Below, piece after piece: positions 1 through 42,346 of a stretch of DNA of 42,346 nt. The stretch is from assembly GCA_938083005.1 (NCBI GenBank), contig CALKCU010000017.1, positions 1 through 42,346 of the forward strand. The letters run 5' to 3'. Source of the DNA: an uncultured Sulfolobales archaeon. GTDB taxonomy: Archaea > Thermoproteota > Thermoprotei_A > Sulfolobales > NBVN01. Every line of letters starts with the position of its first letter. The stretch's first letter is position 1. Under the pieces are notes generated by a model. The model searched no databases. It was not told the DNA's origin and saw only the letters and a list, made by a program, of their open reading frames with translations. A program made the translations under genes and the position numbers.

Positions 1-49
1 GTGCTACGGGTACCGTCAGGTACTGCTGGGAGGAGCTCTCTTCGCATGC

Positions 50-2395
50 TTAGCGCTCAGCCCGGTCCATGTACACCAGAGAGTACACCTGCCCCAGTGC
101 TATACCTCCGTCGTTCGGAGGCACCTGGCTCGGCAGCACCAGGACGAAGCTTTCTCTCTCGAGCTCGTCTCTGATCCCTCTGACGATGACCGAATTGACT
201 ACAGCCCCGCCCCCGGCCGGGATCAGCCTGCTAACCCTCCTCCCCCTAGCGGCCGCGAGTATCGCCCTCCCGATCGCTCTCCCCATGGTGTACTGAAACG
301 TATACGCTACGTCCTTCAGGGGCTTGCCCTCCTCTCTGAGCTCGAGAACCCTCTTCAGTAGCGGGATGGGGTCTATCTCGACGAGCTCCCCCGCATGTAC
401 CATTTCGTCGACAATCTCACCGGGGAGGAGCGAGGAGCCGTTAAGCGATGCCTCTTCGAGCCTGATCGCCGGGCTCCCCTCATACTCACGGTTGGTCGCC
501 AGACCGAGTAGGACCGACACAGCGTCCAGGAGCCTTCCGAGGCTAGACGAGTATACCCAGCGCCTCCTCAGGCTACTCAAGAGGACCTCCAGCTCCAGCC
601 TGCCTCCCGGGAGCGCTTTGAGGAGGCCGTACCTCTCGTAGAGCTCTATGAGCTCCTCGTAGCTCAGAACGCTGGACAGGTAGGAGGCCAGTACTCGCGC
701 CGGGTACTCCACGTCGCGGTCACTCCCGCTCAGCTTTACGTAGGACAGCCTCCCGAGCCTCCTATAGCCGCTCCTTGAGACGTTCATCACCTCGCACCCC
801 CACACAGCACCGTCGTCGCCATAGCCCACGCCGTCCGCGGCTATCCCGATATACGACTCCCCGAGCATGCTCCTGTCGGCCATGATGCTCAGCACGTGAG
901 CCACGTGGTGCTGGACCTCCACGATCCTACCAGACGCTCTCCCCATCTCCATCCCCACAGCGCGTGACACGTACCTGGGATGCTTGTCAACCACGTACGT
1001 AGATTTCGCTAGGTCCACGCTATAGGTCCCAGCGAAGAACTTCAGGTACTTGACGAGCTCGCCGATGGTGTCTCCGTTGCCCAGTTCTCCGATGTACTGC
1101 GTCAGCACCACCTTGTCCTCGAACGCGATAGCGGGGGAGCTAATGATATCGGCCCCCATGGCCACGACGTCCGCCTCCAGCTTAAACGGGATCCTGATCC
1201 AGCGCGGAGCATAGCCCCTGGCCCTCCTGAGTAGTACCGGGCTACCGTCGGTGAACCTAACGACGCTGTCGTCCACTCTATTGACTATGGTCCTGTTGTG
1301 GGTCAGAACGAAGTCTACCAGCTTGCTCAGCCTGCTCCTAGCGCACTCCTCGTCGTAGCACATCGGCTCGTCCGTCACGTTGCCGCTAGTCATCACCGAG
1401 AACCCGTCCCTAGCCTCCTCGAGAAAGAGGTAGTGGAGGGCCGTGTAGGGGAGGAAGATGCCCTCGTGTGCCATGCCCGGTGATACCAGCCTCGACACCG
1501 GGGAGTCCTCCCTCTTCGGCAGTAGCACTATAGGCCTCTGGGGGGACGTCAGAAGCCTCCTGGAGGGCTCGCTGAGCACCACCAGCCTCCCCGCGGTCTT
1601 CAGGTCCAGGGCCATCACCGCGAAAGGCTTGGTCGGCCTCCTCTTCCTCAGTCTGAGCCTAAGGACCACATCGTCGTCGGTGGCCGAGCAGGCTATGTGA
1701 TACCCGCCCACTCCCTTGATCCCAACGATGTGCCCCTCGTTTACGAGTCTGGCTGCCTCGCTGATCGCGTTCTTCGCCTCGACGGGCTCCCACTCGCGCG
1801 TGTACAGGCGTACCTCGGGTCCGCAGGTAGGGCAGGAGATGCCCTGAGCGTGGTATCTCCTCCTGTTCCCCGGGTCTGCGTACTCACCGAGGCATTCGGG
1901 GCACAGGGGGAAGTCCCTCATGGCCGTCCTCTCCCTATCGTAGGGGACGCCATACATCATTGAGAACCTCGGTCCGCACCACACGCACGAGTTGAATGGG
2001 TAGGCGTGCCTCCTGTCACCGGGATCGAGGACCTCCCTGAGGCACTCGTCGCATATGCTGAAGTCCGGCGGGATCATCGAGCGCAGGTAGAGGGTCCTCC
2101 CCGACTTCTCTATCCTGAACTCGCTGTATCCAGCGGTGTGGCTCTCCTCTACGACCACGTGCTCTACCTCGGCTGGCTCCGGGACCTCCAGCAGCAGCTT
2201 GTAGAGGAACGTCAGGACTCCGCGCTCGTCCCCCTCGATGAGGACCTCCACCTCCGATCCGCCCACGTTCCTGACGTAGCCACGCAGCCCCAGGGACCTA
2301 GCCAGGGCATCCACGTAGGGTCTGAAGCCGACTCCCTGGACCAGCCCGCTCACGAAGACCTTCAACGCCAGCATCCTAGCACTCTCCGCGACCAT
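50..2395 (-). CDS. hypF: Carbamoyltransferase HypF ([NiFe]-hydrogenase maturation)
   Basis: N-terminal acylphosphatase domain (VFVSGLVQGVGFRPYVDALA), paired zinc-finger motifs (CDECL..CVWCGP, CPECL..CPTCGP), YrdC-like and Kae1-like domains (VQHHVAHVLSIMAD, GGGAVVNS). Confidence 0.95.
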   Translation of the reverse strand: MVAESARMLALKVFVSGLVQGVGFRPYVDALARSLGLRGYVRNVGGSEVEVLIEGDERGVLTFLYKLLLEVPEPAEVEHVVVEESHTAGYSEFRIEKSGRTLYLRSMIPPDFSICDECLREVLDPGDRRHAYPFNSCVWCGPRFSMMYGVPYDRERTAMRDFPLCPECLGEYADPGNRRRYHAQGISCPTCGPEVRLYTREWEPVEAKNAISEAARLVNEGHIVGIKGVGGYHIACSATDDDVVLRLRLRKRRPTKPFAVMALDLKTAGRLVVLSEPSRRLLTSPQRPIVLLPKREDSPVSRLVSPGMAHEGIFLPYTALHYLFLEEARDGFSVMTSGNVTDEPMCYDEECARSRLSKLVDFVLTHNRTIVNRVDDSVVRFTDGSPVLLRRARGYAPRWIRIPFKLEADVVAMGADIISSPAIAFEDKVVLTQYIGELGNGDTIGELVKYLKFFAGTYSVDLAKSTYVVDKHPRYVSRAVGMEMGRASGRIVEVQHHVAHVLSIMADRSMLGESYIGIAADGVGYGDDGAVWGCEVMNVSRSGYRRLGRLSYVKLSGSDRDVEYPARVLASYLSSVLSYEELIELYERYGLLKALPGGRLELEVLLSSLRRRWVYSSSLGRLLDAVSVLLGLATNREYEGSPAIRLEEASLNGSSLLPGEIVDEMVHAGELVEIDPIPLLKRVLELREEGKPLKDVAYTFQYTMGRAIGRAILAAARGRRVSRLIPAGGGAVVNSVIVRGIRDELERESFVLVLPSQVPPNDGGIALGQVYSLVYMDRAER

Positions 2396-2446
2396 CCCCG
2401 CTCCACGCTACGCGGTCTATTCGCCCTCCGTAACCTAGACCGCAGG

Positions 2447-3547
2447 TTAAGAGCTCGGTCCTCCAAAGCTGCGGTTCTCCACCCATCCCCTCCAGACGAG
2501 CCACCTGCTCAGTGCGTAATTGAGGATGAATCCTACTGCTATGCCGGTCAGCTGGGAGAGGACCCTTCCTACCCCGTAGCCGTAGTAGAGCAGGTTCGAT
2601 ACCGTGAGCTGCGACACGAAGTGAGCGACCACGGTTCCGTGGAACCCCGCAAGCCTCCCGAGCACTCCTCCGCGGAGTGCGGACTTGAACGTCCACAGCT
2701 CGTGGAGGAAGAAGTTGAAGAGAGTCGAGGTCTCGAACGCTATCGGCACGGTGATCCAGTGCTCTAGCCCCAGGAGGTAGCCGAGAGCGTAGACCGTCGC
2801 CAGATTCACCAAAGTCCCCAGGCTTCCAACTACGGCGAACCTCACGGCCGTGTGGGCCAGGTCCAGCACGTGCAGCACGTAGCTGAACACTTCCCCGGCT
2901 CCCAGCTTCGACTCGCCCCAGGTTCTGGCCCTGAACTCTATCGGGTACTCGCAAACCCTGCTGTAGCGCCCCCTGACCAGGATCTCGAGCAGTACCTTGA
3001 ACCCCCTCGGGCTAAGCGGAACGCCCTCTGCTACACTCCTCCTGAGCACGAAGTAGCCGGACATCGTGTCCTTGACCCTCCTGGTCCTCGGCAGCAGGAT
3101 CTTGGCTACTAGGTCGGCGGCCCTCGAGACGATTCTTCTGGTCGGGGACCAGCCTCGAGAGGATCCGCCCTCCACGTATCTGGAGCCTACGACTACGTCA
3201 CACCCCTCCTCGATCCTCTTCAGCATCTCGGGCAGCGCCTCGGGTGGGTGCTGAAGGTCGGCGTCCATCACGGCCAGGATCGAGCCTCTGGCCACTCTCA
3301 TTCCGTCGAGGACCGCTGACGCGAGCCCCAGCTTCCCGGGCCTAACCACCAGCCTGACGTTGTAGGTCTGGGAGAGAGCCCTCACCGCGTCGGCGGTGCC
3401 GTCGGGCGAGCTGTCGTCTACGACCACGACCTCGTAGGGGATCCCCCTCTCAGTCATAACCTTGTGGAGTATCCTTATGAGGCGCGTTACGTTTTCCCTC
3501 TCGTTGTAAGTGGGGATCACTATGCTAACGTCGACTTCGGATGGCAC
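2447..3547 (-). CDS. Dolichol-phosphate mannosyltransferase-like GT2 with C-terminal GtrA-like membrane domain
   Basis: SIVIPTYNERENVTRLIRIL, VVVDDSSPDGTAD, AVMDADLQHPPE, VVGSRYVEGG; C-terminal hydrophobic GtrA-type region (FAVVGSLGTLVNLATVYAL). GTG start. Confidence 0.9.
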   Translation of the reverse strand: MPSEVDVSIVIPTYNERENVTRLIRILHKVMTERGIPYEVVVVDDSSPDGTADAVRALSQTYNVRLVVRPGKLGLASAVLDGMRVARGSILAVMDADLQHPPEALPEMLKRIEEGCDVVVGSRYVEGGSSRGWSPTRRIVSRAADLVAKILLPRTRRVKDTMSGYFVLRRSVAEGVPLSPRGFKVLLEILVRGRYSRVCEYPIEFRARTWGESKLGAGEVFSYVLHVLDLAHTAVRFAVVGSLGTLVNLATVYALGYLLGLEHWITVPIAFETSTLFNFFLHELWTFKSALRGGVLGRLAGFHGTVVAHFVSQLTVSNLLYYGYGVGRVLSQLTGIAVGFILNYALSRWLVWRGWVENRSFGGPSS

Positions 3548-3820
3548 CCGGCCGCACCCGATCTAGTCGCGGGTTCTAGGTAATAGGTGTTAAGCTAGAA
3601 GAGAGCGTGGTCGTTCTTGCTTAGCTCTTCTCTCCCGCACCAGCAGACCGAGGGCCGGGGCTACCCCGCTTCCTTAGCGACCCCGAGCGACGCAGAGCCA
3701 TACTACCAGCCTCTCCCTGGATGAGGGCCTCCCTCCGCCGGGTTTAGCGACCGCCTGCGATTCCGCGTGTGTAGGCGAAGCGGAGGCTCTCCCGAGCGAA
3801 GGGGGGATCTCAGAATAGTA

Positions 3821-3844
3821 CGGATCGGTTATTTAAACGATCCG
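3821..3844 (-). promoter_or_regulatory. TATA-like TTTAAATAAC flanked by inverted repeat CGGATCG...CGATCCG
   Basis: 7-bp perfect arms 3821-3827 / 3838-3844 around GTTATTTAAA. Confidence 0.5.
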
Positions 3845-3869
3845 GGCGCCGAGAGCTCTCGGCGCCCGG
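3842..3869. repeat. 28-bp perfect palindrome CCGGGCGCCGAGAGCTCTCGGCGCCCGG
   Basis: Exact self reverse-complement, 34 nt beyond the VWA gene stop. Confidence 0.85.
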
Positions 3870-3902
3870 CAGCGATTCCCCGTCCCCCGCTGTACGCGTC
3901 AG

Positions 3903-5177
3903 CTAAAAGCTGACTATCTGTATTATCTCTTTGTGGGAGAGCTTGATAGCCCTCAAGTACCTGTAGCTTATCCTCCTGAGGTCCCTGTTGTCGCCCATGA
4001 TCATAACAGTGTGGAGGCGGCAGTTGACGTCTCTGAGCCTCTTGCTCAGGGCCGTCGCAGCCACTCTGTCCTCTCCGTCAGTGATCAGCACTATGTCAGA
4101 GACCTCCCTGGTAGCGCCGGCGGATACGTCGTCGCACGCCGATATCACCGCCTTGGTTATGTCCGTCCCGCCACCGCTCTTCACCTTCGCGAGGTACTCC
4201 AGGAGCTTCACGAAATCGCGAGACTTCACTCTCTTGCCCACTTTGACCAAGCCGTGCGGTACGCCGTCGAAAAATCTTAGGTAGAACTCCCGACCATCTC
4301 TCCTGCTCCTCATGAGGAGGGCCAGCAGAGTTGCCTTGGCCCAGACTATTTTCTCTCCCTCCATGCTCCCCGACTTGTCTATGAGTGCGTACACCGGGCC
4401 CAGGAGCTTCGGAAGCACTTTGTCGTAGAGAAGCAGCCTGCCCTCAGAGAGTTTCAGCCTGAAGAGAATCCTGGGCATGGCTATTTCCGAGGGGTGCACT
4501 CTCTCGAGGTCCCCGCCTATCTCAAAACCCCTGACCTCCCCCCTGCTGTACCTCTCGTAGGGTCTAAGCAGTTTCCCCGTTACGTTAGGTATCCTGCTGA
4601 GCAGCTCGAGGATGGCTCTGATGTCGGCGAGCTGGGCCAACCTTATGATCTCCTCGCCTCCTTCCTCCAAGTCGAAGGCGGTTCCGGTGCCCGGCTCGCT
4701 CCCGAAGTCCATCAGCTTCTTCATAGACTTTATAGTCTCCACAGTCTCTGATATCCTCCTGCTCACGAGTTCGGCTAAGCTCTTCACCTCCTCCTCCTCG
4801 ATCTCCTCTCCCTGGTTACCACTCCCGGAAGGCTGCTGAAGCTGCTCGAGGGATCTCTCGAACTCTGCGGCTATCAGTGACGCGGCCAGGATGCTGAGAG
4901 AGGAGTCTCCGATCGTGCTGTACCGGATCCTCGCGAACTCCTCGGAGTCGAGGAGGGTCCTGAAGAAGACGTAGTTCCTGAAGACCTCTCTTGGGACCTC
5001 GTTGGAGTCCTTGAGCAGAGGGTACGGTAGGTACAGAGTATAGTAGCTGTCTATAGAGAAGGCTTGGTCCACGACCTTCGTCTTGCCGAAGATCCTTCTA
5101 ACGAGCTGGAGTATCTTCTCGCCCCTGTAGAGGGCCACCGGGTCTCGATGGTCGACACCCCTGAGAACGCTGGGCAT
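3903..5177 (-). CDS. VWA (von Willebrand type A / CoxE/ViaA-like) domain protein
   Basis: MIDAS-like motif ALIDKSGSMEGEKIVWAKA and DIVLITDGEDR; immediately downstream of a MoxR ATPase. Confidence 0.85.
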   Translation of the reverse strand: MPSVLRGVDHRDPVALYRGEKILQLVRRIFGKTKVVDQAFSIDSYYTLYLPYPLLKDSNEVPREVFRNYVFFRTLLDSEEFARIRYSTIGDSSLSILAASLIAAEFERSLEQLQQPSGSGNQGEEIEEEEVKSLAELVSRRISETVETIKSMKKLMDFGSEPGTGTAFDLEEGGEEIIRLAQLADIRAILELLSRIPNVTGKLLRPYERYSRGEVRGFEIGGDLERVHPSEIAMPRILFRLKLSEGRLLLYDKVLPKLLGPVYALIDKSGSMEGEKIVWAKATLLALLMRSRRDGREFYLRFFDGVPHGLVKVGKRVKSRDFVKLLEYLAKVKSGGGTDITKAVISACDDVSAGATREVSDIVLITDGEDRVAATALSKRLRDVNCRLHTVMIMGDNRDLRRISYRYLRAIKLSHKEIIQIVSF

Positions 5178-5178
5178 T

Positions 5179-6342
5179 CTATGGAAGCCTCCTCCTAATT
5201 ATGGACGCTATCTGCTCTATAAGGTCGAGGACCTCCTCTACTGCCCTCTGGACAGCGCTGTCCTGAGACTCCACGGCCATAGCGGCGACCCTCTCGCGCG
5301 TGAGCTCCACGTCCCTCAGTATCTGTCTGAACCTCTGGTCGATGTACTTGGACTCGACCGCCTGGAGGCCGATGACGTAGTTGAGGAGCTCCTGGAGGTT
5401 GGCCCTTATCTCGCTCAACTCCTTCAGATACCTGTAAGGAGTCTTCAGCTCCTCCGACAGTATAGTGACAACCTTCTCCAGCTCGTCCCAGTCTCTCGGG
5501 ACAACATACTTTAGTGCCAGGAGATCCTGCTCCTGGGCCCTGCTCCTCCCCTCCAGCAGAGCGTTCGACGCTATGACCTTGAGGGCCTTGCCCTTCCTCC
5601 TGTCGGTTATGTGTACCCCCCTGGTTTCGAAGGCAGCGAAGAGCTTGACGAGCTTGTGCTTAACCGGGTCTAGGTCGACCTCGAGCACTGCCTCGTGCAG
5701 CTTCCTCAGCTCCTTCATGTCCATAACTGCCTCCGACTTCCCCGCATTGCCGTAGTACATAGTCCTCTCGAGGACCCACGACTTGTCGAGGAGGTCCCTC
5801 CACAGGTTCTCGGGTACGGGCCTGACGAAGTGCCTCAGCAGAAACCTGTCGTAGAACGCTAGGAGCTCGGACTCCTCCGGGACCTCGTTGCTGGCTCCGA
5901 AGAGGGACCAGAGCGGGACGACCATCTCGCTGTAGCCGTCGTAGAGCACTCTCTCCTGGAGGAGCGTGTTGAGAGCGTTCAGTATGGCCGAGTTGGCCTT
6001 GAATATCTCGTCTAGAAAGGCTATCTCTGCCGAGGGGAGCTTGCCGAAAGTTATCCTGACGTACCTCCCCTCCTCCAGGGCCTTTATGTCTATGGGACCG
6101 AAGAGCTCCGAGGGCTCGGTGAACCTCGTCAGCAGGTAGGAGAAGTAGCGCGCGTTGAGGAGCTCGCTGACCCTCCTTATCATGGCTGACTTAGCCGTGC
6201 CTGGCTCGCCCACTAGCACCGCGTGCTCTCTCGCGAGAAGAGTGAGCACTATCACCCTGCCCTCCTCGTCCCGACCCGTGAATGGCTCCACCAACTTGCT
6301 GAGCAGGGTCGTCAGCTTGTTCAATAGGGTTATCCTCCGCAC
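5179..6342 (-). CDS. MoxR/RavA-family AAA+ ATPase
   Basis: Walker A-like VLVGEPGTAKSAMI, Walker B IAFLDEIFKANSAILNALNTLLQER, MoxR spacing. Confidence 0.9.
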   Translation of the reverse strand: MRRITLLNKLTTLLSKLVEPFTGRDEEGRVIVLTLLAREHAVLVGEPGTAKSAMIRRVSELLNARYFSYLLTRFTEPSELFGPIDIKALEEGRYVRITFGKLPSAEIAFLDEIFKANSAILNALNTLLQERVLYDGYSEMVVPLWSLFGASNEVPEESELLAFYDRFLLRHFVRPVPENLWRDLLDKSWVLERTMYYGNAGKSEAVMDMKELRKLHEAVLEVDLDPVKHKLVKLFAAFETRGVHITDRRKGKALKVIASNALLEGRSRAQEQDLLALKYVVPRDWDELEKVVTILSEELKTPYRYLKELSEIRANLQELLNYVIGLQAVESKYIDQRFRQILRDVELTRERVAAMAVESQDSAVQRAVEEVLDLIEQIASIIRRRLP

Positions 6343-6680
6343 CCAAGTGTAATGGCTTCTTGACCCTTATATACTGAGCGGGCACGGGCTCTTCCCCATG
6401 ATCTAGGACCATCGGCAGGCTCGATAGCTGTCGAGGAGAGCCCATCCCCGCGGGTTCGCTTACCCAAGGAGCCTTGAGCTCTTCCGAGAACGGGTTCTAG
6501 TCCAATCTACCGTCCAGCACGGGCTCAGGATAGCTGAACCCCCTCATCGATGCTCTCCGTCCAGACCCTTCACTTCCACGCGCCGAGAGCGGGCACGAGC
6601 GCCCTCTCAACCCACTAAGTGGTCTAAGTTGGTTTCGCTAGGGGGAGTGATCTGCCTTAAGGAGCTACCCGAGAGGAGCA

Positions 6681-9344
6681 CTAGCGCGCGCCCCTGGAGT
6701 ACAGGTCCAGGGGTAGCGCGCCCGCGACCTCGTCCCAGGAGATGCTGAGAGGTATCAGCAGCTGCTCCAGGGTCGACCTGGCCACCTTCATGTACTCGTC
6801 GATGTCTATCTCATCTACCCTCGCGAGCTGGACCGGCTTGACCTTCTCTCTCCCCTTAACCTTTACGTAGTATATCACGTCGCCAGGCTTGACCTGCCTG
6901 CCGTAGGCTAGCAGCATCCTCGCGGCCTTAACGTGGGGCCCCTCAGACTTGTACTCGCTCAGGTCCTTGCTCAGCTCGTTGCTGTAGGCGACGTCCTCTA
7001 GCGAGAGGTCCTTGTTCTTGAGCTTGAGGTAGAGAGACCTTATAGACTCCTTAACCCTCTCCTTGACCGCTTCTATCGAGCCCACGCTCGGTTCGATAGT
7101 CTTGAGGGCGTCGACCACCTGGATGAAGGTGCTCTTGACTATCTCCGGGACGTTCCTCTTCTTCCCCAGGAGGCCCTTGACGTCTACACCGCCGTCCTCC
7201 CTAACTCCGATGTAGTTCTTCTTCAGGGCGAAGGCCACGTGCCTATACACCTTGTCCACCTCGATCTCCAGCTTGAACTTCTCCGAGACCTCCCTGACCA
7301 GGTTCTCGAGAGCCTCCTTGTCTGGGTTCCACACGAAGAGGGAGTCCGTATCCCCGTATAGCACCCTCAGGCCGAACTTCTCGGCTATGCTCAGCGTAGA
7401 GGTGATGACGTGCCTCCCTATGGCTGTCACGGACTCGGCTAGCGCTGGCGTGTAGAAGGGAAAGCTCGCGTGGCCGAAGACGCCGTAGCTAGCGTTTATG
7501 AACACCTTGATCGCGGACTGAACCACTTCGTACCAGCTCCTGAGCTCCTCCGGAAGGCTCTTGTCCTTCGCCAGCTTCTTGTATACCCTGACCCTGAAGT
7601 CTCTCAGGATAGATATCATCTGCGACGTTACCCCCTCGAAGTCTGCGCACACTCTGTGGAGAGTGTGACCCGACTCGTCTCTCACGTCGACGAGCTTCTT
7701 GCACACGCCCTGCGGGGGATCCACAGTCTCGTAGCTGAGGTTCCAGACCACCATGATGGAGGGATACAGGGAGGCGAAGTCTAGCACGGTAACGTTGAAG
7801 TAAACCCCGGAGACGGGCTCGATGACTATGGCCCCGGCGAACCTCTTCCCGAGCCTGGACGTGGTCTTGACCTCGCCCTTTAGCGAGAGGATGTCAGACT
7901 GATTGGGTATCAGATAACCCCTCCTCCTGTGCTCCCAGAAGAGCAGACTCTTGACCCAAGCTGAGACCTTGCGCCTGGTGACCTCTTCGAGGCCCAGCTT
8001 GGATACGCGCATTATCAAGACCATGAGCTTCCAAACCAGCTTGTTGTTGGAAGTAACGAGCTTCAGCGTGAGCTCCGCATCTCCCAGGTTGTACCTCACT
8101 AGGTCGCACAGGGATAGTGCGGAGACCCCCATCTCTATCTTCACCTTCGACTCCCCCAGGAGGGCTTTAGCTATGGCGTCGAGGGTCTTTTCCTTGTACG
8201 CCGAGCCGAAGGCGTAGTTCTGCACGGCCTCTATGTCGAAGAACCTGAAGAGGTCTACGTGGACTCCGTGCCTCAGCGTTACGTAGTCCTCTACGACCTC
8301 GAACGGTATCACGAACCTCTCTATCCCCAAGACTAGGGCCCTGTTGACTATGTAGGGCAGGTCGAAGGAGTCCCCGTTGAAGGTCAGGACTACGTGGTAG
8401 GACTCGACGGCCCTGAAGAGCTCTAGCAGGAGAGACCTCTCGTCCTCGAAGAGCTCGACCGTACAGTCCTTGGGGAGGGACCTTGGATCCCCGAGTTCCA
8501 TCTGCCTAGCTAGGACGAGGACCCTCTTTAGGCCGTCGGAACCCACCATGGCCACGCTTATTACGGGGTAGTTCGCCTCCTCGGGATCCGGAACGCGGGT
8601 CTCCACCGGGGTGTACACTTCTATGTCGATCGCGAGGATCTTAGGCTCCGGCGGCTTCTCCTCGAAGAGCTCCGCGAACTCCATGAAGTAGCTCCTCCTC
8701 TCGGGGGGATGCCCCTCGGTGAGCTTAGACAGGAGAGCCATGGTGCTCTCGCTTATCCTAACCTTGTTGCGGACTATCCTCCCGCTCTCTACGGTGTATC
8801 TCATGCCTGGTACGAGCTGCAGATCGTACACGTAGTTCTGATGATACTTTATCTTAGCCTCGTAGGCCTTGTTGACGTAGTTTCTAAGCTCCCTCACGGC
8901 TAGAGGGTCCTTGGTCACAACCTTCGTTAGGGTGACGCGCCTCATCCTGAGCAGGTCCATCCTCTCGACTAGCTCGAAGGAGTCGAAAGACTCGTGCTCG
9001 ACGATCTTCCTGTTGCCGGCTAGCTCCTCGGGGGGAGAGTCCGTGAGGAAGTACGGCTTGTGTCCCGCAGGGTCGAAGACTATGTAAGTCTTACCGTCCT
9101 CCTCGGAGTAGAACTTCATGTAGGCCCTGCCGTGTTCGCCAGAGTAATAGGTTCCGAGGAGGTATGCTCCGCTTACCCTGTTCGCCACCTCGTACGGTAT
9201 TGGGGTGGCAGAGCTGCCGCTGCCCAGGATCCTCGGGCTGATCCTCACCTTTACTGTGACGTTTCCTAGCTCTCTGACTACGGTCTTCACGGCGTAGGCT
9301 TCGAGACTGCTCGAACCCCCTCCGCTACCCTGGTTCCACCGCAA
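6681..9344 (-). CDS. Family B DNA polymerase
   Basis: Exo I (ILAIDIEVYTP), Exo II (VLTFNGDSFDLPYI), motif A (VLDFASLYPSIM), motif B (KVFINASYGVFG), motif C (LYGDTDSLFVW). TTG start (MRWNQ), TATA box ~35 nt upstream. Confidence 0.97.
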   Translation of the reverse strand: MRWNQGSGGGSSSLEAYAVKTVVRELGNVTVKVRISPRILGSGSSATPIPYEVANRVSGAYLLGTYYSGEHGRAYMKFYSEEDGKTYIVFDPAGHKPYFLTDSPPEELAGNRKIVEHESFDSFELVERMDLLRMRRVTLTKVVTKDPLAVRELRNYVNKAYEAKIKYHQNYVYDLQLVPGMRYTVESGRIVRNKVRISESTMALLSKLTEGHPPERRSYFMEFAELFEEKPPEPKILAIDIEVYTPVETRVPDPEEANYPVISVAMVGSDGLKRVLVLARQMELGDPRSLPKDCTVELFEDERSLLLELFRAVESYHVVLTFNGDSFDLPYIVNRALVLGIERFVIPFEVVEDYVTLRHGVHVDLFRFFDIEAVQNYAFGSAYKEKTLDAIAKALLGESKVKIEMGVSALSLCDLVRYNLGDAELTLKLVTSNNKLVWKLMVLIMRVSKLGLEEVTRRKVSAWVKSLLFWEHRRRGYLIPNQSDILSLKGEVKTTSRLGKRFAGAIVIEPVSGVYFNVTVLDFASLYPSIMVVWNLSYETVDPPQGVCKKLVDVRDESGHTLHRVCADFEGVTSQMISILRDFRVRVYKKLAKDKSLPEELRSWYEVVQSAIKVFINASYGVFGHASFPFYTPALAESVTAIGRHVITSTLSIAEKFGLRVLYGDTDSLFVWNPDKEALENLVREVSEKFKLEIEVDKVYRHVAFALKKNYIGVREDGGVDVKGLLGKKRNVPEIVKSTFIQVVDALKTIEPSVGSIEAVKERVKESIRSLYLKLKNKDLSLEDVAYSNELSKDLSEYKSEGPHVKAARMLLAYGRQVKPGDVIYYVKVKGREKVKPVQLARVDEIDIDEYMKVARSTLEQLLIPLSISWDEVAGALPLDLYSRGAR

Positions 9345-9373
9345 AGCTTTCTTCTAGCATCATCTACCCAGGC

Positions 9374-9385
9374 AAAATATTAAAA
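9374..9385 (-). promoter_or_regulatory. TATA box for DNA polymerase B gene
   Basis: Minus-strand TTTTAATATTTT ~36 nt upstream of the TTG start. Confidence 0.55.
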
Positions 9386-9510
9386 ACGCTACGAGGCTCT
9401 TGCTCGAGCCTAGCTCCTCGCCGCACGTTCCGGATCGCTGCGGTCGAGCGCGGATCGCCAGACGTCGGCGGAGGGGGATGGAAGCTGGGTCGGGGAACCT
9501 CAACTCACGA

Positions 9511-9903
9511 TTAGAATGCCGAGAAGAGTTCGGGACAAATACTGCATGCCGCGGGGTCTATCTCAGGCTCGAGCCTCTGGTGGTAGCCACAGAAATGCTT
9601 TCCGCTTAGCGCGCGGAAGGCTATCCGGAGTAGCTCCACCTCAATCTCGTACTGACTCATATCCCCGCGGACTATCTCGGTAGCCAGCCTCCTCAGCTCG
9701 CTCATCAGCTCAGGCTTCCCGGATACCTCAACCATCGCTCCCCGCTCGCGGTGGAGGTACCTGGAGACGGCTGACGGCGATATCCCAAGCTTTCTGGCTA
9801 CCTCCACTCTGCTTAGCTTGAGCTCCTCGTGCATCACCTCGGTGAGGGCCCTCTTGAGCGCCGGGATGATATACCTGTGGCATAGCTCGAGGACGGAACT
9901 CAT
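9511..9903 (-). CDS. HTH transcriptional regulator with C-terminal Cys cluster (COG2522-like)
   Basis: HTH (LSRVEVARKLGISPSAVSRYLHRERG) and C-terminal HFCGYHQRLEPEIDPAACSICPELF. Confidence 0.75.
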   Translation of the reverse strand: MSSVLELCHRYIIPALKRALTEVMHEELKLSRVEVARKLGISPSAVSRYLHRERGAMVEVSGKPELMSELRRLATEIVRGDMSQYEIEVELLRIAFRALSGKHFCGYHQRLEPEIDPAACSICPELFSAF

Positions 9904-9913
9904 GGTCGGATCG

Positions 9914-11218
9914 CTAGAGCACCATTACCTTCTTCATTACCTCTTCCGGGTTCCTGAGGATCTCGGTGAAGTCCTCGACTACCTCCAGGGTCCCCAGGTA
10001 CCTTCCGTCGTCGCTCCTAACTGCGGCTACGATGACCCTCACGATCCTGTCACCGATCCTGGTCCAGAACTCCCTAAAGTCGGCCTCCCCCTTCTTCAGC
10101 CTCTCCACGTTGACCTTGACCATGGACTCGAGTCTCGGTGCGTGACAGAAGAGTAGCCTCCGGCCCAGTATGGTCTTGACCCTGACGAACCCCTTCGCGA
10201 ACCTGCTCTTACTGAAGAACCTGATCCTATCGTCGGCGTCGGCGTAAGTGATCTCTAACGGGAGGGACTTGAATATGGCGTCTACCTCCTCCGCGCTCAG
10301 GAACCCCGTGCTCAGCTCGATGTCCCCGGGCCTCCTGATCTCGTAGGCGTCCGGCTCCAGTCCTCTGAGCGCCATCTCCCTAAACTCGGGCGGCAGAGCT
10401 CTCACCTGCTCCTCCCTCACCTCCGGGACTATCTCGTAAGGCATCACCGGCTTAGCTTTCGGCGTCCACTCGGCTGTCACCGGGACTAGGTAGCCTATCT
10501 CCTCGGCCATCTCCTTGACCGCCGCCCACTCGCCCTCGGTGAGGAGAACCCATACCGCTGGGAACAGTATCCTGCTCTCCCTGAACACCAGCTCGCTGAT
10601 CTCCTCGGATAGCTCGAGAGCTTTGCTAGCGACCTCCTCCGCCGCATTCCTGCCTTCCGCCGCGTTCTCGAGGATCCTCCTGAGCTCCCTGAGCTTGACT
10701 ATTATCTGGTCCTCGCGAGCCCACATGACTCTGGGCACGGCCACTATGCCCCTCCTCTCCAGGTAGGGGAACACCAGCATCTGCAACTTCACGTAGTGCT
10801 TCCTCAGGCCCCTGAGCTCGCCGACTATCCTCGAGAGCTCGCCGAGGTGCTTGCCGAGCTCCTCTCCCGAGGATCCGAGGACCGCGTTGGCGTAGAGGCT
10901 TAAGAGCTCGGCCCACCTGAGTATTAGCTCGTTCTCCCTCATTAGGAGGTCGAGGGGGTGCCCCTCCGGGACTCCCTTTAAAGTCCTGGAGGCGAGGTGC
11001 TCCCTGAAGAGCCTGACGTGCAGATCGCACAGCTTCGCTATCTCAGCTATCGAGACTCCCTCCCTCACCAGCCTCTGCTCTATCAGCACGATCTCGAACG
11101 GAGACACGCGGGACAGCGTTTCCCTGAACTCTCTGCTCAACTGCTCGGGGTCCGCGCCCTCGTGTATCTTCTTGAGCAGGGACTTGACCAGCTCGACCTT
11201 CGCGTCTTCGTTTGACAT
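9914..11218 (-). CDS. DUF438 / hemerythrin-like / PAS domain protein
   Basis: DUF438-type N-terminus (LVKSLLKKIHEGADPEQLSREFRETLSRVSPFEIVLIEQRLVREGVSIAEIAKLCDLHVRLFREHL), HHE-like region (HYVKLQMLVFPYLERRGIVAVPRVMW), C-terminal PAS-like region (LPLEITYADADDRIRFFSKSRFAKGFVRVKTILGRRLLFCH). Confidence 0.8.
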   Translation of the reverse strand: MSNEDAKVELVKSLLKKIHEGADPEQLSREFRETLSRVSPFEIVLIEQRLVREGVSIAEIAKLCDLHVRLFREHLASRTLKGVPEGHPLDLLMRENELILRWAELLSLYANAVLGSSGEELGKHLGELSRIVGELRGLRKHYVKLQMLVFPYLERRGIVAVPRVMWAREDQIIVKLRELRRILENAAEGRNAAEEVASKALELSEEISELVFRESRILFPAVWVLLTEGEWAAVKEMAEEIGYLVPVTAEWTPKAKPVMPYEIVPEVREEQVRALPPEFREMALRGLEPDAYEIRRPGDIELSTGFLSAEEVDAIFKSLPLEITYADADDRIRFFSKSRFAKGFVRVKTILGRRLLFCHAPRLESMVKVNVERLKKGEADFREFWTRIGDRIVRVIVAAVRSDDGRYLGTLEVVEDFTEILRNPEEVMKKVMVL

Positions 11219-11305
11219 GTGTCACACCAAGAAGTGCACGGGCTCCGGGTTTATAAGCTTTACCTCGGTGGCACGCCCAACACCGAAGCGCGGTTTGGAG
11301 ATGCT

Positions 11306-12094
11306 TTAGCGGTCGAGTTCTACGGACAGGTCGGTGCTGGCGAGCACTACCCACCCGTCGCCAGCGAGGTAGAAGCTCACGGCCCTGAGCTCGACCCCCC
11401 TCTCTAGAGCGTACTCCAGGACTTCCGGAATCTCGGGGTCTCCGGCTCTGTTCGGCCTGAAGGACGATACGTTGGGCAGGGACGCTATGAACACCACTAA
11501 GGGTCTGTAGCCCTGAGCGAGGTCGGCCAAGGTCCTTATCTGTCTCCTGCCCCTAGCGGTCGGACAGTCCGGGTAGGACGCGTAGCTGCCGCCGATCCTC
11601 AGGACGGCGCTCTTCAGCTCCGCTAGCCTCAGACCCTCCGGGCACCTCAGAATGTAGTCGATGACCTCTCCTCCCAGTCTGAAGTTCCTCCTGTAGACCC
11701 CACAACCGGGGGAGAGCCAGGTCAGAAGGCCCCTGCTCAGCAGGTGCTCGAAGACCCTGCTCTGAGTGATGGTGTCCACGATAGCGTAGCCGCCCGCGTC
11801 CTCCACCGCCACGAGCCTGTACCTAAGCCTCGGCCCACCTATGGGAGCGCACAAACCCCTCCTGCCCGGGACTAGGTAGTCGAGAAGCCTCCCGGTGTTG
11901 GTCAGGTGAGCCAGATCGTGCTCGCCGCGCACGTTGACAGCGACGACGAACCTGTTTACTCTGCTCACTACTCGGCACTCAACGAGGTCCCCCAGCCTGA
12001 AGAGCTTGAGCAAAGTCGGCACCGCGGGTCGCGCGACCCGGCTAGACTGCGCTCGATCCCAATTAACCTCGGTGCTCAGGTGGGGGTCCTCCAC
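11306..12094 (-). CDS. sfsA: SfsA family protein (sugar fermentation stimulation protein homologue)
   Basis: SfsA-type features: RVVSRVNRFVVAVNV, HLTNTGRLLDYLVPGRRGLCAP, YCPEG-like RCPEGLRLAELKSA. Confidence 0.75.
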   Translation of the reverse strand: MEDPHLSTEVNWDRAQSSRVARPAVPTLLKLFRLGDLVECRVVSRVNRFVVAVNVRGEHDLAHLTNTGRLLDYLVPGRRGLCAPIGGPRLRYRLVAVEDAGGYAIVDTITQSRVFEHLLSRGLLTWLSPGCGVYRRNFRLGGEVIDYILRCPEGLRLAELKSAVLRIGGSYASYPDCPTARGRRQIRTLADLAQGYRPLVVFIASLPNVSSFRPNRAGDPEIPEVLEYALERGVELRAVSFYLAGDGWVVLASTDLSVELDR

Positions 12095-12108
12095 AGCTTC
12101 GACTTTTT

Positions 12109-13476
12109 ATGAGCTCCGCTAACCCAGTGTCGGTGTCCCAGTTGGGCGCGGAGCAGCGGGTGATCGAGCTGCTGGAGGTTCTCGTATCGTACAACACTGT
12201 GAACGACCCGGAGAGGGGGATCAAGCCCCCAAGGGACATCGCGGACTTCGTCTCCGAGTGGCTAGACAAGCGCGGCATCTACTCGGAGGTGGTGGAGTCC
12301 AGCGGTTACTACAGCGTCCTCGGCCTCCTAGGTAGGGAGCCTCCCTGCGTGGGGTTCATGGCCCACCTAGACACGGTCCCGGTCGTGCCCGAGAGGTGGA
12401 GCTACAACCCCTTCAGGTTGACCGTTGTCGGCGGCAGGGCCTACGGGAGGGGAGCGCTGGACGACAAGTCGAACGTGGCGTCCATCCTCCTAGCCCTCGA
12501 GAAGCTCAAAGAGTCCGGGACCGACTGCGGCATAGTGTTCGCGTTTACCGGAGACGAGGAGGTGGGCGGGGCTAACGGTGCTTACATCGTTTCCCAGAGG
12601 CTGAAGTCCGCCGGTCTCCTCCCGAGGTACCTAGTGAACGGGGACGGGGTCGGCATGGTCCCGATAGTGAGGAGGAGGAAGGCGTTCAGCGCAGAGGTCC
12701 TCTCTCGGTCGAGGAAGACTTCGGTCAGGGGCGTGGTCAAGACCGCTAGGTTTTCCGCGTACTACCCGGTGTCTCAGCATGCCCACGCAGCCTACTTCGT
12801 GAGCGGGGCCGACTCCCACCCACTGATAGCGGCTTCGATCTTCACCAGGGAGACTGGTGCGCTCCTCAGGAGCGTCCGGGGGCGGTTCCTGAAGTCCAAC
12901 GTGGTCCCCTCTGAAGTGGAGGTCGAATACGTGGTCCCGGACCCCTCGGGCGACGAGGTGGAGGTGGACGAGGGGCTCACGGAGCTCGTGAAAGCCGTAT
13001 TACCCCTAGTCAAGGCCCCTCTCAGGACGAGAGCGTTCAGCGAGTACGGAGTCAGCGCTACTCCAAACGTCTACGAGTTTTCGCAGGGCTACCACAGAGT
13101 AGTCATCGACGTCCGCGCAATGGCTTTGAAAGAGGACGTGGAGGAGTCCCTGAGGGAGGTAGTAAAGGAGTTCCTACCCGCAGCGGACATCAGGGTCAGG
13201 ACTGACGTCGGTAGCTACATGTGCACTCCACCGGACTCCAGGGTCGTCCAAGCGCTGACCGCGTCGCTCAGGGAGGTAGGGGTAAGCCCGCACTTAGCCG
13301 AGGGCGCCGGAGCGAGCGACTCCAGGTACTTCGTTCCCCTCGGCGTCGAAGCGGTGGACATAGGTCCCAGGGGCGGCAACATGCATGGAGACGACGAGTA
13401 CGTGGAGCTGGACTCCCTCGCGCTAATGCCAGTAGTCTACTACAGAACCGCGGAGAGGTTATCCGGGGGAGTCTAA
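12109..13476 (+). CDS. M20 family metallopeptidase (ArgE/DapE/CPG2-type)
   Basis: VGFMAHLDTVPVVPERW, GRGALDDKSNVASILLALE, FTGDEEVGGANGA, GASDSRYF, GPRGGNMHGDDEYV. Confidence 0.88.
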   Translation: MSSANPVSVSQLGAEQRVIELLEVLVSYNTVNDPERGIKPPRDIADFVSEWLDKRGIYSEVVESSGYYSVLGLLGREPPCVGFMAHLDTVPVVPERWSYNPFRLTVVGGRAYGRGALDDKSNVASILLALEKLKESGTDCGIVFAFTGDEEVGGANGAYIVSQRLKSAGLLPRYLVNGDGVGMVPIVRRRKAFSAEVLSRSRKTSVRGVVKTARFSAYYPVSQHAHAAYFVSGADSHPLIAASIFTRETGALLRSVRGRFLKSNVVPSEVEVEYVVPDPSGDEVEVDEGLTELVKAVLPLVKAPLRTRAFSEYGVSATPNVYEFSQGYHRVVIDVRAMALKEDVEESLREVVKEFLPAADIRVRTDVGSYMCTPPDSRVVQALTASLREVGVSPHLAEGAGASDSRYFVPLGVEAVDIGPRGGNMHGDDEYVELDSLALMPVVYYRTAERLSGGV

Positions 13477-13534
13477 GCGCGGAACCCCCCGAATCCCCCA
13501 AAGCCGGGAGGTCTGATCGAGAAGGAAGGGCTGA

Positions 13535-13548
13535 GAGCTTATAAGCTC
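13535..13548 (+). promoter_or_regulatory. TATA-centred palindrome (GAGCTTATAAGCTC), putative promoter of the tRNA
   Basis: Self-complementary 14-mer with CTTATAAG core ~40 nt upstream of mature tRNA 5' end. Confidence 0.5.
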
Positions 13549-13583
13549 CGAACTGATACTAAGACCAACTGGGGGGTCAAGGC

Positions 13584-13678
13584 AGCGGGGTGGGGTAGCC
13601 TGGTAGCCCGCGGGGCTCATATGGGGTAGCCCCTGTGAGACCCCGAGGTCGGTGGTTCAAATCCACCCCCCGCTACCA
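13584..13678 (+). tRNA. Initiator tRNA-Met (CAT) with an 18-nt intron at position 37/38; CCA encoded
   Basis: Acceptor AGCGGGG/CCCCGCT + A + CCA; D-arm GGGT..GCCC; anticodon stem CGGGG/CCCCG; loop CTCATA|TGGGGTAGCCCCTGTGAG|A; T-arm GGTGG TTCAAAT CCACC. A1-U72 and GGG:CCC in the anticodon stem indicate the initiator type. Confidence 0.93.
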
Positions 13679-13769
13679 CCCCCCGCCACTTTCTCCTAAG
13701 CCGCGTTCTCAGGGAGTTGCTGAAAGCCTTTGAAGTCGGTCAGGGACCCCGCGGGAGCCTCCGGGCCGA

Positions 13770-13785
13770 GAGTTTTTAAAAACTC
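13770..13785 (+). promoter_or_regulatory. TATA box inside 16-bp perfect palindrome (GAGTTTTTAAAAACTC)
   Basis: Centre ~30 nt upstream of ATG 13808. Confidence 0.6.
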
Positions 13786-13807
13786 CCAGGCTACCAGAGC
13801 GGTCGAG

Positions 13808-14536
13808 ATGGGCGAAGAGGCTGTCCACCCACTGAGACGAGACGTCAAAGTACTCGCCATGAAGCTTCTCTCAGCCCTGAAGGACTTCTACACGTTCAAG
13901 GAGCTAGAGGATATTCTAGGAGTGCCCTACCAGATGCTGTGGAGGTACACTAGCTTCCTGACGACGCCCGAGGAGGGGACGGCGAAGAGGTTGATGCAGG
14001 TAATCAGGGAGAGGAAGCTGGTAGAGAGCGCCTTCGAGAGGAGCTTCGCGAAGGCTAGGGACCTGAGCGACATATGGAGCGCGGTCAAGAACATAGGCTT
14101 CCTCGATCTCGTTGCCTTCGAGACCCTGGAGCTCCTAAACGGCGAGGGCGTAGACGGCGTGCTGGCCTTCCCCGAGGAGTCGGGAATGCTGGGCGCGGTG
14201 ATAGCCCACTGGACCAGGGGAGACGTCTGCGTGACGACGAGGGCCGTCTCTCTCGGCGAGGCCCTGGTAGAGTACTACAGGGACGGCTCCATGGGGCTGA
14301 ACTTCATAGCAGTGAGCAGGGGCTGTATCCCCAAGAGGGGGAAGATCGTGCTGGCGACCCTCCTGCTCAACAACAGAGAGCTGCTGGAAGCCGCGGTGAC
14401 CCTGGTCAGAAAGAGCGGGGCCCAGCCGGTAGCTCTCGTAGCAGTGTTCGCCGCCGGGGAGGGCTGGGAGAAGACCGTCGAGAGCCTGGGTCTGCACAGG
14501 TTCAAGATCTTTAGGTGCCTCACGATAAACCGCTAG
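13808..14536 (+). CDS. HTH-containing phosphoribosyltransferase-type protein (GfcR/PyrE-like archaeal regulator)
   Basis: N-terminal HTH (FYTFKELEDILGVPYQMLWRYTSFL) followed by PRTase-like domain (GVDGVLAFPEESGMLGAVIAHWT..., KIVLATLLLNNRELLEAAVTLVRKSGAQPVALVAVF). ATG 13808 preferred over the longer ORF because of the TATA position. Confidence 0.65.
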   Translation: MGEEAVHPLRRDVKVLAMKLLSALKDFYTFKELEDILGVPYQMLWRYTSFLTTPEEGTAKRLMQVIRERKLVESAFERSFAKARDLSDIWSAVKNIGFLDLVAFETLELLNGEGVDGVLAFPEESGMLGAVIAHWTRGDVCVTTRAVSLGEALVEYYRDGSMGLNFIAVSRGCIPKRGKIVLATLLLNNRELLEAAVTLVRKSGAQPVALVAVFAAGEGWEKTVESLGLHRFKIFRCLTINR

Positions 14537-14600
14537 CGCGCCGGTGGCTTATAGCTTCTACCTCCGAAAAGCCGAAATAGCTTAGGCCGAGTGCACCCCG

Positions 14601-16013
14601 GTGATAGCCTTGGAGAGGGCCGACTTGGAGAGGTTCTTCAACCCCCGGTCGATAGCTGTCATCGGTGCCTCCGAGAAGCCGGGCACTGTCGGCAGAGCCA
14701 TAATGATGAACTTGCTGGAGGCTTTTGGGGGAGAGGTATACCCCGTGAACCTAAAGTACGAGACCGTCTTCGGCTTGAAGTGCTACAGGAGCGCTAGGGA
14801 GCTGCCGAAGGCACCAGACTTGGCCGTAATCGCGGTCCCCGCTGCCAGCACTCCCAGGGTCGTCGAGGAGCTGTGCGAGCTCGGGGTCAAGTCCGCCATA
14901 GTGATCAGCTCCGGCTTTAGGGAAGTGGGGGAGGAGGGAGCAAGACTGGAGAGGGAGCTCGTGGAGAGGGCCCGGGCCTGCGGCATGAGGATCGTAGGCC
15001 CGAACTGCCTCGGAGTCTACGACGCCTGGAGCAGGGTCAACACCATCTTCAACCCGGGAGACAGACAGGCCCTGCCCGACCCGGGCTCGGTGGCCTTCAT
15101 CTCCCAATCGGGGGCTCTGGGGGCCGCACTGCTTGACTGGCTGGCCGAGGCTGGAATCGGGATGAGTAAGTTCGTAAGCTATGGAAACGCCTCTGATGTA
15201 AAGGAGTGGGAGCTCGTGGAGTATCTCGCGTACGATAACAGAACGGGGATCATCGCTATCTACGTGGAGGGGGTCGAGGACGGGAGGAGGTTCGTAGATG
15301 GTCTAAGGAAAGCGCGCACAGCCGGAAAGCCCGTCGTTATACTAAAGGGAGGTAGAACGCTCTCCGGAACTAGAGCGGCGACGTCGCACACGGGAGCTTT
15401 AGCCGGCAGCCCCGAGGTCTTTCTCTCTGCTGCGAGGCAGGCGGGAGCGATAGCAGTTGAGAATGTCGGTGAGCTAGTCAACGTTCTGAAGCTCCTCGAG
15501 TGGTTCGGACCCCCGAGAGGTAGGGGGCTCGCCGTAGTTACGAACGGTGGTGGGGCCGGAGTGCTAGCGGCGGACGCAGCCGAGGCGGAGGGACTGAGAG
15601 TGGCCGCGCTGTCCGAGGAGACCGTAAAGCGTTTGAGGGAAGTGCTTCCACCAGCAGCATCTCCCTACAACCCCGTCGACGTCCTTGGCGACGCGCCCCC
15701 GGAGAGGTACAGAGAGGCTATCGACGTAGTGTTGGGCGACGGCGGGGTTCACTCGGTAATGGTGATAACGTTAATGCAATCGCCCGCTTTCGACCCGCCG
15801 AGGTTCGTTGAGCTGCTGCGGGACGTGCGCGCTCGCGCTCAGAAACCCATAGTCCTAGTAGCGCCCGGAGGAGAGTATACGGTGAGGCACGCGAAGGCTA
15901 TGGAGAGGGGGCTGAGGATCCCGTACTTCAGATCCCCGGAGGAGGCAGTAAGGGCCCTCAGGCTGACCGTGGAGTGGTTCGAGAGGAGCTCGCGGGGGGA
16001 TACCATTAGGTAG
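14601..16013 (+). CDS. Acetate/acyl-CoA ligase (ADP-forming) alpha subunit
   Basis: FFNPRSIAVIGASEKPGTVGRAIMMNL, VGPNCLGVYD, VAFISQSGALGAALLDWLA, GRTLSGTRAATSHTGALAGS, VVTNGGGAGVLAADAAE. Confidence 0.9.
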   Translation: MIALERADLERFFNPRSIAVIGASEKPGTVGRAIMMNLLEAFGGEVYPVNLKYETVFGLKCYRSARELPKAPDLAVIAVPAASTPRVVEELCELGVKSAIVISSGFREVGEEGARLERELVERARACGMRIVGPNCLGVYDAWSRVNTIFNPGDRQALPDPGSVAFISQSGALGAALLDWLAEAGIGMSKFVSYGNASDVKEWELVEYLAYDNRTGIIAIYVEGVEDGRRFVDGLRKARTAGKPVVILKGGRTLSGTRAATSHTGALAGSPEVFLSAARQAGAIAVENVGELVNVLKLLEWFGPPRGRGLAVVTNGGGAGVLAADAAEAEGLRVAALSEETVKRLREVLPPAASPYNPVDVLGDAPPERYREAIDVVLGDGGVHSVMVITLMQSPAFDPPRFVELLRDVRARAQKPIVLVAPGGEYTVRHAKAMERGLRIPYFRSPEEAVRALRLTVEWFERSSRGDTIR

Positions 16014-16743
16014 CATCAAGGCCGACCTCCACATACACAGCTACGTGAGCGATGGGGGGATGAGCCCGGAGGAGGCGGTCAGGCGTGCCGAGAGACTAGG
16101 TCTAGAGGCCATCTCGGTGACGGATCACAACACCTTCCTCGGGTCTTACATCGCCTTGAGGAGGAGGGGTAGAGTCGTCGTCGTGCCGGGTGCCGAGTTC
16201 GGGACCGAGCTGGGCGACGTGCTAGTCCTGTGTGAGCGCGTACCAGCGGACGCGGCGGGACTGCTAAAGCGTAGGAGCGGTAACCCGGAGCGCGTTAGGT
16301 TCTCCTCGGTAGTCGAGCTAGCGACCGGGGAGAACTGCGTTACGATAGCGGCCCACCCGTTCGCTGCGTTTAGGGCGGGGAGCGGGGGGGCATTCGAGCT
16401 GAGGTACTTCGACTGCGTGGAGGCCTACAACTCCTCGTCGGACATACTGACCAACGTATACACCGCTTACGTGACCCGCGGCAAGAGGTGCAGGACCGCG
16501 GGAAGCGACGCTCACGTGCCGGAGGTGATAGGCTCCGCGTACACTCTCATAGAGGTCGACAGTCTGAGCGCCGAGGGGGTACTCGAGGGCCTCAGGAGGG
16601 CGAGAACGAGGCCGTACTATAGCGCGACTGCGTGGCTCTTAGCGACTCTCGCCTCAGCGAGGAGCAGGCTGCTCCACTTCTTCAGGCTTAGGCTCGGTCA
16701 CTACGGCAATCCCTGGGAGAGGGTTTCCCTGTACCCGATATAG
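16000..16743 (+). CDS. PHP domain metal-dependent phosphoesterase; start codon uncertain
   Basis: KADLHIHSYVSDG (16018-16053) encoded upstream of the ORF-track GTG (16045); EAISVTDHNTF, GAEF, AHPFAAF, GSDAHVPE. 5' end set at the in-frame ATA only as a placeholder. Confidence 0.8.
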   Translation: MPLGSIKADLHIHSYVSDGGMSPEEAVRRAERLGLEAISVTDHNTFLGSYIALRRRGRVVVVPGAEFGTELGDVLVLCERVPADAAGLLKRRSGNPERVRFSSVVELATGENCVTIAAHPFAAFRAGSGGAFELRYFDCVEAYNSSSDILTNVYTAYVTRGKRCRTAGSDAHVPEVIGSAYTLIEVDSLSAEGVLEGLRRARTRPYYSATAWLLATLASARSRLLHFFRLRLGHYGNPWERVSLYPI

Positions 16744-16864
16744 AGCTACTCGCGAGTAATGAACCTCCGCAAGCCCCTGCGCTACTCCGCGGGGTTGGGA
16801 GAGCGCCTAGTAAAGACGGCTGTACTCGGAGCCTGCTCCACGACGGGGGGCTCGCGGCCTATGT

Positions 16865-17200
16865 CTAGGGAGCGAGCGGGCTGTTTCGCTCCCGGCTCCA
16901 GGTCTCCGAGAGGATCTCCAGTATCTCTAGCCCCTTGTCGGTGATCTCGTAGACCTCAAGCCCGTCATCGCTCTTGCTTACCCTGATTAAGCCGAGCCTC
17001 TCCAGCCTGCGGAGAGCTTCCTCTAGCTCCCTGCTGTAGTACCCAAAGCTGTACCTCACGAAGCCGAGATCCGTTCCCAGCGTACGCCTCTCCTGGAGCT
17101 CGCGAACTAGGTTATGAACTCTTACGGTGCCCCTAATGGGGCCGTACCTAGCTATCACCTTGAGCACGTCGATCTCCCAAGGTACCCTCGTTCCTACCAC
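16865..17200 (-). CDS. Winged-helix transcriptional regulator
   Basis: VPWEIDVLKVIARYGPIRGTVRVHNLVREL...YYSRELEEALRRLERLGLIRVSKSDDGLEVYEITDKGLEILE. GTG at 17200 preferred: upstream TTTAAA centred at ~17230 would lie inside the longer ORF. Confidence 0.7.
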   Translation of the reverse strand: MVGTRVPWEIDVLKVIARYGPIRGTVRVHNLVRELQERRTLGTDLGFVRYSFGYYSRELEEALRRLERLGLIRVSKSDDGLEVYEITDKGLEILEILSETWSRERNSPLAP

Positions 17201-17221
17201 CCGGAGGGGTCCTGGGATCGT

Positions 17222-17239
17222 CGAGGCTTTAAAGCCTCG
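17222..17239. promoter_or_regulatory. 18-bp perfect palindrome enclosing TATA-like TTTAAA (CGAGGCTTTAAAGCCTCG)
   Basis: Perfect self-complementarity, between divergent genes 16865-17200(-) and 17283(+). Confidence 0.65.
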
Positions 17240-17282
17240 CACCTCATGGAGATTAAAAACCTCGCGCGGAGGGTTGTAGGAG

Positions 17283-18032
17283 GTGTGCGAGTTGTCGTAC
17301 TACCCGGTGAGGAGGACCACGGCGCGCTCTCTGTTGATCAGTCAGGGAGTGGTCCTCCTGTTCATACTGGTGAACCTCTTCGTCCCCCCCGAGTATCAGG
17401 GAGTGGTCGTGACCCTCTACTTCGTAGCGTTCATGGCTATATTCATGCTGACCTCGCTCAGGCAGCGAGCGAAGGGCGCCGACGTCCGGGACATAGCTAG
17501 CGGCAGGAAGATCCTGGTAATAAAGCAGGAAGAGGTGACCGAGCTCCAGTCGAAGGACCTAGAGCTCGTTAGCGAGCTCAAGCCCCTCCTCAAGGTCTCC
17601 GGGATCTCCATGCTCTCCCTGGTGCTAGCGCTGCTGTGGTTCTTCATCATATACCCCTCGCTCGTCCAGCGCCTCCTCCCCCCGGACGGGGGCGTTGCCG
17701 AGCGCGTCGTCAAGCTCCTGGTGCTCTACGAGGTTCCGATAACGCTCTCGTACACCATCCAGAGCGCCAGCCGCAGGCTGGTCAAGAGGTATGTCAACGT
17801 TCTGAGGAGCGTCGAGGTCTACAGCACCGGGGTATTGGGGACGCCCGGGTTCGCACTGAGGTTCCCAGTCCAGGGGTACGGCGTCAGGGCGTGTCCGCGG
17901 AGGGGCTTCGTTGAGTTCGTGAAAAACGAAGGCGGCGTCGAAATACTCTACCGTGTTTACACCAATAGCGTTGAGAGGCTGGCAGACGTAGTCGCGAGGT
18001 ACGGAAAGACGAGAGTCGACAGAGTAGCGTGA
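17283..18032 (+). CDS. Multi-pass membrane protein (DUF2208-like)
   Basis: Several hydrophobic segments (GVVLLFILVNLFV, VVTLYFVAFMAIFMLTSL, ISMLSLVLALLWFFIIYPSL); family name tentative. Confidence 0.6.
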   Translation: MCELSYYPVRRTTARSLLISQGVVLLFILVNLFVPPEYQGVVVTLYFVAFMAIFMLTSLRQRAKGADVRDIASGRKILVIKQEEVTELQSKDLELVSELKPLLKVSGISMLSLVLALLWFFIIYPSLVQRLLPPDGGVAERVVKLLVLYEVPITLSYTIQSASRRLVKRYVNVLRSVEVYSTGVLGTPGFALRFPVQGYGVRACPRRGFVEFVKNEGGVEILYRVYTNSVERLADVVARYGKTRVDRVA

Positions 18033-18160
18033 GCCCGACGTCCCCGCGACCTTCGGATCGCAGGTCACCGTCCACCCCAGGACGTCTGCCGTTCCCTTCT
18101 GCACCTAGGGGCTTCCACCTCGCTCATAGCCGCGGGCTCGTGAGAGGCTGTCGAGCTCAG

Positions 18161-18196
18161 CAGCGCGGGGTCGCCCTCTGGAGAGTCCCCGCGCTG
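18161..18196. repeat. Strong intergenic hairpin (CAGCGCGGGG ... CCCCGCGCTG)
   Basis: Perfect 10-bp arms 18161-18170 and 18187-18196. Confidence 0.7.
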
Positions 18197-18307
18197 TTCA
18201 AAGCGCTGCTCGCCCCAATGCTGGGGGGCTTCGGAGAGAGGATGCGAACGTGGGGAAAACAGTCCAGAACTCGCGCTTCGTTGGAGGTCGTGGCCCGGGG
18301 CCCTACT

Positions 18308-19690
18308 CTAGCTCCTGTAGCACCGGAGGGACTCCTCAAGCATAGCCCTGGAGAGCTCCCGGAGCCTGTCCACGTCATCGGGACCTACGACGGTGTCATC
18401 GTATAGAAACGTGTATCTGCGCTTACTCTCGATACCCCTCAGGACTTCCGAGTACGTCAGGAGCTTCACCTCGGTATAGAGGTCGCTGTAGGTCCCCTCG
18501 AGGACCGGTGCGGTGTAGTGCTTGACCAGGCATCTGCTGAGGGCTATAGGGTCGGAGGCGGTCTCCAGGAGGCTCCTTAAGTCCGGCGGCGAGGCCTTCC
18601 TGACGTGCTCCACGTACGCTCTGTAGAACCCTCCCACGTTTCCCCTCCCGTATCTCTCTATCAAATTCTCGATCGACTTCGCTATCTTGAGTATGGAAGC
18701 TTCAACGAACCTGCCCGGGTACCTATCCTTGTCGGAGTGGTACACGGGCTTGATCGAGTCGAGGTTGTGGAGGACTATCGAGGGGATCCCACCACTCGCC
18801 ATGGACACCGCGTCCGTATACCCGGCGCCCACGTCCGACCCGAGGGTCTTAACGGGGCTCAGCACGGACTCCACCCCGCGGACCCCCACGCAGTCCACCC
18901 TCACGGGCTCCGCGTAGGCAGCGTCGAGTACCACGACCAAGTCGAGGTCCAATCCGCCGGCCCTACGCTCTAGGTAAGCCCGCGAACCGTAGGCCCAGTA
19001 GAATGAGCTCCCCGCGGGGTCTCCGAACTCCTCCGCGGTGAAGCTGATGAGCCTCGCCGAGAGGCCTCTCCTCTTCAGTAGCCGCGCGATCTCCAGGAGC
19101 GTCAGGACCCCTATGCTGTTGTCCCTAAAGCCCGCTAGCCAGCGGTCGTGGTGCACCGCTACGGCTACCCTGGGCTCCCCGCTCCCAACGATAGCGTCCA
19201 GGACGTAGCCCCGGGACTCTCTCTTGTACGTCTCGACGGAGATGGAGACCTCCCGCGCCCTCCTGAGCTTGGGTAGAGCCGATAGCGGCACGTGGATGGC
19301 GGGCTTGCTCGCCACTATCTCTGTCGCGAGGCTGTAGCTCGGGATCTCGTTGACCACTATCCTCCTCCTATTAACGCCGGGGTAATCGTCGTAGAACACC
19401 ACCGCGGAGGCGCCTCCGCCAACGCTGAGCCAGTAGGTCACCCACACATTGTCCGGGTCTCTAGTAGTCGACGCTACGCTCACGTCCTTGCCCAGGACTC
19501 CCGAGACCTCCGCGCTCTCGATGGGGGGCTGCGCGGTGCAGCTCACGTCGTTCACGAAGCATTCTACCTCCTCCCATTCAAGCACCTCGAGCGGGAACAC
19601 CTCGACCGAGACGTCGTCTAGCGCGAGCCTCTCCGAGAGGCTCTGAACCAGGGACCTCTCAGCGAGAGAGCCGGCGACCACGTCGAGCAC
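18308..19690 (-). CDS. M28 family metallopeptidase
   Basis: VAVAVHHDRWLAGFRDNSIGVLTLLEIARLL, ISFTAEEFGDPAGSSFYWAYGSRAYLE, GGIPSIVLHN...YHSDKD. Confidence 0.85.
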   Translation of the reverse strand: MLDVVAGSLAERSLVQSLSERLALDDVSVEVFPLEVLEWEEVECFVNDVSCTAQPPIESAEVSGVLGKDVSVASTTRDPDNVWVTYWLSVGGGASAVVFYDDYPGVNRRRIVVNEIPSYSLATEIVASKPAIHVPLSALPKLRRAREVSISVETYKRESRGYVLDAIVGSGEPRVAVAVHHDRWLAGFRDNSIGVLTLLEIARLLKRRGLSARLISFTAEEFGDPAGSSFYWAYGSRAYLERRAGGLDLDLVVVLDAAYAEPVRVDCVGVRGVESVLSPVKTLGSDVGAGYTDAVSMASGGIPSIVLHNLDSIKPVYHSDKDRYPGRFVEASILKIAKSIENLIERYGRGNVGGFYRAYVEHVRKASPPDLRSLLETASDPIALSRCLVKHYTAPVLEGTYSDLYTEVKLLTYSEVLRGIESKRRYTFLYDDTVVGPDDVDRLRELSRAMLEESLRCYRS

Positions 19691-19705
19691 GGCGACGGTA
19701 CCCCA

Positions 19706-19942
19706 CTACGACCGCACCGGAATTCTGCGCCACTCAGGCTGGCTCGCTGCCCCGCTCCGCCTCCTCAGGGTCTCCTCTTTGACGAGGAGCCCGGCAGCGA
19801 GCGCGAGGAGCCCTACCGCGATGAGCAGGACGTAGCCTAGATCGGGCCCCGGTCCATGCTCTCTAGGCGGGGTCTCTGTTGCGGTGATCGTTACTAGGAG
19901 GGCTAACCCTCGAGGCAGCGAGCGGGCTACCCCGCGTAGCAT
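19706..19942 (-). CDS. Small single-TM hypothetical protein (uncertain)
   Basis: One hydrophobic stretch (LGYVLLIAVGLLALAAGLLV); fills the gap between two same-strand genes and overlaps the upstream gene by 16 nt. Confidence 0.35.
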   Translation of the reverse strand: MLRGVARSLPRGLALLVTITATETPPREHGPGPDLGYVLLIAVGLLALAAGLLVKEETLRRRSGAASQPEWRRIPVRS

Positions 19943-21150
19943 TTCTTGAGGTACCCCGACACGCTTCTCTCGAGCTCCTTTACCTCGCTCTCGGATACCC
20001 TCAGGAGGCTACCCTCTTCCACGACTCTTCTGCCGCCCACGTAGAGCTCCACGACCCTCCCGGAGATCACCAACCCAGCAACGGGATCCACAACCGGTTC
20101 GTCTAGAGACCAGAGAACCAGGTCCGCCACCTCCCCGATCTCGAGGAGGCCGCTACCCGCGTGCAGGGCTCGATAGCCCGCCGCCGTCGCTGCTTCGAAG
20201 AGCTCTCGAGCGTCTAGATCGCCGCGGCCCGCGTGCAGGGGTAGGGCCGCCGCGATCTCATCGAGGATGCTGTAGCTTGGGGAGACGTCGACTCCCAGGC
20301 CCACGCGGATGCCCAGGTCTAGGTAGCCCCTGACGGGCGCTATGCCGTCTCTCAGGAGGACGTTCGAGGAGGGGCAGTGCGCTATGGTTACGTTGGGGTG
20401 AGCCAGAGACTTCGCTGCCTCGGCGTCTAGCCACACCGCGTGAGCGATTATCGTGTTGACCCTGGTTAGCCCCACGAACTCTACGAAGTCCCTCAAGCTC
20501 ATCCCGTAGTACTTCTCGAGGTACTCCGAGTCTTCGGGGACCTCGGCGATGTGAGTATGGATCCCCACTCCTAGCTCCTCGGCCCTATCGACGACCTCTC
20601 TGAACTCTTCCGGGGACAAAAGCCTCGGCGTCGTGGGACCGAGCCTAGCCTTCAGCAAGTCTTTCCCCCTCAGCTTCTTGACCAGCTCCACGTTCTCCTC
20701 CAGGGCTACGTCGAGGGACTCGTAGACCCCCCTCGACATCAGCGCGACGCTGAGGTCCCCCCTGACGCCCACCCTCAGTAGCGCCTCGGCAACCCTGTCC
20801 TCATTGAAGTGCATATCAGCTACGGCGGTTACTCCGCTCAGGAGGAGCTTGGACAGCGCCAGGATAGCCGATGAGTAGCTCAGCTCAGGCTCTCTGCGCA
20901 GCAGCTTCTCCCACGGCCACGCGTACCTAGCCACCCACTCGTCCAGCCTCGCGCGGCCCGCGATGGTGGTCCTAACCGGGTAGAGGCCTAGGTGCGTGTG
21001 TATGCTCGCAAGTCCATGGGAAACTACCGCGTTCTCCGGGACCCCTCTCTCCCTCTCGATCCCGATTATCCTTTCGTTAAACGTTACGCACGCGTTCTCG
21101 ATCACTCTGTGGGCCGACACTACGACGTAGCGCCCGCAGAGCTCGGTCAT
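19927..21150 (-). CDS. Amidohydrolase of the ATZ/TRZ (MTA/SAH deaminase-like) family
   Basis: GLASIHTHLGLYPVRTT, VGIHTHIAEVPEDSEYL, IIAHAVWLD, IAHCPSSNVLLRDGIAPVRGYLDLGIRVGLGVDVSPSYSI. Confidence 0.85.
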   Translation of the reverse strand: MTELCGRYVVVSAHRVIENACVTFNERIIGIERERGVPENAVVSHGLASIHTHLGLYPVRTTIAGRARLDEWVARYAWPWEKLLRREPELSYSSAILALSKLLLSGVTAVADMHFNEDRVAEALLRVGVRGDLSVALMSRGVYESLDVALEENVELVKKLRGKDLLKARLGPTTPRLLSPEEFREVVDRAEELGVGIHTHIAEVPEDSEYLEKYYGMSLRDFVEFVGLTRVNTIIAHAVWLDAEAAKSLAHPNVTIAHCPSSNVLLRDGIAPVRGYLDLGIRVGLGVDVSPSYSILDEIAAALPLHAGRGDLDARELFEAATAAGYRALHAGSGLLEIGEVADLVLWSLDEPVVDPVAGLVISGRVVELYVGGRRVVEEGSLLRVSESEVKELERSVSGYLKKCYAG

Positions 21151-23507
21151 GAAGCCAGCCTCGGTCTATAGACGGCTAGGAGCACGTACGCTGAGTACGG
21201 TCCTTGAGCGAAGAGCCGGGAGGTTGAAATGTACGCTGGCTCAAAGAGGGTCATGCTTGGGCGCGGTATCTCCGGTGGGTTCTGCGGGTTCCCATACACG
21301 AACACGGCCCTGTAGCCGGGTCCCCACACTCTGTACGCGGCGTCGAGGAGCATCTTGTAGAGCAGAGCCGAGGTTAGGTTCCCGGAGGTCCAGTCGGGAA
21401 GACCCGCCGCCACCATTAGTTTGGGATCCTGGTACACGTACACGGGAGGCTCCTTACCAGCTATCCTGTATATCGCCGCTATCCCCTTGGCCGCGTCCGC
21501 TCCGAGTATAGTGTTACCGAAGATTAGCGGACCCGGGTAGAAAGAGAGCGTGGCCGCGTCTACCATGAACACCTCATACGCGACGACGTAGAGCCTATCC
21601 GGCCTTATCCTGAAGTAGTTGACGAGCAGGTCCAGAGCCCTCTCCTCTGGGCTTGTTAGAGCGTCGGCAAGGATCTCTATCTGGGTAACGTTTATGGTCG
21701 CTCCGTCGGCGACCGACGCCCTCTGACCTACGACGCTGATCCAGTAGCCGTAATCCCACCAGGAGACCACCACGGAGTCCGCTGGAGTGTTCTCCCTTAC
21801 CCACCTGAGGGCGTCCAGCCACACGGGGGCCTCTACGTTGATTCCCAGGGAGGCGTCAACTATAGTCGGCAGCTGAACGCTATAGGCTCTCACCCACACG
21901 GTCGCCGCGTGGGAGGCTAGCGAGACGAGGTAGATGCAGACCAGTACTGCGGAGACTATCCTGCTCAGCGCTCCCGACCTGCGGCTCGCGGCTCTTGAGA
22001 GCAGCACGTACGCGAGGTAGCCGGTTAAGATTGTAGAGGCCGCGGCGAGGAGGTAGATAAAGTACGAGATGTTCAACGTCCCCACCACGGTTAGGGAGAA
22101 GAGAACTACCAGGAAGAGGTGTTCGTCCTTTAGTCCGGAGCCTACCGACGCTATGATGAGTCCAGCAGCCATAGCTATCGGTACGACGAACTGGGTGTGG
22201 GGCAGACCCTGTCTTCCATAGATGAGGGAGCCTACTATCAGGGCTACCGCGAGCAGGAGGGAGTACCAACCGTACCTAGCCTCCCTTCTTTTCGCGAGGT
22301 TGCTCAGGAGTAGGTAGACTATCGAGAACGCGGCGTATACCGCGACAACGCCCAGGCTCGTCAGAATCTCCTGGGCCCCCGAGGGCTGGTATTCAGCTAC
22401 GGTCTCGACGATCACGTGCGTCAGAGCTCCGAGCCCGACCGCTGCGAGGGCCTTGCCCGCTAGAGCGAGCCCCCCGCTCACGACCACGTAAAGGCCTGCG
22501 AGCCCGGCTAGAGCGATGAGTGCGAGGTACGTCAGCTTGGGCCTCTCGGAGAGCACTCCCAGGTACTCCGAGATCCTACCCTCCCCGGCCTTGTAGGCGA
22601 GGTAGCCGAGCGCGAGCATGAGCACGGACGCGGGCCCCAGAATCCCCACGGACTTAGTGACGTACCTGATCCCATACGTGGGCGCCGCGAGCTGGAGTAC
22701 GAGTAGCGGGGCGTACTCCACGACCCAGAGAGCCAAGTCCTTGGAGCTCGGCCTCCTCATAAGGGGTACGAGTAGCACGTGGACCACCATCGCTGCGAAC
22801 ACCACGTTGAAGCCGGCCCAGCCGAGCGCCGCTAGGCCGAGCATGAGCCCAGCCATGGAGGCGCTGAAGTACTCCCTCCTCCTCCAGGCCCTCAGGTGGA
22901 AGAACACCGCGAGCGGTATGAAGGCCAGGCCTGCGGAGTACTTGACCGTGAAACCGGCGAGCTGTCTGCTGTTGAACAGCAGAGCGTAGCTCAGAGCGGC
23001 TAGCCCGGCGGGGAGATCGGAGGAGATCTCGCGCACAGCCAGGTACACTCCAACGACGGAGATAACGAAGAACAGCGGGGGCAGATAGACCATCCACTCG
23101 TAGAGAGTCAGGCTCGGATCGAGCATCCTGGCCAGGTGGTAGGTTCCGACAGCAAAGAACGGGAGGCCTATGTAGACGCTGTGCGTGAAGTCCCTGCCCC
23201 ACGGGTACCAGAATATGCGCGTTACGTTATTGTAGTGGTTGAGGTACGTCAGGTACTCGAGCCCGTGGTCCAGTAGCTGCTTCGCAACGAAGTACTCCTG
23301 AAACGGGTCGAGCTCGTAGAGAACCGGACCGTAGCCGAGATTGCTCGAGTTCCAGACTATCCGCAGCCTGAGGTACGACCCGTAGGCGGCCGAGAACGCG
23401 AGCAGCGCCAACCCCAAGGCGGTGAGGAGCCTCCTGTCCGCCACTAGGCTCGCTAGCTTTGCCCTAATACCGCGTCTCTCAACCCTCCTTGGGACGCTCC
23501 TACTCAA
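21147..23507 (-). CDS. aglB: Oligosaccharyltransferase AglB/STT3
   Basis: WWDYG motif (VVSWWDYGYWISVVGQRASVADGATIN), N-terminal DxE-type ELDPFQEYFVAKQLLDHGL, multi-TM N-terminus; TTG start. Confidence 0.92.
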   Translation of the reverse strand: MSRSVPRRVERRGIRAKLASLVADRRLLTALGLALLAFSAAYGSYLRLRIVWNSSNLGYGPVLYELDPFQEYFVAKQLLDHGLEYLTYLNHYNNVTRIFWYPWGRDFTHSVYIGLPFFAVGTYHLARMLDPSLTLYEWMVYLPPLFFVISVVGVYLAVREISSDLPAGLAALSYALLFNSRQLAGFTVKYSAGLAFIPLAVFFHLRAWRRREYFSASMAGLMLGLAALGWAGFNVVFAAMVVHVLLVPLMRRPSSKDLALWVVEYAPLLVLQLAAPTYGIRYVTKSVGILGPASVLMLALGYLAYKAGEGRISEYLGVLSERPKLTYLALIALAGLAGLYVVVSGGLALAGKALAAVGLGALTHVIVETVAEYQPSGAQEILTSLGVVAVYAAFSIVYLLLSNLAKRREARYGWYSLLLAVALIVGSLIYGRQGLPHTQFVVPIAMAAGLIIASVGSGLKDEHLFLVVLFSLTVVGTLNISYFIYLLAAASTILTGYLAYVLLSRAASRRSGALSRIVSAVLVCIYLVSLASHAATVWVRAYSVQLPTIVDASLGINVEAPVWLDALRWVRENTPADSVVVSWWDYGYWISVVGQRASVADGATINVTQIEILADALTSPEERALDLLVNYFRIRPDRLYVVAYEVFMVDAATLSFYPGPLIFGNTILGADAAKGIAAIYRIAGKEPPVYVYQDPKLMVAAGLPDWTSGNLTSALLYKMLLDAAYRVWGPGYRAVFVYGNPQNPPEIPRPSMTLFEPAYISTSRLFAQGPYSAYVLLAVYRPRLAS

Positions 23508-23540
23508 TCCGCAACTCCGGAGTCTGGTCTCTCAAAGAAA

Positions 23541-23550
23541 GATTATATAG
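23541..23550 (-). promoter_or_regulatory. TATA box of aglB
   Basis: Minus-strand CTATATAATC ~38 nt upstream of TTG 23507. Confidence 0.5.
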
Positions 23551-23805
23551 GTTCCGCTCAGCGCCAGCAATGCCGCGAGCGAATCCGCGGGCGAGCCTCT
23601 GACCGCCCGCTCGTGGCGAGCCCCACTCTGACCCAGTCTCGGATGATTGAGAAGCCGTCAGCGCTCGAAGACGTCATCCGAACCCCTCCACCGTCGGGGC
23701 GTGAGTTGACAGGAGAGGCCGGGGGATACCGCCTCGCGGAGGCCCCCTCGCAAACCTTTAAGACCTGCCAGGACCCAGAGCTGTAGACTCGAGGGCGGAC
23801 GTTCC

Positions 23806-24231
23806 ATGAGGTTCCTTGAAGTCCTCAGTATTGCCTGGAGACTGGTCGTGACCAGCTCCTCCCACGTTGTACTGCTCCTGATATCCGCATCGATGGCCCT
23901 GCTCTCGTACTTTACACGCGATACGGATGCTGTAAGCCTAATCCCGGTCCTGGCGGCGATCGCAGGACTGACCGTGGTCGAGTACGGCAAACACTCCTAC
24001 AGGCAGTTCTTTTACTTGATGCTGATAAGCGGAGGCGTCCCCAGGCACTACAACATGCTGAAGGCCGCGAGCTCCATCATCATAGCCCTGCCGCTAGCCC
24101 TATCGACGACCGCGTCGGGTAGAGCGACCGTTCCCCTGCTCACTCTACTCCTCTCGGGTAGCCTGTCCCTCGCTCTCCTCACCTACTATGCTAGGAAGAT
24201 TAAAGAGGGCGGTAGTGTAGCGCTAGTCTGA
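23806..24231 (+). CDS. Small polytopic membrane protein (ABC-transporter partner candidate)
   Basis: About four hydrophobic segments; 8 nt upstream of an ABC ATPase on the same strand. Confidence 0.6.
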   Translation: MRFLEVLSIAWRLVVTSSSHVVLLLISASMALLSYFTRDTDAVSLIPVLAAIAGLTVVEYGKHSYRQFFYLMLISGGVPRHYNMLKAASSIIIALPLALSTTASGRATVPLLTLLLSGSLSLALLTYYARKIKEGGSVALV

Positions 24232-24239
24232 GGACGGAT

Positions 24240-24935
24240 ATGGCGGAGGTGGTAGTGCTACTGAGGGACATCTGGAAGTCGTACACGCTCTCGGGAGTTG
24301 CCGTCAGCGTACTGAAGGGCGTAAACATGACTGCCTACAGGGGAGAGGTCGTCGGGATCCACGGTCCCAGCGGCTCCGGGAAGACCACGCTGCTGAAGAT
24401 CATAGCGGGGCTCGAGAGGCCGGACAAGGGCGAGGTGATAGTCGACGGCTACAACCTGAACATGCTGGACGAGTACGGACTAGCCCTGTACAGGAACAAC
24501 GTGTGCAGCTACATACCCCAGGACTTCGGCATTGTCGATGCTATGACCACTTACGAGAACGTGGAGATACCGCTCCTGCTCGCTGGGGTTAGCGCTGAGG
24601 TGAGGAGGAGGAAGGTCGTGGAGATGCTGGACTATGTGGGACTCAGGGACAAGGCGAGCATGAGAGTCGGGAGACTCTCCGGGGGAGAGAAGCAGAGGGT
24701 TGCCATAGCGAGGGCCTTGGTAACGACCCCCTCCGTACTGTTAGCCGACGAGCCGACCGCGAGCCTGGACTGGACCAACGCGATCAAGGTCGCCGAGCTC
24801 TTCTTAAACATCAAAAAAGACTTCGGTACTACGGTCATAATAGTGACTCACGACGCCAGGCTCCTGGAGTACGTTGACAGGTCCATGAACTTATTCGACG
24901 GATCGCTGAAGCAGATCAGCTCCCCCAAGCTGTGA
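24240..24935 (+). CDS. ABC transporter ATP-binding protein (LolD/MacB/FtsE-like)
   Basis: Walker A GPSGSGKTTLLKIIAG, signature LSGGEKQRVAIARAL, Walker B VLLADEPTASLD. Confidence 0.92.
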   Translation: MAEVVVLLRDIWKSYTLSGVAVSVLKGVNMTAYRGEVVGIHGPSGSGKTTLLKIIAGLERPDKGEVIVDGYNLNMLDEYGLALYRNNVCSYIPQDFGIVDAMTTYENVEIPLLLAGVSAEVRRRKVVEMLDYVGLRDKASMRVGRLSGGEKQRVAIARALVTTPSVLLADEPTASLDWTNAIKVAELFLNIKKDFGTTVIIVTHDARLLEYVDRSMNLFDGSLKQISSPKL

Positions 24936-24947
24936 AGCCTAGGCTTC
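24934..24947. repeat. 14-bp perfect palindrome overlapping the stop codon (GAAGCCTAGGCTTC)
   Basis: Directly self-complementary. Confidence 0.6.
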
Positions 24948-25258
24948 CAGGTTCTCCGGCGAGTCTCCGGTCCCCCGCTAGGGCCGTCTCTCTGGCGAGG
25001 CTCCTGAAAACCGTGGGAGCTCCGCGCCGCTAGTCCGGGCCGCCCACGACGCAGCGGGGATAGCGAGAGCTCCGTGAGTGGTGCGGAAGCCCCCGAGTGC
25101 GGAGGAGAAGCCGACCGGCATCCCGGGACAAATCGTTCCCGGAAGCGCGTCGGTAGCTTATAATATTCCGCAGTCAACTGGTTCTTGATGACTGCCCCCG
25201 AGAGTGCGGTGGGAGTGAGCGGAGGTGCTACGATTAGCTATGGGAGCTTTAGCTCTCC

Positions 25259-25286
25259 CCACCTCGGTTTGCTCCTGGTGAGGTGG
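25259..25286 (+). promoter_or_regulatory. Leader hairpin sequestering the likely Shine-Dalgarno of thpR
   Basis: CCACCTC (25259-25265) pairs with GAGGTGG (25280-25286), which is the SD 7-8 nt before ATG 25294. Confidence 0.5.
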
Positions 25287-25293
25287 TGATGGT

Positions 25294-25872
25294 ATGATCA
25301 GGCTATTCGTGGCCGTGGAGATAGAGGACGTAGGATCCTGGAGGAGGATCTTGGAGTTTAGAGACGCGGTGGCTTCCTGCGCGATCGATGGGGGCATAAA
25401 GCCTGTAGAGGACGAGAATATACACATCACGCTGAGGTTTATAGGCGAAGTGCCCGAGCATTACCTCCCGAGGATAGTGGAGTGCCTGCGTGTTGTGGAG
25501 AACTTCGAGAGCTTCCGCATGGTCATACGCGGGACCGGAGCCTTTCCGAACATCGCGAGACCCAGGGTCGTATGGGTGGGGATCGGGGAGGGCGCGGACG
25601 CCCTCAGGAGGATCCGGAGCTCTTTCGAGGGCTGCCTCAAGCCCCTCGCCAAGGAGGATCGCGAGGAGTTCGTTCCCCACATCACCGTCGCCAGGATCAA
25701 GGGTAGGTACAGGCCGGAGTGCCTGGCAGCCTATCTCAAAAAGTACGAGTCCGTGGACTTCGGTGCGAGCCCCGTGACCCAGGTTAAGTTAAAGAGGAGT
25801 CAGCTGACTCCGAGGGGACCGATATACACAGACGTCTCGGTGTTCAGGCTGAAGGCTCATGGAGGAGCTTGA
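25294..25872 (+). CDS. thpR: RNA 2',3'-cyclic phosphodiesterase (2'-5' RNA ligase family)
   Basis: Two HxT motifs: HITLRFIGEVPE and HITVARIK; adjacency to cca. Confidence 0.92.
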   Translation: MIRLFVAVEIEDVGSWRRILEFRDAVASCAIDGGIKPVEDENIHITLRFIGEVPEHYLPRIVECLRVVENFESFRMVIRGTGAFPNIARPRVVWVGIGEGADALRRIRSSFEGCLKPLAKEDREEFVPHITVARIKGRYRPECLAAYLKKYESVDFGASPVTQVKLKRSQLTPRGPIYTDVSVFRLKAHGGA

Positions 25873-27268
25873 GAGGGTAGTGAAGGAGTCTATCGAGGAG
25901 CTAAGACCTCGAGACGAGGAGAGGCTCGAGGCAGTAAGGATATTCGAGGATATCGAGAGGCTCATTGAGGACTCCCTTCGCATACAGTACGACTTCACGA
26001 TAGAGCTGCACGGCTCCGTGGCTAAGGGTACGGAGCTGAGGGGCGCGATGGACCTAGACGTCTTCCTACTCATAAGGTACGACGAGATAAGCAGGGAGTG
26101 GCTCGAGAGTAGCGTGGTCAGACCCCTCTTCAAAGTTCTAAGGGGTCTCTACCCGGGGGCCAAGCTCAAGTACGCGACTCACCCGTACATACACGTTGAC
26201 CTCGGGAAGTACGAGGTAGACATAGTGCCGGCCTACTGGGCCAGGGACGTTTCTGAGGTGAGAACGGCCGTCGATAGAACCCCCTTCCACACTAGGTACG
26301 TGCTGAGCAGGCTCGTAGAGGAAGCGAGGGACGAGGTCAGGCTTCTCAAGGCGTTCTTCAAGAGCGTGGGAGTATACGGAGCCGAGATAAAGGTTGAGGG
26401 CTTCTCGGGCTACCTCACCGAGCTACTCGTAATCAAGTACGGGAGCTTTCTCGACGCTCTGAGGAACATTGCGAGATGGCGCTTCGGCGAGGTGGTGAAC
26501 GTGGACGAAAGCGTAGTCAGGATAGATCGCGAGCGCCTGAGAAAAGTCTTCAAAGCCCCCCTGATCGTTCCGGACCCCGTAGACCCGAGGAGGAACGCCG
26601 CGTCGGCTGTATCCGCCGAGTCCCTGGCCAGAGCGGTTTTAGCCTCGGCGATATTCCTTCAAAGGCCGTCCAAGGAGATGCTGCTATCCGGGGTTGAATC
26701 TCCCAGGTTTGACGATGTGGAAAGCTCGTGCAAGCTCGTGGTGGAGTCGGAGCGCGAAGCTGTGGGGCTACTCCTCGGACTCCCCGGAGAGGTAGTACCG
26801 GACGTCCTCTGGGGTAAGCTCAGGTCAATCGCGAAGTCCCTCGTAAACTCCCTAGAGAGGGTCGGGTTCACCGTGGTCAGCTACTCGATGTGGAGCGACG
26901 AGCTCTCCGAGGCGGTAATCATGATGACTGTAATCCCTAAGGAGCTACCACGGTTCGAGGTTCACGTAGGTCCTCCCCTGGGGAGAGTGAACGACATAGA
27001 GTCCTTCGCCTCGAAGTACTACTCCAGCAGCAGAGGCCTAGGCCCTTACGTGAGCCTCTCCGGGCGGATCTTTACTTTGAGAGAAAGGAAGTACACGCGA
27101 CCGCATCAAGTCGTCGAGGAGTATGCCGCGTCGCTAAAACCTGGAGGAGGCATCTCGGTCCTCAGAGTTCTCAGGGGTCTCGGCGAGGTTTGCGAGTACG
27201 TGAAGTCGCGCGGAGCTGCGGAGCTTCTCGCAACCTTTAGGAGGATGGTAAAGCTCGAGCTTTTCTAG
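25859..27268 (+). CDS. cca: Archaeal CCA-adding tRNA nucleotidyltransferase (class I)
   Basis: ELHGSVAKGTELRGAMDLDVFLLI, YEVDIVPAY, VRLLKAFFKSVGVYGAEIKVEGFSGYLTELLVIKYG. Confidence 0.95.
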   Translation: MEELERVVKESIEELRPRDEERLEAVRIFEDIERLIEDSLRIQYDFTIELHGSVAKGTELRGAMDLDVFLLIRYDEISREWLESSVVRPLFKVLRGLYPGAKLKYATHPYIHVDLGKYEVDIVPAYWARDVSEVRTAVDRTPFHTRYVLSRLVEEARDEVRLLKAFFKSVGVYGAEIKVEGFSGYLTELLVIKYGSFLDALRNIARWRFGEVVNVDESVVRIDRERLRKVFKAPLIVPDPVDPRRNAASAVSAESLARAVLASAIFLQRPSKEMLLSGVESPRFDDVESSCKLVVESEREAVGLLLGLPGEVVPDVLWGKLRSIAKSLVNSLERVGFTVVSYSMWSDELSEAVIMMTVIPKELPRFEVHVGPPLGRVNDIESFASKYYSSSRGLGPYVSLSGRIFTLRERKYTRPHQVVEEYAASLKPGGGISVLRVLRGLGEVCEYVKSRGAAELLATFRRMVKLELF

Positions 27269-27311
27269 CACCCGTCAACGCCGTCTATGCTGCGGAGAGC
27301 GCTATGGAAAG

Positions 27312-29096
27312 CTACCCTGCCGACCGATCCCCGATGTAGTCTCTCACTAGCTTGGCGTAGTACGATACCACTCCCTTGAGGAACTCTTCCCGGACCTGGC
27401 CCAGAGGGGTCGGGGTCTCCAGGATCCTCCGCGGGATCCGTATCCCCTCGGGCTTAAACCCCTCCAAGAACTTGATCCCGTGCTTCTCCAGGTATACACG
27501 CCTCCCAAGCTCCGCGAGAGTCTGCTCGTCGGCCTCGTATCCTAGAGCCCTCAGGGCTTTCACCACAACCTCCTTGGTGTAGACGCCTCTCCCGAAGAGG
27601 CACAGCACCAAGGAGTTTAGCACCTGCCTCCAGGACTCCTCTTCTATGATCTGCTTGACAGCCTCCTCGGGACTTGGCACCGGGGCTCCCGAGGCTACCA
27701 GGCTCTGGTCGATCGCGTAGGCGCCGGCGTCCAGGTGAGAGTGCCTGAACCCTATAGCCAGGGACGCGTGATACAGCGGTCCTGTGTGGTAGCCAGCGGG
27801 CTCTACCCTGTCGTAGGCCAGCGCAAACTCGGCTCCGCCGTACCTGGCAGCCGCCTCTTCGACCCCGAGGGCCAGGGTTTTGTAGAACTCGTTCGGCTGC
27901 GACACTATATAGCCGACCGCTCTGATGTAGTTCCTCCAGTCGCCCCACCTGAGCTCGACGAGGGTCTCCTTCAGGCTCACGAGCCCTCGCTCTAAAGCCT
28001 CGGTAGCCCACGCTAGTACCACGCCCGCGGATATGGAGTCCAGTCCCTCGTCTTCGACAGCCTTGATCAGTTTGAGCAAACCGAACCTGTCGCTTATCCC
28101 CAGGTTGCTCCCGAGCGCGTATATGGGCTCGTGATCGTAGGGAACGAACTCGGTTTTGTAGAAGTACCTCTCGTCTTCGTACTCCTCCCTTATAGCAGCC
28201 AGGTGGATGCAGGCGACCGGGCACGCCAAGCAGGCTACTCTCCTGGCAAGGTTCTCCTCCGCTAGCTTCTCGCCGCTGATCTCTCTGGCGCCCTCGAACC
28301 TCCCGCTGATGAAGTTTCTCGTGGGTAGGGCCCCCAGCTTATCGAGCGGCAGCACGTTCGCAGCTGTGCCCAGGTCGTGGTATTTCTTAGTCAAGGGCCC
28401 CCTGGCCAGTTCGTATACCTCCTTGTAGACCTCTCTGTAGGCTCTAACGTTCGGCAGTTTGAACCCGCTCTTGCCGATCACGACGAGGGCCTTAAGCTTC
28501 TTCGAGCCGAACACGGCCCCGAGTCCCATCCTCCCGAAGTGTCTGTAGGTCTCAACGGTTAGGTTGGAGTACCTGACGAGCCTCTCTCCCGCTCTCCCTA
28601 TTCTCATTATCGTCCTGTAGCCAGCTCCCGGGAGGGCTTCACGCAGGACTCTACCCACGGTCTCGGAGCTTCTCATCCCCCACAGAGCGCCGGCGTCCCT
28701 GAACCTCACTTTTTCACCGTCGACCACTATGTAAATAGGGATGTCGCTCGCGCCCTTGATCACTATGGCTCCGTATCCCGCGAACCTGATGGTGGCCGCA
28801 GCCCTGCCACCGCCGTGAGCCTCGGCGATGAACCCGCTGAGAGGGGACTTGAACACTGCCACGACCTTGGAGGCCATGGGGAAGACCCCGGTGAGGGGCC
28901 CGATCGCGAAGATCACCGCGTTCTCGTGCCCCAGGGGGTCCGCGCCTCTCGGTACCTCCTCTTTGTACAGCTGGACCGCGACACCCACGCCTCCGAGCCA
29001 CTTGCCGAAGAGGTCCTCCCTCTCCTCGACCCAGGACACCTTCCTGCCCAGGTCTACGTATAGGACCTTGGAGAGGCTCTTCACCCAGTCGACCAT
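27312..29096 (-). CDS. Aldehyde ferredoxin oxidoreductase family (tungsten/molybdopterin)
   Basis: KVLYVDLGRKVSW, AVIFAIGPLTGVFPMASKVVAVFKSPLSGFIAEAHGGGRAAATIRFAGYGAIVIKG, RRVACLACPVACIHL. Confidence 0.93.
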   Translation of the reverse strand: MVDWVKSLSKVLYVDLGRKVSWVEEREDLFGKWLGGVGVAVQLYKEEVPRGADPLGHENAVIFAIGPLTGVFPMASKVVAVFKSPLSGFIAEAHGGGRAAATIRFAGYGAIVIKGASDIPIYIVVDGEKVRFRDAGALWGMRSSETVGRVLREALPGAGYRTIMRIGRAGERLVRYSNLTVETYRHFGRMGLGAVFGSKKLKALVVIGKSGFKLPNVRAYREVYKEVYELARGPLTKKYHDLGTAANVLPLDKLGALPTRNFISGRFEGAREISGEKLAEENLARRVACLACPVACIHLAAIREEYEDERYFYKTEFVPYDHEPIYALGSNLGISDRFGLLKLIKAVEDEGLDSISAGVVLAWATEALERGLVSLKETLVELRWGDWRNYIRAVGYIVSQPNEFYKTLALGVEEAAARYGGAEFALAYDRVEPAGYHTGPLYHASLAIGFRHSHLDAGAYAIDQSLVASGAPVPSPEEAVKQIIEEESWRQVLNSLVLCLFGRGVYTKEVVVKALRALGYEADEQTLAELGRRVYLEKHGIKFLEGFKPEGIRIPRRILETPTPLGQVREEFLKGVVSYYAKLVRDYIGDRSAG

Positions 29097-29097
29097 G

Positions 29098-29499
29098 TCA
29101 CCCCACCTCCTCTAGGGAGATGACTCTGTGGGGGCAGAACGCTACGCAGTATCCGCAGTGAGTGCATATCACCGGCTTCATGGTCTCGGAGTCCCACATC
29201 ACCGCTCCTATGTCGCAGGCGGTAACGCAGAACCCGCAGCCGATGCACTTGCTGGGATTAAGTACGACGCCACCGCCCTTCCTCAGAACGAGAGCGTCGA
29301 CGGGACACGCCCTAGCGCACGGAGGGTCCCTACACGCCCTGCACACTACCACCACGAAACCCCTCTCGATCCCGCCGGCGGATCTGACGTGTATGGCAGA
29401 CTTGCTGACACCGACGTAACCGTACCTGTTAGTACACGCGTATACGCACAAGTCGCAACCGACGCACCTGTTCGAGTCGACCACCACGAGCCTCTTCAT
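29098..29499 (-). CDS. Polyferredoxin-like 4Fe-4S protein (AOR partner)
   Basis: CVGCDLCVYAC, CRACRDPPCARACP, CIGCGFCVTAC, CTHCGYCVAFCP; start MKRLVVV preferred. Confidence 0.88.
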   Translation of the reverse strand: MKRLVVVDSNRCVGCDLCVYACTNRYGYVGVSKSAIHVRSAGGIERGFVVVVCRACRDPPCARACPVDALVLRKGGGVVLNPSKCIGCGFCVTACDIGAVMWDSETMKPVICTHCGYCVAFCPHRVISLEEVG

Positions 29500-29618
29500 C
29501 GCTTGCTCCCAAATCCTTTCGCACGCCAAAAAATTATCCCTCCTGCCCGACCCCCGCCTCAGCTTGCGAGAGCAGGTATGAGAGAGCTAATTTCCGCAGA
29601 GCGTCCAGCTGTTTGGAT

Positions 29619-30251
29619 ATGAGCTCCGGACGCGCCTCCCTGGAGAGGTTGCTGAGGTTCGGGCACCACGAAGCTATAGCTGTTACCGTCGGAGAAAACG
29701 GGAGACCGCACGCGGCAGCTATGGGGGTCAGGCTGATGGGGGGTGACATAGTTATACGCCCCCACCTAAACACGAGGACTCTCAGGAACATCCGGGCGGG
29801 CTCCGCGGTCTCCCTGGCCTTTACTCACAACGCGCTGATCTTCTGCGACGTGGTCCTAAGGCCTTCGAGACTGAAGTTCAGGCTCGGGAGGAGCGGAACA
29901 GTCTACGTGTTGGATGCGGACGTAGATCTCTATGTAGAGGCCGTGCCGAAAAGCATAGAGCTGGGCGATAGAGCGGCGTCCGTCCTCCTGCGGGTCGTCG
30001 ACGTGTATGGGGGGAGCCCGGACTACTTCCCCTACAGCAGGGCCAACTCTATGCTCATAGAGGCCCTGGTATACTTCACCAAGCTGCGAGCGCTCGGCTC
30101 CGCTGCTAGCCCGCCTGACAGTGAAGCCAGGGACTGGCTGCGCGCTCTGGAGTACAGCCTCTCGATAGTCGAGAGGCTTGGATCTGAGGAGCTCGTCGAG
30201 TGCGCGAAGGATATCCGCGGAAAGCTGGGAGAGGTGTGCGTTCCCAGATGA
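29619..30251 (+). CDS. DUF447 family protein
   Basis: RFGHHEAIAVTVGENGRPHAAAMGVRLMGGDIVIRPHLNTRTLRNI...; adjacent to MptE and RFAP synthase. Confidence 0.7.
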   Translation: MSSGRASLERLLRFGHHEAIAVTVGENGRPHAAAMGVRLMGGDIVIRPHLNTRTLRNIRAGSAVSLAFTHNALIFCDVVLRPSRLKFRLGRSGTVYVLDADVDLYVEAVPKSIELGDRAASVLLRVVDVYGGSPDYFPYSRANSMLIEALVYFTKLRALGSAASPPDSEARDWLRALEYSLSIVERLGSEELVECAKDIRGKLGEVCVPR

Positions 30252-30958
30252 GCCTCGAGGATCCTCTCTATTGGGAGGTACTGTACGACCGCATACTGAC
30301 CAGCCTAGGGCTCGAGCGGGACAGGGACTACCACTCCTGCCGCCTCCTTGACCTATTCCTCTCTACGAGAATAGACGTCGTGTTTGAGGCCCGGAGGCTC
30401 CTCTCGGATCTCATCGGGGGTAGGAGAGTCGTGGTGATCGGCGACTCCCCGGGTTTAGAGTGCCCCAGGTTCGGCGACGCTGTCTTAATAGCGGCTGACG
30501 CGTCCTACGAGAGGTGTCTGGAGGAGGGAGTGGTCCCGGACGTGGTCGCGACGGACCTAGATGGGGTCTCGGAGGGCTCTCTGAGGACCGGGAACTCTCT
30601 ATTCGTCGTCCACGCGCACGGCGATAACGTCGAGCTGTTAGTAAGGCTTCTGCCGACGATTCGGGGACCCTTCATCGGGACGGCACAGTACAAGTGCTCT
30701 TCCAGGGTCGAGCTACCGGGGGGCTTTACGGACGGTGATAGGGCCGTCTTCCTGGCGTTCCGCTACGGGGCCGAGAGGGTCTACTTGCACGGCTTCGACT
30801 TCAGCTCCGTCAGCAGGCTCGTGAAGCCCTCGGGGATCAGGGTCAACGCCAGCGCTAAGCTAGCCAAGCTAGCCTGGGCGAGGCTTTTACTACTGCTGCT
30901 CAGAGACTCTGGGTACAGGGTTGAGTGTCTCGAGGGTGGCTGTAAGGGCTGGATATAG
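30248..30958 (+). CDS. mptE: 6-hydroxymethylpterin diphosphokinase MptE-like (DUF115)
   Basis: VVVIGDSPGLE, IAADASYERCLEEGVVPDVVATDLDG, VVHAHGDN, GTAQ, GGFTDGDRAVFLAFRYGAERVYLHGFDFS. Confidence 0.88.
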   Translation: MSLEDPLYWEVLYDRILTSLGLERDRDYHSCRLLDLFLSTRIDVVFEARRLLSDLIGGRRVVVIGDSPGLECPRFGDAVLIAADASYERCLEEGVVPDVVATDLDGVSEGSLRTGNSLFVVHAHGDNVELLVRLLPTIRGPFIGTAQYKCSSRVELPGGFTDGDRAVFLAFRYGAERVYLHGFDFSSVSRLVKPSGIRVNASAKLAKLAWARLLLLLLRDSGYRVECLEGGCKGWI

Positions 30959-31886
30959 GCTCCACCTGGGCTTCTACAGGTACCTAGACGACGGCCTAGC
31001 CTACGGGTCCGTGGGCGTTGCTCTGGAGGAGCCGAGCTTCGAGCTGCGCCTCTCGACTCCCGGCGCGGGTAGAGGGCTAGACGTTAGAGCGCCGACGAAG
31101 GAAGCCAGGGAGGCTGTAGCGAGGGTGGCCGAGAGCCTGGGACTCGCGGGTGCGACCTTAGAGGTCAACGGGTACGTGAGGCACCACGCGGGTCTCGGAT
31201 CTATCACGAGGATCTACCTAGCTACGGCGATAGCGGCATCCGTGCAGCTCAGGGCGGTGAACGTGAACTTGGAGGAGTTGCTGATAAAGCTGGGCAGGTG
31301 CAAGTACAGCTGCGTCGGGTACTACACCCTGGTTTACGGCGGACTAGCCGTAGACACCGGTGTGAAGCTCCCCAGGAGCGGTGTGCCGAAACCCCTGATG
31401 CTCCTCAAGTTCCCCCAGCACTGGTACGTGGTGCTAGCGGTACCCGAGGGCAGGGGCTTGGGGGAGAGCGAGGAGGAGAAGTACATGGAGAACCCGGTCC
31501 AGGTGAGCGAGCAGAGGGAGCTATACAGGGCTCTAGTAGAGTTGACGACCGGGGTCAGGCTGGAGAGGATAGACCTGTTCGTGCGCGGTGTCGAGACTAT
31601 ACAGGCGGTCGCCGGCAAGTACTTCTCGCAAGCGCAGGGAGGGTTCTTCAGTAGCCCCCACGGGGACCTGATCGCCGGGGTCATGAGGGAGAGCGGCTTG
31701 AGGGGTATAGGGCAGAGCAGCTGGGGGCCAGCGGTCTACGGATTTACCGACAGCTACAACACGGCCGAGACCGCTCGAAGGGCCGCGCTGAGAGCTCTGG
31801 AGAGAATGGGGGTGAGGTGCGACGCCTGGGTCACCAGGGTCTCCGACCTCGGCTACACCGTCCAGACCGCGAGTTCTAGACTTTGA
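30921..31886 (+). CDS. Beta-ribofuranosylaminobenzene 5'-phosphate synthase family (GHMP superfamily)
   Basis: RLHLGFYRYLDDGLAYGSVGVAL, VRHHAGLGSITRIYLATAIA, QSSWGPAVYGF. Confidence 0.85.
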   Translation: MSVSRVAVRAGYRLHLGFYRYLDDGLAYGSVGVALEEPSFELRLSTPGAGRGLDVRAPTKEAREAVARVAESLGLAGATLEVNGYVRHHAGLGSITRIYLATAIAASVQLRAVNVNLEELLIKLGRCKYSCVGYYTLVYGGLAVDTGVKLPRSGVPKPLMLLKFPQHWYVVLAVPEGRGLGESEEEKYMENPVQVSEQRELYRALVELTTGVRLERIDLFVRGVETIQAVAGKYFSQAQGGFFSSPHGDLIAGVMRESGLRGIGQSSWGPAVYGFTDSYNTAETARRAALRALERMGVRCDAWVTRVSDLGYTVQTASSRL

Positions 31887-32877
31887 TCAGAGAGATAGCC
31901 CAGTAGAGGACCAGGGACACCGAGCTGACCGCCGCCTGGAGGGCCACGTACCTCTTAACTAGCTCGGCCTCGGTCAGCCCCCTCTCGAGTACGAATAGCC
32001 TAACGAGCGTTATGGGAGCCCCGGGATCGCAGCTGGCGGTTATGACGCCCCCGCTCTTCACTACCGTGGGCCTCGCGACGGCCTCCTTACTCTTGAGGCC
32101 CGCGGTGAACAGGACGAGGTAGCCGTTGAGTATTTGCGGCGCTAGGAGCATCATGGCCAGGAACTCCCTCCTAGACGTCAGGATCAGGGAGGCCGCGAGG
32201 CTCCCGACTAGGTGGGAGCCGGAGTTGCCGTTCAGCATTCTCGCCGGGTACATGTTCATAGGCAGGTAGCCCAGCACTACCGACAGGTATATGGCGGCTA
32301 GGACTTCGAAGCCCTCGAGGGGGCTAGGGCCCGGCATGAGTGTGGAGATGGATAGTGAGGCGGTGAACACTAGGAACGCGGAGACTATCAGCCCGTTGTG
32401 CGTATCGCTCATGTTGAACGCGTTGGCCGCGACGTCGTAGGCTGCCACGGCCATCAGCGGGTAGACTATCGTTAACCGAAGGTGTCCCACTCCTGGTACG
32501 TAGGGGTGGGGGTCGTAGAGGTGCAGGAGCACGGGAAGTAGGGCCGGTAAGCAGAAGAGAAGTAGCTTGGACCCCACACTCAGGCGCCGGAGGTCGTCGA
32601 TCAGACCTATGAACCCGGTCAGGATAGCCGAGAGCACGTAGACGAAGGCCAGCTCGTTTAGCCTCCCAGCCGCACTCCAATAGAGCAAGCTCGCAGCCAG
32701 GGATAGCATGAGAGCTACGCCTCCGGACCGAGCGACGAAGGTCCTCCCGGGTTTGTGCGCGTCGACGTCCACGAACCCAACCCTCATCTGCAATCGGTAG
32801 ACGGCTACGGATACCAGGTAGCTGGTCAGAGCGGTTAACGCGACCAGACCTAACAGCTCCAGCTCCGGCATCCGCAT
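31876..32877 (-). CDS. Glycosyltransferase family 4 (UDP-HexNAc:polyprenyl-P HexNAc-1-P transferase, GPT/AglH-like)
   Basis: DVDAHKPGRTFVARSGGVALMLSL, GLIDDLRRLSVGSKLLL, AFNMSDTHNGL, NMYPARMLNGNSGSHLVGS. Confidence 0.85.
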   Translation of the reverse strand: MRMPELELLGLVALTALTSYLVSVAVYRLQMRVGFVDVDAHKPGRTFVARSGGVALMLSLAASLLYWSAAGRLNELAFVYVLSAILTGFIGLIDDLRRLSVGSKLLLFCLPALLPVLLHLYDPHPYVPGVGHLRLTIVYPLMAVAAYDVAANAFNMSDTHNGLIVSAFLVFTASLSISTLMPGPSPLEGFEVLAAIYLSVVLGYLPMNMYPARMLNGNSGSHLVGSLAASLILTSRREFLAMMLLAPQILNGYLVLFTAGLKSKEAVARPTVVKSGGVITASCDPGAPITLVRLFVLERGLTEAELVKRYVALQAAVSSVSLVLYWAISLIKV

Positions 32878-32993
32878 CTAGCACTACGTTTACCCCCCAC
32901 TTATAAGCATGGAGGAGAGCACGGTGAGTGGTTCGTGATCCTCGGTCTACCTAACCCCGGGCGACGGGGTGATCTCTACGGTGGTCTCGAGCA

Positions 32994-33144
32994 GCGGGAG
33001 CCCGCGCTCGGGGCTGCCCGAGCGGAAGCCCCGCACGCGATAGTCCCGCGAGGCGAAGGCCTCCCCAGATCGCTCGCGCTTCTCCGCCGTCTAATAAGAC
33101 CTCTTCACTGTCGAGATGGAGCGCTGGGGCGCGGGAGCCCGCGC
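32994..33144. repeat. Two copies of hairpin-forming GCGGGAGCCCGCGC (32994-33007, 33131-33144) in a structured intergenic region
   Basis: Identical 14-mers, each able to form GCGGG-AG-CCCGC; second extends to GCGCGGG-AG-CCCGCGC. Confidence 0.6.
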
Positions 33145-33201
33145 ACTAGTCGGACAGTCCAAACGGAGGGACGTGGACGCGGCGGGGCTCAGGTCCCGGG
33201 G

Positions 33202-33798
33202 TTACCGCAGCTTCTCCTCCAGCTTTCTCAGGATGTGGAGAACTAGACCCCTCCTGAAGGAGTTCTCGACCGCCTCCACCGCCTCGAGAGCCTCTCCGAG
33301 ACTCCTCCCAGTCCCAACGATACCGTGGTTCTTGAGGACCACGGCCTTGCAACCGCTCGAGACGGCTCTACTCACGGCCTCGGCGAGCTCCCTAGACCCC
33401 GGAGGTAGCTCGTCCACGTAGCACACCTTGACTCCGTACGCCCTCAGCTCCAGGTCCTCCGCGGGCTCTAGGATGCCAGCCAGCACCGGCGAGAGCAGTC
33501 CGTGAGCGTGGACCACGGACCCGCAGTCCGGGCAGGCGGAGTACACGCCAAGGTGCATCTCGACCTCGATCGACGGTCTCGGCCCGCTCACGTGCTCCCC
33601 ACTCATGGTCACTATCGATATGTCCTCAGGTTTAAGCAGGAACTTCACCCTACCGGATGGGGTTATAGCTACCCTGCTCTCGTCCAGCTTTATGCTCGCG
33701 TTACCGCTAAGGGCCGATATGAAGCCCTTAACGTAAAGGTATCTCATGACGCGGCAGAGCTCCTCAAGGGGACCGCTCGGGGGCATTGCCCGGAACAC
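33202..33798 (-). CDS. Class II aldolase (L-fuculose-phosphate aldolase-like)
   Basis: GFISALSGNASIKL, VAITPSG, GPRPSIEVEMHLGVY, VVHAHG, AVVLKNHGIVGTGRSLGEALE. Confidence 0.88.
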   Translation of the reverse strand: MFRAMPPSGPLEELCRVMRYLYVKGFISALSGNASIKLDESRVAITPSGRVKFLLKPEDISIVTMSGEHVSGPRPSIEVEMHLGVYSACPDCGSVVHAHGLLSPVLAGILEPAEDLELRAYGVKVCYVDELPPGSRELAEAVSRAVSSGCKAVVLKNHGIVGTGRSLGEALEAVEAVENSFRRGLVLHILRKLEEKLR

Positions 33799-33833
33799 CG
33801 GGCTCTAGTCGACCGGCGAAAATAAAGGGGGCT

Positions 33834-34562
33834 TTAGACCACGCGGGGGGTCCAGCCCTCTCTTAGGATTCTCTCAGACTCTTCAACTATCTCCACCCCA
33901 TGGCTCGTCCCGATGACGTGAGCCCCGAGGTATAGCATTAGAGCGGCGTCCAGGGCCGTTCTTATCCCTCCCGACGCTTTGATCTTGCACCTCCCCCTGA
34001 GAGCGGACCTTATAATCATCACATCGGACGGGAGGACCCCCCTGGGCCCGAACCCCGTGTTCGTCTTCACGAAGTCCGCACCGGAGTCCTCGACCATCCT
34101 AGAGGCCGCCTCGATCTCGTCCCTCTTGAGCACGGACGTCTCGATGATTATCTTTACCGTCATCCCATACTCCCGAGCTCTCCCCACGATCGTGGAGATC
34201 TCGCGCGCCAGCTCCTCCCACTTGTTGCTCTTGGCCGATACGGTGTTCATGACGACGTCGACCTCCCGAGCACCACCGCGAGCGGCGAGATCTATCTCAT
34301 GGAGCTTCACTCCCAGCGGAACGTAGCCGTTCGGGAACCCCGCGACTGTTCCCACGGCGTGCCTAGTAATCGGCACCACCACGGGAAGCATGACCTGGGG
34401 GACCACTATCGCTCTAAACCTGTACCTCTCCGAGGACTCCACAAAAGCCACGTAATCTCTCTCAGACGCGTCCATCCTCAGCATCGTCTGGTCTATCGAT
34501 TCCTCGAGAACCCTTATGTAGTCGAGCAGGTACCGCGGGACCGGGCTAGTCAATCCAGTCAC
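33834..34562 (-). CDS. deoC: Deoxyribose-phosphate aldolase
   Basis: IDQTML, TVAGFPNGY, GAREVDVVMN, VKIIIETS, ADFVKTNTGFGPRG, KIKASGGIRT, GTSHGVEI. Confidence 0.93.
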   Translation of the reverse strand: MTGLTSPVPRYLLDYIRVLEESIDQTMLRMDASERDYVAFVESSERYRFRAIVVPQVMLPVVVPITRHAVGTVAGFPNGYVPLGVKLHEIDLAARGGAREVDVVMNTVSAKSNKWEELAREISTIVGRAREYGMTVKIIIETSVLKRDEIEAASRMVEDSGADFVKTNTGFGPRGVLPSDVMIIRSALRGRCKIKASGGIRTALDAALMLYLGAHVIGTSHGVEIVEESERILREGWTPRVV

Positions 34563-35721
34563 CGACCTCTATCTTCTCCGGGATGTACCTGTCCGCCAGG
34601 AACTTAAGGCCCTTGCCCACCAGGGCTTCTATCTCCAGCTTGACCCTCCTAGCCAGGAACTCGTCGAGCTCGAGCTGCCACCTCTCCGACCTGAACCACG
34701 GGTATTCCTTGAGCTCCTTGGCCCTCTTTACGTCGCGCTCCTTGGCCCTTATTATGAAGCTCCTCCTCTCCTCTTCGGAGAGGTACGGTTTCTTCCCGAG
34801 CTTCCTGCTCCCGAATATGTCGGTCATCATCACTCCGAGGAACCTCGCGTTGGGGGTCGCCAACCTCTCGCTCTCGTAGGACAGGGTTATGGATCCGGTC
34901 TTGAAGACGCTGTATATGTAATAGCCGTAGGGGTCCGAGTCTGAGATCACGTAGACCGGCAGTCCGAGCTCCTCGTTAAGCCTCCTGACGAACCTCCTCG
35001 TGGCCCTATCGGGCTGCCCCGCGCTCGTGACTAGTATAGCGCGGTACCTCCTCCAGAACCCTATCCTGTGGAGCTGCTGAAAGACAGCGTCCTTCTCTAC
35101 TATTAGAACGAGGTCCGCGTCGACCTCTACGAACTCTATGAGGTCGGGCGTTGGCTCTATAGCGTAGGCACCGTGCCCCATCTTGCTCAGGTCTATGAGG
35201 TCGTCTCCGGATCTTATCCTAAGGTCCCCGACGACCTTGCCCTTCTCCTTGCTAAGAATGAGCATATCCTCCCGCAGCACGTTGGTGAAGACCTCTATGT
35301 CTCTCAACACGGAGTCCGACTCCGCCTGCTCATCCCAGGTGTTCTCTTCTCCCACGGCCTTGGACGGAAGCCTCCTGTACCTTATCGTGTGTTTGCCTCT
35401 GTAGAAGAGGTCCCTTATGGTCGGGTACTCCCCCTGAGATAGAGCCTCGTGCACTATACTCGCCATGAGCATCGTCTGCATGAACTTCCTGGACTCGCGC
35501 GAGTCCAGGAAAGACCTCTCGAGAGTGGCGTCCCCCAGGAGGAGCAGCTTACGCTCCGGGTCGTAGATGGTGTTGCTGAGGGTTCTCCTCTTTATCATTA
35601 GCTTGGGCTCCCTCCCTTCCATCACGTCCTTGAGGATGTCGCAGAACCTCTCGTAGAGGACCTTCAGGGCCCTCTCGCGCGCTCTCAAGTCCGCTCTGGT
35701 CGAGTAGCTACCGGTGCTCAT
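34546..35721 (-). CDS. top6A: DNA topoisomerase VI subunit A
   Basis: Active-site region PTIRDLFYRGKHTI (catalytic Y retained, first Y of YY is F); Toprim VYVISDSDPYGYYIYSVFKTGS. Confidence 0.95.
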   Translation of the reverse strand: MSTGSYSTRADLRARERALKVLYERFCDILKDVMEGREPKLMIKRRTLSNTIYDPERKLLLLGDATLERSFLDSRESRKFMQTMLMASIVHEALSQGEYPTIRDLFYRGKHTIRYRRLPSKAVGEENTWDEQAESDSVLRDIEVFTNVLREDMLILSKEKGKVVGDLRIRSGDDLIDLSKMGHGAYAIEPTPDLIEFVEVDADLVLIVEKDAVFQQLHRIGFWRRYRAILVTSAGQPDRATRRFVRRLNEELGLPVYVISDSDPYGYYIYSVFKTGSITLSYESERLATPNARFLGVMMTDIFGSRKLGKKPYLSEEERRSFIIRAKERDVKRAKELKEYPWFRSERWQLELDEFLARRVKLEIEALVGKGLKFLADRYIPEKIEVGDWID

Positions 35722-37291
35722 CCCAGTTCACCACGCTATCTAAGTCTGCTATCTTGAACGACCTGAGCTTGGAGTTGAGGGCCTCCAGTAGCTTCGCGGA
35801 CGCCTCCCGCGGGTTCACCCCGTATATCTTGGATAGAGACCTCGCCACCTCGGGTATGTACTTCGCGATCTCCACGGCCTTCTCCACTTCCTCCAGTTCC
35901 CTTCTCTTCTTCAGTATGTACGACCTGAGCTCCCTGAGGACTTCGCGAAGTGCCGCCTCCACCTCCTCCTCTATTTCGGGCACGTCCGCGACGGCCTCCT
36001 TCCCGACCCCTCTATAGGGGATCTTAGTGCTACATATGTGAGTGAGTATGACGAGCGGCGCCGGAAACTCGATCCCGTAGACCTTGAAGTCTATCCCCTT
36101 CTTCTCGTTTATAACCTTGAACACCACGTCGCTCCCCTCGTCGTAGAGCAGGGGGATCTTGTTCGCGTACCTCAGTACGAGGGGCTTCTCCACCACCGGG
36201 ACTCTGCCTCCGTAGGCTACCCCGGCCTCGACTATGAAGGCGTGGCCCTCGTAGACAGAGGGTCTCCTGGTAACCGCGGAGACAAACTCGGGGTCGAAAA
36301 CCTTCTTGAGACCGGAGACTATTATCTCCTCGCCTAGGTAGGACAGATGGTCAGCCCTCGGGGGCTTCACGTCCCTATAGCTCCTCATCACTCTGACTAG
36401 CGACTCCACTTCCTGCTCTGAGAGCTCCCCAGATATCTTCTCCGGGTCTACCCGGGCCTCCTCGAGGATCCTTTGCGCTGTCACCGGTCCGACGCTCTGA
36501 AAGCTCTTGACGAGGACCTCTGCTATCGGCTTGTCAGCCAGAGACTTCAGGACGCCCTTCATGGTCTCGATATCGACCCCGTGGGGGTGCGGAAGGGTCT
36601 CCCTGGCGGGCGGCGGCAGTTTGTCTATGGATCTCTCGAAGAGTATGCAGTTCCCCTCGGGGTCCCTGAACAGTATCTCGGCGTACGGAGCCACTATCGC
36701 GGTTCTCTTTACGTACTCGTATATCCTCTGCTTGGACCGAATCCAGTCGCCCAGCGTGACCAGCCTAACGATAGTTCCGTGCGCTCCCGAGATGTTCGAA
36801 GTAGTCGAGAAGCTCAGGATCACCGGCTTGTTCTCTCCTATGTCTATCTTCAGCCTGAAGCCGTAGACGTGCTTAGACCCTCTCGGTGCTACGATAACTT
36901 CAGCCGGCTGACCCGTGGTGATCTGCGCGTAGAGAAGGGCCATCTTGGCTCCTAACCCGAACATGCCCCTCGACTGCTTCAGGACGTACTTGGAGCTGAA
37001 CAGCAGTTGCGCGAAAGCCCGGGGAACGTACTTCGGCGGTATCCCTACGCCGTTGTCCTCCACGGTCACCTCGTAGTATGCTCCCTCTGGGACCACCTCA
37101 AGCTCTCTTATGGACGCCTTGATCCTCGGTAAGATACCGTAGTTCTCCGTCGCATCGAGGGAGTTCTCGACCAGCTCCCTGACCGTCTGGTAGAGCGCCC
37201 TGGCCGGGTTCGAGAAGCCCGCTATCTCCTTGTTTTTGTAGAAAAACTCCGCCGGAGAGATCGACCTGAAGCCTCCCTCCACTACGGCCAT
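35708..37291 (-). CDS. top6B: DNA topoisomerase VI subunit B
   Basis: GHKL motifs: LVENSLDATENYGILP, VEDNGVGIPPKYVPRAFAQLLFSSK, QSRGMFGLGAKMALLYAQITTG. Confidence 0.95.
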   Translation of the reverse strand: MAVVEGGFRSISPAEFFYKNKEIAGFSNPARALYQTVRELVENSLDATENYGILPRIKASIRELEVVPEGAYYEVTVEDNGVGIPPKYVPRAFAQLLFSSKYVLKQSRGMFGLGAKMALLYAQITTGQPAEVIVAPRGSKHVYGFRLKIDIGENKPVILSFSTTSNISGAHGTIVRLVTLGDWIRSKQRIYEYVKRTAIVAPYAEILFRDPEGNCILFERSIDKLPPPARETLPHPHGVDIETMKGVLKSLADKPIAEVLVKSFQSVGPVTAQRILEEARVDPEKISGELSEQEVESLVRVMRSYRDVKPPRADHLSYLGEEIIVSGLKKVFDPEFVSAVTRRPSVYEGHAFIVEAGVAYGGRVPVVEKPLVLRYANKIPLLYDEGSDVVFKVINEKKGIDFKVYGIEFPAPLVILTHICSTKIPYRGVGKEAVADVPEIEEEVEAALREVLRELRSYILKKRRELEEVEKAVEIAKYIPEVARSLSKIYGVNPREASAKLLEALNSKLRSFKIADLDSVVNWDEHR

Positions 37292-37346
37292 CTTCCCCGC
37301 ACCTAAACATATTCTTAGATCCCTTGTCCTTTAAAGCCGGGCGGGC

Positions 37347-37404
37347 CCATTCAGAGAAGAGAAGACACATCAGCTGTCAGGAGACCGTCGTTTCATCACC
37401 ACGG
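37347..37404 (-). ncRNA. C/D box sRNA (2'-O-methylation guide)
   Basis: Minus strand: CCGT-G-GTGATGA(C)-AACGACGGTCTC(12)-CTGA(D')-CAGC-TGATGT(C')-GTCTTCTCTTCT(12)-CTGA(D)-ATGG. + strand positions: C 37393-37399, D' 37377-37380, C' 37367-37372, D 37351-37354; terminal stem CCGU/AUGG. Confidence 0.9.
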
Positions 37405-37475
37405 AGTAAGGGCGGTCTCGGAGCTTATTAGCGTCCACACGCTCGGCGGACCCCTCAACCGAGGGATCGCTCCCG

Positions 37476-37862
37476 CTAAGCTCTCCGAGCGTTCATGAGC
37501 AGCAGGTACCTTGTGAGGAGGGGACACCTGATCGGGTCGTAGTAGCCTCCTATGCCGCACCTGCTTATATGCCTGCACGTAAAGCACGGCACCTCGATCA
37601 CAGGGTTCAAGCTCACGGAGATGTTTATGGGAGCCCTCGTGTTATCGGAGTACCTCAGGATGTACGTCTTCCGCCCCTTGTACGTCGTAGCCTCCCGGAG
37701 CAAGAGGCCTCTCCTCATGAGCCTCGCAACGAGCTTGCCACCATCCCTGCTATCTATCCCGAGGATACGCCATAGCTCGCTCTGCACGATACCGCCGCTC
37801 CTCTTAGTCGCGTCCCTGATTATCTCGAGCGCTCTCTCCTCGAGGCTTGAGTCGCTTTTTAT
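37476..37862 (-). CDS. RPC34/RPC39-like winged-helix protein with C-terminal Fe-S Cys motif; start codon uncertain
   Basis: Winged helix LEERALEIIRDATKRSGGIVQSELWRILGIDSRDGGKLVARLMRRGLLLREATTYKGRKTYIL, then CFTCRHISRCGIGGYYDPIRCPLLTRYL. The N-terminal helix lies upstream of the ORF-track GTG (37787). Confidence 0.65.
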   Translation of the reverse strand: MKSDSSLEERALEIIRDATKRSGGIVQSELWRILGIDSRDGGKLVARLMRRGLLLREATTYKGRKTYILRYSDNTRAPINISVSLNPVIEVPCFTCRHISRCGIGGYYDPIRCPLLTRYLLLMNARRA

Positions 37863-38005
37863 CTGCGACCCCGTCGTATTACTAGTTACGAAGCAAATAT
37901 AGCCAGGTCCTTAGACGCGAGGCTCGCCTGGAGCGTCCGGCGACGGGCCCTGGGCTCCTCAAGGCTTAAAACAGTCGCGTATTTAGGTAACCAGGTAGGC
38001 GGGTT

Positions 38006-38518
38006 GTGTCGAGCGTAGACAAGATAGTCCTAGCAGAGCTGATGAGCGAGGAGCTCTCCGGGCTGGGTCGCGACGAGCTGCTGGACGTAGCCAGGGAGAT
38101 ACAGCAGGGGCTATCCTTCTGCCTGAGCCGCGCGCTCCCCTGCTCGGAGTTGGTCGAGCTTCTCCACGAGCTCGTGAGCTCCCTATCGCGGATTAGGCTG
38201 TCTAAGGTCACCTCCGGGGCTGTGCCTGCGCGAGCGGACGAGAGCTCGTTCGTAGACCTCGGGTTCCTGAGGGAGGTCGCCCGGGGCCTCTACATTTACT
38301 ACGCGCTGCTCCTCAACTTCGCGGACCACGAGCTCAGAGTACCCGTGAAATTCGACGACGAGGTGGTCCTGGGCGAGCGCAGGTACAGAGCATTCTCTAC
38401 GAGGCTAGTGAGAGTTGCCGAGGCGGTAGCTCTCCTGCTCGCCGGGGCTAGGATAAGGATAGTGATGCCGAGGGACGTAGCTAAGCGCGCCGGAGCCCTG
38501 CTCCGGGAGGGATCGTAA
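38006..38518 (+). CDS. Candidate divergent GINS-type protein (low-confidence family call)
   Basis: Helical A-domain-like SELVELLHELVSSLSRIRLSKVTSG...FLREVARGLYIYY and C-terminal B-domain-like GARIRIVMPRDVAKRAGALLREGS. Confidence 0.4.
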   Translation: MSSVDKIVLAELMSEELSGLGRDELLDVAREIQQGLSFCLSRALPCSELVELLHELVSSLSRIRLSKVTSGAVPARADESSFVDLGFLREVARGLYIYYALLLNFADHELRVPVKFDDEVVLGERRYRAFSTRLVRVAEAVALLLAGARIRIVMPRDVAKRAGALLREGS

Positions 38519-38583
38519 ACAGCGGAGCCCGCTGCTCCCGAGCCTGGTATCCGTCCGCCTTCCCGGATCTTCTCCGCATCATT

Positions 38584-38604
38584 ACGCGAGGCGAAGCCTC
38601 GCGT
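38584..38604. repeat. Perfect hairpin ACGCGAGGC-GAA-GCCTCGCGT
   Basis: 9-bp perfect arms with a 3-nt loop. Confidence 0.7.
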
Positions 38605-38684
38605 CGGGGGGCTCCGGGACCCTCCGCCTCCGAAGCGCCGGGCTCTTTAACTTCGCTCTAACCAGATTCCCAGGACAGATAGAG

Positions 38685-40223
38685 TTGAGGGACTCCGGCA
38701 ATCACCTTTACGAAGCGGCTTCCACAGCTGTCCTGCTAGCGGGGGGAAGCCTCCTCTCCATGGTCGTCGCCGGTCTCGGGTCGATAGCTCTGGCCAGGAT
38801 ACTGGGACCCGAGGGCTACGGAGCCTACTCTCTCGTCCTGACGGTACCCGCCTTCCTCATGATATTCGTCGACTTAGGGATGGCAACAGCGATGGTGAGA
38901 TACCTACCCAGGTACCCGGAGAGAGCCCCATCCTACGTGAGCCTGAGTGTCATCGTAACGACCCTCACCGGCTCCCTCGTAGCCCTGCTAGGCACTATCG
39001 CGAGCGGAGCCCTCTCGAGGGCTATAATCAATAGACCCGAGTACTCCGACCTCGTGGTCCTCTCGATGCCCTACCTCCTCGCTCAACCACTCCTCTACAT
39101 CGCTAGGGCCTCTCTGGTGGGCATGGGGAGGAGCGCGAAGGCGGCAGTTCTCGAGCCCCTATACAACGTACTCAGGGTCTCCCTGTCCATAGCCCTCGCA
39201 GCAGTGATGTTCGTCAGAGGCTCCGTGCTGGGAGTGGTCATAGCGTCTATAGCCAGCTCCGCGATCGGGCTAGCCCTCCTAGCGAAGTCCTTGGGGGGGT
39301 TCAAGTTGGGGTTCCGCTCCGGGGACCTCAGCGAGATACTGCGGTTCTCAGCTCCTCTGTACGCTACCGGCTTGGTGGGCTCGCTAACGCAGGTGTATAC
39401 GGTCCTAGTCCTGTCCAGGTTCTTCGCCGACCCCGAGATAGGCAACTACAGGGCCGCGCTTAACCTCTTCTCGGCTATATCCGTCATCACCATAGGGCCC
39501 TTCTCGACAGCCCTCCTGAGAGTGTTCTCGGGAGCGGAGACCCGGAACCTCAGGGAGCTCCTCGCGGACGCTGTCAGGTACGTGGCCTTGTTCTCCGTGC
39601 CCCTGGCCCTCTTCTCGTCGGCAGCCTCACAAGACATGGTCCGCGTGGTATACGGCCGGAGGTACGCCGAGGCTGACGCGTACTTCAGCATCGTGGTTCT
39701 GGCGAACGTGCTGACGCTGCTCGGGTCCCACGCTCTGGAGCCCGCTCTGAGCGCCATGGGTCTGACCAAGCTGGTCCTACTCTCGGGGGCCCTCGGGTCG
39801 CTGGTCTACGCTCCAGCGCTCTACGCTCTCGTCGGAGCCTACGGGCTTCGCGGTGCGGCCCTCTCCTACCTCCTCCTTCTAGCCGTGACCACCCTAGCTC
39901 GGCTCTACCTCCTATGGAGGTACGTAGATGTCCCCCTGGACGCTAAGTTTTCAGCTAAGGTTCTGACTTCGGCTGCGCTGCCTTCTCTCGCGGTGTTACT
40001 GTTGGGAGGGGGTCGGGGGTTTGTGGACTCCTTGCTCCTCCTGGTGGTCAAGTTCGCGGTCTTCCTGGCCGTCTACGTGGCGCTCCTAGCGGCTTTGAAA
40101 GCTATATCGGAAAGGGATATCGATAGGCTCTCGATGCTTTCGAGAAGCCTGGGCCCGCTCTCGGGGTTCGTCGGCGTCGTCCTGAGGTACGCCGCCTTAT
40201 TAGTTAGGCTATTCCAGGAGTAG
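38685..40223 (+). CDS. Polysaccharide/oligosaccharide flippase family (MOP superfamily, Wzx-like)
   Basis: LLAGGSLLSMVVAGLGSIALARILGPEGYGAYSLVLTVPAFL and multi-TM profile; TTG start. Confidence 0.85.
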   Translation: MRDSGNHLYEAASTAVLLAGGSLLSMVVAGLGSIALARILGPEGYGAYSLVLTVPAFLMIFVDLGMATAMVRYLPRYPERAPSYVSLSVIVTTLTGSLVALLGTIASGALSRAIINRPEYSDLVVLSMPYLLAQPLLYIARASLVGMGRSAKAAVLEPLYNVLRVSLSIALAAVMFVRGSVLGVVIASIASSAIGLALLAKSLGGFKLGFRSGDLSEILRFSAPLYATGLVGSLTQVYTVLVLSRFFADPEIGNYRAALNLFSAISVITIGPFSTALLRVFSGAETRNLRELLADAVRYVALFSVPLALFSSAASQDMVRVVYGRRYAEADAYFSIVVLANVLTLLGSHALEPALSAMGLTKLVLLSGALGSLVYAPALYALVGAYGLRGAALSYLLLLAVTTLARLYLLWRYVDVPLDAKFSAKVLTSAALPSLAVLLLGGGRGFVDSLLLLVVKFAVFLAVYVALLAALKAISERDIDRLSMLSRSLGPLSGFVGVVLRYAALLVRLFQE

Positions 40224-40228
40224 GGAGA

Positions 40229-40471
40229 GTGGCGTTGTGGTTCGCTCACGCGATCGGCCCCCTGGGGACCTACGTAAGGGTAAGGTGGGAGTACATAGTT
40301 GACCTGGGGGAGTGCCCCGGTGAGACTGGCGCGGGTGAGAGCCCCCTCGTCAGTCTAAGAGGGGACAGCATGGACGACGTCATGGTGATATCCTCCCTGG
40401 ATCCCGACATGGTGGATCTCCTCGCGAGCTCGGGGGAGAAGAGCATCTGCGTATGCTCGTACGGGAGGTGA
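40229..40471 (+). CDS. Small conserved-hypothetical-type protein
   Basis: 80-aa ORF 5 nt after the flippase stop, same strand; no family recognised. Confidence 0.45.
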   Translation: MALWFAHAIGPLGTYVRVRWEYIVDLGECPGETGAGESPLVSLRGDSMDDVMVISSLDPDMVDLLASSGEKSICVCSYGR

Positions 40472-40473
40472 GT

Positions 40474-41097
40474 TCAGCTTCGAGAGAGCTGGGCCAGGTA
40501 TGGTTTTAGCGACCGTAGCGCGGCCGGCACTCTCGTCCTGGCGCTGCTAAGCACATCGTCCGCTAGGTTGCGGCCCTCCGTGTCTATAGCCACCACCAGG
40601 GGTCCGAGCTCCCTCACCTTCAACACCCAGATGGCCTCCGGAATGCCTAGGTCCAGCCATTCGACTCCGAGAACCTCCTCCACGGCCGAGGCTCCTAGAG
40701 CACCACAGCCTCCGGGGAAAACAGCGTATATAGCCCCATGTCTTCTACAAGCCTCGGCGGTCCTGCTGCCCATGCCTCCCTTGCCTACGATGATCTTGAC
40801 CCCAGTTCTCTCGATAAGCTCGCTCTCGTAGTACTCCATCCTCCTACTGGTCGTCGGGCCTATGGACAGGCAGACCCATCTCGACCCGGACTTGACCATG
40901 ACGGGGCCCGCGTGAAACACCGCTAGCCCCCTCAGGTCGACCGGCAGCGGAACCCCGCCCCTGAGGTACCTCTCGTGGGCCGCGTCCCTCATAGTGACCA
41001 CGACACCGCTGACATAGAACGAGTCGCCGACCCTCAGCCCGGAGAGCACCCCGCTCGTGGTGGGGAGCTGGACGACCGTCCTATCCAAGCTCGACAC
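40474..41097 (-). CDS. Class I fumarate hydratase/tartrate dehydratase beta subunit
   Basis: LRVGDSFYVSGVVVTMRDAAHERYL, FHAGPVM, GPTTSRRMEYYESELIERTGVKIIVGKGGMG. Confidence 0.92.
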   Translation of the reverse strand: MSSLDRTVVQLPTTSGVLSGLRVGDSFYVSGVVVTMRDAAHERYLRGGVPLPVDLRGLAVFHAGPVMVKSGSRWVCLSIGPTTSRRMEYYESELIERTGVKIIVGKGGMGSRTAEACRRHGAIYAVFPGGCGALGASAVEEVLGVEWLDLGIPEAIWVLKVRELGPLVVAIDTEGRNLADDVLSSARTRVPAALRSLKPYLAQLSRS

Positions 41098-41986
41098 CTC
41101 TGTGGCTTGGCACTCGGTAGCTCAGGTCCGGGTACACCCTGAGCCACCCTCTCCTGAGAGCCCAGCACCCGGTACTCACGCCGACGGCTAGAGTGGCTGC
41201 GTGCCTCCCAGCATACTCCACGTGGACCGCGAGGGCCGTGACTCTGCCGCCAAGACCCTGAGGTCCTATCCCCAGCTCGTTGATAGCCTCCGCGAGCTTT
41301 TCCTCCAGCATCGCTACCCTGGGATCGGGGCTCCTCGAGCCGAGCTCCCTGAGCAGCGCTCTCTTGGAGAGGACCGCGGCTATCTCCACAGTCGGGCCTA
41401 TGCCGACTCCGACTACTAGCGGCGGACACGCCGGCGGACCGTACTCGGCAACGGTGTTCAGAACGAACTCCGCGACCCCCTCCAGTCCCAGCGCTGGGTC
41501 TAGGACCCTCGCCGAGCCCGGTCTGCTGGATCCGCCCCCCGCTAAGTAGAGCCTGACGTCGGCGTAGTCGACACCGGGGAGTATCTCCAGGTCCACCCAC
41601 GGGAGGTGGGGCCCCGTGTTGTCTCCCGTGTTTCGGTTCGCGACGGGGTCGACCACGTTAGGCCTCAGAAAGCCGTCCCCCGTGGCCCTCGCTACAGCCT
41701 CCCTGACGGCCTTGACTAGGACCGCTCCGTGCGGGAATGCCTCCCCGAGGCCTATGAAGAACTCTAACACCCCGGTGTCCTGGCAGAGAGGGACCCGCTT
41801 CAGGGCTGCTATCTCGATGTTCTTGAACATCGCGTCGTACATCAGCCTGGCGCGCGCCGAGTCCTCGAGCCTAGAGGCTTTCAGTAGGGCGGGGAGGACG
41901 TCGTCGGGCAGCCTGACGGCCACTAGGGACACGAACCTGGAGAGGATCTCGACGAGCTTTCCGTAAACGGTCGCGCCGAACGCCAA
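41081..41986 (-). CDS. Class I fumarate hydratase alpha subunit
   Basis: PLCQDTGVLEFFIGLGEAFPHG, RPNVVDPVANRNTGDNTGPHLPWVDLEILPG, LAGGGSSRPGSARVLDP, CPPLVVGVGIGPTVEIAAVLSKRALLRELGS. Confidence 0.93.
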   Translation of the reverse strand: MAFGATVYGKLVEILSRFVSLVAVRLPDDVLPALLKASRLEDSARARLMYDAMFKNIEIAALKRVPLCQDTGVLEFFIGLGEAFPHGAVLVKAVREAVARATGDGFLRPNVVDPVANRNTGDNTGPHLPWVDLEILPGVDYADVRLYLAGGGSSRPGSARVLDPALGLEGVAEFVLNTVAEYGPPACPPLVVGVGIGPTVEIAAVLSKRALLRELGSRSPDPRVAMLEEKLAEAINELGIGPQGLGGRVTALAVHVEYAGRHAATLAVGVSTGCWALRRGWLRVYPDLSYRVPSHRGVELG

Positions 41987-42180
41987 AGCGGACGTCCGGG
42001 GAGAGGGTCGCGCGCGGGTTTATAGGCTTCACCGCGTTTGGCTAAGCCCGTTAGGGCCTCGCGCTTTAGCCCTCACCGAAGTGCGCTGTCGAGGCCTCGT
42101 GAAGAGAGGTGAGCGCCCGGTGCGGGGTCCCGCGAGCGGAAAGCACAAATAGCCCCGAGGAGAGGCGTTCTGCGGAGGAA

Positions 42181-42346
42181 ATGAACGAGCGAGACAAGAG
42201 CGTCGTCAGAGAGTTTGTCACCAGCGCCCTGGAGCGCCCTCCAGAAAGAGCCCTCGAGGCGGTCGCGGAGAGGCGCGTGGTGAAGCTGTACTGCAGGAGG
42301 GGCGGAGACGTCGTAGAGCTCTACGCGTTCTGTGGAAGGGAGAGGA
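42181..42346 (+). CDS. Partial CDS truncated by window end, unknown function
   Basis: ATG AAC GAG CGA GAC ... open to the window end: MNERDKSVVREFVTSALERPPERALEAVAERRVVKLYCRRGGDVVELYAFCGRER. Confidence 0.55.
   Translation, partial: MNERDKSVVREFVTSALERPPERALEAVAERRVVKLYCRRGGDVVELYAFCGRER

Follow-up and report, generated by a model that had tools for sequence, protein, structure and literature searches.

A predicted dual-guide archaeal C/D box sRNA with putative 23S rRNA targets at C2590 and G2056

Locus, box architecture, and occurrence in relatives

The window analyzed here is the whole stretch of 42,346 nucleotides of contig CALKCU010000017.1, from an uncultured Sulfolobales archaeon. It contains a C/D box sRNA gene lying on the same strand as both of its neighbors, topoisomerase VI subunit B (top6B) and a conserved 103-aa open reading frame (ORF) (Table 1). 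The initial annotation, made from the sequence alone, had placed it between topoVI-B and an RPC34-like gene; the first of these is borne out by its Pfam domain, whereas the label RPC34-like has no Pfam support, the 103-aa upstream ORF having no Pfam match. The sRNA is located upstream of top6B, at a distance of about 55 nt, and the congeners examined share this arrangement. Beyond the genus no top6B was found next to the sRNA, so the sRNA is not a leader of the top6B mRNA. The flanking top6B has named relatives in MAGs labeled Sulfolobales, Desulfurococcales, or Thermoproteota. A TATA-like motif is found ~29 nt upstream of box C, and across 38 relatives the AT content upstream of this box peaks at 0.82 to 0.89 between positions −29 and −26, which is where an archaeal TATA box is expected for a start near box C. 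This conserved AT-rich box suggests that the sRNA has its own promoter.

Table 1. Features of the sRNA locus and its neighbors (all on the minus strand; rRNA positions in E. coli numbering)
Feature	Position	Strand	Assignment or evidence
C/D box sRNA gene	37347-37404 (core 37351-37399)	(-)	
Box C, GTGATGA	37393-37399	(-)	Sequence; kept in relatives
D' guide, AACGACGGTCTC	37381-37392	(-)	Predicted target 23S 2587-2596, N+5 = C2590; 10 Watson-Crick pairs (congener 23S), co-variation in 17/17 genomes
Box D', CTGA	37377-37380	(-)	Sequence and relatives
Box C', CTGATGT (TGATGT core 37367-37372)	37367-37373	(-)	Sequence and relatives
D guide, GTCTTCTCTTCT	37355-37366	(-)	Plausible target 23S 2052-2063, N+5 = G2056; second-best 16S 1485-1496; pairing with congener 23S, energies
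Box D, CTGA	37351-37354	(-)	Sequence and relatives
Flanks, CCGT and ATGG	37404-37401 and 37350-37347	(-)	
top6B, topoisomerase VI subunit B	35708-37291	(-)	Downstream neighbor; Pfam PF09239, E 3.4e-59
Conserved 103-aa ORF	37476-37787	(-)	Upstream neighbor
TATA-like TAATAA	37425-37430	(-)	Candidate sRNA promoter

The boxes follow the order C (RUGAUGA), D' (CUGA), C', D (CUGA) that characterizes archaeal C/D box sRNAs, with a CAGC linker between D' and C' and a C' box that differs from RUGAUGA at both end positions. Boxes, spacers, and flanks read exactly as the initial annotation had written them, including the length of both guide spacers, 12 nt, which lies within the 10 to 12 nt of the class and is near-constant across 38 relatives. 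The complete C-D'-C'-D pattern has a single match within the window and none in 300 dinucleotide shuffles (both strands). The genome also encodes fibrillarin (PF01269, E 1.5e-101). The CCGU/AUGG terminal stem proposed earlier is correct in its letters, with one G·U pair and one extra G before box C, but it is not conserved, as the flanking complementarity across 38 relatives was no better than that of shuffled partners, and the stem at this locus is probably due to chance. Many RNAs of the class have such a stem, and we did not count it as a requirement.

A covariance-model scan was one of the checks that had been suggested for the locus. No Rfam family matched the 186-nt intergenic stretch above its gathering score, while the weak matches (E ≤ 10) were all to C/D box families (11/11) and mostly fell exactly on the sRNA. 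The best of them was sR42 (RF01127; E 0.011, 19.1 bits against a gathering score of 38), and snoPyro_CD (RF00095) reached 16.4 bits against 45. Both are weak full-length matches to RNAs of the same class with different guides, so the sRNA is a member of neither family.

Of 21 genomes, 12 gave the sRNA in BLASTN, and the genome of the window is one of these 12. A pattern of box C, D' guide, and box D' was present in 41 of the 199 genomes of the order, against 1 match for the reversed pattern used as a control; these comprise 23 of 31 genomes in family f1, to which the window belongs, 16 of 18 in f2, and two in f3. Variant copies occur in G007, G017, G045, and G001. The 38 distinct sRNAs compared have retained the cores of both guides and also the boxes, on whose conservation the initial annotation had made its call depend, and they differ in the D'-C' linker and the flanks. 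The copy of the congener G001 (L033), also upstream of top6B, has a decayed box C (GTAGTAA) and an intact C'/D half; it is possibly a half-lost sRNA or an assembly error. Outside the order, in a sample of 400 genomes of the phylum, the sole match to the dual-guide pattern (G318) lacks a C' box and was set aside as chance-like. Matches to the D guide only, in G488 and G422, have no C/D' partner module in front and were likewise set aside as chance-like.

The D' guide and position 2590 of 23S rRNA

As neither 23S nor 16S rRNA is present in the MAG to which the window belongs, targets were read from its congeners. The 23S rRNA of congeners and other relatives reads GGGTTTAGACCGTCGTGAGACAG at the D' target, in agreement with the segment that the initial annotation had named, and the guide forms 10 consecutive Watson-Crick pairs with positions 2587 to 2596, more than the minimum of 9 nt on which that proposal hinged. 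The N+5 pair is a G-C at the first C of ACCG, the nucleotide already singled out, which maps to C2590 in helix 93. Ten Watson-Crick pairs are found at this site in every relative tested, and only 1.25% of composition-shuffled D' guides reach 10 Watson-Crick pairs anywhere in 23S. The sRNA almost certainly directs methylation of the large rRNA, and C2590 is the predicted site.

Guide and target also change together. C2590 is accompanied by the guide GACGGTCT in 12 genomes, and G2590 by the guide GACGCTCT in 5 (G024, G054, G079, and G122 of genus g17 and G007 of g2), so that the guide matches the base at 2590 in all 17 genomes having both sRNA and 23S. The 5 genomes carry G2604C too, which flips the helix 93 pair 2590-2604 from C-G to G-C, and swapping guides and targets between the two types costs 4.1 and 6.7 kcal/mol. 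A domain V tree with columns 2590 and 2604 masked needs 1 change (support 63/97). As a single origin accounts best for the tree, independent repeats of the change were discarded, and the change at 2590 is most likely a single evolutionary event, to be counted as one natural experiment rather than five. Even as a single event, the co-variation makes a chance resemblance between D' guide and 23S very unlikely. The joint change of the base at the predicted methylation position 2590, of the base that it pairs with in the helix, and of the guide provides natural evidence for selection on methylation (or pairing) at this position. The flipped pair, found in two genera of the family, can be read at L013, L069-L071, and L073, the 23S loci of G007, G122, G079, G054, and G024.

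The D guide, its candidate targets, and proposed function

The D guide had been left without a recognized target, and we can now propose a plausible one. With congener 23S GGGAGAGAAGAC (E. coli 2052-2063) it forms 12 pairs, 10 Watson-Crick and 2 G·U, and its N+5 is a C-G pair at G2056. We take this segment to be the root of helix 73 and the central loop of domain V, adjoining the nucleotides of the macrolide site. The D target stands on weaker ground than the D' target, as the guide is pyrimidine-rich and wobble pairing is readily reached by shuffles, 39% of which attain a 12-nt Watson-Crick/G·U run and 2.75% its weighted score. Both guides were also compared with tRNAs of the congener G002, using the 30 of its 43 that scored best, and every match there contained a mismatch or several wobbles and fell short of the 23S sites.

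Considering the locus as a whole, we conclude with high confidence that it encodes a dual-guide archaeal C/D box sRNA, which as a standard sRNP most likely methylates C2590 through D' and G2056 through D. The boxes, complementarity, conservation, and co-variation are direct results; that the gene is transcribed, that its RNA assembles into an RNP, that the rRNA is methylated, and that the RNA has any part in folding are inferences. The transcript would form a K-turn at C/D and a K-loop at D'/C' and would bind L7Ae, Nop5, and fibrillarin. Pairing of the D' guide with 23S 2587-2596 would let fibrillarin place a methyl group on the 2'-OH of C2590, which lies next to the peptidyl transferase centre in helix 93, and pairing of the D guide with 2052-2063 would direct methylation of G2056. 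Both sites belong to the central ring of domain V though they are ~530 nt apart, and a single particle could thus keep the two strands together as the rRNA folds as well.

A role in folding could even be all that the D half has, acting by pairing as an rRNA folding chaperone around helices 73 and 93, with methylation at C2590 only; we regard this as unlikely, if worth serious thought. The parallel is yeast snR190, whose box A pairs with 25S helix 73 around G2395, where no methylation was found at the predicted site, and which acts as a chaperone; its other element pairs with domain I (PMC8536666). The sRNA described here would likewise be a C/D RNA, with a D target near the helix 73 that snR190 binds at the foot of domain V; its D' guide is predicted to pair with 23S 2587-2596. 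Yeast G2395 is presumably nearly equivalent to E. coli ~2053. Dual guides with distant targets have been proposed as chaperones by Dennis 2015 (PMC4644070), and the guides found here, so far apart on their target, are kept together in 38 sRNAs. However, the D box, the 12-nt spacing, and the Watson-Crick pair at position 5 have been retained, as they are in methylation guides, and the drift of the D guide in family f2, described below, suggests that the RNA can persist when its second target changes.

The same sRNA might instead use its D guide on 16S rRNA, in place of or besides 23S, as 16S GGGGGAGAAGTC in helix 44, by the decoding centre, resembles 23S GGGAGAGAAGAC; we judge this improbable. 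The 16S segment is presumably 1485-1496 in E. coli numbering, and the N+5 nucleotide would be G1489. The idea fits f2 best, where A in place of T at guide position 11 gives −16.1 kcal/mol with 16S against −13.4 with 23S, and the f2 guide has probably shifted its target to 16S or serves both. The guide of the window's family, with T at position 11, favors 23S (−16.9 against −12.2 kcal/mol), the T at position 4 of all guides forms an A-U pair with 23S and a G·U with 16S, and the guide region of family f6 (G017), whose D box is the variant CCGA, is an exact 12-nt complement of the 23S site. The difference between f1 and f2 is a testable case of guide retargeting.

That the locus holds no functional sRNA, being a motif arisen by chance or part of the leader of the topoisomerase VI mRNA, could be suspected from its place before top6B in the congeners examined but is scarcely credible, as the same RNA occurs outside the genus without an adjacent top6B and the guide and rRNA co-vary.

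Building on the dual-guide reading, we offer a wider scenario tentatively, as a possibility that we would sooner doubt than assume. The RNA would bridge 2052-2063 and 2587-2596 of the peptidyl transferase ring as both guide and folding clamp, and, as the rRNA cores are alike, a single change would have switched the D guide between 23S 2056 in the catalytic centre and 16S 1489 in the decoding centre in sister families; the D' guide, for its part, would have tracked a change of base at the very nucleotide that is methylated.

Some of the 23S sequences have peculiarities around these sites. G015 (L009) and G020 (L010), both without the sRNA by pattern, read AAGTCC near 2062 where other relatives read AAGACC, giving a U at the normally conserved A2062. 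In G003 (L074), G024 (L073), and G009 (L076), the spacing between the two target sites is ~150 to 200 nt above the usual, which suggests rRNA introns between them.

Comparison with known guides and other RNAs

The C/D guides of archaea are regarded as having a rapid turnover, and for the majority the targets are predictions only. Neither the class of the sRNA nor its D' site is new; what is added here is the gene, the combination of these two sites in one RNA, and the co-variation. In Dennis 2015 (PMC4644070), C2864 is the predicted target of Pyrobaculum calidifontis sR30 (D' guide) and of Ignicoccus hospitalis sR124/sR127, and alignment position C2880 is equated with E. coli C2606. With this offset of 274, C2864 should be E. 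coli 2590, so sR30, which also uses its D' guide, and sR124/sR127, by target position, share the nucleotide predicted here. Unlike the window's sRNA, sR30 directs its D guide to C2880 (E. coli C2606) rather than G2056. Distant dual targets are listed in the same paper, and its Table 3 does not contain the 2590/2056 pair. A literature search by E. coli number for archaeal C2590 or G2056 found nothing, although G2056 may have been listed as a target before. Position 2590 appears to be modified in yeast also, as snR73 guides Cm2959 in 25S (PMC8307265), which appears to equal E. coli 2590 when counted from Um2921 = U2552 on colinear numbering. As snR73 is a eukaryotic snoRNA, the likeness is one of modified position and implies no homology of the RNA genes.

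A different C/D sRNA is present in G030 (L129, family f7). Its D guide, AACTTCTCTCCG, fits 23S 2053-2061 or 16S helix 44, and the complement of its D' guide, GGAGTCCGACCC, corresponds to 23S 2603-2612, with N+5 near C2606, as read against the rRNA of relatives. Elsewhere in the window, positions 13584-13675 (+) match the Rfam tRNA family (92 nt, 53.7 bits); this tRNA, not reported by ARAGORN with bacterial settings, possibly contains an intron.
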